Source: Solicoccozyma terricola (Eukaryota; Basidiomycota; Tremellomycetes; Filobasidiales; Piskurozymaceae). From it: 64,000 nt of DNA. The DNA lies in the NCBI GenBank assembly GCA_001600875.1, contig BCLD01000008.1:983046-1047045 (forward strand), given 5' to 3'. The notes below the pieces were generated by a model. That model was not told the DNA's origin and did not search any database. It saw only the letters and a program-made list of their open reading frames with translations. Below, piece after piece: positions 1 to 64,000 of the stretch (positions are counted from its first letter, which is position 1; each line of letters opens with the position of its first letter). A program made the translations under genes and the position numbers.

Positions 1-921
1 GGGGGGGGGGGGAGGCTTCAGCTACCTGTTGCGGAAGATAGCTATGATTAGCGAAGAGGACGAGAGGGAATAGCCCACTGTCGCGTTTTCAATGAGAGAG
101 GACGAATGCATTAATCGAAGTAAACGGGTCTCAAATAAAGGGTCACACCCATTTCAAATCGTTGTCACTCTGCAAGACAATCTCAACAGTTGAAAAGAAA
201 CGTGAGAGCGTTTTCCTGTAGTGGTCACCGCTCGCAACGTCCTACTCGGGAACCGACTTCCGTACCGATTCCTTCACTGGCCCGCCCCTGCGCGTCACTT
301 CCGACGCCGAGACATATCGAGAACACTGGCATTTCATTCCAGATCCCCTCATGACCGGATGGAGAGAAACAAGCGATCGACCAAAACTGCTCACCTTTTG
401 TACCTGAGCGAAAGAGGTATCCAGCGGAGGAATCTCAAGGTCCAACGGGTGGACTAGCGGGTCGGGAACCTGAAACAGGAATTTCCAAATCAACCATCAG
501 CGTATTGTCGCCTCGGAAAGTCGACAGTTTTCAATCCTTCTTCTCGCTCTTTATTAATCCGCACGACAAGAAGCAGAGGCATAGGACGAACCGTGTAACA
601 CGAAACAAGTCCTCACTTTCGCGCCAAAGGCGTACATGAAACTCCCCCAAAAACGAGAAATCGCCACACGACACGACACGACAGAGACGCTCCGTTTTCT
701 CGCCCAAACTCACCCTTTTTTTTCGCCGTTTGGAATTCAATGTATGTTTGAATGGAAGTCTGTGGATGGAGTTGGGAATCGGGCTGGGGATAGGAATAAT
801 GTGATGGAGGAGATTTAGTTCTGACGGTTTTATGGATTTTACTCGGATTCCCCTCTCATTTCTAAAGGATGTTTCATATGAAACGAGTTCGCTGTTGCTT
901 GAAACGCAAATTGCACCTCCG

Positions 922-945
922 CCCCCCCCCCCCCCCCCCCCCCCC
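922..945. repeat. Poly-C tract, 24 bases
   Basis: Uninterrupted C run followed by GGCGGG. Its length may be unreliable, because homopolymers of this size are often misassembled. Confidence 0.85.
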
Positions 946-1239
946 GGCGGGCGTCTTCTTCTTCTTCGCATGCGAACTCGGGTTTCCCCTCTCCGCTTGT
1001 CCGGATCACGGTTCAATGCGGTTTTCACTTCCATCGTTTTTGGAACCGTAACCGTAACTTGGTTCCAAAAAAAGAAGAAAGGGAAAAAAAGGGAAAGAAA
1101 AGGGAAAAGAAAAGAAAAGAAAAGAAAAAAATGCAAAAAACGAAAAACGAATGAAAAAGAAAGGAATGAGAAAACGACGTACGATGGGATAATCATCCTT
1201 ATCCCAAAAGACGTTTCACAAATACACAAACCACGCTGA

Positions 1240-1241
<2 letters not shown>

Positions 1242-1283
<42 letters not shown>
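1242..1283. repeat. Poly-C tract, 42 bases
   Basis: Uninterrupted C run followed by five G. Such a tract can form an i-motif, or a G-quadruplex on the other strand. Confidence 0.85.
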
Positions 1284-1285
<2 letters not shown>

Positions 1286-1317
1286 GGGAACCGAATCCAA
1301 CAAGTGGGAAGCGACCA

Positions 1318-2110
1318 TCATGACATCGACACACATCTGGCAGGACTTTGAGAAGTCAGACACCTCGCGGGACTTTGAGAAGAGAGTGAGATGTCTTTTG
1401 GGATGTGGGTCCTCCTGAGGGTGGGGAGTGGAAGGAAGGCGTGAGCAGATTCCTTCAGCTGCTTGTTGACGAATGCTGAATGCTGTTCTTGTTGAGCCAT
1501 TCTCAGGTCACGGTAGCGTTCACTCTCATCAATGTCGGAAGAAGAATGGAGATCCACCTTTTTCGAGTACAAGGAGTTGGGTGAGAGATCACATTCGGGT
1601 GTCTTCGATGAAAAGACGCAGACAGAGTATATCGATCCTACGGAAACGATCTGGGCTTGCGTACCGTTCCCCTATTAAGCTTGACGTAGGTGACGCGAAC
1701 AGAGGTCCTAATCACCACATTCCCTACGGAGACTTCACAATCGTTGTTGCGAACTGGTACTCTGTTGATAACAAGGTGTTGACGCCCAGAAGAAGCACCG
1801 CCTATATTTCCCTCTTCAAACAAAGGAGCGCCCTGATAAGGAATCCCAGCGTTACCGAAGTCGGCAGCGACATCATCGGCACCATCAGTGGTACCGTCCA
1901 TAACAGATCTAACCGCAGCGACAACCTCACCGACCGCATGATCACACGCACACTCCAGACCATGGTTTCGAAGACCGCGTTACCATGATTGCAAGGGGTC
2001 CCACATTGTTGTACAGAAACATCCTCGTGCCCAAGATACGCACACTGAACGGCTCTGTTGGACTTGCTGGTAGAGGTAGATCTGTAAAGCTCGATAAGAA
2101 TACATGATGA
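1318..2110 (-). pseudogene. Possible damaged Cys-containing protein gene
   Basis: I do not recognise the family. Reading the minus strand, one open segment (about 2100-1960) contains SVQQCGTPCNHGN. A second (about 1950-1690) contains CACDHAVGE, then a Gly/Asp-rich stretch, then NRVPVRNNDCEVSVGNVV. A third (about 1615-1320) is polar and ends at 1318. Segments two and three join in phase across a GT-AG intron (GTACGCAAG donor, CATCGAAG acceptor, about 61 bases). Segments one and two look continuous in composition but differ by one base in frame near 1955, with no usable splice sites seen. No clear ATG with a signal peptide was found. It could be a decayed gene, a sequencing indel, or a gene whose first exon I cannot place. 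It diverges from the GH43 gene. Confidence 0.3.
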
Positions 2111-2216
2111 AGCAAGCGTCGGTCGTCTGATGTGTGACGCGTTGAAAAGTGGACGCCCCTCCACTCGGCGATCCTGAAAAGTGGGACGGAGGACGTAGAG
2201 TGGACGGACAAGAGTT

Positions 2217-2223
2217 TATATAG
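2217..2223 (+). promoter_or_regulatory. TATA-like box of the GH43 gene
   Basis: TATATAG lies 71 bases upstream of the chosen GH43 start at 2288. It argues against the in-frame ATG at 2249, which would sit almost on the transcription start. Confidence 0.4.
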
Positions 2224-2287
2224 AAGAGATAGAAGAGACAGGACGCAGATGCAGCTCAGACTAGCCAAGCCAACCTCCATCCCAACG

Positions 2288-4152
2288 ATGTCATCCACCA
2301 CTTACCGCACCAATATCATACCTGGTTTCAACCCTGACCCATCCATCGTCCGCGTAGGCGACGACTATTTCATCGTCACCTCCTCGTTCGAATATTTCCC
2401 TGCTCTGCCAATCTACCACAGCACCGACCTCGTAAGCTGGAAACTGATAGGCCATGGACTCACACGCAAGAGTCAGCTTGATATGCGGAGTGTGGAGGCT
2501 GGCGGTGGGATCTATGCGCCGACGCTGAGATATCACAAGGGAAGGTTTTACATTGTTTGTGGAACAATTTACCGATGTCGAGTCGAGACCTTGGTGAGGC
2601 AATATCTATCGTGTCGTCCGAAGCTCCGTCTGATGGGCTCATTGCGGACAGGAATTCATTGACCCACGCGGGTTCCTCATCCACACGGGCAACATCTTCG
2701 ATTCGTCTAGCTGGAGTGAGCCGGTCTTCATTGACAACCTGGGCATCGATCAAGACGTAGGTACCGCTCAGAAAAACGCCCACGCAGACTACCAGTGATT
2801 GACTATAGCCCCAACGCGCAGATCTTCTTCGACGACGACGACCGTGCATACCTATCCGTCTGTCAACACATCCATGAAGAAGGCCTCAAGCGACCCAACG
2901 GTAGTGAATTCGGGCTGTTCACCGGTGTATATACCTGCGAGATCGATGTGAAAACCGGTCGAAACCTTTCCGAGCCCGTCTTCCTTCGTTCTTCAAAGCT
3001 GAAGGAAGGTATCGCAGAGGGGTCTCATCTGTATAAGAAGGATGGATGGTACTATCTCAGTACGGCAGAGGGTGGTACAGACGAGAACCACCAACAGTGG
3101 ATCTCTCGATCCCGAAACGTCCTCGGTCCCTATGAAGAGGCACCTACCTCCATCAACCCGGTTATTTTCAACGGCGATCACCCGGACGTTCGGAACACCG
3201 GACACATGGATATGGTGGAGGGTGTCGATGGTAGATGGTGGGCTGTCTTCCTGGCTGTCCGACCGCAAGGAGATAAATCGTACGGATCGCACATCGGTCG
3301 TGAGACGTTCCTCGCTCCAATGGAGTGGGTGGATGGATGGCCAGTTGTCAACGGTAGGCAAAGAGTTGGATTGCTAGGAAACGCGGAGGGTCTCAAGATG
3401 GTCGCGGAGCCTACCTCGTGGAGGGATAACTTTGGCGCTTCGAGTGAAGGTGAGCTGGAAGTGGCGAGGCGAGGTATGGGCCAACAACGTCTGACATCCA
3501 CGCTCTCCTGCCAGCCCTTGCCATTGGTTGGTACGCCCTCCGTACCCCAGTCAAACGAGAATACAGCCTCACTGAGCGATTTGGCACTCTCGCCCTTTAC
3601 GGTAACGCATACCGCCTCGATATCGATGAAAGTCCCGCCATGGTTCTCCAGAAACAGGTGCAATTCTCTGTAGACTGGTCCACCGAGCTCGATTTTGCGC
3701 CTACAAAACCGGGACAAGAGGCAGGAACGAACGTATGGTGGAGCAAGTTGGCATACTCATCTCTGGGCATTCGTGGAGTGAGAGGTGCGGATGGCAAGGT
3801 GGGAAGGGAGCTCGTCTTCAGATCACCAAATGCAGCAAGTGCCGAGGACAAGAGCTTCAATGAGACCACGTTCGCCGTGTCCGACGGACCAGTGTCGGTT
3901 GTCATCAAAGCTCGACCAACTTCTTACGAGTTTACCTTCAGCCAAGGCGGGACTCACCAAACGGCCGGCCATATGCCCGCTGCTATGCTTCGAAGGGGCC
4001 GACGATGCGACAGCCATCACTGCGGAACGTTCTTTGGTCTATATGCGATGGGGGTGAATAACAAGCCTTGCCTATCACCTGCGTACTTTTCGTACGCGGC
4101 ATGGCAGAGCGTAGATGCGACAGTCCCTATGAAAAGACAACTCGAGGTGTAA
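2288..4152 (+). CDS. GH43 beta-xylosidase / alpha-L-arabinofuranosidase
   Basis: Family 43 glycoside hydrolase, about 558 residues, expected to release xylose or arabinose from xylan-derived oligosaccharides. Four exons fit: 2288-2593, 2652-2756, 2822-3449 and 3515-4152. The five-bladed propeller domain starts with NIIPGFNPDPSIVRVGDDYF, whose DP motif carries the catalytic base Asp. It continues with IHTGNIFD, then GIDQD joined across an intron to IFFDDDDRAYLSV, then EGSHLYKKDGWYYL with the probable acid Glu. The second half is the C-terminal beta-sandwich usual in the xylosidase subfamily. There is no signal peptide at the 2288 start, suggesting a cytosolic enzyme acting on imported oligosaccharides. 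The last 60 residues match the family less well, so a local frame problem near 3960-4050 is possible. It is convergent with the oxidoreductase, 45 bases apart. Confidence 0.85.
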
Positions 4153-4197
4153 CATGGCATTATTATTTCTCTTCATTACAATCTATTTCGTATTCTA

Positions 4198-6012
4198 TCA
4201 CCCTTTATTCAAGCTCGCCACCTCCTGCTGGAAATCGGCATACTTGACGACCTGATCGGCATGCCTCGCCCTTTCCGCAGCAAACACCATCAAGTGGCTT
4301 CGCAAAATGTCTTGAGGCATCAAACCGAGCTCCATTTGATTGCCTGTTGCGACTGCCTTGACAAACGCCCTCATCAGGCCGGTGTCACCGCCGCCATGAC
4401 CGCCACCTTCAAGAGTGGGTGCGTACGGCCGGGTCTCACCCGTGCGGAAGTCCGTGACAGTAAAGGTGCTCATATCGCCAATGAGCTCGCCGTGACTTCC
4501 GTGGATGTGAGTGCCTCGTTCGCAAATGGCCTACAAGGATGGACTCGTCAATCGCCAGCTAGTACGACTGGATTCCTGCACTCACTTTGGTGAACGCTAC
4601 CATGGTGAATCCCGCGGTCGTTCCGTCATCGAACTGTATGTTGACGACCTGAAGGAGAGGCGATTTGTATGCATGCCTACCCCACGTCCCTTGTTTCGCT
4701 CACCTGCTGATCATTGACGTCATTCGACCCCTCGTACACACATCGGCCCCATACACCGTTGCCTTCCGAATCTACTCGTACTCCCATTCCTCTCGGTCGT
4801 GGCGAAATGGCGTCAGTGACATTCTCAATGTCTGGGATTGCGTCGACGATGTGGACCGCCCAGAGGTCCCCACCATCTCTTCTACGAAGCGAGGATTTCT
4901 GGACGGGTTCCAGATAAACCTGGGAGAGTGGATGTCAGTCGAGACAGAGCGTCTGCATTCCGCTCTCTCTTACCTTTTTCGCCGAGTAAGGGCACTCGGG
5001 CTCATAAGCACATTCCACGCAGAACTTTGCGTCACCCGCGTTGGCTGGCTTCTTCGACTTGTTGAAGTGAGTAAGACTGCCGAATGAGGAGAGAACACGG
5101 GGTTGCTTTGCGTCTGACAAGTAAAAGCTGTGCGAGAGATCGATCATATCAGAACAGATCATCTCAGATATAGTTGACCCCCTACCCACTTGATAATATC
5201 GATATCATGACAGCTCTTTGACATGAGACTGAAAGTTGTATCCTTCTTTGACCGCCAATTTCCTCTTACGAACGAATGGGCGAAATGTTGGTAGCCTGCA
5301 CGAGTCCTCCTGTTAGTTGCTGGACCTATGTCATATGCTCTACACTAACCAACAGGCTCGATGTGCTGGATATTGACAATCTCGCCAAGTACTCCCGAAT
5401 CGATGACTTGTTTGACGGCGACGTTGTACGGAGAGTATCGAAGGACTGATCAGGAGAGAGGGTGGATATAAGCACTGGATTGTAACTTTTCCCCTACCGG
5501 ACTTACCATGACCACATCCAAAAATGACATTGTTACGCTGGACAGCTTTGACGATATCGACGCAGTCATCGATCGATGTTGCAATGGGCTGAACAATCAT
5601 CGCAAACTCAATCGCTATTTCGTGAAAAGTATGCCCAGTTTCCTCACCTTCTCGCACAAGATTGCATACCCAAGATCAGCAGCGATCCGGACGATTTCTG
5701 CATGGAGCCCATCCAAAACTGTGACAGCAACGGCATCCGCAACTCGCTTTCCCGATGTGAACAATTCTTTCCAATCCTGAAATCGCATGTCGGCCGGCAC
5801 ATTGTTGGCATCTGCCACTTTGGCCAGCCTCCATGGTCGCGGCTCGCAGACTGCTACGACCTTTGCTTCTGCAGGATGCTGTTGACAGTAGTTGGCGTAG
5901 ATCTGCACGAGAAAAGATCAGATTGTGGAGGGGGGAAGAGCAAAGGACGAGCACTCACGGCACCTCGTTGACCAGCGCCGATAATGGCGATGGTGATTGG
6001 AGCTCTAGTCAT
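4198..6012 (-). CDS. Gfo/Idh/MocA-family NAD(P)-dependent oxidoreductase
   Basis: Sugar- or polyol-type dehydrogenase of the Gfo/Idh/MocA family. The N-terminal Rossmann fold reads [16 protein letters not shown], with the GxGxxG-type nucleotide loop. A later exon ends in ILCEK and the next begins with P, rebuilding the conserved EKP motif. The middle contains [19 protein letters not shown] and the [11 protein letters not shown] segment, typical of the catalytic alpha/beta domain. About nine exons are needed, all with GT-AG borders. The start at 6012 places the Rossmann loop at about residue 12, as expected. The family covers many substrates, including myo-inositol, glucose-fructose and dihydrodiol, so the substrate is unknown. 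Its position beside a GH43 enzyme suggests a role in pentose or hemicellulose sugar use, but this is inference. Confidence 0.85.
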
Positions 6013-6638
6013 GGTATAGCTGCGTCTGTCAGAGCCTCCCAAGGATGAGCACACATGCCAGTCCTCGTTGAAATAGTTGGCTGCACCTACCCATGTAACA
6101 CCGATGATCCGGGGTAGGCCTGGTCCGACGCCTGGACCCCAATCGGTTTCCTTCCGAATGTCACCCTGGTCATCTGCTCGCATGTCTTACCCGATGGGTC
6201 CCCAGATCCTTCCCTGCCCACCATCTTGCCTAGATTGCCAATTCCCTCGCCCAGTCCAGGCCGCCGACTTTTGCCGGGGGGGATGGGACCATCTGCGACT
6301 TGAAACTGCTTCCTGCTCCCGCTGCTCCCGCTCGAGCGTTGGTGCTCCGGCGAACGACCCGCTCTGGTCGCATACCCCGGGTTCCGTCCAGGGCTATGAT
6401 AGCGAGATGGGATGACACACCGGCGATATCCCCACACTACCCCAGTCTGTTCTCCTGACTATCTTCACCAGAAGCGGCGACATTCAGCGACAGATGTCCC
6501 TTATCGGCGGCGCCAAGGTCTGCACACGACTTATCGAACATCCGTCAGGTGGCCTCTAGCAGTACATATAGCAGGGACACTTGAGCTAGCAACCACCTGC
6601 TCCTCCTCTCAAACAACAACAAATACCACTTCTCAATC
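6013..6638. other. Divergent promoter region
   Basis: 626 bases between the minus-strand oxidoreductase and the plus-strand UNC93-like gene. No convincing coding segment was seen. Both genes could be controlled from here. Confidence 0.5.
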
Positions 6639-8987
6639 ATGGTCAATCTCGCCTCACTCAGAATCGGGTCTGTCCGATACAACTCCCCCACCACCCAAAT
6701 CGTCATCTTGTCCTTTGTTGTCTTTTGCACCGTTGGGTGAGTCGTCTTTGACGTCTTTGACGTCTTTGACGTCTTTGACTACCTGCAAGCGAGACGGGAC
6801 ACTTACCCTTGCAAATGTTCCCTCAACAGACTGTTCAGTGCTATCGGATACCTTGTAGGTCACACAAGGCAGAGCAGAGCCTTGTCCCAACACATGCTGA
6901 TAAGCAACTCCCCCTTTAGGGTGCGGGTGGTACTCAAGACGTATCTCTGTCAGACACAGCCAATGGTGAGCCCATTCGCCCTCCTTCCAGGTATCGGGCG
7001 TCGCTGACAACCAGTTGCAGGCGTTCTCTACGGCACCTTCGCCATCGGTGGTCTATTCGCAGGAGCAATCTGCAACTTGCTCGGTGTTCGTCTGACTCTG
7101 TTCATTGGTACCTTGGGATACGCTCTGGTTAGTTGAAGCGAGTCCCCATGCTGTGCAGCAGCGACGTTGGTTTACTCACACGACCTCTTGCTCCCGAACA
7201 GTACGTCGGAGGGCTTTGGGCTTTCCAGGTTCATGGCACCAGGTGGTTCCTGTGAGTTGGCTCAGATCGAAATCATCGGGGATCGTCCTGACCTCATTTT
7301 GCCACTCAGCATTCTCTCCGGCGGAATCCTTGGCTTCTGCGCATCATTACTATGGTCCGCTCAGGCAAGTCTAATTTAATCGAGGCGTTCAAACGGCTGC
7401 TGACCGTTAGATCCGATGGGATTTCAGGGCGCACTTATGATGTCTCTTCCTATGGAAAAGGACAAGGGTCGCGCATTCTCCCTCTTCTGGATTATCGTAA
7501 GTGTGTAAAAACGCGAGGTCGTTCAGGGGAAAGCTCATCTCGTCTCTTTTTCCACTCCAGTTCCAATCTGGTGCCTTGATGGGCGCTATCATTGCACTTG
7601 CTTTGACCGTCAAGAACGGCGGTGTGGCCGCTCTAGGCACTGGCATTTACTTGGCGTTCATAATCATCATGGTAGGTATTTGCTTTAGCAGCACGATATC
7701 GCCTGCGATTCTGATCGTTCGCGCCATGATGGAAACAGTTCATTGGGTCTGGGATGTGCTGGCTCATCCTTCCACCGACCAAGGTCATCCGTAACGATGG
7801 ATCTATTGGTGAGTCGAAAAGCTCTTTACCGGCCGTCGACTGTTGGCTGACGATTCCCAACGCTTGTGACTCAGTCGAAATTCAAGCCGCCGCAACTATC
7901 AAAGAAGAAGTCCATGGCATGTGGTTGGCCATGAAGCGATGGGAGATCTGGCTCTTAATCCCTGCCTTCTTCGCTTCCAATTACTTCTACGCATATCGTG
8001 AGCCTTGAACTAGCTTCTCGTCACGGGCCCCAGTAAGCTGACGGTCGTTCTTTGAAAATCGCTGCAGAGGGTGCCATCACCGCCAGGACGTTCAACGGAC
8101 GAACACGATCACTCACCGGTAAGTTTGCCTGTCGAGCGTCGTTGTAAGATGTCATTTCCTGACGCCTCTGAACAACTTTAGCTGTCATTTCGGCCCTCGG
8201 ATCCATGACAGGTGCACTTGTGATGGGCATGCTATTGGACAAGGCCCCGTTCAAAACCAGAAAGCTCCGAGGGTACCTTGGCGTCACTCTTGCCATCATT
8301 GCATGGTTCGCCATCTGGGGTTGCGGTCTGGCTTATCAATTGACTGTGAGCATTTGCACGATTCATCCCGGCATGAGGTTGGCCTGACAGTGTTCCACCC
8401 GGCAGTTCACTCGAGCCGATCCCCTTCCAAACCTCGATTGGACCGACGCAGGGGCCGCTGAACCCTTGGCGCTTATCTGTTTCTACTACTACTTCGATGC
8501 TAGCTTGCAGGCTCTGATTTGTGAGTGGCCATTGACATCACAGTCCATCCTTTGTCTCACGTCCTGCCAACCAACCCATAGACTACTTGATGGGGTGTCT
8601 GTCTTCGTCTCCATACGAGCTTGCACGATTCGCTGGTCTCTACAAGGCGGTACAATCTGCTGGTGCAGCTGGATCATTCGGTATGGATGCCGTCAGGGTG
8701 AGCGATGGAGCACTTAGGAAAAGCGAACTTCTGACTGACTGACACTCCAACATTCACAGACACCCTATCTCAACGAGCTTCTGGCCTCCGCTCTCATCTG
8801 CATCGTTGCGCTTCCTCTCATGTACATCATCCTGCGCTCCGTCAGGGACACACCAGAAGAAGAAATGCTCCACGTCGAAGACGTCAATTCCCTCGGGAGC
8901 GACTTGGCGTTACCAGCAGGTCATCACTTGGGACATGCAACATCGTTGACCGATGAAAAGAAGCAGCAGGTCCAATATTTGGCCTGA
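6639..8987 (+). CDS. UNC93-like (DUF895) MFS membrane transporter
   Basis: Polytopic membrane protein of the UNC93-like branch of the major facilitator superfamily, common in fungi with unknown substrates. About a dozen exons are needed. Diagnostic segments in order: FSAIGYLGAGGTQDVSLSDT after the first helix, GVLYGTFAIGGLFAGAICNL, YVGGLWAFQVHGTRWF, ILGFCASLLWSAQ, then MSLPMEKDKGRAFSLFW, the long cytosolic loop EVHGMWLAMKRWEIWLLIP, and YYYFDASLQALIYYLMG near the C-terminus. Ten to twelve hydrophobic helices are visible. The hydrophilic tail ends at 8987. Intron 1 holds a 9-bp minisatellite, and the intron at 7365 uses a GC donor. Expression and substrate cannot be read from the sequence. Several exon borders are approximate. 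Confidence 0.85.
6744..6779. repeat. Four copies of a 9-bp unit in intron 1
   Basis: GTCTTTGAC is repeated four times exactly, just after the donor site of the first intron of the UNC93-like gene. Confidence 0.9.
7365..7427 (+). other. GC-AG intron in the UNC93-like gene
   Basis: Exon ...TCAG is followed by GCAAGT, the canonical donor of GC-AG introns, and the intron ends in ATTTCAG. Splicing here keeps the frame and joins LLWSAQ to GALMMSLPMEK. No GT donor nearby does so. Confidence 0.75.
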
Positions 8988-9335
8988 GTTTCGAGTTTAT
9001 TGAATCTTTCGCATGTAGTGTAATGGGATTAGGGAGGATATTGCTTGCCCCTCTGGGCATATATGTTTGTCATATATCTATATGCATCTGTTGTCCTATC
9101 TCCGCTCATCCGACGTTGCAAATGTCCGTGGCCTTCGATGTTACAGCTGACATTTCATTGAATCTTCCTGACTCTCGACCATCTGCTGTTCAAAGAACTA
9201 CCAACGACAGAAGTGATAAAAATCTTACTGTTTGAAGACGAACGCGGAATTTTCTGATCCGCACAATCGGATACAATTCGTACACTATACAGCTTGGCGC
9301 AAGCATCAAGCAGGCATTCATATATTCCCTCAAGC
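8988..9335. other. Convergent intergenic region
   Basis: 348 bases between two convergent genes. I see only likely 3' untranslated sequence. Confidence 0.5.
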
Positions 9336-9963
9336 CTAACCTTTTGCCTTTGCCAGAACTCTGTCAACAGCCTGCACAGTATCTGTAGCCTTTGTGTTGA
9401 AGCACAATGCGGAGTTGGGTGCATGTAGCCTTGCAGCATTGATCATCTCTTCAAAAAGCTCGCTAGATTGTGGGGGATGGCGGGCAACCAGCCTCAGTCC
9501 TGCGTTCAGTACTGTGCAATTTAATTTCGTCGACTTACTTGAATTCCGGATGTCCACGAAAGTTCCATCCAAACATGATCGCTGCCAATGGTAAAAATCA
9601 TGAAAAGGTCCAATCTGAGCTCCAAGTCTTCAGGGAAGACACGCACCTGCATAATTCTTGGCCTTGATGAGCGAGACAAACTCGTTAAGAAGAAAGTCGT
9701 TGCTTTTATCTGGCTCGAACAGGAGGCTGTTGGCATTGTATGCTTTTGTGAATGACGAGTTGGTGAATCAAGTCATATTACGTAGTAATTCGCTGGATCA
9801 TCAACCTACGAGACTTTTCGATGTCAGCATACATCACCTTGAAATTCTCCGTGAGCTGGCTTGGCTCGTATCGGCCACCGTGGCGGCTGGGATGAGTGGA
9901 ATGAGCAGGATGGTTGGGGTGCAAGCCAACACCAAGAACGTTGATATTGCCCTTGTGCGACAT
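9336..9963 (-). CDS. Small conserved fungal protein of unknown function
   Basis: A protein of about 139 residues assembled from four exons with GT-AG introns: MSHKGNINVLGVGLHPNHP, then YNANSLLFEPDKSNDFLLNE, AIMFGWNFRGHPE, and finally ELFEEMINAARLHAPNS to the stop at 9336. It has no signal peptide or transmembrane helix. Alternating hydrophobic strands and helices, and the VLGVGL start, suggest a small alpha/beta fold. I believe similar short proteins with an N-terminal GVG and a C-terminal FEE...AP...FN pattern are widespread in filamentous fungi as hypothetical proteins, but I cannot name the family. The third-to-fourth exon join needs a 76-base intron. Confidence 0.65.
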
Positions 9964-10649
9964 TGGTGATTAGGATGTTGTACCGTACGATAATTTATGA
10001 GGGATTGCAGTGAGGAAATAAGTACATATCCTGCCTGTTCCTGCGTCTAAACTATATGTCATTCATCCCATACTGGGGAGACGCGGATGCGACTGGCTGG
10101 CATAGCTCGTGATCACCGACGGAAACAGCGAGTCGGTGGCGTCGTAACTTTGGCTTGAGGAATAGCTAAGTAGTAAGAAATAGCATGCCGACATGGTATG
10201 CCGATCGGGTCATACCAGCATCAAATTCCGACGTGCGCGAATTGGCGAGGAGTCAAAGGGGGTTTCGTTAATACGGAATTAAATCCTCGGGCGATTTTTG
10301 CACCCAAACAAAAGATCAATCGGGTATGTTCGCAACAAATGGTCTCTGGGAAAGACATCGCCTCCCTTGCAGTCTCGGATCGTGCTCTTGCATGATCACT
10401 CGTTCCTGCAGAAAGGATGGCGTAGAAAGAGGCGTCAGGGAAAGCGGTCTGTACAAGTTGTATAGCTTGGACAATGCAAGGTCAAATACATGGCAGTAGG
10501 TTGAAGGACGATATGACAAATGCTGTACATGTAGCGACGGTACTGGGTGGTTGGGACAAATGAGGGTATGTCGTGCGATGGTGTGGGGTGGGAGTCAGGT
10601 AAACCTCGAAGTGAGTGTTTGACGTCATGGTCTGTGTGTTGGATAATGG
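9964..10649. other. Intergenic region, nothing recognised
   Basis: Probably the promoter of the small minus-strand gene ending upstream, plus the 3' region of the next minus-strand gene. The short open frames here have no coding character. Confidence 0.45.
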
Positions 10650-10977
10650 TCATCGAGAGTGGGTGTCGCTACGCCGGGGCGGGTGACGTTTCTGAAGTGG
10701 AGGACAGTTGAAGATGATATCAGCATACTGCAAGCATTGAGAACTCCTGTATGGACCTTTCCCACTCACTGAGGGTTGATGCGATGGTTGAGGGTCTGCC
10801 AGCCGCCGCCGCCGCCGCCGCCGTCAACATCTCCAGCGTCTTCTGTTGTTCCTTGAATGCAGCGTCGAGCTCGTAGTGCCATGGATAGAGGACTGCGGTT
10901 TGGAATGCGAGTGCGGAGGAGCCGATTGCGAGATTGATATACGGTAGCCAGAGACGAACACCGACGCCAAGGACCAT
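10650..10977 (-). CDS. Small single-helix membrane protein, unknown
   Basis: The protein starts MVLGVGVRLWLPYINLAIGS and has one hydrophobic segment (about residues 8-30), followed by YPWHYELDAAFKEQQ and a run of eight Ala encoded by GCC/GCG repeats. Without splicing it stops at 10720. A 37-base GT-AG intron (about 10692-10728) would instead extend it with a basic tail to a stop at 10650, which I prefer. Size, a single N-terminal helix and a charged tail resemble small mitochondrial or ER membrane subunits, but I do not recognise the family. It diverges from the GRAM-domain gene over 317 bases. Confidence 0.5.
10802..10823. repeat. (GCC)n trinucleotide repeat coding poly-Ala
   Basis: Seven GCC units within the small minus-strand gene, read there as an alanine run. 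Confidence 0.8.
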
Positions 10978-11204
10978 TGTTGTGGGATCGATGTGGGATG
11001 TGTGGTAGTAGTTGGGTAGATGGGAGAAAGGGATGGAGATGAGGGGGCTGGAGGATGATGTTTGCTGATGATGTTTGAGGATGCTTGAGGACTATGGACG
11101 GTGTCTGCCAGGCTTTGCTCTTGAACAAACGGAAAATCGGTCGGGGGTGGTCGGAGCCTGCCGTGTTGATCATTCGGGGATTTAACGGAGATCGGTACCT
11201 TTTA

Positions 11205-11231
11205 CACCGCCACCGCCACCGCCACCGCCAC
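11205..11231. repeat. CCACCG hexanucleotide repeat in a promoter
   Basis: About four CCACCG units between the divergent small membrane gene and the GRAM-domain gene. Confidence 0.75.
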
Positions 11232-11294
11232 CCCCGATCTCGTGCGGGGCTCCGGACGGACAGAGATCCATCCAGCTCCGTTGACCCAAATCTC

Positions 11295-11927
11295 ATGGTT
11301 GACAGTCATGCTATGCTGAACCACCCACCAATGTCATCTCGTCGCTTCGTAGCTCCCAAGGTAGATGGACAGGATTCTCCTCAAGCTGATCCATCTCTGG
11401 CACGCGATGTTCCTATCCTGCCTCCGCGGCGTTCACTAATTCCTGAGGACGAGATTCCTAGTGAGAATACCTTTCAACCTGTATGGTCACCAGGTCCTAG
11501 CCCCTCACCGACAGTTGTTCTCTCTCCTTCTAGCTGGTACTGGTATCGTAGAATCCACCTCAGACTCACCCAATGTCCAACTTCCCACGGTCCAGCCCTC
11601 GGCCCAGCCTTCAACTGCACCACCTCCTCTCGACCCTGATCAAGCCTTTTATTTGAATCAACTAGGGAAGGTGAGACAGGCTCGTGTTCGACCATGAGTA
11701 AACTAGACTGAACCTTGATACAACACAGCATGGACATAACCTGCGTGTAAAACACAAAGTCCATCCTAGGAATACGCCGAATGTCCCACCGTCTCATCCC
11801 TTGCCTTCCGACCATCTCCGCAAAAAGTCGCCAGGGGAAGACTCCAAGTCGTCTCTCGATGGATCCAACACAGACCAAGTGGACTGGTTCGGATACTGGT
11901 TGGCGGTGAGTGATCCTCCGACAACTC

Positions 11928-12006
<79 letters not shown>

Positions 12007-14240
12007 GGCGGTTGCTGAACCCATTCCTTCCAACCCTCACAGGTCATACAGTACCGTCTTTCGAGTCCCGATGCTCCTCCACTACCACCCCACGAACCAT
12101 TCACCGTTCAAAGACTTCGATCAAGCGGCGAACGACTTTATGTAGCAGCTAGACCGCCATGGGAAGCATTCGCTTCGATGTCGGGTGACGTGATCATGTG
12201 GGAAGACTGGAAGAGGACGGTGTGGTGGATGGTGGTATGTAGGGCCGGGTTTACGAGCATCAAGCACTGGAGGGATCATCGAGCTGACACCCGGGAACCA
12301 AGGTTTATACAACTCTCGTCATCACCTCCCGCTTCCTCGTCTTCTTCCATCTGGTCCTCGTTTACTATCTAGTCAGAGGGCGATTTCCTGAGCGCGAGTC
12401 TTCCGCCGACCCACACCTGGAAGACGACGCAGAGGCGTTGGTGGACGCTGTCATGCCACTCGATATTCTGACCGATGAGGAAGTAGCAGTGGGACTTGCA
12501 AGTATGGCGATGGATGAAATGAATTCAAGAAAGGATAAACAACCAAAGGAGAAAAGAAGGTTGAGGAAGAAATGGGAGAGGTTTCAGACGGAACATGGGA
12601 AGGGAGCGGTGGTGGTGTTGAATGATTTGGCGGTGAGTGATAGTAATCATGGGTGGACGAAGCGTCGGTCGATGGTAATAGACTAATGAACTTTACTGGA
12701 CATTATCGAGTATAGGATATGCACGAGAAAGTTGCAAAGTACGGTGGTTTTCGCTGCTATTTACCCCGCGTTAAACTGATGACTACCTTCATTCAAGCCT
12801 ATTTACGTGGAAAGACCCGTCCGTTTCGCTCTGGTTTGCTTTAGTGAGCCATGGAGGGTCGCGCGGATGCAAAGCAGTATGTCGACTGATGATACGGGAG
12901 TTGTCAAAACAGATCCTACTCGGCTCAGCGGCTGTTACACTGCATATACCCACCCCCATCCTTCTTAAACTTGGTCAAGTGGGATTCGGCGTCCTGGTTT
13001 TCCTTGTCATTCCTGCGGCTGCACGTCAAGCTCAATATGATCCGTTATCGTAGGTGGAAAATGTTAGGGAGCTTGCTACCTGAGTCTTACTGATCTCTTT
13101 TTCGGCACACAGGTGGCTGTTTGGAAGTGCACCAACTAACACCGAGTGTGGGTGGTGATTGGGTGTTGACAGTGGGCGTCCGCCTCAGGCTGGGATCTGA
13201 TGTGCGATGATGCTTTCGCAGATGCCGTTCGGATACTTCGCCAACGTATGGCTGCGGGAGCACCGCTCTCTATCGCAGAGATGGTCGAGGCAGATGATGC
13301 CGCCGTCGTGACCACGACCTCAACCAACGCCGTCACGACCACCTCGCAAGCCACTGGACCCGTCGACAACCTCCCAAATAAAGCTCGTTCCGATTGGACA
13401 AAGATGAAGGATCTTGCTATCAAGACAAGGGACAACAGTCACAAGTGGTTGGAAGTGGGACGAAGTATTCGAAGTGGCGAGACGGAAGTGCGATTGAGTG
13501 GGTTGTTGGGAACGACGACGACAAGGGAAGATGAGGTGAGTGATGCGTGGGCGAACGGTGGGCGATATGTCGATCGTTCCACTCGGACTGACATCCGTTC
13601 AAATACCAGGCTGGAGATCCATCGGTCAAACATCTTCGTCTGAAGGGTGGACCGGGCATTACACTCAGATCGAGATCGAATGACACTGACAGTCAGACTT
13701 GTGGGTGCTCAGGTGGTGTTACGGGCGACGATATGCATGCTGATACAACATGGGGCAGCATTCATGGCCCGACATGAGGGACGTCTAGGCACGCTCTTCA
13801 TCTCTGCAAGGGGAATCCGATTCGCAGCTTTGAACACGGGCAAGTTGAAGAAAGGTGTCCAGGACGAGGGCGACATCGACCTTGCGTCCGATACCGCTAC
13901 CCTCACCAGCCTGCCCCCCAGCGATATCAAGATAGCCATGGAGGACATCGTTGGTATCTGCAAGACAGATCGAAAGGCCGTCAAGTTGAAGGTCATCAGT
14001 GGGCTGTCATTCCAGACGGCGGACGGGACAGTGCGTTCGGCGCAAGTCAATAGACCAGCCTGCTCGAGCTGACATGTCCTTTTCTTTGTACAGGATCTCA
14101 TTCTGCCCTTTGTGTCATACCGAGATGATGTGAGTGTTGCGGTGCGGCTGCGACCCGGTATGACCGTCGCTGACAAGACTTGATACCAGGCATTCCTGCT
14201 ATTCCTCGCATCGTCTCAGTCACCGTTCTTGGCCGTGTAG
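11295..14240 (+). CDS. GRAM-domain membrane protein, DUF3292-like
   Basis: Large membrane-associated protein of unknown function; the layout resembles the fungal DUF3292 family (inference). The start MVDSHAMLNHPP opens a disordered Pro/Ser-rich N-terminus. Next comes a motif region with RPPWEAFASMSGDVIMWEDW, then a hydrophobic hairpin VYTTLVITSRFLVFFHLVLV. An acidic and Lys/Arg-rich linker follows, then a second membrane region LLGSAAVTLHIPTPILLKLG with GVLVFLVIP. The C-terminus has a GRAM-like segment, FMARHEGRLGTLFISARGIR through KVISGLSFQTADG, ending QSPFLAV. GRAM domains bind phosphoinositides, so action at ER or endosomal membranes is plausible. About eleven exons are required, and two introns are only 42 and 47 bases. 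The intron at 11906-12042 contains 74 consecutive C. Confidence 0.7.
11931..12004 (+). repeat. Poly-C tract of 74 bases inside an intron
   Basis: The tract makes up more than half of the 137-base intron 11906-12042 (donor GTGAGT, acceptor CCTCACAG). It ends in GGGG, 38 bases before the acceptor's end. It creates long false Pro and Gly open frames on both strands. Confidence 0.9.
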
Positions 14241-14469
14241 TGATCTCATGTTGTCTTCCTAGACATGCTACATCGAGATCCATATCCGAGCTGTCTCGAC
14301 CGCTCGAGCCGCTCGAACCTTGCCACGCATTTTGTTGTTGAATCTGTTCAAACGAGAGCGATAGCGAACATCGACATCAACTCGGAAACAAAGGCTCGTC
14401 AGCGCTAAGCCATCGATAGACACAGTCAAGTCGATTCCCCGACGACTTGATTCCCATTCCACCATCACC
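14241..14469. other. Intergenic promoter region
   Basis: Short tandem-gene spacer. No feature recognised. Confidence 0.4.
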
Positions 14470-16721
14470 ATGTCATCTTCTCCCAATCTCACACGCGCAG
14501 GTCTCTCGTTGCTGAAGATTCCAGACCTCAAAACGATATGCAAAGAGGCAAGTAGAGACGATGATGGAAATGAACGGCTCGTACTGACCGAACGTTCATC
14601 CATAGCTTGGAGTTACCGCTTACTCGAAACTCAAGAAGGATCAGTTGGTGGAGAAGCTGGTAGCGCTTGGAGGGGTGGAAGCAAAGGTACCGTCCAGCAC
14701 TGCTACCATCGCACCCGTGGACGCCGGTGTCGGTAACATCATCAAGAGCTCCTCTAAAGTTCATCTACCGACGCAGTCGGGGAAGGAATCGACCTCGCAA
14801 GAACCTCTTACGACCTCGACCATTCACACAGCGTCGCGAGTTGTCTCTACACTCGCTCCGCCGGTCACCTCTGCACAGATCACAATCCTCATCCCGCCCG
14901 CCCATGTCAAAACCCCGAAGAAGCGTACGGCTGCACCATCGAACATGGATGAGGAAACCTCGGTGAACAAGAAGCGGGTGAAGAAAATCGCCGTTGCGGT
15001 CACCGGAGAGAACTCCATGGATGCGCCAGTAGAACAGGTAGTAAGGCAGATTTAGGCTGTACCTCGTGAGGTTGGTGCAATTAGGAGCGGCTTGATGAAG
15101 CCGTCATCTTCAAAGGTCGACAAGGCGAGTATTGCCGGTTTAAGACGATGGGTCATGTTAGCTTATCTATGACTCTTCTTCAGGTCGTCTCCGCTACAAA
15201 GGCTTTCCGAACCCCCATCCTTACAGCTTCTACAATCATGCCTGTTATCAAAACTTCCCAGGCAGCGGCCACATCGAATTCAAATGCGACGCCGAAAGCG
15301 AAAGCGAGTCCGAGTGTCTCGTTCAAGTCGGTCCCTACCAAGGATTCGATGCTCCCACCTAGCAACGGACAACCCATCACTGATTCGATCGATATCATAC
15401 CTACCGCCACCAAGCTACCCCCTCGTCAAAGGCGGTCTACGCATACTCGTACGAACACCTACAAGCCGGTCACTCTCACCCTCGGACCTCGAAAGTCAGT
15501 CATCAAATCCGTGCCACCTACACTGTCGGTAATTTCCGAACCGTCCCTCGACTTTCTGCATGGCCAAGGAATCACCACTTCATCCGTACCCCATCTTATC
15601 TCATCTTCCTGGCTCGGTCGAATGTCCCGTGCTGTTTCGACGGCGAAACCGTTCATTTCCAACCAGCTCGTCAACACTGCCGATTTGCCAGCTCTGGAAG
15701 TGATCACTCGTTTCATCGTCGCTCGAATCCATACCTCGTTCCAGTCTTCGCAATGGGAGGATATACTCGACCCGTTGATGGTCGTAGAAGCTAGCAAGGT
15801 AACATCGAACAATGATGCTCTTTGGGTGATTACGACCAAGGGAAGGAGGGAGACGATGAAGAATACTCTGCGAAAGACGTTCGCTAGGAAGTTGGATATG
15901 GAGGAGAACGATGGTATACAGGATGTGACGGTGCTTCATCTAGTTGTTGGGTCAACAGGGGACGTTGTGGCCACTCGTCGTGCGCTGATCAAAGACCAAT
16001 TGCCGTCCAACGTCATCGATACTTTTCCAACGCTTCGTCATGACTGGCGCGCTCTAATCTCAAGTGATGGAATAAAGTCGAATCTCGTTTCTTACATCAA
16101 GACAAAGAACGATCTGGATTATCCGCATGGAATTTCCAAGATCTGGGTTGAACGTGCGGCAGTCAGCGAGAGGAGGGAAGAAATGAGGGTGGCGGAGAGA
16201 TACGTGCTCAGCAACGTGCTTTTAAGCAGGTGGGGTTCACCGTGCTACGCGCTCCCTTTCGTCGCTGACCTTCGTCTGGTCCCCGGATCACAGTATCAGC
16301 GGGTCGTGGATGTCTATGATGCAGATGGACGCTGGGTGGGTCGGGCAGGGAGATATCGGGGCGCAACCAAAAAGTCAAACGGTTGGGCTGTATCTACCCG
16401 AGTGAGTGATTGTCATGCGATGCCGCGCATGGACATACTCGTTGATCCAGCACTACAAGATCGCATCAAGTGGAATCTGTGACTTTACACAGCTCACTCT
16501 CCCCTCGCTACCCGCTTCACCCGTCGATCGCCATCGTCACTCGATCCACATTCACCGACTACGTCCTCCGCGCCACCGGCCAAGTCATCGGAAGCGATGA
16601 AGGAACCGGAGTGGGTGAGCTGTGGCAGAAGTTACTTGGGAGCGACGAGAAGGGCATAGCGGTGAGCGTAGTCGATGCGGAAAGCATGTTGGCGGACTTT
16701 TGGTCTGGAGAAGAAGAGTAG
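14470..16721 (+). CDS. Rho_N/SAP-like domain protein, unknown
   Basis: The N-terminus, once spliced over a GC-AG intron, reads LKTICKELGVTAYSKLKKDQ. This matches the helix-extended-helix of Rho termination factor N-terminal/SAP domains, which bind nucleic acid. A long Ser/Thr/Pro/Lys-rich disordered stretch follows, with a basic patch (VNKKRVKKIAV). Then comes a folded region beginning near SEPSLDFLHG, with WLGRMSRAVSTAKPF, LPALEVITRFIVARIHTSFQ and DVYDADGRWVGRAGRYRG. The final acidic segment GTGVGELWQKLLGSDEKG ends at 16721. The exon border around 16400-16470 is uncertain; the continuous frame would stop at 16482, but a 65-base intron allows the longer, more protein-like end. Nuclear location and nucleic-acid binding are inference. 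Confidence 0.6.
14548..14605 (+). other. GC-AG intron in the Rho_N/SAP-like gene
   Basis: The donor is AG|GCAAGT and the acceptor CCATAG. Removing it in phase 0 restores the SAP-like motif across the junction (ICKE|LGVTAY). The nearest GT donor gives the wrong frame. Confidence 0.75.
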
Positions 16722-17158
16722 ACGTTGGTCGGGTGGTTGGACCTTGTTAGTCTATTTCATGGCCCAAATACGCAGCAGCACCGCCGGGTAACCCCCTTGA
16801 CTGCGGAGCACCCCTTTCCCTTCCTCATGGCCACCCCAACTCCTCCCCTTTGATGGTATGACCACCAGCTTGCCGCCCTTGCAACATCCATCCCATGCCC
16901 AGCAATCCAAGTCCCGCCGCTGACCGCCGATCCTGCCGATCCGGCGGCAATTGGCTGAATTGCTCCCGCGCCGGCTAAACGCAGCCTTTCGGGGCATTGT
17001 CCGATCACCAATCTAATAACCTCCTGCAGCCAGGTGGTCCACACGATAGACAAAGGCGAAAGTACGGGAGGACTCGAGGTCGGAAGAGAGTGGCAGCAGT
17101 CAGCTCGACCGTCTCGTCGTCGTACAACCACACCCCACACCCGCGCTTATCGTCCACT
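16722..17158. other. Promoter region of the Zn2Cys6 gene
   Basis: 437 bases with repeated GGCGG and CCGCC patches around 16915-16960. The reading frame of the next gene is open upstream to 16997, so a longer N-terminus from that ATG is possible. Confidence 0.45.
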
Positions 17159-20039
17159 ATGAGCTCGCAGAGTCGGCAGGGACAGCCGACTGTTCCAGGA
17201 CCTCAACCTTCAGTCGACTCGGCGGCGAGTGCCAGGACGTCATTTGAACAAGGAATGCGGTCGATGACAGGTGCAGACCAGCAGGTGACTGATAATCCAG
17301 CCACCCAGCCTTCAGAGAAACGAAGACGGGTGGACTCGGTAAGCAGAGCGACGGCCGAGTTCACAGAGGTCAAGTCGACGGGGAGCAGTAACACGACGAC
17401 AGGAACGATCAAGGAGAGGAGCAGTAGAGCTTGTCTGAATTGTCGCAAGCACAAGGTGGGATATATTGGCCACCCTTTGCACTGTACAAATCCTGAAATT
17501 TCCCGGTTACAGATGAAATGCGAGAACGCAGATGACCCGCCGTGCAAGCGATGTCGAGCTTCAGGGAGGACCTGCGTCTTTCAGCAGCGGGCCAACGCAG
17601 CGTGGGGAGCTGAGTGCGTGAGAATTCATTTCAGTTACTCCGACTTGCTCTGACATCTTAACTCGCCCTCACAGCAATGCCATCTGGGCGGAGATCGTAG
17701 AGGTTCGACTACGAGAGCTGGAGACCGAGATGAGGACTATCAAAGCCATGTCGATGAGAGGTCGGCGTCCTTCCGCAGCTGCTTGGCCCACCGACCACTT
17801 GACACCCAATGGCGACCTATCCCAAAAGTCTCATAGACGTTTGAGCAACACTAAACGATACGAACGCTCGCCATCCACTGGTAGCATATTCCCAGACGTC
17901 GAGTGGCCTCGTGAGACGTCAGCGGATGTGGCGATTCAATCGTCCACGGCTGGGGAGTCGTCGACGACCGGTGAAATGAAAAGTCGGCGGCAAAATATGC
18001 AAAAGTTGTATCAAGCCGTGACATCAATGAAAGGGCTTGCACCGTGGAGCTCCCGCTCGGACATGTGGGGGGACGACGTGGTGGACGAGCTATGGATCTT
18101 GTACGTTGGGATGATGACCCTGGTTTGTGTCCTCTTACGTACACTGAACGGCCTTCCACACAGCTTTGATCGGCAACTTTATACCATTTATCCACGAGTC
18201 CCTCGCCCATTATCGCTAGACACCTTATCACCACTGCTTTTACTGTCCTTGCTTTACGCTGCGTCCTATCACCACCCGGAGGAGCACATGGCAGCTCTCG
18301 CTCCCGCTTATGCATCACATCTCAGTCAGCTTGTGGCAGGACGTAATGACCCGACGACACTATACCAGGACGCTGCGTCGGATAGTCAGGTCGAACTATC
18401 CAACACGTTCGAGAGTGTAGTTGGCCTCCTCGTCGTCTGTCAGACACTGCTTGGAAGCGCTCGGTGTGTACCACAGTGGATCTCAGTGGCGCATAGGTGG
18501 CTCCTAGATGCGTACGGCAAAGATCACAGTGTTTTGGAGACTGATTGGAGTAATTTATGGGAATGGATGCATGTGAGTGCATGTTGTTTCCATCACCAGA
18601 CAAGCGTCCATTGACCAGAGCTCTTTCCAGGAACTCGATGTGTACTCGTCAGGCCTCCTGCTGCAACCCACAATCATATCTCCCCAACCGCCATCCCCAC
18701 CATTCGCACACCAAAGTCCCACCTCCTTCCCCTCCCCGGGCAAAGTCTTGCTCCACATCAACAACGACGGGTGTAAGCATTTCGCTGGACGCGGGTTGAC
18801 GAGTGTCCTGGATGTAGTGTGGGGCGACTCTACGTCTCTCCAGGTACATTCATCACCCCTCGACAAGAGAGACGAACAACTCAAGCAGGATTGGTTGGCT
18901 GAGCAGGACCGTTGGAGGGTGCGATACTCTGAGGAAGGTGAGTGTACCGTACTGTGATGTTCGTTCAGACTTGTTCACTCGCCTCTCGATTCACGATCAG
19001 CATACGACATTGCATACCATTTACATCGAGTCTTCAATCTCGCGATCGGATTCAAGACACCAGACTATCATGGGCAGGAAAGTCTCGTATCTGAAGCGAA
19101 AACCGCTCTACACGTCTTCACCAACAGTTCAGCGAGTCACAGTATGTGGGATATGGTGGTCAGTGTGGTGGACGCGGCGTGGCCTTCTTGGATGTTGACT
19201 GCAGGCTGCCTCTGCCAGATGATCACATTCAGCGCACGCATGATCTTGGACGTCATCTCGACATCCTCATCTGCAGATGAAGGTGCGTTCCGACCGTTTA
19301 TTTGACACTTCTCGATTCTGAGCTCGCAAAACCTCTAGATCTTGCGCTTGTCGAACGAACAGCTTGCCACCTTCTGAAACCTGCACCAGGACTAGGCACT
19401 AGCTCGCACCGTTCCGCACTCGCGACTCGAATGCAGGAACTAGTCGCAATTGTCCGACAGGTCTCAACTAAGAGGGGCGAATCTTTTGCCATCGATCCCT
19501 CTGAAATGCAGGCGAGGTCAGCATCCATGGACATCTCGATCCCGTCGATGCCGACGACTGCTCCCGGTATCCCCTTTGAGCACTCGCAGAGCTCACAGTC
19601 CATGAACAACACAACGGCCGGTAATCGATTCGGACTCCCATCGCCAATCCTCCATGCAACATATCCTCTACCTAATCAGACACTGGCTGGAATGACGCCT
19701 GGTGCGCGTTTCGACGCCTCGACGTTCTGGCAGGGTTCTGGTAACAGCGGCAGCTTGTCGACGATCGACGTCATGCCTCATCTTGGCACCAGGGATACTG
19801 CACAGTGGCAAAACGCGATGTTGACGACGCCTAGGACCCCCCTCCTTGACGTATCCGTGTCTAACCCTCTGCACAGCAGCCCTTACATTCCACCTCAATC
19901 CACGGCGGGACATCGAGACGACACGATGCGGCCTGTCTCCCAATCAAACGTTTTCGATGCGCCGCCCACGGTGCTGCAAGGCCAGGAAAGTTGGCCCCCA
20001 GCTTTCCTGAGTTGGTTGGCTAACAATACTTCTCAATAA
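17159..20039 (+). CDS. Zn2Cys6 fungal transcription factor
   Basis: Gal4-type binuclear zinc cluster regulator. The cluster is split by an intron: SRACLNCRKHK joins MKCENADDPPCKRCRASGRT plus C, giving the full CX2CX6C...CX2CX6C pattern. An acidic/Leu-rich dimerisation-like helix follows (IVEVRLRELETEMRTIKAMS). The middle homology region shows the usual helical fungal-specific transcription factor domain, with RVPRPLSLDTLSPLLLLSLL, a WLLDAYGKDHSV segment and LHRVFNLAIGFKT. The C-terminus is Ser/Thr/Pro/Asn-rich, probably an activation region, ending WLANNTSQ. Seven or more exons are needed. The start at 17159 is the ATG nearest the cluster with good context. It is convergent with N-acetylglucosamine kinase, but control of that gene cannot be inferred. 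Confidence 0.88.
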
Positions 20040-20235
20040 GATCTGGTTGGGAGTGTATATTTTTATATTGTACGCGGTTTTTGTTACTTGAGGTATGCGC
20101 ATATTTACATCGGTCGACTGGTACTGGTTACAAAACACTCTTCGATATGGAAGATTTTCATGCGAGGCAGATCCGCCGAACGATCGCCGCCGATACAACT
20201 TGGGCCTTCATCATCCATCGTTTCCCGTCCAAACA

Positions 20236-21807
20236 TCACCGCGCGTTCAGTGCGATTGCTGCAGCACCCATTCCCGCTGCATCGTCCACCAATTCGATCC
20301 ACTGAAAGTGAACGCCCAACATCGCCAACTCCTCCGCCAGCACAAGACGGAACTGCTCCTGCTTGATGACACCCCCCGTTACGCTCAGGCCAGCATTCGT
20401 GGTAGGTTCGCATCCCTTGATCATGGCTTGATTGGCGACTGCTGCAATGTCCTTTGCGAGAGATCGAGCGCAGTGATGAACGACACGGACTGCAAGTTGG
20501 TCGGGAGGATGTGAGGTGAATGATGACATGACAGCGGGTGCGAGACCGGCTATTCGGAGTTTACGGAAGTTGCTTGCGGCGATGGCATCAAGGCCAGGTT
20601 CGAGGTCATGCTGTCCACGGAAAAGGTAGGTTAGATTGAGGGAGAAATACAGCGGAAGGCGGAAGCCGTCCTTCCCACTCACCACCCTGGACGGAGCATC
20701 CGCCGTACTCTCCACGTCGTAGTACTTGCGCACCTCGGCAGCAAGACCACCTTCCGTCTCCAGACCGAAATCAAAGTCATCTGCTGCCATCTTTACGGCG
20801 GTGATGCCAAGATGGTAGGCTGCGGGGGAATGTGATTGGAAGGTCTGTCAGATCCTATTCTTGCAACATGAGCGCCGCGATCCTACGCACCCGACCCATG
20901 ATCACCCAACAAATGACCTTGCCCACCACGTCGAACCAGCTGCTCCACCTTGCTGCCATGAACCTTTACCCCGACAACGACGGATCCGGTGCCGGCAACG
21001 ACAGCGATTCCCCATGAGCAACCGCGCTTGATGATCGGCGAGGAGAGTAGCAGACCATCGTTCATGACGGTAATGGGGACGTTGCTATGATTCAGGTTTA
21101 GATGCGGGTCAGCTCCGATGTCGGCTGCGCAGCACCTCGCCCCCACCGGCTCTCACAAGAATGACTCGAGCCGGCTTGTCATCCTTTTCTCGTCCATCGG
21201 ACTATCACAGCCTGCGATCTGCCGGGGTGAGCAACGCGAGGGAATCAGCAGTTGGATCTTCGATATGGTCGTCTCCCTACTTACCCCGATCCAGACACCA
21301 GCGAACCTTACTGGACACGTCGGATGGCCGTTCGCAGTGGTCTCCTGTATGATGTCATAGAGACTTGACATCGAATCCAGAGCTTCATAGGTCGCATTGA
21401 TCACTCTGAGAGATGAGACATGGTGGAGAGATAGGAGAGGTGGGGGGATGAGATAACGATCTGAGCGTCAACATGTAGGATCGACGACATCGTAGCAAGA
21501 GTCTATCTCACTCGGTAGCGGCCCTGTCCATGCCAACCTGCGATGGAGCAAGCCTGACCGTCAGTGTCAAAGCCCGATGTGAGATATGGGAGGCGCTGGA
21601 TCGGGAAACCCACCTCTGCCATATTGGCGCTCCGGCCCTTGCCACGAGCAACCACCTTGCCGCTAGAGTTGGCGATAGCGGCAGCCGTCTTGGTGCCTCC
21701 AGCCTGTGAAGACGTGATGATTTGACGTCAGTTAATAAAGGGTATGCGGTGGTGGGGGTTGGGTCGAGCATCACACGCACGTCGACGCAAAGAAAGTACC
21801 TGGACAT
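20236..21807 (-). CDS. N-acetylglucosamine kinase
   Basis: BadF/BadG-type sugar kinase of the ASKHA fold, converting GlcNAc to GlcNAc-6-phosphate. Exon 1 encodes MSRYFLCVD and is spliced to AGGTKTAAAIANSSGKVVAR, the phosphate-1 loop. Further motifs: FAGVWIG then AGCDSPMDEKRM, NVPITVMNDGLLLSS with the catalytic-type Asp, GIAVVAGTGSVVVGVKVHG (phosphate-2 loop) and RRGGQGHLLGDHGSG joined to AYHLGITAVKM. The C-terminal exons include GLSVTGGVIKQEQF. About eight exons are used. The length and all ASKHA motifs look intact, so a functional cytosolic enzyme is expected. An ATG 21 bases upstream would add seven residues. GlcNAc kinase serves chitin or amino-sugar catabolism. Confidence 0.88.
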
Positions 21808-23098
21808 TGTTGCGAGTTGTATCGGCATTGCTTGGTATATGGGAGAGTGTTGGAAGTTGGGGCTTGAGAGTTGACGAATGGCCTGAGGATGTCGGTTGGG
21901 ATGTGGAACGAGTCGATGGTAATAAGGCGCGGGGAAAGGAAAGTACGTCCCTGGAAGTAAAGAGGGGGGGGGGGCCTAGGGACCCTCTCTATGCGGGGAA
22001 TAGCGCCGAGTGAGGACTGCAGACCGGCTGAGTTGTGAATGGAGACAGAGACTATGGGAGTGCAAGGATATCACAATCGGGCAATATGCCGCCCGGAGCA
22101 AACTGTGGAGACGAGGTACAATCTGTAGGATCCGCGCAACAAACCCAACCAAAAATGGCGCCAAATGAGCGGCTAACAGCTAAGCGAGACGAAGAGAGCT
22201 AATCTCGTGGATCGGGAGAATCGCCGGGCAAGGCAGCGGCCGAGGGGTGGCACCCGAGGCTGTTTGATCCGCGCCAACGGCGACCAGCATGCCCTGTGAG
22301 TGGATCGAAGTCCATCACTCACACCCAGTCGGAGTCGCCGAGTGGACACGCGGTTGCTGCAGTATCTGGGGGATCGGAGAATGGCGAGAGCTAGGCGGTG
22401 GTGATGCAAAGCATCGAATGGGATACCATGGTCATTCGCCGCAAGTACCCGAGTGACCGTAACCAGCAAACGCACTTGAAGATGCTCTTGAACACATTTC
22501 AGACCCATTCGCACCCCTCCGCAGTTTTTTTTTTTGACCCTCTCTCAGGGGCTCGTATAGTGCTCCAGTAGAGTTGTAGGCGACGTGCGCTTTCGACCTG
22601 CCGATGGACTTGGACTCGAGGTTCGCCCAGCAGTATGGCTCACATTACGGCCATCTTTCTTCTCTCGCAGCTGCAGCTCGGCTGTTTCGCAGGATTAGCG
22701 CAATGCGTCGGCATAGCTCAACCTCTCCCTCATTCTTCTCTCTCTCTTTGCATTGCCGCATGCTCGAGCGAAACCTTCTGCCGTCGTTGCAGTGGTTGAG
22801 GAAGAAGTTATCACTGTTGACCAGGGCCTACGCGAGCCCTAAGATTATCATTCTGTTTCTGAAAGATATGCACCTTCTATCAAAAGCTCGCGACGGTTGT
22901 TACCTATATCTGTCCACTGCCCAGGGATTACACCATCTATGGCCCATACTTACTAGTGCTTCGCCCCAGTCGCCACCCGATCCGCCATCCGGAGTGTCAC
23001 GTGAAAGTGATCTCCCGGCCAACTCCTCGAACGATGTCATCCGCCGTATCGTCCTCTCTCACACCATCCATCGTGCTCACACCATCGCACGCTTCACC
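21808..23098. other. Divergent intergenic region, 1.3 kb
   Basis: Contains an 11-base G run at 21964-21974 and a T-rich run near 22528. A plus-strand frame is open without a stop from 22604 into the next gene, but its sequence is low in coding character (Leu/Ser/Arg mix, no domain). I treat it as leader sequence. Confidence 0.45.
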
Positions 23099-26000
23099 AT
23101 GGTCTTTGGCTTCGGCTCTTCCTCCACGGCGGCGTCCACCCGCCAAACCAAATTGCATCTCGAACCAATGCAGATTCGTGAAATGCCCGATCCCACGACG
23201 CCAGCATTCGATGAATGGGTCGATAGCATGTTCAAGGATGGCCAGGAGCTAATTGAGAGCATGGGGTAGGTTCGGCGCTTCTGTGTGTATCACCCACCCC
23301 CATTGGCTGATATACCACCTACTACCTAACCCTCTCACAGCGAATGGCACAAGCACTCCACTCATCATCACGGCACCGTCCAATGTCTTACCCTTCCCAC
23401 ATCCTCATCAGGCCCACAAGCGGCTACTCGAGCTCGACTCGGCATCAAGGATTTCTGGTGTGGTCGAGAGTCATTCCATACGCCAAAAGAGCTTGCAGAA
23501 CTCCAAGCAAAAGTCGCACCGACTGCGGTAGGTGCAGCTCCATCTGGCAGCACGCATCCCGCAATGCCAAATAGGAGATCCTCGTTTGGACTAAGCACTC
23601 TGTTGAAGAAACGTGAAGAGGAGGAATCTCAACATGTGATGGTGCATGGTCACGACAATGGAAGCCAATCGGATGCTGCGAGGGCTTTAAAGATGATGTC
23701 CGAGTCTCCAGAATGTGTTTACGAGAGATTCAGGTGGGTGGTGTTTTGACGCGCAAACAACTAATGGGCCTGCCAGCTGATGGCGAACCCTACATCCCAG
23801 ACGCGGACTCTTGCAATATCACAGTCAGAACGAGAGGGATTACATAGAGAGTTGTCGCGAAGCTGAACAACTCGAGGTGTTTCGCAAGCATACGGCGGAG
23901 GGTGAGTAGGAGAGTCGGCGTTTTGTGACGTTTGGCACAATTGTTCATCCTACCATTGTCTTTTTGTTCGTAGTCTGGCGCTTGACATATGTCACTCCGT
24001 AAGTGTCTGCAGACGTCCCAGAGATCAGGACGTTGACTGATGGAACTCGACCCTCGCGTAGACCACCGACCAACCCGCGCACTTTCGTCATCCTTCTCCT
24101 TTCCCGCGAGATCACCCACTCCCCTATCGGCCAACGTCAATTCATGAACATCTCGATCCCTTTCCTCCATCCAGCTTGTCCACCAAAAGAGGGCGCGGAA
24201 AAGTCTCGCGTCAGAGGAAGATACGTGTCTGTTGAGAGAGTCACCGAGATGGACGGAGGGAAAAAAGTTCAATGGAGAATGTGTACGAGTAGTGATGCTG
24301 GTGGTAATATCCCGAGGTCGATGACAAACTATAGTCTACCTGGGAAAATCGCAGAGGTACGTTACGTTTGGTCGATGGTCGATGGAAGGGCAAATAAAGG
24401 TGCTAAATGCAACTCTCATCAGGACGTCCCGTCGTTCCTCGAGTGGATGGTCAAGCTCTTCCCGGAAGGCAGCGAGCTCGATAGTGGGAATGCCCAAGCC
24501 AACGGTCTTTTTGCCGCGTATCAACCACAAGCCAACGCTGCATCTACCACCATCTCAGCACCAGGTAAAGTTCTCGTTGCAGGTGGATACCTCGTCCTGG
24601 ACCCCGCGTATTCTGGTCTGGTCATTGCCACTTCATCCCGGTTCTACACCACTATCTCGACCACGAAGCCGAACCCCAATAAACAGAGTTCCATCATGGT
24701 TTCGAGTCCTCAATTCCAGGCTGCAACATGGGAGTACTCTTTCAATACGTCGTCCACCAAATCTTTCGTCACCCCAGTCTCGGGAGGGGCAAACAAGTTT
24801 GTGGAATTAGCACTGGACAAGACGCTGAAGCTGATCAACGCAATCAAGAGGTCTCGAGGTGATTCAGCAGTTGAGCTGGAAAGAAGTCTAGACATTGTCA
24901 TTGTCGGGGATAATGATTTTTATTCACAGCGTCAACAGGTAGGTTTTTCGTCCACCCTGTATTAACCTTTCTTTTGACGTCGTTTCAAATACTGCACTAC
25001 CCCCAAACGACAGCTCGATAAACTCTCCCTCCCTCCGACCCTCGCTTCTCTCTCCTCACTTGCTCCGTTCAATTCCACTCATTCCACCCTCGGGGATGTT
25101 CATAAGACTGGATTAGGGAGCTCAGCCGCGCTGATCACCTCTTTGGTAGCTGGATTATTGGTGCATTTCGGCGTTGTTGATGCCGCGCATCTTTCTTCGA
25201 ATACCTTGTCTACCACAAAGGAATCGACGAACGATTTGGCGCTCATACACAATACATCTCAATTCATACATTGTCTCGCTCAAGGCAAGGTTGGATCGGG
25301 ATTCGATGTGTCTTCTGCCGTGTATGGATCCCAAGTTTATCAGAGGTTTGGACCGGAGATCATTGAAAACGTGATGAGCGACAACGCCATTGAGGAGGAT
25401 GAGGCTGAATTGGTGAGTCGTCCTTTGCTCACGTCACCGCGAAAAGAGGGAGGAGCGGCTGATGTACCGATGCGTTTGGTGGACAGTTGTTAAACACTTT
25501 AAGGCCGTCCGACAGATGGACAAATAAAGTCTCTCCAATGGAGCTACCACATTTATTCAGATTGTTGTTGGCTGACGTTGATGCTGGGAGTGACACGCCA
25601 AGTCTTGTTGGGAAGGTGTTGAAGTGGAGGAAGGACAATGCGGAAGCTGGTTAGTTGTTAAAGCGTATTGCACACCTTTGACAGATACTGATCCAGCCAG
25701 TGAACATAGCCGACGACTTATATACATCGCTTGCACAGCAAAATGATCGTTTTGCAGTTCTTTTGCGTCGATTGTCAACCGCTGCTGAAAGTGACCGGCA
25801 GCGATACAATCGTACAATGGAAGTACTGTCTCGAGAAACAATCACGACTGTTGTCTCACCATTGGAAAAACAAGGCGTTGATGAAGATTTGATCGACGAC
25901 GTTCGGGAAGTCTCAAAAGTGATGGCAGTAAGTCTAGGTGGGCACTCGCAGGCCTTCACGGAGCTGATAAACATATCGATGATAGAACATCCGAGTACTC

Positions 26001-26392
26001 ATGAAACGCATGGGGACGGAGGCTGGTGTTCCTATCGAACCAGACGAGCAGAGTAGATTATTGGACAAGTGTGTTGATGTGGAGGGAGTGGTTGGTGGTG
26101 GTGTTCCTGGTGGTGAGAGGGCGGGCCATGCCGTTGTGACAATGATTGGAAGCTGATATCGCCAATCTATTCAGCTGGTGGTTATGATGCTCTTTTCCTC
26201 CTCATCATTGAGCCTCCATCATCCCCTAGCGCCGCTATCAGTAAAATTGAATCGATCTGGGGCCAATGGAAAGAACTGAGCGTTTGTCCGTTGAGTTGTT
26301 CAGCAGATAGAGGAGGTTTGAGGTTGGAAAATGTAGATGAGGTTCGCGGGTTCAAGCAGGCTGTAGAGAGAGGCAGAAGCCGTGCTGTCTGA
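23099..26392 (+). CDS. ERG8: START-like (DUF3074) region fused to phosphomevalonate kinase
   Basis: A single continuous gene of roughly 900 residues and about ten exons. The N-terminal part matches the fungal DUF3074 START-like lipid-binding group: MVFGFG start, RARLGIKDFWCGRESFHTP, RTFVILLLSREITHSP, RQFMNISIPFLHP, RVRGRYVSVERVTEMDGGKK, SDAGGNIPRSMTNYSLPGKI and DVPSFLEWMVKLFPEG. Without any stop it continues into a complete GHMP kinase: TTISAPGKVLVAGGYLVLDP (N-terminal motif), KTGLGSSAALITSLVAGL (ATP loop), QGKVGSGFDVSSAVYGSQVY, ADVDAGSDTPSLVGKV and GAGGYDALFLLIIEP near the end. Phosphomevalonate kinase makes diphosphomevalonate for sterol and isoprenoid synthesis. The only internal Met that could give a stand-alone kinase is at 24447, within the DUF3074 C-terminal exon. 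Two overlapping transcripts are therefore the main alternative to a true fusion. Confidence 0.85.
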
Positions 26393-26631
26393 ATGTAACG
26401 TTGTACTGGGGACGCGATGTCGATAGCATTCGCAGCATCACGCCAGCCTGAACAATCCTCCAAAACCAGGTTCGATGTATTTCCGGATTGGCTCGGTGAT
26501 GATGAACACATTATAATTGGCGAACACATTAAATATTTGTCGCAAAGTGCCGTACGTGGCATGCGAGGGTCACGATCTAGCGTGGAAGGTGACAGTTACA
26601 AGGATTGAAAGGGAGAACGCGAACCACCACA

Positions 26632-29600
26632 CTATGAAAACTCCTCTGCCGGCTCAACAGCCTCGATGATCTCCGCAACCAGTGCGCAGCTTAGCCCTGG
26701 AATTAGTCGTTCCGCATCCTCAAAGGCCAGACGAAGTCTGACAAGGGCTTGCCGTGCCTCGTTGTTGGGTACGCGTAGAGAAAGCTGCAGCGGGAGAGGG
26801 ATCAGCGTGTCGTCTGCGTTTCAGGGGCACATGACTCACTGCATCCAAAGCCGGTATAATCACGCTGTCCAGCATCATGTCATCCATGCCTAGCTCCGGA
26901 ACAGATTCCGGCTCAAGCTCGTAGCCATCCTGAAGTGGCCGAGGGACTTTCTCCCAAGGGGAGAGCTCGGCCTCGTCGATGGTCGATCGCATAACACCCA
27001 CTTCCGCTAGTCGTTCCGGTTCGATTGTTCGGCCAGCCTCGACACGTACTCCAGGAGTAACATGAGACACCGGCGGGGGTGCATGTCGAATCGTGCCAAA
27101 GATTTCGTTGCCAGAGCTGCTGGCACGAAGTGCTGAAGCGCTTGGTTGACGAGATCTCAGACCACCTGGTGCCTGAGCTGGCGATCCTGCCTGGCCACTC
27201 TTCAGACTCTGCGTGGATGGCGGTCTTGGTAAGGGACCCTTGGATCCTCTTGGCTTCTGCTCCTGGTCCGCAAGGTTAGCCGAGAATAAGGGGGGGAGGT
27301 CGACGGATGGCGGCTGCTGCGTTGGCTGCGGTCGTGACGTCGATAGAGGGGTTGCATGCGGTGCCGTGGGAGGTTGTGGCAAGTGACCAATGTTCCGGAT
27401 CGTTCCGACTGTGTAGGAAGGGAGATATCAGCGACATGAGGCCAACGAGCGACAATGTGACGCACAGTCCCACAAGTCTTCTTCTGCTGGCCCGAATCTC
27501 GCCCTGTGGTTGATCAACAGTCACTGTGAGAGCAGTCACCTCCATCACGTTGAGTCCACTAACGTCTCGCGCAGAGCAGATCTGCCATCATCTTTCTTTT
27601 TCCCACCGTTTGCCAACCATCCCTCATGTCGCTCGATCAACTCTGTCAGGTACTGAGTCTTGCGTGCGCCTCGAATGAACCTATGTTTGAGTAGCTCTCG
27701 GGCAGTAGGTCGCTGTAAAGACATGAGTTAGAATCCACGGCTGGTTTGCCAACGTGTCCTCTCACATTCTTAGAGTCCCGCTGTAGACACAACGCCACAA
27801 ACTCCCTGAACGGTTTGGAGAAGGAGTCGTCGAGGTGAGGCGGAGGGTTGCGTGGGATCAAGAATAACACCTTCATCGGGTGAAGGTCCGCATAGGGAGG
27901 TTCACCTTTGGCCATCTCCATCAGTGTGATGCCTGTATGAAGGGTGGAGTTCAAAACCGCTGTATTCTTCGACCAGCGAGCAGTTCCCCCTCACCTAAAC
28001 TCCACATGTCGGCCTTGACGTCGTAGCCAGATTGTTTGATCACCTCGGGTGCCTGTCAGCGGTGCAGCGGTATCAGCTTGGATCACGCAAATACCAGAAA
28101 ACGGATACGTACCATCCAATAAGGTGTTCCAACAAATGTGTTCTGACAGGGGTAGGCGTACAATCAGCGTCATAGACGGGGCTTCCTCTCCTCGAGGCCG
28201 ACCTTCTTTGTCATCGTCGCCGTGAGTTGACCAGAGACACCGAAATCAGCTAATTTGACTGTACATACATTCTTTAATCAGCGCTTGGACATGGCGCGAA
28301 TCACGGCTCTCACTCACCATCACCGTTTGCCGTGAGCAAGATGTTGGCCGCTAACATGGAGAAGCATGTCAACTTGGCAAAGTGGAAGTCTGGAAACCCC
28401 GCTCATACCTTTAATATCACGATGCATCTTTCCCTCGCTGTGGAGGTACTCCAAGCCTCTCAGAAGCTCGCGGGCGAGGATGGCGATGTAGTCCTCTCTG
28501 AAGACCCCGGACTTGAGCTGCATATGGGAGGGATTGAGGTCGGTAATCGCAAGAAGATGCTGGCGAACACTTACCAGGTCGGCACAGCTGCCTCCAGAAC
28601 AATATTCCATAACGATCCAAAGGTGTGATCCTTTCAAGTAACACCCGTGGTACCTGGAACGATCATCATCAGCCGACCCGCACCTCGGTGACAGTGAGCA
28701 CACCCCGCCAACCTTGTAACATAGTCGCTCGTCAACTGAGATAAGATTTGTATCTCCAGTTGAATATCCTCGATCTCGTCTTCTGCGTTTTCCAGGTCGA
28801 TGATCTTGATTGCCACCGGTTTGGAGGTTCGGCGGTCATACCTGTTGGGTCACATTCAGTCGTAGAGGTGGGAATCACAATGACAACTGACTGACCCTTT
28901 CCAGACTTCTCCAAAGCTTCCTTTCCCTGTCAATTGGCGCGAGGGATGTGTAAATCGCCGGGACGCAAACCCAGCAGCCAACCTCCGAACACACCTATCT
29001 TGGCCTGCCTCACAAACACCTCCTCTGGATTCATCACGCTAGACCCACCGCTGGATACCGAGCTGGTTGTTAAGCGAGGAGCAGGCTGTTGCACTTGAAC
29101 TGGTGGCGGCGGAGCCGGTCGGGAAGGATTCATCTGTTGCGGAGGATTGATGATATGGTCATTGGCGATGGGGTAAAGTGATGTGTTGCAGAATTCAAAT
29201 GTAGGATGATGCGCAAGATGATGACGACCGTTGCGAGAGAGTGATTCCATCGATTTCAGATGAGTCAACCCATTTGTGCGGAATGTGAAAATTGTCGAGG
29301 GCGAGAGCGGAGGAGCGTTATCACCGGACGCGGCAGCCGGCGTCGAGATTCGTTTACAAGGCGGTGTTGGTGGACGATAGAGGCAAACGGGGGGAGGGAG
29401 AGATTGGGAATGCGCATGCATACGACGCGGTATCGCAATAGGAGTCGAGACGGCATGAAAGAAAGCGTCACCATCATCATACGACAAAACGTGTCGAGGT
29501 GTATACAGATGACGGTCGCGAGAATCAAAGTCGGATGGGTGGCGACGAGTTGAGGTTGAAGAGAACGAGTCGTCAAAGTAAAATTCCATATTGGCGTGTC

Positions 29601-29673
29601 GGGAAGATGAGGTGGGATGGGCGATTGGAGGACGTGAAGAAGAGAGCGTTGGAACGTGGAAATGGAGGGACAT
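26632..29673 (-). CDS. GCK/Ste20-family serine/threonine kinase (Kic1/YSK-like)
   Basis: Protein kinase of the germinal-centre group, likely acting in the RAM/polarity pathway like Kic1. The kinase domain begins [20 protein letters not shown], continues with [42 protein letters not shown] joined to [20 protein letters not shown], and [20 protein letters not shown], with all catalytic residues present (VAIK, HRD, DFG, APE). After the kinase come [10 protein letters not shown] joined to [13 protein letters not shown], a Pro/Ser-rich linker and a helical end [19 protein letters not shown]. Every junction was resolved with GT-AG introns, about eleven in all. Unusually, an open, Ser/Pro-rich region of about 210 residues precedes the kinase domain from the ATG at 29673; a conventional start would be the Met at 29034. 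Confidence 0.88.
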
Positions 29674-30841
29674 GTCACACGGTAGAATGACAGTGTGTGA
29701 ATGAGGGGGGAGGAGTGGCGTGCGAAGAAGAAGTGGAGATAGTGATCAATATTTGAGTGGCAAGTCGTCAGGCCTATCACACTCACCATAGTCTAGTCAC
29801 CTGTTGAATATGCCTCGTTGCCACTCGAAAAGAAGCAATCCGCCTTAGGTTGGGATCGTCGGATTAGCAAACCAAAGAGGTATAGGGGAGATGCAGGGGT
29901 GGTCAAGTTTTGATATTGGATCAGCGTATGAAGTGGGGAGAACCGAGGAGTGGGCTTGCCGATCTGGTATTGATCGACATGAGACAACAAAGAGGTCAGC
30001 ACAAATATTTTTCACAGGCACGATCGATCATGTGTCTTTGTGAGGTTGCGATCATACCCGATGTTAAGGGAAGGTATTAGGGTGATTGCCGTTTTGAGAA
30101 AATAGTAGAATCACGAAGATCAATACGGCAATGTAGGATTCTTAGCCCATCCCATGAGTGATCATTCGATTCTGACCGGCCGTCCCGCATGCCATAGCAC
30201 GGTAGATATGCCTGAGGTATACCATTCCCTCTCAGCTATCACCGATACCAGCCACATACGCTCATCGGGTTGATCGCTTGTCTCGCAAGACTGGACTCGC
30301 TACGCCATCATTCACCCTCCTTTGCACTTTGAACTCAGCGATTTCCTCGAGCATGGCCGGGGAGAAGTGTTGCCGTGCTTGTTGGATCGCAGCAAACGGA
30401 ACTTCTCATTCGATACCACAACTCTACTCACGAGCTGGAACACGTCTCGGTAAGACCCCAGCCGATGACCTCCCGCTGTTCAATAGCACTCTCCGTGGAT
30501 ATCGCGGAACGGTTTGATGATTTTTGACTGCTTTTTTCTTTGCTTTTTTTCAGTGTGCGCGGAAGATAACGATGCTGGACGGTCGGGCTAGCACTGGACG
30601 GAGCACTTGAGCGAGATAATACTGACAAGTGTGTGATAAGACTGGTGATGGGCGAGCTCACGATGCATGACGTCGGGGTTGGAACAATGCGAGGTGTTGC
30701 TGTGAAATGTCACGTGACACTCAGGTTTGTTTACAATTCAGATCCTGTTTCACTCGTTATTACAGGTAAATATTTCGATCTCAGACCAGTCCACTATTCT
30801 CAGTCAGCCGGAACCCAGCAGAGTCGCACTGGGACTGCTTG
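29674..30841. other. Intergenic region, about 1.2 kb
   Basis: Holds the likely promoter of the kinase gene and the 3' end of the coiled-coil gene. Short open frames near 30278-30517 and 30428-30661 lack splice-supported extensions or domains, so I see no gene. Confidence 0.45.
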
Positions 30842-32508
30842 TCACCACAGCCCTCCGCTTGACATCTGTGAGCTCTTCCGTGTCACTGCTCGTCTCGCAA
30901 AGTCGTCCTCCTGAGGAAGACGGGTGGCGGCATATTTCGTCTCGTACGCTTTTATAAGGGGACCAACCTTGCCCCGATCTTGAATGGTGGTGTCGAGGGC
31001 GCCTCTCCCAGACTTGAGATCGACAGAACGCCGAGTCTTCGTGTCGAGGGACAATCTGACTTCGGACACCATCGAAGATTCCATCTCTCGAAGACGGTCT
31101 GCAAGGGCCTCAGCGTGCCGTTTCTCCGCTGCGTTCACACGAGTATCCGCATCCTCGGTGGCCTCCTTGAGCTTTGCAACGAGGTCGAGACGCAGGGACT
31201 CCGCGTCGGAGGTCTCCAACGCGTGTTGCGCAACGAGCTCGAGACGGCGGGACTCCGCGTCGGAGATCTCTAGCATGTGTTGCGCAACGAGCTCGAGACG
31301 GCGGGACTCCGCGTCGGAGGCCTCCAGCTTGTGCTGCGCAACAAGCTCGGCATGGCATCCCTCTGCATCTTTGGAATCCTGCTGATACTGTGCGATGAGG
31401 CCCATACGGAGGCCCTCTGCATCCGCGATATCTTGCTTGTGCTGTACGATCTTCCGCTCCAGAATCACTCGCCCACGCGCTTCCTCTTGACGGGATTCAA
31501 GAAGATTTCGATGTTCCCTATGCAAATCAAGCACCCGTTGCTCAAGCTCGATTATTCGCTGGGATTGGATATCCTGCTGCCTGACCGCGGTGGCCATTTG
31601 TAACCGATGCTCTTCACGCAGTTTCTCCTTGATTGATTCCTCTTTGCGCTCGTCTTCCACACGCCGCTCCTCCTGACGCTCCTCTTCCCGACGTAGCTCA
31701 TCCTGACGCTGGTCCACCCCTCGCTGCTGCTCGTCAAACAGGCTTGCTGCTTCTACGAGTTGAATAAGAGGCTCCGCCTTGAAAGTAGCCTCCGCAGCCG
31801 GCGATCGCTGTTGCTCCTTGCGACGTCGTTGCTCGAGCTTCGTCGACAATCGAACTTCGAGTCGCTGCATCGTGTCTTCCTTCAGAAACAACATGGTGTG
31901 ACCGATCCAGAACTTTGTCGGATTTGGTTGAATCGAGGACAACAAGGTTTCGAAACTCTTCCTGATCTTGTCCGGCTGGATGGCCGCCTTGGAGAATAGC
32001 ACTCTGTACTTTTTAACGAACTCCTTGTGGGTCCATTGACTCGAAAAGGCAGAGTGAGCAATCGCCGCTAAAGCCTCGAGGACGTGATCGACAGCTTGCT
32101 CGTGGACAGATAACTCTCCAGCGAGCGTGGCGTCATATAGAAGTTCCCGGATGTCGTTCAAATATTCCTTTAGTCTAAACAACTGCTTATCGGTCTTCCC
32201 TGTCTCTCGACGAATCCCAGCCACGGAACAGAAGCTTTTGAGGGATAATTTTGTTTTGCTATAGGTGTACGACGCATGGTGGAGAGGAAAATGAGAGAAG
32301 ATGCGATTGGCAGGTGACGGAGAAGATAATGCGCGAATGGGAAGTAGTAGTATGTGGATGTCAGCTGTCGTCTCTGAAATCGGCGTCCCACATCACCTGC
32401 TGCGTACACAAAGTCCATATTCCTATCCTGATCGTCCGGGTGGAACACGTCTCTGGCCTTAACTTTTCCATCATTACCCCAGAGGGCAAAATTGTTGCAA
32501 TGAGCCAT
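30842..32508 (-). CDS. Coiled-coil protein with 18-residue repeats, unknown
   Basis: I do not recognise this gene. A single long exon encodes about 450 residues ending at 30842. The N-terminal part looks globular and helical (KQLFRLKEYLNDIRELLYDA, VDHVLEALAAIAHSAFSSQW, FWIGHTMLFLKEDTMQRLE). A Glu/Arg/Gln-rich coiled coil follows, and in its last third five tandem 18-residue units of the type AESRRLELVAQH. The long exon has no in-frame ATG before HTMLF, so the start lies elsewhere. An in-phase solution uses the ATG at 32508 (MAHCNNFALWGND...) and an intron of about 178 bases ending at CGTCGAGAG. A structural or scaffold role is plausible from the coiled coil only. The coding exon is firm; the first exon is tentative. 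Confidence 0.55.
31176..31445. repeat. Five tandem 54-bp coding repeats
   Basis: Units begin at 31176, 31230, 31284, 31338 and 31392 in exact 54-base register. The first three are nearly identical and the last two are diverged. Each encodes 18 residues of coiled coil on the minus strand. Confidence 0.9.
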
Positions 32509-32699
32509 TTCGGATAGGCAGGTGTATGCAATGAAATGTTTACGGACGGATTGACGAGATGGAAGAGTGGACGCTGAGTTGCATCGAGGGGGACTGATAT
32601 CCTAAAGGAGGTACGCAATTGCCCCAAGAATGCCCTTAGGTGAAGCACACCTATGGCACATCGAATCCATCCCAAGGAGGTACGTCTATGGTCGGACCT
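32509..32699. other. Short intergenic spacer
   Basis: Separates the coiled-coil gene from GPI18 on the same strand. It contains two copies of AAGGAGGTACG about 65 bases apart; nothing else recognised. Confidence 0.4.
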
Positions 32700-34366
32700 T
32701 CATGCCGGTGGGAGAAATGCACCCCATAACACTATGCCTACGCCGTGCCACATGACCGACCATGTCATCCACCACTTTCCCCAGTTCGCTTTTCCCTTGC
32801 CGGTCAGGCCGCCTCCGTTCAACGTGTCGCAGACCCATCCTCCTACCACCATCCATAACACCGGCATCGTCTGTACAACCCGTAGGACGATTTGAACGTG
32901 CGAGTTGAAAAGGAGAATCAAGGTCGTCAATGTGTGGATGATGAGAAGAGGTACGAAGATTGGATGCGCTGCGATGGTTTGTAGATGGGAGCTGTTGGCT
33001 GATGAGATATCTTGCGAGGTCCCTGCTTTGTTTTGACGTTGAGGGCCATTCGTAGAGGTTTCCAAGGAACCAATCGTCCAAATGTTCCTCACTCCCTCCC
33101 AACACCCGACCAAGCAAGCGCAGATTACAGGCATCGCCAAGGCAAAGTTGGGTATTTGCGCTGGTGTCCAATAGAGGAGAAAGCCACTTCCCCTAGAAAG
33201 ACCATCGAGGACGAGAGTCAGCTTACGCCGATACACGTGTAGAGGGGGAAGGAATACACGTACCAGTACTCGCTTTGGATGAAACCATAAGCGAATGGAA
33301 GACGAGAATTGCACCAAGGTCTAGTGACTCCTTGTGTGGCGCCGATGCAAAAGTCCCGATGTGCGATGACTTGAACGACGAGGAACGGTGACGTGATGAC
33401 GATGCATGATATGATAGACGGAATGATGGTGCCAACCAAAGACTGAGGAGGAACAGGTGTGCGTTGAGACTTGTACATCTAGACAGCGCGGGACGCTAAC
33501 TCACCATGGAGCTTCCATGACTTCTCGCTGTGAACAAGTTCCATATTGGAAGCACAACCCCCAACCATCCTACCATTCCAGCATTCAATACACCCAAGCT
33601 CCTCAATGTCGTCGCAGCCGTGAACGCTAACGTCGCGCAGAGTCCGTACAACACCTTTCTCCATCGTTCACGATCAGGTGCGTTGGTAAGGTGGACGAGA
33701 CAGAGGATGCCGGTGAATGTTAGGGCAGCGAAGGGTGCTTCAGTGTAGCCGCTTGCTACGGTCGCAGGAGATGGGGACAGAATGTAAAGGAGAGATGCGA
33801 TGAAAGCCAAGTCCGTTGATGCAGGATACCGTGAAGTCGGCGATGATTGAAGGGCAGCCTTGGAGGCCTTTGACGATGAAGAAAGTTGAAGGATGATTCT
33901 GGAGAGTAAGAGTATGAGCCTGATTTGCGAGCAGATGGTTATCAGTAAAGACTCACGAGTAAAGCAGGCCAGTAGACAGGACGGTAGCAGTGTTTGATAA
34001 TGCCACACCGGCCAGCACCACCTCTACCATCCCATTACCAGCACCGCACAACCATCTCCAACCTGCTGCGACTGTGCGAATGGCAGCCGGCCATCCTGGC
34101 AAGAAGGCCAGCTCGTGTTCATATCTATACCCGTGAATTGAAATCGAGGTGTAATGCAGTACATCCCATCGAACTAGCGGCCAGATCCATTGTGGGAGGT
34201 CGAGTAGCGACGCAGACGTATCGAAATGGGAAGAGGTGGGAAGGACGAGTGGTTGGAGGTACAGCAGGTAGATGATGACGCAAGCTCGGTGGATGCTGGC
34301 GACGGCAGATAGAGTGAGGATGCGATGCTCATGGAGGTGGTGGCCGACAGAGGCGATGCGGGACAT
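32700..34366 (-). CDS. GPI18: GPI mannosyltransferase 2 (PIG-V family)
   Basis: ER-membrane dolichol-phosphate-mannose-dependent enzyme that adds the second mannose to the GPI anchor precursor. The first exon has the signature RWDVLHYTSISIHGYRYEHE followed by LAFLPGWP, the lumenal catalytic-loop motif of PIG-V. Middle exons encode several hydrophobic helices (SLLYILSPSPATVASGYTEA, PFAALTFTGILCLVHL). The next junction joins FAYGFIQSEYW to a segment with GFLLYWTPAQIPNFALAMPV, again typical of the family. The protein ends LWGAFLPPA. Four exons fit, with introns of about 37, 62 and 60 bases. At the second intron a 26-base alternative acceptor exists, but the 62-base form has a proper pyrimidine tract. 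It lies 174 bases downstream of the AsnRS stop, same strand. Confidence 0.9.
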
Positions 34367-34539
34367 CTAACGGGTGTCGAGGAGGAGGTGTGGTTTGGGG
34401 TTGATGCTGGTTGACGGCGAGGATGGATGGAATGTGCCACGTGGCAGGAGTCTCGCGGTGATACGTCCACCGACCCGATGAACATCCTGATCACCATCTA
34501 CGCCGTAGCGTTCCTCATCTACATCTATAGAGACCACGT

Positions 34540-37081
34540 CTAAGGCTTGGCACGACCCGGGAATCGCGGATACATGCATGCTTCTCTGACAGTCCACAGA
34601 CCGCATATCCATGCGACCAGTCGCTCTGTAACATAAACAGCAGAATCAGTGGCTGGAAAGACGACCCTTCCGTCGATCGAGAGGACGGCTCACCAGTACC
34701 CATACCGTAACCTCCGTGCTCGGAGGTACCGTACACTCGCTGGTCCGTGAACCTGTGGGCACGGGGCGTTAGCGGGCGGGGCACGGGAGAGGGATCTTCG
34801 TATTTGCAAACCTACCAGTAGTAAGGATCAGGATTGATACCTTCCCTCTTGTAGCCCTCCATCAACTCGTCCACATCGGATATACGCATCGATCCGCCAA
34901 CGACTTCTCCCACGTTCGGGGCCAAGATATCCACACTCTCAGTGTATTCCTCATCCCCAGCAATCGTCTTCATGTAGAAACTCTTGAGATGTTTCGGGAA
35001 TCCCCACAGCATGATCATCTCTCCGATCTCATCGGTCATTCGCCTTTCGGCTGCCTCGGCGATATCATCTCCGAGCTGGTGATGACGCGGTGCGGAACCC
35101 TCCTCGTCGGGTTGGAAGAGGATATCTCGCTCGTTGAGCCACTTGATGGCGTCTTTGTAGTTCATTCGCTTGAAGGGACGGTTAGGAGCTTTGAAATCGG
35201 GGTTGAGTTGTTTGACGAGTGGCCCGGCGAGTGGGTCAGCGAGGACTGCGTCGATGGTCTCGCATATCTGGGAGATGGGAGAAAATATATGTCAGATCTT
35301 GGACCGTTTTCCGAATTGAGGAAAAAGCATGAGCCCCACTCACGATCGCTTCCAGATGCACGAGCAGGTCCTCAAAGTCGATGAACGCCAACTCGGCTTC
35401 CAAATGAGTGTACTCGGACAAATGTCTGTAGACGCAGGTCGGGGTGCAAAAGTCAGCCACCCACAGCTTTTGCATGTATCGATTCTTGTCACGTCGGCCA
35501 GCCACCTCACCTCCTCGTATGACTGTTCTCCGCTCGGAAACTCTCCTGTACACAGAAAACATCACCGAGACTTGGTAGCAACGTCTCGAGATACAATTGA
35601 CTACTTTGAGTCAAGTACGCCTCTTGTCCGTAGTAGTCGAATTTGAAAAGACTGGAACCGCCTTCGACGGACGTCTGAACGATACAAGGCGGGGTGACCT
35701 CCAAGATCGAATGCGCGGCGTACCGACCTCGGAATGCAGAGAGGAGAGCGGATCGGACTTTGAGGACATTGGCGGGAGTCTCGTTACGGAGATCGAGGTG
35801 ACGGAGGTTCTGTCGAACGGAGAGGTCGGATTCCTGGGTTGGGGAAGGAAAAGGTTTTGGATTAAGCTATGGCGGTCGTGTGAGGAGGAGGAGGATGGTA
35901 CTCGTCCCGGCACACACCTCGTTGAACAAAGTAGCGAACGAAGAGTCACCCTTTGGCGCCTTGCCGACCATCTTCCACCAATCAACAGCGAGTTCATGAC
36001 CACCTGGCGCGGTCTTACCCTCCGGTACTACCTTGAGGGTACCGACACACTCAATCGAACACTCTGTGACGAGATCAAGAGCGTCGAGAGTTTTCGCGCA
36101 GTCTCCGGAGAGAATAACTTGGAGGAAACCGGTACCATCTCGTAGGGAGATGAATGTCATGCCCTTTTGAGAACGGAGACGGTGGACCCAGCCAAAGACT
36201 CGAACTCGGCGATCGCGGAATGCAGTGAGGGCGTTGATTTTGCACTGTGTGGGGGGGGGGGGNNNNNNNNNNNNNNNNNNNNNNNNNNNNNNNNNNNNNN
36301 NNNNNNNNNNNNNNNNNNNNNNNNNNNNNNNNNNNNNNNNNNNNNNNNNNNNNNNNNNNNNNNNNNNNNNNNNNNNNNNNNNNNNNNNNNNNNNNNNNNN
36401 NNNNNNNNNNNNGGGAGTGCGTACGGCGGCTCAGCGAGAGGGGAAAAGTCGATGCCACTTCTTCACCTACCTTCGGGGCCTTCCCCTCACTGACATCCTC
36501 CTTCAATACGATTTTCGCCGCATCCTCCCTCTTCTTCACCTCCCTCGCCTCCTTCTCCTTCTCCTCCTTCAATCGTGTCTCCTTGTTCTCTTCCTCCTTT
36601 TTCAACTTTTTCCAATGACCTTCCAATCCTTTCTTTGCTCGTTTCAATCCCGCACCACTAATCGGAACCCATTCGTCGATTTCCGTAGAATCCGATTTGC
36701 GAACGAGGATGGATGTAGATGACGCGGTGTATTCGGATTGAGAGAGGGAGGTTTTGGAAATCAAGTATGTGAGTACGGTTGCGTATGGGGAGGTGATGGA
36801 TCCGTTGCCTTCTGTATCGCTACCTGCCTTTTCATCGATGTAGACGGCGTCTGGCGGGAGGGGGAGGGGGAGGGGGAGGGGGGGGGTTAGGAGGACAAGC
36901 CATGTTAAGTAGTTCAAATTACTCCCCAAAAAAAAGAAAAATCGCACCAACCTGCTGATGGACCTTGACCGTTTCCTGCTGAACCGGTAGATACATTGAC
37001 TACCTCAGCGACCTTGCTTGCTAATGCGGACACCGTGTCCTTGGTTTGGTCCACGAGGGACGAGGTGGTGGAGCCAGCCAT
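34540..37081 (-). CDS. DED81: Asparaginyl-tRNA synthetase, cytosolic
   Basis: Class IIb aminoacyl-tRNA synthetase charging tRNA-Asn. The start MAGSTTSSLVDQTKDTVSAL leads to a lineage-specific N-terminal region and a Lys/Glu-rich helix. The OB-fold anticodon domain has RRVRVFGWVHRLRSQKGMTF and SLRDGTGFLQVIL. The catalytic core shows EVTPPCIVQTSVEGGSSLFK, motif 2 (FRAENSHTRRHLSEYTHLEA), EVVGGSMRISD and PDPYYW spliced to FTDQRVYGTSEHGGYGMG. Motif 3 continues as ERLVAW after the last intron, and the end is PRFPGRAKP. About eight exons are needed. The assembly gap at 36263-36412 falls in the intron before the OB fold, so no coding sequence need be missing. Two introns carry sense-strand C tracts next to their acceptors. 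Confidence 0.93.
36263..36412. other. Assembly gap of 150 N
   Basis: The gap is preceded by a 12-base G run at 36251-36262 (C on the sense strand of AsnRS) and lies within an AsnRS intron. An unresolved poly-C tract is the likely cause of the break. Confidence 0.9.
36855..36887 (-). repeat. C-rich tract before an AsnRS acceptor site
   Basis: On the sense strand, blocks of five to nine C separated by single T lead directly into CGCCAG, the acceptor of the first intron. Confidence 0.8.
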
Positions 37082-38077
37082 GTGTAAAAAGTTCAAGGGG
37101 CGGGCGTGGTCAACGAGGCCGGGAATGGGAATGGGTATTTTTTTGGGGGGTTGCAAAAGCTTCTCTGGAATGGCTGATGTTCGACTCTAGATGACGACAA
37201 AGGGTGTTTGAGCCGAGACGACGCTGAGGACTGTTCTGAGTTGTGACTGTGGAAGGATGTGGTTGAGCGAGTCAAGTTGTTGGTCCAGGGAGGGGGGTTC
37301 GATGAAATACAAGTCACGTGCATCTAGGAGGGCGGAGAGATGGAGAGATGGAGATGGAGATGGAGATGAGCACAGGGCAATCGCAACAAGTAGCAGGGCA
37401 ATGGCAAGGCAGAGCATACGTTGTGCATTCGTATCGCACTCTGACTGGTCAGCTACATCGAGTCATCCATATCCCATGTTCCCTGGTAGTGCACAGACAT
37501 TTCACCGCGATCCGAATCGATACCACTGAGCCAGCCACCGGTCTACCGCATGGCTGTGGGAGGAGCGGAGGGGAGACCCAGATGCCACAGATGCCACAGA
37601 TGCCACAGAGGCCACAGAGGCCACAGAGGCCACAGAGACCACAGAGACCACAGAGACCACATTCGCCACATTCCAGTCCGTCATGACCCTGCTCACCCTC
37701 TATCGCACCCTGCTCTCGCTTGCTCACTCACCGTCGACCATCGGTCCAGCTTGGCAATCGCGACTCGCGCGTTACGCCAGAATGGCCCAACCCGATGCAA
37801 CTTTTGGGCTCTGCTTTCGAACGGTGACAGTCATTGTCGTCCTGTATATATCTGCATATCATGAGGGAGCACTCGCAGACACCGTCGATTCGCTATATTA
37901 GTGCTGCAGATCAGCTGGACAGTTGCGCCAACTAGACCACCCACCCACCCTCCCCGACAGTCATTTATTTGATTCTCTCCAAAAAAACTCCATCAACCGC
38001 CCGAGTTGGCGCTGGGAGATCGGACCATCATTCGATACGAACATTGCCATTCCGATCCGCCCTACGACCCAAGAAAA
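37082..38077. other. Divergent intergenic region with minisatellites
   Basis: About 1 kb between AsnRS (minus) and the MFS transporter (plus). It contains a (GAGATG)n patch near 37338-37367 and the 9-bp array at 37581-37661. A minus-strand frame at 37187-37417 begins with a hydrophobic, signal-like stretch (MLCLAIALLLVAIALC) but has no further support, so I do not call it a gene. Confidence 0.5.
37581..37661. repeat. 9-bp minisatellite, nine units in three sets of three
   Basis: Exactly three GATGCCACA, then three GAGGCCACA, then three GAGACCACA. Each set differs from the next by one base. Translated, it gives Pro-Gln-Met/Arg on one strand and Cys-Gly-Leu/Ile on the other, but no gene is supported here. 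Confidence 0.95.
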
Positions 38078-40500
38078 ATGGAGTCAACAAGTCCTCCAAA
38101 CGATGTACACGAAGAAAAACAAGCGCAAAACGCTGACCGGGATGTAGAACACCCTCCTACCACCGACACCGCCGAATCTCCCTCATTAGAAAATTCAAAA
38201 GATCTAAATCGACGTCGTAGCTTTGTTGATATCTGTACGTTCGGTGTCATTGCTGATCCGTGGAGACAGAAACCATGGGGTGCACGGGTGAGTGTGATTT
38301 TGCACGATCCTCTTTTTCAAGGCCATTTAATGAATCGTAGTTTGGATTGTTATATGTCGTAGTGGCGGTCATCACCGACCTTCCTCACGTCAGGTGAGGG
38401 TTCACCGCACACTAAATACTTGTGCAGTCAATCTTTATCCTGATCAACCGGTTATACATCTTGCAGTCGTTACCATCGGTATCTTTACGGATCTTTTGAC
38501 CTATGTGAGTGTCTGTTCAGCCTGTGTCCTCTCCCATCTCCGAACACACTGACACCCCCGACTCCATTTTGCTCCGTTGCATTCCTGTCACAGACCGTAG
38601 TTGTACCGGTCCTACCATATCGTAAGCGTCGTACCTGGATACGTCGTTTGCAACACACACGCAGTAGACTTATTCTGCTTTCCCATCCTTGACCGTTAAC
38701 AGGCCTACAAGCGCTCGGTTACACCAACATCTCCTCTTACACTTCAATCCTCCTCATCTGTTATTCCGGAGGTCTCGCTGTGGCAACGCCACCCATAGCA
38801 TACTACTTCTTCCAGTACGTTAGATCTGGTACCCGATGCTGGCCCCTCGCGGTCCTCCATTCGGGGTTGTGTGCTGACGAGCCCCCCCCCCCACATTGCA
38901 GACACCCATACCGACGTGGACCTCTACTATTCGGTCTCGTCGTCCTACAACTCTCCCTCGTACTCTTCATGCTCGCCACGCCGTTCTGGGCGATGTGCAT
39001 ATCAAGGGTGTTGCAAGGCGCTGCCAGTGCTCTCGTTTGGAATCTAGGCATGGTCGTCATCTGTGAAAACACTCCACACGAGCATGTCGGTCGGAATCTC
39101 GGTTGGGCGCTAGGTGGTGTATCATTGGGCTCAACGGTCGGTCCGTTGTGTGGAGGGTTGCTGTACGATCATGTCGGATGGCACGCACCTTTCATATTCT
39201 GCATCGTAATCTGTGCATTCGATTTTGTGGCGAGGCTGCTTCTCGTCGAGAGGAGGGAGGTCGTCCGTTGGGGAATCGGAGTGGGAGAAGATCTACGTGC
39301 GGTAGACGAGCTAGCACCTCCTCCATCTCCGGTGGTCGCATCAAGCAGTGATAATAATGCTGCAAAACCGTTGGAGTCTAGGGAGAAGGCTGCATTAGAG
39401 ACTCTCGCAGGACCTGCTGCTCACCCTCCGCCAACACTAATTCCACTGGAGCAAGCGGATACCTCGTCGACTGCGGTGGAAACCTCGATGCACCACTCTT
39501 TGCAAATCTCTCACACCAACCGATCCAGTACCATAAAGAAGAAACCGCTCACTCCCATCGCCGTCATCGTCAAGATGTGTTCCTCCCCACGAGCCGTGAC
39601 TGGCTTCTCCCTTTGTTTCATATACGGTCTTATTCTGGGAAGTGAAGATCCAACGTGAGTGGTGCGGGTGGGGTGTCTTTCGGTGGTACCAATAGCGGGC
39701 TGACCTGTTCTCTCCTTGGACGACAGCATCACCCTTCGTGTCCAAAGCGTTTGGAACAGGTCTTCGCAGTTTGTTGGCATCATGTATCTCATCGTTTCGG
39801 TTCCTACCTTCTGTAGTGGGTACCCGCCTTATCCCCCTCGTCGAGGTCCGGTTGTTAATCCTTCTCCTACCCTTTCCAGTCGGACCTATTGCTGGCGCAT
39901 TGGCAGATCGATATGGGGCTGAAACTCTTGTACCAGCTGCGCTTCTCCTTGCTTTACCTTGGCAACCACTCCTCAGTCTCAAATCGTCTCTCCCTGCGTT
40001 CATCGCTTTCTTCGCCCTGTCCAACGCCCTGTCCTCTGCATTCATGACACCTGTCGGCCGGGAGTTGGCGGTGGCTTCCAAGGATCAAGAGGGGATCGGG
40101 GAGATACGTGAGTAGCCGAAATCGTGAGGGCGTCGTCTGTTACTGCGTATTGATCGATCTCCCCACAGACCATTTTGGAGCTTTCAACATGGCGTTTGCG
40201 GTTTGTGAGTTGAGGGGCAAGCTCCGTCATGTGCTTGCTAGTTCGGAAGCTGACTAGTCGCTTTTGCACCACCTAGCCACATGCATTGGGCCCATCTTCG
40301 GCGGTCAGATATACGATCGGCTCAGCAACGGGTGGACTATCTTGTGCTGGATATGGTTCGCACTACTCCTCGTCGTCATCCCTCTGGCATTATGGTACAC
40401 TGGCGAACGGCCGCTTGGGAAGCGATTATATTATCGGATGAGAAAACGGGGAGGTATCGAGGCAGGACATGAGATGGAGGAACCACGGACAGGACGATGA
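38078..40500 (+). CDS. MFS transporter, DHA1 / vesicular amine transporter-like
   Basis: Twelve-helix drug:H+ antiporter-type transporter. After a polar N-terminus (MESTSPPNDVHEEKQAQ), helix 1 is HLAVVTIGIFTDLLTYTVVV, followed by PVLPYRLQALGYTNISSYTS. Helices 2 to 6 include LLICYSGGLAVATPPIAYYF, then RRGPLLFGLVVLQLSLVLFM, the family motif SRVLQGAASALVWNLGMVVI, and GWALGGVSLGSTVGPLCGGL with the antiporter motif C. A long polar central loop separates the halves. The second half shows GPIAGALADRYGAE, MTPVGRELAVASKD and STCIGPIFGGQIYDRLSNGW. The basic tail ends at 40500. About nine exons are used; one intron contains an 11-base C tract 7 bases before its acceptor AG. The substrate is unknown. Confidence 0.88.
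38882..38892 (+). repeat. C tract in an MFS intron
   Basis: Eleven C immediately before ACATTGCAG, the intron acceptor. Confidence 0.8.
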
Positions 40501-40695
40501 GACCACCTGTGTATTCGATAGACGCTGTAACGGGCCCCTTCGACGACTCTGTGATATAGATGGTGTCCACGGTATCCCTTGCTCGCCACTCGCCACTCGC
40601 CACGCCACGTCATTTATTATTATTATCATGTTTCAGATTTGATAAGCAGCACCATTCGAGTCGCATGCTGGATGGGCAACTTGTGTGCGCAGACA

Positions 40696-40720
40696 TCACC
40701 ACCACCACCACCACCACCAC
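40696..40720. repeat. (CAC)n repeat just before the FIP1 start
   Basis: About eight CAC/ACC units ending 11 bases upstream of the FIP1 ATG, hence in its likely 5' leader. Confidence 0.8.
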
Positions 40721-40730
40721 TCACCACAAC

Positions 40731-43476
40731 ATGGATGTCGACGACGAAGATGCGTATCTGTATGGCGACGACGATGCGCCAGAATCAAAACCACAGGTGC
40801 CACAGACGGAAGATCAGACAAAGACAGGTAAGCGGGACGGATGTCGGTGGTGTTCCGCAAACGCATGTCTCTGACATGTCGGAACCTCTGACTGCAGCTG
40901 AACAAAACGCCCTAGACGCGGCAATAGCAGCGTGGGTACGGGTGTGCTTTTCTCGAGTACTGTCGCTAAACACCACTCCCACCCTTTCCCAGTACGCTGC
41001 AACAATATGGTGAATCCTCCGAATCAATACAAGCAGCACTAGCTTCCCGCGAGGATGATTCCAACGGCGGCGTCAACAACGGACAGAATGAGGAAGAGGA
41101 CGGCGAGGTGGAACGAGAGGACGATAGTGACGACGATGATCTGGACATCGTCACCGTTGCACCCCAACGATCGGTCGACTTCCGGTAAGGGCCAGCCAGG
41201 TCAAGTCGATGTTTGGATAAACCGGCTGAAGCCTGCTTGTCACCACCCAGAAACCCGTCTGCCGCTCGTCCTTCGGGACCTGGAGCTATGTTCCTCTCTG
41301 GCATGGGTCTTACACATCAAATGCTGCCTCCAAAAGGTGAGACTCGTGGTGTTGGATATCGACTTGGCACCCGCTGACGTCGTTCGATCTACCTTCCAGC
41401 CACCCGTCTACCTACACCCTCCACCACGCAACCTACCTCTCTCGTCTCTACGACAGCTGCACCTGTTCCACCTCAGACTACACTCACTCAACCTCAAGTA
41501 GCAGACCGTCCGCCGTCGGCAACTGAAACCGCCCCCGAAGTCAATGGCGATGGCATACCTTCCGGCTCACAACCGCAGCCTTCCTCCGATTTGCCCATCC
41601 CTCGAGCTCCTGAGAATTACCCGAAAGTGGATTACCTCGCTCCTCCGCTTATGCAGGATGGCCAGTCAGTTTACGAGTACGATCTAGCCGTAATGGATGG
41701 GTCCGGTCAACCGTGGAGAAGACCGGGAAGTGATTTGTCTAGGTGGTTCAACTATGGGTTCGATGAAGTAACTTGGGTCAAGTATTGCGAGTATAGGAGA
41801 GACATGAGTAAAGGGAGGGAAGGATTGGTGAGTTGAGGGCTTGACACTACATTCGAGGGCACCTAGCATTTCGCTGACGACCAATCGCTCGTACTCCCAG
41901 ATGAACCTTCAACCTGGAATGCCACTCCCCGCCGAGATTGCACAACTGATGCACATGCCAGAACCGACGCAGCAAGCTCCACCCGTCGATGCAATGCAAC
42001 AGATGCAACAGATGATGATGCAACAGATGATGCAAAATCAACCGGGTATGCAATTCCCTGGGATGAACGGGTTCAATTCCGAGATGATGGGGATGATGGG
42101 TGGGATGGGAATGCCAATGCAGGGTATGATGGGAATGGGTGGTGGGACGCCGGGGGCGAGAGGTGAGTGTGATGATGAAGATTTGTTCGCGGGATCTGAC
42201 CAATGTGCTGACAAACTTTGGCCACAGGGAACATGAATATCAATGCGCCAGGAGAGAACGCAGACAGCCAATCACACGGAGAGGATATGCCAATGGAAGA
42301 TGGCATGGTACCAGTGAGTATCCTCGGAACGTCGCGTCGACCTGTTCAATATCGGCTTACCCTTCTATTCAAGAACCAGCCCGACTTTCAAAACTTCCCA
42401 CCCCTACCTTCGCAAGGAAATTTCCCTGGTCCTCAGTTCGCCGGTCAACCTGGCAACTTTGGAGGAGGTTTCCGAGGTAATATGCGTGGTCGAGGGATGG
42501 GTCCGGCTGGACCTGGTGCTATGCGTGGTGGGATGGCGTTCAGAGGTCGTGGTGGTATGGGTGAGTAGTAGCCGCCTGTGCTGTTCACACTTTTGATGCG
42601 TGCGCTGACGCCTACCCTCCCCAGTCGCTCCAACCGGTCCACGCAATCCCAATGTCAACGCCATTCCCACCGGCCCAAAAGCGGGACGCATTCGCGATCG
42701 CGACCGCGCTGCTGCCGAATCGACCGAGCTGGACTATGGAGGCGGCGAGACTACACCCACTCCGGGCCGATCTGGTTCGGCGGGTGGTGTTGATCCTCGT
42801 GCGACGAGTCCTGCCCGTAGGGTTCGAAGAGGTTCGCCTGACGTCAAGAGAGAGACGGAGGGGAGCCTGGATCGCGAGGATCGCGAGGAGAGGTCATCGT
42901 CTATCGCTGTCAGTGAGAGGAAGGAGGAGGATGCCAAGTCGGACGCCGCCGGAGCGAGTCCAGAGAAGTCTGCCGAAATGCGAATCAAGGGCAAGTCGAG
43001 GGACGAGGACGGGGAGAAGGAGGGTTCTACTAGTGGGACTCGATCGAGAGATGAACGTGAACGCGATCGTGGTCGACGGGATCGTGAACGGACATCCCGC
43101 GTTGACCGCGAAAAGGACGACTCTACCTCTCGTCGTACATCACGAGACCGGGAGCGGGATCGATCTACTCGGGACAAACCCAGCGACCGCTCTGGTGGCC
43201 GGGAGAAACGGAGTTCTCGCCACGAGTCTGGACGGGAGAGGGAAAGGACGACACGATCCAAGGACGATGTTTCAGAGAGTGGGTCCACGGGTGGTCATCG
43301 GCGGGACGAGGGGAGGAGGTGAGTGCGGGTGACGAGACAGGGTATGGCATTTCCCCCGCCTGGTTGGCTGACCGTATGGCATGGTGCACGCACGCCTCTC
43401 TCGCAGCCGGAAGCGGAGTGCGTCTCCTGCTGCTGATGGGGAGGTGGTGAGGTCATCCAAGACGAGGAGACGGTGA
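40731..43476 (+). CDS. FIP1: Fip1, pre-mRNA polyadenylation factor subunit
   Basis: Subunit of the cleavage and polyadenylation factor that links poly(A) polymerase and RNA. The acidic N-terminus MDVDDEDAYLYGDDDAPES is typical of the family and is followed by more Asp/Glu-rich sequence. The conserved Fip1 motif occurs in one exon: DLAVMDGSGQPWRRPGSDLS followed by RWFNYGFDEVTWVKYCEYRR. Downstream comes a Met/Gln-rich stretch (repeated MQQMM), then a Gly/Arg-rich RGG-like segment (RGNMRGRGMGPAGPGAMRG). The C-terminus is long and Arg/Asp/Glu/Ser-rich (RSRDERERDRGRRDRERTSR and similar), like the RNA-binding tail of animal FIP1L1. The last exon starts after an intron at about 43320 and ends with KTRRR. 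Nine or so exons. Nuclear location is expected. Confidence 0.92.
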
Positions 43477-43743
43477 TATGTCGCTGTAGCTGTAGCTGTA
43501 GTCGACCCCGACCCCGTCCCTCCCCCGGCGTTTGTAGCCCGCAGCCCGTGATTCGATAGCAGCATGACCACCTCACAGCGTAGCTCGTATGGATGCCCAC
43601 ACCACATGTAATCGACGAACGACGACGACGACCAGGGCTGCAGCGGACACCACCTTGAAACACAGTAGAGTCGCACCAACCCCGGTTTACCATCCAACAA
43701 TCTCCGTCATCCCACCGTACGCTCTCACTACACCGTCTACACG
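43477..43743. other. Tandem-gene spacer
   Basis: Promoter region of the AP-3 gene, with a short GCTGTA repeat near 43483-43500. Nothing else seen. Confidence 0.45.
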
Positions 43744-46700
43744 ATGTGGGAACGAAGTCTTCAGGATCTCATTCGAGGTCTTCGTTCGCACAAGACATCC
43801 TCCAAACTGGAGTTGGATGCGTTCATCGAAGAAGCTCTCAAGGAGATCAGGGTGGAGCTCAAGGGAAATGACATGGAGCTTAAAGCGGAGGGAGTCATGA
43901 AGATGTGTTATGTGCGTGCAAGCAAAGTGTTGGCTATCCGCAGCGTAGTCTCCAGCTCTGACTCGTATTCTTCCTCCTTCCAGCTCATGATGCTGTATCC
44001 CATTCCACCGCCACCATCGTTCGCATTCCATGTGGTGGAAGTCATGTCATCACCACGATATCACTTGAAACGTGAGTCGCGGGAACATCGTAGACGCTCG
44101 GACGAGATCATATGGTTAACCGTCCCGGTGGACCCATCCAGAACTTGGATACATTGCGGCACCAATGGCGTTTTCCTCCGAGACTGAAGAAGTAGTCCTA
44201 ACAGTGAATGGTATCCGCAAGGTGGGGAGTTACGCCTGCGTTCTTAATTTCCGTCAGCTAAAAGAAATACATTGTCAACCTATTCAGGATTTACTGTCTC
44301 CAAACGCATCCCTGCCACCACTCGCATTGGCTGGATTGTCAGACATCATCAACTCGTCTCTTGCACGAGAGGTTCATCAAGATGTCATCACTCTGTTATC
44401 TCATAGTCGGCCGCAAGTGAGTAGTGGGCGCAGCGAGGGGCAGGCTGGACGTCGCCAACGAATCTATCTGTTCACGCCAGGTCCGCAAACGAGCGGTCCT
44501 TGCAATCTTCAAGATCTGTGAAAAGTATCCTGACGCTCTTCATAGTGCATTCTCACGACTACGAGAGCGTCTGGAAGATGATGATCCAGGTGAGTTTGGT
44601 TTCTTCGGTTATTTTGCCCATCCAGCGTCCATAATGTCGATTCAACCATCTACCCAGGCGTCGTCTCTGCCACTGTCAACGTCATTTGCGAACTTTCACG
44701 ACGATCGAATCCGGCAAATTACTTGCCTTTGGCACCTCAGTTATTTGCAATTCTCACGACGAGTAGTAATAATTGGATGCTGATCAAAATTGTCAAATTG
44801 GTGAGTCCGATCGCATAGCCCTTTCTCCGACAACAACAACTGACCACCCCGTTTTCTAGTTTGCGACCCTCACACCGATCGAACCACGTCTCGTCCGCAA
44901 ACTCCTACCACCATTAACAAATCTAATATCTACCACACCGGCCATCTCTTTGCTCTACGAATGCGTTCGAACTTGCATAGTAGGGGGGATGCTTGATCAA
45001 TCCGAAGCCGGCGATGCGTTGGCGAAAGTATGTGTTGAAAAGTTGAGCACGTTTCTTAGTGACGAGGATCAGAATCGTGAGTTTGGCTTCAAGTCACCCG
45101 AAGAGAAGGTCCGTTCTTGACTCTTGCCACAGTCAAATACATTGCGCTACTGGCTATGGTCAAGATCGTGCCGTCCCACCCGCACCTCGTAGTGGACTAC
45201 CAGGATGAGATTCTACAAAGTGTGGATGATGCCGACGTCTCAATTCGTATGAGAGCGCTCGAATTGACATCTGCAATGGTGAGCATGTGGTTGGACAAAG
45301 GTTTGTTCTCCGGCCTCTGCCAACTTGCCGTCGTCGTTCCTCTCCTCAGGTCAATCCACATAATGTTCGAGAGATTGTGACTCAATTGCTTTCCCATCTC
45401 GTACCTCCGACTACCGCCGCCCCTGCACTGCCCAGCGCCATCTCCTCGTTGCAAACGCGAACTGACGGCGAATCATTGCCCGGTATAACCTCCTCTCCTG
45501 CCTCGGTCGTAGTTTCTCCAGCATATCGCCTCGAAGTCGTCCGGAGGATACTACAAATCACCTCGCTGGACACGTATGCTAATATCACGGATTTCGAGTG
45601 GTACATGTCCGTTCTCATAGACTTGACGTATGTTTCCAACGTCGATGTTGGCCAGCAAATCAGCGATATCATCTTGGATGTCGTTGCGAGAGTGAGAAGC
45701 GTGCGAAAGATGGCAGTGGCACTGTCGGCCAGGTTGTTGGAGGACACGTCGTTCTTGGACAACTTGGGAGAGGAGGCATACTGTGCAGAGGTGCTGTATG
45801 CGGCCGCATGGGTTTGTGGCGAATACAGCAGGTGAGTCATGGCAACGAAAAATTGGAAGAATCAAGGGCAAACATGATCATCCCTCCCAGTAACCTCTAC
45901 GACCCGAAGGCAACTATATCCAGCCTTTTCCAGCCAGCCACCCACAAGCTTTCACCTCGAACCATCGCTGTGTATATCAGCTCGGCGACAAAGATTTTTG
46001 GGACGTGGGCGGCCAGCGTCTCGGAGAGTTGGAGTGCAGAGGCCCATGCGGATGTGAAAGCCGTTGTGAAGACGGCTGTCGATGCACTGTTGTCTCTCGG
46101 AGATGGGATGGAGCTCGAGGTGCAGGAAAGGGTGAGTGGGGGGCGCGGAGGCTGTGAATGCTGCGAGTCTGATCACCCGCCGTTCAGTCCGCCAACTCCC
46201 TCCAACTATTCCGATTCGTTCAAGCGGATCTTGAGGCTCATCAGCCACCGACCCGCGAAGCTTCTATCCCAGAAATGCCCAACGGGTTCCGCAATGACAC
46301 CGCCGACGAACCATCATACCCCAAGTCCCTGTTCCTCATCAAGCCCTTGTTTTCTGGCTACGAGATGAATCCAGTCGGCTACAGAGCGCAGGAGAGTGTC
46401 AAGGTACCAGATGGCCTCGATCTTGGTGCAGTACTTGTTCCACAAGCCTTTACCGTCGGTGCCGAGGACGAGGATGACGCGGGGGCACTTACCAGTGAGG
46501 ACGAGGTGAATTTGGGTGAGGGTGGTGGCAAGGGTATGGAGGAGTTGCGGAGGGTCTTGCGAGCAACGGAAGGTAAGGCCAAGAAGAAGAAGTTGAAGAA
46601 GGACGGCGTGGAAGAGACCCCAGAAGAGCGATTGGCGGTGAGTGTCTAGCCACCCTGCAGTGGTCCGCCGCTGAATAACAATTCCCGGACACAGCGCAAG

Positions 46701-47230
46701 GCAGCTCGGCGAGCCAAGAGAAAAGGTGACCCATATTACCTTGATGCCAAGGACGACAACGACATCGACTCCATTCCCATCGTAAAGCTGGAGCTTGATG
46801 ACGGTGCGTGTCCGGCTATTGATCCATATCTTGCGTTTTCTGATTTATCTGCGCATAAGCAGAGCCGTCGACGAGTGCATTGCTATCTTCACGCAGCGGG
46901 AAGCGAAACAAGACAACATCTCCACTGCTTGTGCCAGATATCGACCGGCAAGGCGAGATGCCTGAAGGATCACCTGCCACTGTTACGCAAGTCCATCAAT
47001 CAAAAGGCAAACAAAAGGCAACGAATGGGAACGAGGGGTTGCAGGGAATTGACCTCACGGGTTCCACAAACGGTCCCGTCCCCCCGATCTCTCACGGACG
47101 GTACGAAGAGTACAAGATGGACGACGAAGTGGCACCTGTGGGAACGGATCAACCGGCAGAGCAATCCGCCAAGATCGAGGTGGTAAAGGTAAAAAAGAAG
47201 AAGAAGAAACCTACGCCGATCGCAGGCTAG
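43744..47230 (+). CDS. APL5: AP-3 adaptor complex delta subunit
   Basis: Large subunit of the AP-3 coat, which carries cargo from Golgi or endosome to vacuole. The start MWERSLQDLIRGLRSHKTSS is diagnostic. The adaptin trunk continues with FHVVEVMSSPRYHLK, the junction QLGYIAAPMAFSSETEEVVL, LTVNGIRK, then VRKRAVLAIFKICEKYPDAL, NWMLIKIVKLFATLTPIEPR and HPHLVVDYQDEILQSVDDAD. A delta-specific segment follows: RLEVVRRILQITSLDTYANI then TDFEWYMSVLIDLTYVSN. After the trunk, KSLFLIKPLFSGYEMNPVGY and an acidic hinge lead to RKAARRAKRKGDPYYLD, also typical of delta. The Lys-rich end KKKKKKPTPIAG stops at 47230. About thirteen exons were placed. It is convergent with beta-COP, with about 100 bases between stops. 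Confidence 0.92.
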
Positions 47231-47334
47231 GTGGCGGTTTCCCGTTGTAGTATCTAAGCACGCATTGTCATACTCGTTATTACAGCCTCGTAAGTCTACA
47301 AAATTCCCGCAACCAGATTCCCGACCCCTTGCGA

Positions 47335-50300
47335 CTATGCATAAAGTGCCGAAGGAGCCGCTTTTTGAGCAATGGTGATCTTATCGCCTGTATATAAGAG
47401 GTGAGATTAGTATTCGGATGTATTATGGCAACGGCGTACACCCACCGAGAGACAAAGCAATTCCCTGCGTCTTGGACCGTATTCTGACGTGACCTTGGAT
47501 GATGCCCTCCTCGGTCTTCTCGATGGACAAGTTTGCAAGAGCATCCTCGCCGAACAAGCTCCTGGCGCAAAGGTTGGCCGACAGGAAATCGCAGTCGCCG
47601 GACAGCGCCCCGTCAGGAGTCAGACAGGACATGTTGGTAGACTTCATGATGTGGTCAAGGTAGACTCGCAGGTCGCTGGAAAGAGTTTTAAGTGTCAATT
47701 GCAGAGCAAGAGAGGACAGCCAGAGCGGTACACACCTGATCCCGGTGTTGACGTTGACCTTGTTCTCCCACTCAAACTCTGTCCACATGCTGCGGAATTG
47801 CGCTTCGTTGACGTAGGCTGGCTTGATGTAGTCCATGATATCCACGTGTACGTCGTTGAGAACGATGTTGACGCTTGGATCAGTGCTGCCATGCTTGTCG
47901 TAGACCACGTTTCCAAAAATGACACCGGTTTCGGTTGACGACACCTGGAGAGGAGATTGTTAGAGAGGTGACTAGTAACGGTGTGCGGCATACTCACCTT
48001 GATGGTCGCCTTGATGTTGTGGAAGGCGTGTGGACCAAGGGTATGCGCAGCGGGTCGCTCTACCAGCTTGAGATCACCCAGAGTAGCAAAGTCGATTGTG
48101 AGATCCTGGAGCGTCTCGGCGGTCTGGTTGACAATGAGGACGTCTGATGGCCATGATAGTCAGCGCATCAGCGGGACCAGGGTCTCACGCAGTGACTTAC
48201 CGAGAACAATGTCGAACTGTTGGATGTTGACAAAGGCTTCCGCGTACACGGGATCGGAGAATCCTGTGAAAATCGACCGTCAACGTCTTGTGGCTTCGAC
48301 CGTGACCGAAGGAGAAACTCACCGGTCAGCTGCACTATCCGACTGAGCTTGGAGATAAAGTCATCCTTGATCTCTGCCGCGCCAGTCGCTCTCGACAAGT
48401 CAACCTCGAACTGTGCGTGGTGAGGGTGTTCAGCACGCGACATCAGGGGATGACCTTTTCCACACCCACATCATCCATGTCACCAGTAGCAGCCTTCTTG
48501 TTGAACTGCCTGAACGAGATGAGATCGTCGGCTTGAACAACCGTCGTCTTGCTCTCCTTGGCCTTTTTCTCAAGCGCCTTCTTCTCCTCGGTCGCTACCA
48601 TCTTGGCGTAGGCAGCCTTTGTGTCGTGCAGGAATATCTCCTTGACGGATGCCGACGCCTGCAACTTGGCCAGGGTTTCCACGCAGTTCATGATTCGCTC
48701 CTGGGAATCCTCGTCGATGGGGATGGCAGCAAACTTGGACTGCCCGACGCGGACGATTGAGATCATGATGAGCATGGCCTGTGGAGGGGAGAGTTAGCGT
48801 TTTGTATGAGCGGCAACGCAAGCCCACACACCTCGGCTTTGATGGCATTCACTCGCGACTGATCAGTCTCGGTGTCGGCATAACGGAGGACAAGCTTGGT
48901 AAGTGTCGTGGCCAAAACGGTGCCAGTGTAAAAGTCGCCACTGAGGATGAGAGCACGCAGTGGTGGCTTTGCAGCGGCCTTGACCTGCTCGAGGCGAGCT
49001 TGAGCGACGCTGCTCGTGTACACGGTTTCCGTGGCATATGTTCCGTCTGCGAGAACCCGAGTGGTAGTGACGGCTTTAGGGGCGGCATCGGCTTGCTTCT
49101 TCTCCTCTGGCTCGTCGGCTGCCTCGGCTTCGTCCAACAGACGCTGTTCCGCTGCAAGAATTGGGATCTCTCCGATGACCTTGCGGATTTCACGGAGGGC
49201 GTTTCGAATCCCTGTGGAGGGAAACGCGGTCAGATCGGACGCCAGCGATAGAGGGACGACATCCGAACCCACCGTCGGAACCCTCGCAGTACTCTCCAAC
49301 GATCCACAGAGCTCCTCGGAAGACTTTGCCCGACTTGATCTCGCTGAACGTGCTGACCAACTTTTCTGTAATCTCGTCGCGGAGCTTGGGGAACTTTTCA
49401 ACGACCTCGCTGTTTTTATCACACGTGGTTAGATCGCGCGCCCTCGTGGCTAATCGCACGCACTCACCGAACAAAGGCAATGACATCGACGGCGGACGGG
49501 TTGTTGGAGTCTCCGAGAAAGTCCATGAGAACATGTACAACGCTCGCCGCGACCTCGGAGAATTTGATAGCGCACGAGTGGATGCTTTGGATGAGGAGTT
49601 GGCGGTATTCCAGGTTCTGTGGGAGGAAGACGTTATGGATATGATCTCTGGCAACATATTGCACGCATCATACCTTGTCAAAGTCCTGTTCGAGGGTGTT
49701 TCGAAGCTGCTTCTTGAGGAAAAGGACCACCTCCTCGACGTTGCGACTGGTGACCATTTCGAGGGCGACGCTGATGGCCTTGCGCTTGACCTCCATATCG
49801 GGACTGTACGGGATGGTGTGGCGTCTCAGTAGCTGTTGAATTGCCTCTCAACTGTATACACACCTGTTCAACACCTTGAGGATATCCAACACGAACGAAT
49901 CCAAAACGTGCTCGTGCTTGGCTCGAAGAACATCGAATCTGTCAAGGACGATGAGCTTGACATTGTTGTCGGATTCCTTGACGATGAGGTCAACGAAAGC
50001 ACCGGCAGCAGCTGCGAGGTTTGCGTGGTCAACACCCCGATGTTCACCAGGCTCCGAGACCGACCTCTCACCTTTTACAGCCGCAGGATTTTGTGTCAAC
50101 GTGGTCAAGCTCAAAGCGGCTTCGTACTTTACCGCATGACTGGTCGCGTTCAACAACTCGAAGATGCATCGAATCCACTTGGCCTGATCGTTGGGCCGGC
50201 GGGGCGCTGTCAGTGAAGCGTGCGGCTCGTGCGATCGTGTCTGACGGCCCCCACGCACCTTGTTGCCTCCCTCGCCCCTCGCTTCCAGCCTGACCAATTC

Positions 50301-51532
50301 AATTACCGACATCTGCATCAATTCATCCATACCGCTCAATCCATCCAGCACGCTCAGTAGGTACCGGACGGCGAGAGGTTGAGCAATGTTGCAGAGCGTT
50401 ACAAAGGCGTTACGACGGCAGGTAGCGTCGGATTCCTGTTCGTAGCACGGGGTACCCGTCAGCGACGGTCCAAGACGTCACGTCAAAGCGTGATCACTCA
50501 CGGCAGCCAAAAACGTCTCGAGCAATTCAGGAGCGTCTGGGATCAAGTGCTCATGATCCTGGTAGATCGAGTAGACTGCGAAAACGGCATTCTTCCTGAC
50601 AAATGAATGACGGTGTTCCTGGTGGTTTCTGACGGGTCAGGGGGGGGGGGGGGATGAAGTAGGCTCCCGTCCGCGTCACACGCTCACCAAACAGCTTCGA
50701 ACGGTCGGTACCAAAGGCTCAAGCAGTTCTGCCTCCCTGACCTTTTGAAGGAATCGGAGGGTAGCTCCTCGAATGTACTCGTTGGGATGTTGCTGCGAGG
50801 GTCGGTGGTGATAAGCTTGCAGATTAGATCGAACGAAGGTTCTGTGAGGACTTACCAAATCATTTCGGATGGCATTGCTGTATGGGACGAAATGGCGTCA
50901 AGAAAAAGAGTGCGCCCGTGTTCATTTCCCGCACTCACCAAACCAAGATCATCTCCTGCTTCAGCTTGCCATTCTCATCGAGCTTGGGGCAGATTCTGAG
51001 TGTGTATGACAACCGCAGGTGGATGTAGAGATCAGTGATTACAGTTGTTTGCGGCAAGCCATGACTAGATGACTTACTCCCAATAGAAATGCAGCATCTT
51101 CTTGATTTGTTTGTTTCGAGATGGGAGGACGTATTGGATGATTGGCATCAGGAGCGATGGCTGTGTCGGGAGTTAGAGCAAGGGGTTTGAGATGTGAGAG
51201 TTGAACAACGACAGAATCAATCAGTAAACAGGTTCAATATCTTCCAACCATGCATGGTGACCACGTTGTTGATCGACCCTTTAATCCCGCAGTACGATCG
51301 TCCTACCAAACCACATCCTAAAGCACATGCCCGCTGCTCTCACCGAGACAATACCAGGCCTCGGCAAACTCACATATGTCTGCCCATTCAACGTTCCAAC
51401 AATGATCCTCCGCATCGTGTCCAACTTGACCTCATCCGTTCCCTTCTGCAGCGCATTCTTCAGATCTTGGGCCGAAGGCGAGTCGATGAGATCATCGTGA
51501 ATGATCGTGTAGCACGTCGATGAGGGCTCCAT
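47335..51532 (-). CDS. SEC26: Coatomer subunit beta (beta-COP)
   Basis: COPI coat subunit for Golgi-to-ER transport. The start is [20 protein letters not shown]. The HEAT trunk includes [20 protein letters not shown] followed by [13 protein letters not shown], then [20 protein letters not shown] and [19 protein letters not shown]. Further on come SSHLQ-type helices and the segment [20 protein letters not shown]. The C-terminal appendage includes [59 protein letters not shown] and [17 protein letters not shown], close to the animal C-terminus. More than a dozen exons are needed. One intron has a 14-base sense-strand C tract at 50640-50653. AP-3 delta and beta-COP, both coat subunits, are convergent neighbours; this may be chance. 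Confidence 0.93.
50640..50653 (-). repeat. C tract in a beta-COP intron
   Basis: Fourteen G on the plus strand, thus C on the sense strand, followed by TGACCC and an acceptor about 25 bases on. Confidence 0.85.
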
Positions 51533-52051
51533 GGTGTACGACTATTGGGTTGTGAAGGGGGCACGTCGATTGTCCGTCGATTGTCCGTCGTAACTCGGCG
51601 GCTCAGTGAGATCGGGAGCTTGCAAGGTGGGAAAGAACCGTGTCCTGCGCGGCGTCTCTGGGGGGGTAGGTAGGTACCTGTGCCGCCGAGGAGGTCGAGT
51701 AGAAGACGGATGCGTTGAGAGTGTCTGGGTTGACTGAAGCCAGTTGAACCATGCCATGCCATCGCGTACGTGCCACACGGACATAGGTGACGATGTCCGT
51801 GAGGCTGGACGGACATAAGACGGCTATGTCCGTGCTGCGGGACGGACATCTTCACTTTATGTCCGTCAGCCACACGGACATCTCCGCAATGTCCGTGCTT
51901 CATGGATTTCTGCTAACCCCCATGTCCGCTCCGTTTCCCCCGCTCCGAAGGGGAGATGGTGGTCGAGCAACGTCTATCCGTCACCATCCCTCTCCTCACA
52001 CCGTCTGTCTCCGCCCCGTCTTACCGTCTCACCGTCTCACCTCTCCTCGCG
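51533..52051. other. Divergent promoter between beta-COP and ATP synthase e
   Basis: 519 bases. Contains GATTGTCCGTC twice in tandem near 51572-51593, a seven-G run near 51660, and the dyad array at 51777-51929. No coding exon is supported. Confidence 0.55.
51777..51929. promoter_or_regulatory. Array of ACGGACAT / ATGTCCGT dyads
   Basis: ACGGACAT occurs at 51777, 51809, 51842 and 51874. Its exact reverse complement ATGTCCGT occurs at 51793, 51826, 51859 and 51889, always after 7 to 9 spacer bases. A ninth half-site (ATGTCCGC) is at 51922. The dyads repeat every 32-33 bases, about three helical turns. This could be a cluster of dimer binding sites or small hairpins. Because 33 bases is 11 codons, the array also reads as an 11-residue repeat (MSV...DGH) on the plus strand, so a decayed coding repeat is an alternative. 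Confidence 0.6.
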
Positions 52052-53074
52052 ATGGCCTCTTCCACCACCAACGTGAGTGTTTTCTCGACCAAGAGCAAGC
52101 CTAGATCCAACCACCCCCCATCCGCCGGTGTTGAACTTTCGGAAAACCACGGAGAAAAGTTCCATTGCACATGGGACGTGAGGTTGTTGGCGTTGTGAAC
52201 ACTGAAAAGCTGATCCTAGTCACATATGTACATCCACACAGGTCGTTCGGTACTCGGCACTGATCTTCGGTATCGCATATGGAGTCTTGCATCAGAGGAC
52301 GCTGCAGCGGAAGTTAGATGACGACAAGGTGAGTTGGTGAGGGTTTTGCCGACTCGAACGCGGGAGGTATGGGTTGGCAAACATTCTACGACTGGTTTGG
52401 CCGTGAACATGCAAGTTCATTACCTTGCGGCACACTCAATAGCAGTGAAGTCTTGGGCGCGCGCGGCTAGGAAAACATCTTGAGATCCCGGATGGGCAGA
52501 TCGCTAATCCCCCCCCCCTCCCCCCCGTCTTCTCTTCCTGGCTTCCTCCTTCCCAGGTCCACCACGCTGCTTCCCATCGCCAACACTTGATCGAACAAGC
52601 TCGTGAAGCTTACACCAAAAAGAAGATGGAGGAAGCTGCTGGTGTAGAAAAGAAGGGTGCTGGATGTGAGTGTGCGGCCGGCGGGTGATGGGACCTGTAG
52701 AACGGGTCAATGCGTACACAACATCTCGAGGGTTTGGTGGAAAAGTTGGGGTGGAGCGGCGGCGACGTTTGGTCTGGAAGACGGAATTGGAAAGCTGCGA
52801 ACAACCGTGTGGGGAATGGGTAAACACGAGACACCCGATTGACATCCAGACGAATTTCGGTTCATCTCGGTTGGATGGGTCCAACCGGCGTGCCTCATCG
52901 TAGTTTGGTCGATGTGACTCGCAAACCATGTCCGATTCTACGCAGCCGAGTCATGCTCTTCTAGACCGTCCCGCTGACCAACCCACCCCCCCCCATACAG
53001 TGATAACCGACCCAGAGGACCCGAAATTCGATCTCGAAGCCCTTGTCAACTCATGGGCCGAGGCAAAGGCATAA
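52052..53074 (+). CDS. ATP21: Mitochondrial F1Fo ATP synthase subunit e
   Basis: Small inner-membrane subunit needed for ATP synthase dimers and cristae. Four exons give about 90 residues: MASSTTN, then VVRYSALIFGIAYGVLHQRT with the single N-terminal helix including the GxxxG-like region (FGIAYG), LQRKLDDDK, VHHAASHRQHLIEQAREAYT then KKKMEEAAGVEKKGAG, and finally DPEDPKFDLEALVNSWAEAK. The length, the helix position and the charged coiled tail fit the family. The first intron is about 170 bases, long for this window. The second and third introns carry C tracts before their acceptors. There is no cleavable presequence, as usual for this subunit. Confidence 0.9.
52509..52526 (+). repeat. C tract in an ATP synthase e intron
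   Basis: Ten C, one T and seven C, followed by a CT-rich stretch up to the acceptor TTCCCAG. Confidence 0.8.
52986..52994 (+). repeat. C tract directly before an acceptor
   Basis: Nine C followed by ATACAG, the acceptor of the last ATP synthase e intron. Confidence 0.75.
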
Positions 53075-53341
53075 ATGGTAGCTTTGTAGATTCGACGAGG
53101 GACATCCTTACATGATCATACTGGGCTTTGTAGACGAAAATTACTATAGCTTGTTCAGCTCCCTTGCTAGACCGAGGGGAGGGGGGAGGGAGGCGGGGAG
53201 GGAATGATCCGATGGCATGGGTGGATGGATGCCATGATGTCACCATAGTCTGGTTATCCCTCAAAGCAGCTGATGCTCGTTGATGAAATCTGTAGAAGCG
53301 AGGCGAGGCGATGAGAGACACGCCGCCAACGAGGAGACCAT

Positions 53342-54699
53342 CTAGTACCCACCCTTCGTCACCTCAAACGCAAGGAATGTTGACGCGGCAGCCGGTACAC
53401 TCCTGATCAGAGATGGAGATATCCCTCTAAACAACGCGGATCTGCGGGGGGGAGGTTGGGGAGTGGGTTGACCAAGTCAGCTTGAGGGTTTGTCGGCTGT
53501 CGGCTTGGACCCGTCCGCGCGCACTCACACTCCTCCCTCCCTTACAATCGCACGCAACTCCCTCCCGACATAACCGATCACCGGTAGTCCTCCTGGCGTC
53601 GGAGGCTTACTCGCCAACTGCACACGACTTTTCACCACGTCTAGCGGGTAACATGCTAACCAGTATGATATTCCACCCATCGCACCGGAACTCATGTACG
53701 TGAGCATGCCGTCGCCGAGGAGATCGGGGCGAGAGAGGTGGCGTTTGGTGTATTCGTAGCCTGGGTGGGGCGGGGTAAGCGACGTTCGGATGAGATTTGG
53801 CCATTCTCACTCACCGGAATAGAACGCAGCATACGCTGGAATCTCTCGCAGGACCGTTACCTGTTGTCATTTCCGATAAGCACCGGTTGTCCTCCCTTTG
53901 CCGACTCGCCACCATCTCACCCAGTACCCTCTCATTATTCCATTCCTCAAGCCCCATTTCCTGTATTGATCCGCGACGACTGCTTTCAGACGTTTATCTT
54001 CCCTGCCTCCGTACTGTCGGTGGTGGAGGCTATGAGCACAATGACCAACCTCCAACCGCGGCAACGCCTCACTTGTCCCTGCATTTTGATCTTGAACAGC
54101 TCCACTGGACTAGCCAACACGGCATTGACTGCACCTGCTAGCCCACCCGCTGCAGCTGTTTGAGCTAATGATAACTCTGGGTATGGAGATATCACCCGTT
54201 TGGAAACCCCGTATGCTGTGAAGAGGAGGGAGTTGACGGCTGCGATGCCCATGAGCGGGGATGCCATGCCTGCGAGGGTGGGGGTGGGTGTTAGCGCGAG
54301 CGTATTCTGCCGGAATGATCCCGACTTACCCTTGTATAAAGCGAGTACACCCTCCTTGGCGACTGTTTGACGGAGGATGTCGATGTTGTTCTTGTATTTT
54401 CCTACAGCTGCAGTTTGCGCTCGCTGGGGGAGGTGGAATCGCGAGGTCAGTCAGAGATGGAGGAGGTAGTGGACGTTGGTACTCACCGTTTTCAGAGTAT
54501 CCAAAGGCTGCGGGATGTAGGTTAGTATCTGAACCCTCCGTGCAAGAGCTGCGTGCGGGGGATGACACACCTGCCCAACAAGAACCTGACATGCTCCACC
54601 GACGCTCCCTGCGACGAGCTCGACCTTGACATGCCCGCGCTGCGCTTGATCTGCTGCAGCTGCAGAGGATATCTCTCGGACATCCTGCATGTCTGCCAT
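53342..54699 (-). CDS. Mitochondrial carrier, carnitine/basic amino acid group (Crc1/Ymc1-like)
   Basis: Six-helix SLC25 inner-membrane carrier with three repeats. After a short N-terminus, repeat 1 has VELVAGSVGGACQVLVGQ spliced to PLDTLKT. Repeat 2 has AAAGGLAGAVNAVLASPVEL followed by FKIKMQGQ. Repeat 3 has MSSGAMGGISYWLACYPLDV followed by VKSRVQLA. All three carry the PX[DE]XX[KR]-type signature, with PVELFK as the variant in repeat 2. The segment REIPAYAAFYSGYEYTKRH and the last exon ALFRGISPSLIRSVPAAAST then FLAFEVTKGGY resemble acylcarnitine and Ymc-type carriers. The substrate is not fixed by what I can see. About eight exons. The final acceptor is preceded by seven C on the sense strand. 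Confidence 0.88.
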
Positions 54700-54906
54700 G
54701 GTGGGGGGAAGGGGGGAGGGGGGCCGTGGATGGGTGATGAGGTGAGGTCGGGATAGATGGTGGTTGACGGTGGAGGACATTTTTGTGAACAAACGCGTGA
54801 CGAATCACGCAATCGATCGAGCAGTGGTCATGGTGGATGGTGGAAGGTGGATGGTATATTCATACTATCAACATCTCATTATTCGTTGCAAGCACATCCC
54901 AGAAAC

Positions 54907-55311
54907 ATGCCAAAACTCTCCACCTCCCCTACTCTCCGCTATATCTCCAACTTCTTTGCGATAATCGCCATCGGCTTCGGCATCAACGCTCTACTCAACC
55001 CCGCATCCGCCCTCAGCTTCTTCGAGCTCGAGTACCCAACCTCTGGGCCGGCGAAGCGCATCGTGGACTTGCTACTGGTCGTCTATGGGATCAGGGATAT
55101 TTTTATGGGTCTGGCGATCCTTGCCGCGGGGTGGAGAGGAGGGAATAGGGTCCTGGGACTGATCGTCCTGGGTATGAGTTTCGTTGCATTTGGAGATGGG
55201 TATGCTTGTTTTGTCAATGGGAAGGGAGAGTGGAATCATTGGGGGTATGCGCCGGTTGCAGGGGTCGTTGGGTTGCTATTGTGTGGTTTGATGGATTCTG
55301 CTCGCGCGTGA
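54907..55311 (+). CDS. DUF4267 small integral membrane protein
   Basis: Intronless gene of 134 residues, one of the few without introns here. Four hydrophobic segments are visible: YISNFFAIIAIGFGINALLN, a second around RIVDLLLVVYGIRDIFMGLA, a third LGLIVLGMSFVAFGDGYACF and a fourth YAPVAGVVGLLLCGLMDSAR. The order and the YGIRD...G motif fit the DUF4267 family of fungal membrane proteins, whose function is unknown. An ATG with a good context (AAACATGCC) supports the start. It diverges from the mitochondrial carrier, with about 200 bases between starts, so the two may share a promoter. Confidence 0.85.
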   Translation: MPKLSTSPTLRYISNFFAIIAIGFGINALLNPASALSFFELEYPTSGPAKRIVDLLLVVYGIRDIFMGLAILAAGWRGGNRVLGLIVLGMSFVAFGDGYACFVNGKGEWNHWGYAPVAGVVGLLLCGLMDSARA

Positions 55312-55387
55312 GAGCGATATACGGCGCTCGCAAATAGGCAGCGGACGTTGGCGAGTAGATGAATGCTCCCAATCAAAATAGCTATTT

Positions 55388-55804
55388 CATTTTGCATTTG
55401 CCATCCCAGTGGGTGCAATCATTCCACCGCCTTCACTGATCGGAATTCTTCCAGTCGCAACATCCTTCAATGTCACTTTGATAAAACCGGAAGTCGCGAG
55501 GACTTGGAAGCTGATAAGTACTTTGCCGATTGACGTCGTGCCACGATACATGCCGTCCCAACGTTCTGTCCGTCAAAGCAGTTGTTGTTGAATCCCATGC
55601 CACCAAGGGTGGCCGTCAGGAGCCCCTTTTGCACTGTGTTTGCTTTACGCCCACCGTCCTTCTTAGTAACCCCCGCAAATATTCACTGCACTAGCTTGTC
55701 CGCTCCACCTCTTGCCTTGGCCAAAGCCTTCCCAGCCAATAGTATAAAAACCAGAAGAGCACAGTAGCCAACGCCATGAAGGCGATTGTGCTTGTTTCTG
55801 ACAT
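55388..55804 (-). pseudogene. Possible decayed small membrane or secreted protein gene
   Basis: Unrecognised. The minus strand has an ATG with a hydrophobic start (MSETSTIAFMALATVLFWFL). Across a possible GT-AG intron follows KKDGGRKANTVQKGLLTATL then GGMGFNNNCFDGQN, and then, one base out of frame, WDGMYRGTTSIGKVLISFQV and VTLKDVATGRIPISEGGG to a stop at 55388. The two segments look like parts of one beta-rich domain, with a single-base frameshift near 55580 and no splice site to explain it. A degraded gene or a sequencing error are both possible. Confidence 0.3.
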
Positions 55805-57267
55805 GTTCCTGGTGGTGAATAGCAGTAACCTCTCGATTCAACGACGCAGTAGGCAGTAGGGGGGCCACTTGATCCGCCGTCGTCGACACACCGAACGTGC
55901 GACGAGATTCGTTTCAGTGGTTGCTCTGAGGATGGTACAATGCCGGGGTGCGATAAAAGCGATAAGAGGTCAATAAGGCCTACACTGCGCAGATTTCCCA
56001 AGTCCTCGAGGAACAACGTACGCACAGTCGTGTGGGGGAATGCAAGTGGGGAGGTTCTGTCTCTATATGTTTTCTGTCCTCTTGAATCTCAACATTTGGA
56101 GGTCCTTAATCTGTCTTTCGGGAGTATAAGGATACCCCTGCCTTTTGAACCTATCCCTCGCTAAAACCACACGGAATGTATGGCCGGAAACGCTGTTTCA
56201 TGGGACCCCGCAGTATGGGTCGAATTGCAATCGATACGCATGAATGTGGTTGGCTGTGTTGTAATATGATATAGGTATAGAACTATCCTTCTCTATCTCA
56301 GTACAATGCACTCTATGACGCAGGGATGAGAAGGAGAGGATAGGGGGGGTTCCGAGGAGTTGAGATGAGAAAAGGGTTGGGGCGCTTCCTTCACAGTAAT
56401 AGGGGGGTGGCACATGTACACGCCATCCATCAACGTTCCTCCGTTCCACCTCCCCGTCGACGTCGACGGGTAGCGACCTGCCACGACCCATCTGGGTCTT
56501 ACACCCGCTCGCATCTGAGTATCACCGACCAAAGGGAGTCATGATCATACCCTACGGGGCGTCCCGGTCAAGACATGGACGAATGGGGATTGCAAGGATA
56601 CCTTTCGGCACCTTGGCAGACTGCCCGGATGCCAGAAGAGGTCCAAGAGGTCTTAGGACTTCATCACACTTCATCTACACATCATCACTTCACTTCATCA
56701 CCATCCGCACTCATCGACAAAGAGAGGCATACAGGCAAGGTCTGAATACTACCAGCACTGATCCCGAAAGAAGTCATCGCAGTGCTCTCGAACGATAGAT
56801 GCTAACGGAACAATCCTAAGCGCTACCTTACCGAGAAAGACCGGCACCCGACAGTTCCACATCGAGCTGGACTCCAGGAGAAGATCATTTGAACGTGGAG
56901 AGATCAGGACAGGAGACGGCTATTGGTCACTACTGGTTTCCTTGTTGTACGAATGATGCCGCACACGTCCAACCACAAGACGATCCAGGCAATCCAGTCG
57001 GTGACAAACCCAGGAACGTGGCAAGATGAGAAACGTTCGATGACGTTCTACATTCTTTCACGTCTAGCGAAGAAGAACGTTCGCCGTAACCTTGGCACAC
57101 ATGGGCTCCACTCAATGTGCACTCATGTTGCGCTTGCAAAGATGCGAAAGGCAAAACGCATATAGAGTCGGACACCGGCTCATCGACGAGTATCACAAAC
57201 TTGACTTCGTTTTTCACCGCCCGAGTGAACCACACCCTTTGACCTGCCGACCGTCTGTCCACCGACA
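55805..57267. other. Gene-poor stretch with one arm of a flanking repeat
   Basis: Apart from the repeat at 56192-56424, I see no supported coding exon. The 3' part is the promoter of the GDPD gene. Confidence 0.45.
56192..56424. repeat. Diverged direct repeat, upstream copy
   Basis: Blocks GCTGTTTCATSGGACCCCGC (56192 on), then AGTATGGGTC, GAATGTGGTTGGCTG and, farther on, GGGTGGCACATGTACACGCC match in order the copy at 59171-59250 beyond the GDPD gene. This copy holds about 140 extra bases between blocks. Confidence 0.7.
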
Positions 57268-58895
57268 ATGCTCGTTCATACCGTCTTAGCAGCTGCCACG
57301 TTTGCATCTGGAGCCTTCGCGGCCAGTATCCCGGCTAAGCGATGGGAATACCAGAAGTACTGGTCGCTGCAGGGTCATCGAGGTGGTCGTGGCGAGGCCA
57401 TCGAGAACACTCTTGTCAGCTTTGGCCAAGGAATCGTGGACGGTGTCACATTGTAAGCATCGCTATGAAATACAGATTGAAAGACGGCTTCGACTAATAT
57501 CGATGATACGTCGTTCAGCCTTGAGATGGACAATGGCATCACTGTTCGGTCAAACAGCATACATAACTAGCAGGGTTGTTCCACTGACGCATCTTCCTAT
57601 GTCACAGAAAGATGGCGTGGTAGTTATTTGGCACGATGAGGTGAGTCCCGACCTCACACGAAATCGCGGTAGCCAAGAAAGCTCATATCGTATGCTTGGA
57701 TTGGAACAGAACATCGATGGTACCAAGTGCCTGGACACCCAACCGGTGGTCCCCGACGACCCCGACTTTCCATACGTCGGAAAGTACATCGCGAACTTGA
57801 CCTTGGCTCAGGTCAAGACTCTGGACTGCGGATCCCAGCGACTGGCTGGATTTCCCCTCCAATTGACGGTCCCGGGAACCAAAATTGCCACCCTGCAGGA
57901 AATGTTTGACTTTGTCAAGGTGAGCTTTTGGAAGGCTCTAGGTACAGCAACGTGGCTCACCGACCTCGCTCTTTGGCCTTCAAAACAGTGTGCCACTGAC
58001 GAGCCGATCTTTTTCAACATTGAATCCAAAGTCGATGGTGACTTCCGTAATCTGACTCGCTCCCCGGAGGACTTTGTGAACGTGAGTCCTGGTCGGTTGA
58101 CTCCTCTCGCACCTCGTGTTTCCTGACATCTTCGCGAACCGCTCACACAGGCCCAGCTTGCTCTTTTCAAGTCCAATAACGTGGTCGACCGCGTAACATA
58201 CCAGGTAAGTATGCTGCGTGCAATATGATGCCGGAACTGTCAGTAATTCTTCTACTTCAGTCCTTCGACTGGCGAACTCTTATCCTCTCAAAGCAGATTC
58301 TCCCTGAGCTCCGCACTTCAGCCCTTTGTGACGATACCACCATCTACGCAAACCCCACTGTCTCAACTACTGGTAACCTTACAGTGCACGGCAAAGGACC
58401 GTCTAACTGGTTGGCCGGTATTGACATCGACAGCTTTGACGGAGCTACCGTCGCCGAGCGAGTCGGTGAGGGTGGTTTCCAGCTCGCATGACAAAAGGGT
58501 GGCCCGGCTGAGCAAATCGTTTCTCAACCCCAGTTCAAGCAGCTGCTTCCATCCATGCTGACATTATTAGCCCTGTTGGAACGGCTTATGCATCCCCCGC
58601 CACAGCCCTTGACCCAGAGCAAAAGGGTTGGATCGCCTTCACCAACCAGACCATGGTCGATGCTGCTCACAAAGTTGGTATGGCGGTTCAACCATGGACT
58701 CCAGACCGCCTCAATTTGATCAAGTACCTCCTTGATATCGGCGTGGACGGCATCATTACCGACTACCCTGCCTCGGTACGCCAATATTTGGAGCAGAGGG
58801 GCGGTTACAAGCTGGCTCCTAAGGGAGACATGAAGCGTGTGCAAAAGTGCTTGAAACAGCACAACCAGCTGGCTGCGACCAATACGACTATCTGA
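57268..58895 (+). CDS. Secreted glycerophosphodiester phosphodiesterase
   Basis: GDPD-family TIM-barrel enzyme that hydrolyses glycerophosphodiesters to glycerol-3-phosphate and an alcohol. A signal peptide is clear: MLVHTVLAAATFASGAFA followed by ASIP. The catalytic signature is LQGHRGGRGEAIENTLVSF, then FLEMDNGIT, VVIWHDE, and later EPIFFNIESKVDG, QSFDWRTLI, NWLAGIDID, VGMAVQPWTPDRLNLI and VDGIITDYPASVRQYL. His, Arg, Glu, Asp and the second His of the active site are all visible. Nine or so exons. Variant spacing resembles the fungal extracellular subfamily. The tail NTTI ends at 58895. Diverged direct repeats flank the gene, suggesting a local duplication or insertion event. Confidence 0.9.
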
Positions 58896-59170
58896 AAGAG
58901 GTCATAGCCGCGGCGGTCGGGGATGGAGGTAGTGGACAGGAAGATAATGAGGGCAGGACATGTCAATATTGTGATAGATCAGTATACTTTCAGGGACATT
59001 CACAACATTGCTGCCAGATTCACACCTCTTCATGCGGCCTCCAGTCCCCCAATCTACCTTCTTCATCGCAGTCCCTGACATGACGGCCGTCACCGTTGCC
59101 TTGTCAGGTGCTGGTCTTTCGGGTTCCGGGTGAGCGGTGGACGAGGAAAGCGATAGCAGATGACGAATGA

Positions 59171-59250
59171 GCTGTTTCATCGGACCCCGCAGTGTGGGTC
59201 AAATTGAATGTGTTTGGCTGCAATTAGGAGGGTAGCACATGTACACTCCG
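59171..59250. repeat. Diverged direct repeat, downstream copy
   Basis: Shorter copy of the sequence at 56192-56424, in the same orientation, lacking an internal segment of about 140 bases. Confidence 0.7.
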
Positions 59251-59529
59251 TCATGACCGACGACCAACAAGATCAGTTGTTCAGCAGCGAGAGACTATGC
59301 GTGGAGACTCGGCGGAACCATAGGCGCCCGATCTCCCCCATACACGTCTCCTCGTTCAAGATCTATCGAATCCAACAGCGAGGGATCCAGAAATCTGTCA
59401 TCTGCAAAGTCTTCACCTCCTCGTGCCGATATCTGCACCAAAGAAAGACTCGGCACCTGACATACATGACCCCATGTCCGAAGTCATGATCGAATGGTTT
59501 GAGAATATTCCCGCATACCATAGGTAATA

Positions 59530-59590
59530 TGTGAGAAGTATTCTCACAAACATTCTCACAAATATGTAAGTATGTGAGAAACATTCTCAG
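59530..59590. repeat. Inverted-repeat cluster TGTGAGAA / TTCTCACA
   Basis: TGTGAGAAGTATTCTCACA (59530-59548) is a perfect dyad with a 3-base centre. A second pair, TTCTCACA and TGTGAGAA separated by 12 bases, follows at 59553-59580, then a further partial copy. Hairpins, a transcription end signal between convergent genes or protein sites are possible. Confidence 0.7.
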
Positions 59591-59844
59591 GACGAACGGG
59601 GCTCCAAAAAGGCTCCGTGTGCGTTTTCCGACCATGTATTTACCATTGTCGTGAATTACAATTTATCTACGAGGCAGCGAGGGGTAAGGAGACGATAGGT
59701 ACCGCGGGCGTTTCTATAGCGTTTTTACTTTCATAAACGTCGTAAGAACGGGTGGACATGGTGGAATAGTAAGAAAGAGGGGCCAAAAAAAGGCAACACT
59801 CAACCACATCACACAACGGGGAGCCACCACGATTGGGGGGTTTA

Positions 59845-61318
59845 CTACGCCCCGATGCTACCTCCCTGAGCGTTGACTGCCATGTCGTAAGCGTACCCTC
59901 TCACCCTAGCCTGAACGCACTGCTTGTAATGCCACTGCAGCAACCTGCGATCCGGATATCCCGTGTCGGCCGATGCAGCTCGAACTGCGAATCGGGTGGC
60001 TGGATCCAGTCGCTTCCCATGGTACTGCATGTAGCTGTCCGAGGACGCGTAGAAGATGTGAACATAGAGGGATCCGTCCTTTGGGAGAGAGGGCAAAAGC
60101 AACGTGTATGACAAGGGCAGGAACATCTCGTCAGCGCGCATTGCCAGCCGTATGAATCTTTCTTCTCTTCAACAGGTAAGTCCCAAAGAAAAAAACGGTC
60201 ATTGCACTCACGTCAGCGCAATAGAACGACCATTCAAATCGATCGTAAGCTCGGTGAAGATCAGCTCTTAACAGCAATCCGGAAGACGGTTCGAACATCA
60301 TCTCTCTGTAATCCGACCCGTATATGGCTTGATAGACCTGGAACGGAAAAGGGGAGGCGGCGCGCGCGCATGGCAATGAGTAAAACGCTGACATGAATAC
60401 CCAGCTCCGCAACACAAAACGCTCACGTCTGGCCTGCTGATCGGCGCGATGTGCGCACCGATGCAAGACTCGTGCCATTCACCACTAAGGAGGCAAGTTC
60501 CATGATCCCGAATAGAGAGAGCCGTCTTGAATGTTGTCTGTTTGCAGGTACAAAAGGGACGAAACAGGGATGTTACCTCCAAAGGTGGTTGACGCAAAAC
60601 TGGGGGGAACAATTTACTTGTCGAACGGTCGATCGTCCAGAATCGCTGACGGTACTCTCTGAATCATCGAGTGTCGGAGCTCCAAGTTGCTTTCCTCTGT
60701 TGTTTGTCGGTCCTTTGGAGATCTGCACGTCGGCATCATCTGGTGGGCATCCCGACAAAATGGCCGGTCAGCTCAACAACGCACACGCAATCAGCTTCGG
60801 TTTCTTGGGTTCGAGCAGCGTACCTGGCATTCTGAGAACATATGTACCAGCCCTAGGAACCTCGCTACTTGACCTCAAATAAGCCGTCCCATCCTCAGCG
60901 TAGACGGTGCCGCCACTCCTCGTCGCAGGAGTCGTCAGATCCAGAACCTTGTAGACGAATGACCACGTGTCATCTCCGACCTCCGCATGAACGGATCCGG
61001 TAGAAGAGCGAGTCTGAGTGGTCTCGTCGGATGGTCGATGCGGACGCCGACGGGTCCCCATGTCTTCCGGACGGTGTGTCGGTACGTGAGCGTCACTCCA
61101 ACGACGTCGTCGGCGGCGTCATCCCCGCCGAATGTGGGGTTGACCGAGGCCGCTGCGCCATCTCCTTGTTCGCTGACCTCGCTCCGCGTACGTGATCTCG
61201 TCTGCATGGTGGTTGCGAGCATCGTAGAGTTGTCGAGGAGCGTCGGTGGGTGTGGGCTCGCCGGGGAGATGTCCACCGTGGGAAAGGGGGTAAAAGGCGG
61301 CGCGCGCCGCGCGGACAT
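59845..61318 (-). CDS. HNH_2-type nuclease domain protein
   Basis: Fungal protein with an HNH_2-like domain. The N-terminal exons encode a disordered start (MSARRAPPFTPFPTVDISPA) and a segment with WSFVYKVLDLTTPATRSGGT and AYLRSSSEVPRAGTYVLRM. The C-terminal exons, with firm junctions, encode FKTALSIRDHGTCLLSGEWH, then ESCIGAHIAPISRPD joined to VYQAIYGSDYREMMFEPSSG, LLLRADLHRAYDRFEWSFYC, and DGSLYVHIFYASSDSYMQYH, ending at 59845. The Cys...AHI...LHRAYD layout matches HNH_2 domains of basidiomycete hypothetical proteins, with the AHI His and the DLHRAYD His/Asp present. Joins around 60600-60780 and 61030 are unresolved, so the middle may be wrong or the gene partly decayed. Function in the cell is unknown. 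Confidence 0.65.
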
Positions 61319-61349
61319 GGGTGTGTCCTATGTCCGGTCCATGTCCGCG
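61310..61349. promoter_or_regulatory. Inverted repeat CGCGGACATGG / CCATGTCCGCG
   Basis: A perfect 11-base inverted repeat with an additional ATGTCCG at 61330. The left arm contains the start codon (CAT at 61316-61318) chosen for the HNH gene. The core is the same as in the dyad array at 51777-51929. Confidence 0.6.
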
Positions 61350-62263
61350 TGGGGGTTATTGGGGGCCCAGGTCGATGCGTAGAATCTGATGACCTCAGTG
61401 TAAGGAGTGTAAGGAGCTCGGTCAATCCTCTCCCTACGTCCATACTCCCCCGCTGGCTTCTCGCTTGACTGACATCGTCCAGAACGAAACTCGCAATAAA
61501 CAAAGCGAATGGGTACTAATCCAAACTCGTTCAAGAATTCGCTACCGAGCGACAAGGCGACAACCATGTTATTAGGCGCGACGACCAAATCGGTCGACAA
61601 CTTGCATGCCACAAGCACTGGACTGTCATGTAACTCGCCGCCATGTGTAGTGATCTGTCCTTGCACACCCAGTGGTGTTTTGTGGTTGGCGGGACGTCGG
61701 GGAACAGTTTTCCCCGCACACCAGGTTGGGTGACGGTTTCTTCGCACACCTCGCTTGGTGATCCTTCGTTCGGGGGTTTCATATGAGCAGTCCTCATTAA
61801 AGTCGACAACCCTTGCTGCGCACCCAGTCGTGTTTATGGCTCGAGGGAGAGCGTAACTCTCGTAACCTCGAATTCTTTCACAGGGAACGAGATGCCAACA
61901 ATGCAGCCGAGACCACATCGTACAGTATCGGTTCGAACAGAACTCCCCGCGGTTAAAAGGGAACCTTCCATCTCGTCCGGCCGGTCCTCCACGGTTCCCT
62001 CGGTAAAAAGGGAGCCCACATCACGTTGTAAGGAGATGATATCATCGAGTGCTAGGAAAATAGATTTGGGCAGAAATTGATCCCGCTATGGGGGTGACAG
62101 CTCCAAGCGACTTGACAACTACATCAACTACCACCCCCTTCTACTACACATCCACACGACAGACAAAACACCTGGGTTATCGAGGAAATCAACTCGGGAG
62201 CCAACTCAACCAACGCGTTGCTCATTCCCCGTCGCTGACTACCCACCGCCCACAGTCCAAACG
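61350..62263. other. Intergenic region with an unexplained open frame
   Basis: A minus-strand frame is open from 61918 to 61328 (196 codons). Its end (LVVAPNNMVVALSLGSEFLN then EFGLVPIRF) faintly recalls the tail of a retroelement aspartic protease, but no DTG active site is present. I do not call a gene. Short CACACC(C/T)(A/C)G-type motifs recur at 61660-61830. Confidence 0.4.
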
Positions 62264-63569
62264 ATGCCCCAATCGGAATACGAGATGATCCCCAACCATG
62301 GGGACGACTCGGGGATGCTGGACAACATGTACGTGGACGACGACAACGGCAGGCGAGGTCGGTCCGGGGCGGTGGTGTACAAGAGTCAGGGTGCACAGGG
62401 GTGGGTTGGAGGGGTGATTGTGGGGTTCCTCTTGAGTTCGATGGCTTTCCTTGGTGAGTAAGGGGGTGTTCTGGGTGGGTTACAGTCGGCTGATGACGAT
62501 GTACAGTCTTCCAACACCGGCAGCCAGTGATGGAGCAGACGGTGGTTGATCGTTCTTGGGCGACTTCGTGGACAAAAAGCAGGGTGAGTAGGGGGGTCCT
62601 TTGCGTCGTGCGTTCCCTGCTGACGGCGACGGCAGGCCCCTCTAGGACTACTGCATTCTCATGTCGGACACGAGACGATTCCATCGACCCACCCCGCCTA
62701 CTCGATTTGATGATCCGCTTGGCGAGGCGTTCACATACCGGGAAGCTGCAGCGTATTACAATATGAGATATGCAATGCGACATGGTGAGCAGGAGGTGTT
62801 CCTTTCGTGGTGACCACCAGCTAATGGCTCTCGCTTCCAGGCTACCACTTCGAAATGATCCACTCCGCCGACTTTGACGATCGATTCGGAACCTGGCCCA
62901 AGGTCAAAGCCATCTACGACATGGTCGCCAACACGGATTGCGAGATCACTCTGTTCTTGGACACGGATGCCTTCTTCACCGATCCGTACCTTCGCCTCGA
63001 GGACATCATCCAGCGGTGGGGATTCGACAACACGTCGTATTCGATGGCGGTGCCGTTGGAACCTGGCGGGTACTCGATCAACACCGGGGTTTGGTTGATG
63101 AGGAAGGGGGAGGTGACCAAAAGGACGTTGATGGAGATCATGGAGTATCCGGATAGGACGGGCGTGGATGATTGTCCCGGGTATGAGGAGGGGTGTGCTC
63201 ATTGGAAGCAGGGGCAGCAGTATGAGCAGAGTGTGTTGAATCTTTATTTCAAGGAGGGGATGTTGAGGAATGGGACATTGTTGGAGTTGCCTTGTAATGA
63301 TGCTTGGGGGTTTCCGGGAGATCATGAGCATGATTGGTGAGTGAAGAGAGGTTTCTTTTCGGGGTCATCATAGTCGCTAACTCTCCGTCGACTCCCCCAG
63401 CCGAGGCGAAATCATCACCCACTTCATGGTACACAAGGACGTCGCTACCGAGGAAATCAAACGGGCGCTCCTCCGGCTGTATGTCGACGAGTTGAATGAA
63501 TATTTGGATGATGAGCATTTTAAGAGTTGTGATGCGCCGAGGTTGGGGTTGGAGAGTTGTAGTCATTAG
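62264..63569 (+). CDS. Type II membrane glycosyltransferase, GT-A fold
   Basis: Golgi-type glycosyltransferase. A short acidic cytosolic tail (MPQSEYEMIPNHGDDSGMLD) precedes the single membrane anchor WVGGVIVGFLLSSMAFL, then a stem. The catalytic domain, joined by phase-consistent introns, has DYCILMSDTRRFHR, EAFTYREAAAYYNMRYAMRH, GYHFEMIHSADFDDRFGTWP, KVKAIYDMV and the DxD-bearing ITLFLDTDAFFTDPYLRLED. The acceptor side is GGYSINTGVWLMRKG and QQYEQSVLNLYFKEG, ending THFMVHKDV and a Cys-containing tail. The layout is close to fungal GT34/nucleotide-diphospho-sugar transferases (MNN10/GMA12-like) and related alpha-glycosyltransferases. The donor sugar cannot be told. Five exons. Confidence 0.8.
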
Positions 63570-63665
63570 GAGGAGTGTAATTAGACGAGATAAACAAGAC
63601 GACATGTCACGATTGTTGGAGGTGAAGTCAGGCGAGCGTTGAGTGAGCGCGAGCTTCGTCCCTTT

Positions 63666-63704
63666 CCCTTCCCTTCCCTTCCCTTCCCTTCCCTTCCCTT
63701 CCCT
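63666..63704. repeat. (CCCTT)n microsatellite
   Basis: Seven full CCCTT units plus a partial one, about 100 bases after the glycosyltransferase stop. It is not a telomere repeat (not CCCTAA). Confidence 0.9.
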
Positions 63705-64000
63705 CTTACTCTATCCTCCGAGCATTGAGGGCCCGGAATGCCCGTTTGCAGCCCGCACGCCTTGCCACCCATGGCGAAATCACGAACACTTAACCTTCGC
63801 CACCACACCTCGCCACCCTCTCGAGGAGCCCGATCGGCACCAAGCCTGATAACGAGGAGGGCATCCTATGTGTGGTGCTTATGCCATGGTACCCTTGGAT
63901 AGCCAGGACCGAGGGCTACATTCTCCATTAAGGGTCCCAGAGTGAATGCTCATGTCTAAGGGGTCTGCGGTCGGTTTCCATGGTGAAAAACAGCGAATGG
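63705..64000. other. Window end, nothing recognised
   Basis: 296 bases of unassigned sequence. No exon with a family match seen. Confidence 0.4.

Follow-up and report, generated by a model that had tools for sequence, protein, structure and literature searches.

START-type domains and phosphomevalonate kinase in known proteins

DUF3074 is a fungal START-type family that has barely been studied, and by this name it is scarce in the open-licence full-text literature. In Tremellomycetes the domain is found in stand-alone proteins such as P0121 of Cryptococcus sp. DSM 104548 and P0124 of Kwoniella shandongensis. A START domain also occurs in human ACOT11 (START structures 3fo5 and 6vvq), a protein titled acyl-CoA thioesterase, in which START and enzyme presumably lie in one chain with START at the C-terminal end. 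Finally, the TULIP review (PMC5507252) names LAM + DUF3074 proteins in some fungi, where DUF3074 is a lipid-transfer domain joined to another domain.

In a window of 64,000 nucleotides from the basidiomycete yeast Solicoccozyma terricola, a START-type (DUF3074) gene and ERG8, the gene for phosphomevalonate kinase, which is an essential enzyme of sterol synthesis, are predicted to form one coding region. This is most probably a real and recent gene fusion making a single two-domain protein of about 876 aa (probability about 0.85). The partner of DUF3074 would thus be a metabolic enzyme, while it is a lipid-transfer domain in the LAM + DUF3074 proteins (PMC5507252). The enzyme of ACOT11 differs from the kinase found here and close kinship is not claimed. 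As compared with the stand-alone proteins, the DUF3074 half is similar (57% identity with P0121 across 91% of the 364-aa query) and has the same C-terminal helix and tail to FPEG. However, where DVPSF could be located (35 of 36 rows), those proteins stop 12-57 residues from its first residue (about 26 in Tremellales), whereas the frame in the window continues into the kinase. In the same way, Erg8 of other fungi, for example P0001 of Naganishia vaughanmartiniae (51% identity), is full length with three motifs like the kinase of the window, but the latter is devoid of its own start Met and has a START-type domain in front.

Predicted structure of the composite gene

The predicted features, all on the plus strand, are as follows.

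23099..26392, + strand: predicted fused coding region, 11 exons, 876 aa plus stop; ten GT-AG introns, unbroken translation
23099..23265, + strand: exon 1, with the start ATG in the context TTCACCATGG
23341..23733, + strand: exon 2, START-like/DUF3074 part
23801..23901, + strand: exon 3, DUF3074
23974..23998, + strand: exon 4 (25 nt), DUF3074, VWRLTYVTP; sequence in agreement with relatives
24062..24356, + strand: exon 5, DUF3074, contains SDAGGNIPRS
24357..24422, + strand: intron 5 (66 nt, GT-AG), in frame and stop-free, within DUF3074
24423..24938, + strand: exon 6, DVPSFLEWMVKLFPEGSELDSG, with the DUF3074 C-terminal helix DVPSFLEWMVKLFPEG, the linker and the kinase start TTISAPGKVLVAGGYLVLD, up to YSQRQQ
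24447..24449, + strand: Met 336, the in-frame Met closest upstream of APGK; a conserved DUF3074 residue with T at -3
24501..24545, + strand: new linker (approximate, about 15 codons), from the usual DUF3074 end to T369, placed from the ends of relatives
25014..25412, + strand: exon 7, kinase, contains KTGLGSSAA
25487..25649, + strand: exon 8, kinase
25701..25927, + strand: exon 9, kinase
25986..26112, + strand: exon 10, kinase
26175..26392, + strand: exon 11, kinase end and stop; GVPGAGGYDA is divided between exons 10 and 11

The ATG at 23099 has an A at -3. By eye, the N-terminus of the protein is similar to that of Kwoniella P0124 (MLFGSS).

The original prediction had described one stop-free frame running from DUF3074 into the kinase within a single exon, and both domains were indeed found in this frame at the expected place. 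SDAGGNIPRS, on the other hand, belongs to exon 5 and not to the kinase exon, as intron 5 (24357-24422) intervenes. Relatives show no insert matching this intron and read directly into DVPSF; being in frame and stop-free, it makes the raw frame appear continuous. It was also considered as an intron between the two domains, and rejected because of its position inside DUF3074. Exon 6 does contain both DVPSFLEW (aa 328-335) and APGK (aa 373), at a spacing of 37 residues instead of about 30.

The junction between the two domains

The junction reads LFPEGSELDSGNAQ...STTISAPGK, and neither a stop nor a frameshift was seen there in the complete set of reading frames or in the gene model. The usual DUF3074 tail and T369, the residue at which sequence shared with other kinases begins, are separated by a linker of only about 15 residues. 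Hence almost nothing is missing on either side except the DUF3074 stop and the kinase start Met. The open frame alone is weak evidence, as we estimate that some 15 codons would be free of stops by chance roughly half the time. Three features go beyond chance: the stop of DUF3074 and the start Met of the kinase have both been lost, the two domains are well conserved, and the same junction recurs in an environmental sequence, P0161, described below.

A whole-protein search of 5.8 billion proteins, in which 7995 candidates sharing most words were scored, gave 237 matches, and none of the 120 listed covers more than 60% of the query. Among these 120 kinases, 118 have a Met within 16 aa before PGK, at variance with the 37 aa of the window protein. 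In the two exceptions, P0034 and P0056, Erg8 is preceded by a riboflavin kinase domain.

Conservation of the two halves

On the kinase half, Pfam gave only a weak GHMP C-terminal match below its cut-off, and the half was therefore scored with NCBIfam. The Erg8 model TIGR01219 matched over positions 1-452 of 456 (E 4.8e-111) with 371.9 bits, against a curated cut-off of 376.95; the score of the Naganishia relative P0001, 359.5, likewise falls below this value. Three motifs, which we take to be GHMP motifs 1-3, are present: APGKVLVAGGYLVLD at aa 373, KTGLGSSAA at aa 530 and GVPGAGGYDA at aa 801. Strongly conserved columns (at least 95% one residue among 113 relatives, 7 of the 120 rows being omitted as merged or multi-domain) are retained in 95 of 96 cases. 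A comparison of this half with solved structures by sequence gave no match at E <= 0.01.

The first half matches DUF3074 (PF11274) in Pfam at aa 180-336 with E 3.8e-37 and 128.4 bits, well above the gathering cut-off of 27.5. Here 61 of 62 columns with at least 90% one residue are retained (36 relatives; P0148, P0149, P0153 and P0154 were omitted from the 40 rows, their gene models being judged broken by eye). The assignment of DUF3074 as START-like is supported by the predicted structure of a relative, in which a helix-grip fold with a long C-terminal helix, the mark of START, was found. At the level of sequence, PF01852 (START) matches 12 of 32 DUF3074 relatives at E <= 1 (best E 8.7e-06), with no match at this threshold in the window protein; a PF01852 search gave none in its own genome, nor in the control genomes, and is therefore uninformative. 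When compared with PDB sequences, the DUF3074 profile found a phosphatidylcholine transfer protein (E 0.0066) and a putative polyprenyl synthetase (E 0.82).

By eye, the Naganishia DUF3074 proteins P0150-P0153 are without the long mid-protein low-complexity stretch of the Tremellales and window proteins. Their end differs as well, with DVPSFV followed by xYxNxx... as opposed to LxWMVxRFPEG.

Distribution and apparent age of the probable fusion

P0161 is a 200-aa ORF on a 1650-base contig of a JGI metagenome that contains the DUF3074 end, the linker and the kinase without a stop. It begins in intron 5, and its DUF3074 content corresponds to the last exon's worth only. Seven of 196 positions differ from the window: 0 of 16 in the intron 5 part, 0 of 41 in the DUF3074 end and linker, 6 of 131 in the kinase part of exon 6 and 1 of 8 beyond the donor. 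The difference between 0/41 and 6/131 is not significant (Fisher p 0.34), hence no selection on the linker is deduced from it. With these seven differences, P0161 would derive from another individual or a close species, which makes an assembly slip unlikely.

Searches with the DUF3074 half and with the junction ORF gave 41 and 312 matches, respectively. P0161 alone was matched by both halves at E <= 1e-10 among the 280 proteins listed, and it was the only one with a DVPSF-type motif among the 120 listed junction-ORF matches. The closest other kinase among the matches listed, P0162 (78% over 135 residues; 3563-base contig), begins MSTTISAPGK, and by eye the 45 residues upstream of its Met bear no resemblance to DUF3074. 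In a kinase tree where metagenome rows except P0166 fill 26-28% of the columns (26% for P0161 and P0162), the window protein groups with P0161 (100/96), then with P0162 (97/95); all three belong to a clade that also includes Filobasidium and Naganishia (84/92). The fusion looks younger than the split from P0162 and, as far as these sequences indicate, recent and lineage-specific.

In the DUF3074 tree, the window protein stands beside Tremellales and not with Naganishia (81/92). The kinase half thus goes with Filobasidiales and the DUF3074 half weakly with Tremellales, a discrepancy for which the divergence of DUF3074 in Naganishia probably accounts. As the support for neither placement is strong and the Naganishia DUF3074 proteins are short and divergent, no gene transfer is proposed.

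DUF3074 and Erg8 proteins lie on contigs of different size in 13 of the 13 species for which both were listed, a comparison of draft assemblies at the level of clusters that may include other strains, made by contig and not by gene map. These species are Cryptococcus sp. DSM 104548, DSM 104549 and C. depauperatus, Tremella mesenterica, Kwoniella mangroviensis, bestiolae, pini, dendrophila, shivajii and sp. DSM 27419, and Naganishia albida, adeliensis and cerealis. The two genes are thus seemingly not neighbours there. As a contrary case, the original prediction had envisaged separate genes in close relatives together with a frameshift here: the genes do appear separate, and no frameshift was seen. 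In the genome of S. terricola itself (23.9 Mb, 33 contigs), DUF3074 and Erg8 profile searches each match this locus only (counts being lower bounds), so that no source of either function was found besides the fused gene.

The two genes are seemingly separate in related yeasts and are joined in this yeast and in one near-identical environmental relative. Within reach of the searches, DUF3074 with phosphomevalonate kinase is a new domain architecture, although both families and gene fusion are already known; the pair was met in P0161 only among the protein matches listed and was not met in the literature searched.

Proposed function and alternative explanations

In the proposed scheme, a START-type gene and ERG8 would have been joined end to head, only the former's stop and the latter's start Met being lost. 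The product would be a chain of about 876 aa in which both domains are intact and the START C-terminal helix is followed by a short linker. As this is the only Erg8 found, the kinase half in all likelihood continues to act as Erg8 and to make diphosphomevalonate. Lipid binding most likely persists in the START half, which would also set the location of the protein and bring the attached kinase, in a one-to-one ratio, to the same place. Fusion would then impose equal amounts and a common location on both halves. From sequence alone, we infer that the fused protein would be the main product, that both halves would be active and that coupling them may bring a benefit. A natural covalent tie to an enzyme of the mevalonate pathway is a guilt-by-association clue that the lipid or cell location of DUF3074 may concern sterol or isoprenoid synthesis.

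Another explanation, compatible with the fusion itself and to which we give an even chance, is that the join is neutral: the lipid domain would be a passenger, the kinase would be unchanged, and lipid binding and catalysis would be uncoupled. The lineage-specific and apparently recent character of the fusion is in keeping with this, as is its short and plain linker. The metagenome proteins P0034 (796 aa) and P0056 (715 aa) point in the same direction, as they combine Flavokinase (PF01687, riboflavin kinase) and Erg8 in one open frame. Like the window protein they have Erg8 in frame with another domain and no Met close to APGK, the nearest being 146 residues away in P0034 and 57 in P0056, but their N-terminal partner is Flavokinase instead of START/DUF3074. 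These predicted proteins represent an independent Erg8 fusion in another lineage with an unrelated partner, so that the N-terminus of Erg8 seems to tolerate additions, which favours mere tolerance. Nevertheless, nearly all conserved residues are kept in both domains, which indicates constraint on each of them and is silent on their coupling.

START could also be a lipid-responsive controller of the kinase. A sterol, an isoprenoid or another lipid bound under the C-terminal helix, to which the kinase is directly attached, would shift the place or activity of the kinase and make the mevalonate pathway responsive to lipid at the phosphomevalonate kinase step. We regard this form of coupling as unlikely, if conceivable. 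The original prediction had suggested that the lipid-binding-like domain could tether sterol synthesis to a membrane or sense a lipid; the sequence would agree with such a use as well as with mere tolerance, and does not point to a particular lipid.

Two nested products have also been put forward, namely a DUF3074 transcript and a kinase made from a shorter transcript or by internal initiation. An in-frame Met at 24447 (Met 336) would give a 541-aa kinase, and a further Met is present at 24375 in intron 5, hence in unspliced RNA. However, Met 336 corresponds to the M of the FLxWM motif that DUF3074 proteins conserve, so its retention is not owed to a role as kinase start. Its -3 position is T, and before APGK is reached there is an ATG at 24490 in another frame. 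Nor does it resemble the starts of the other kinases listed, which are much closer to the motif apart from those of the two riboflavin kinase fusions. A second transcript starting at 24447, as suggested in the original prediction, is weakened by these features, and we consider nested products quite improbable. One fused protein is well supported in comparison, by the frame, the intact domains, the lost kinase start and the P0161 junction.

A hidden intron at the junction that would yield two proteins was examined as well. Between 24431 and 24575, a GT can be paired with an AG at 35-90 nt in 26 ways; the frame survives in 12 of these and is lost in 14. GTGGGA at 24484, by eye the most donor-like GT, preserves the frame with all 4 of its AGs in this range, while all 3 pairings of GTATCA at 24518 disrupt it. 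This candidate was rejected, as a frame-breaking splice would remove the kinase from that transcript and not release it.

An assembly or contig artefact uniting two separate genes, suggested by their apparent location on different contigs in relatives, is highly improbable given the same junction in P0161, which comes from another source, and a join that is in frame and precise at both ends.

Other possible composite Erg8 proteins and flanking genes

Ferrochelatase and Erg8 were observed in one annotated protein in Psilocybe cyanescens (P0037) and Gymnopilus dilepis (P0041), with a Met directly before APGK. These may be neighbouring genes merged by annotation and not fusions.

Around the composite gene, an upstream neighbour on the minus strand (20160-21700) is by eye similar to N-acetylglucosamine kinase/BadF-type ATPases. 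Downstream, a convergent gene occupies 26720-27990 on the minus strand, and its piece at 27646-27990 resembles by eye the end of a Ste20-type protein kinase domain.
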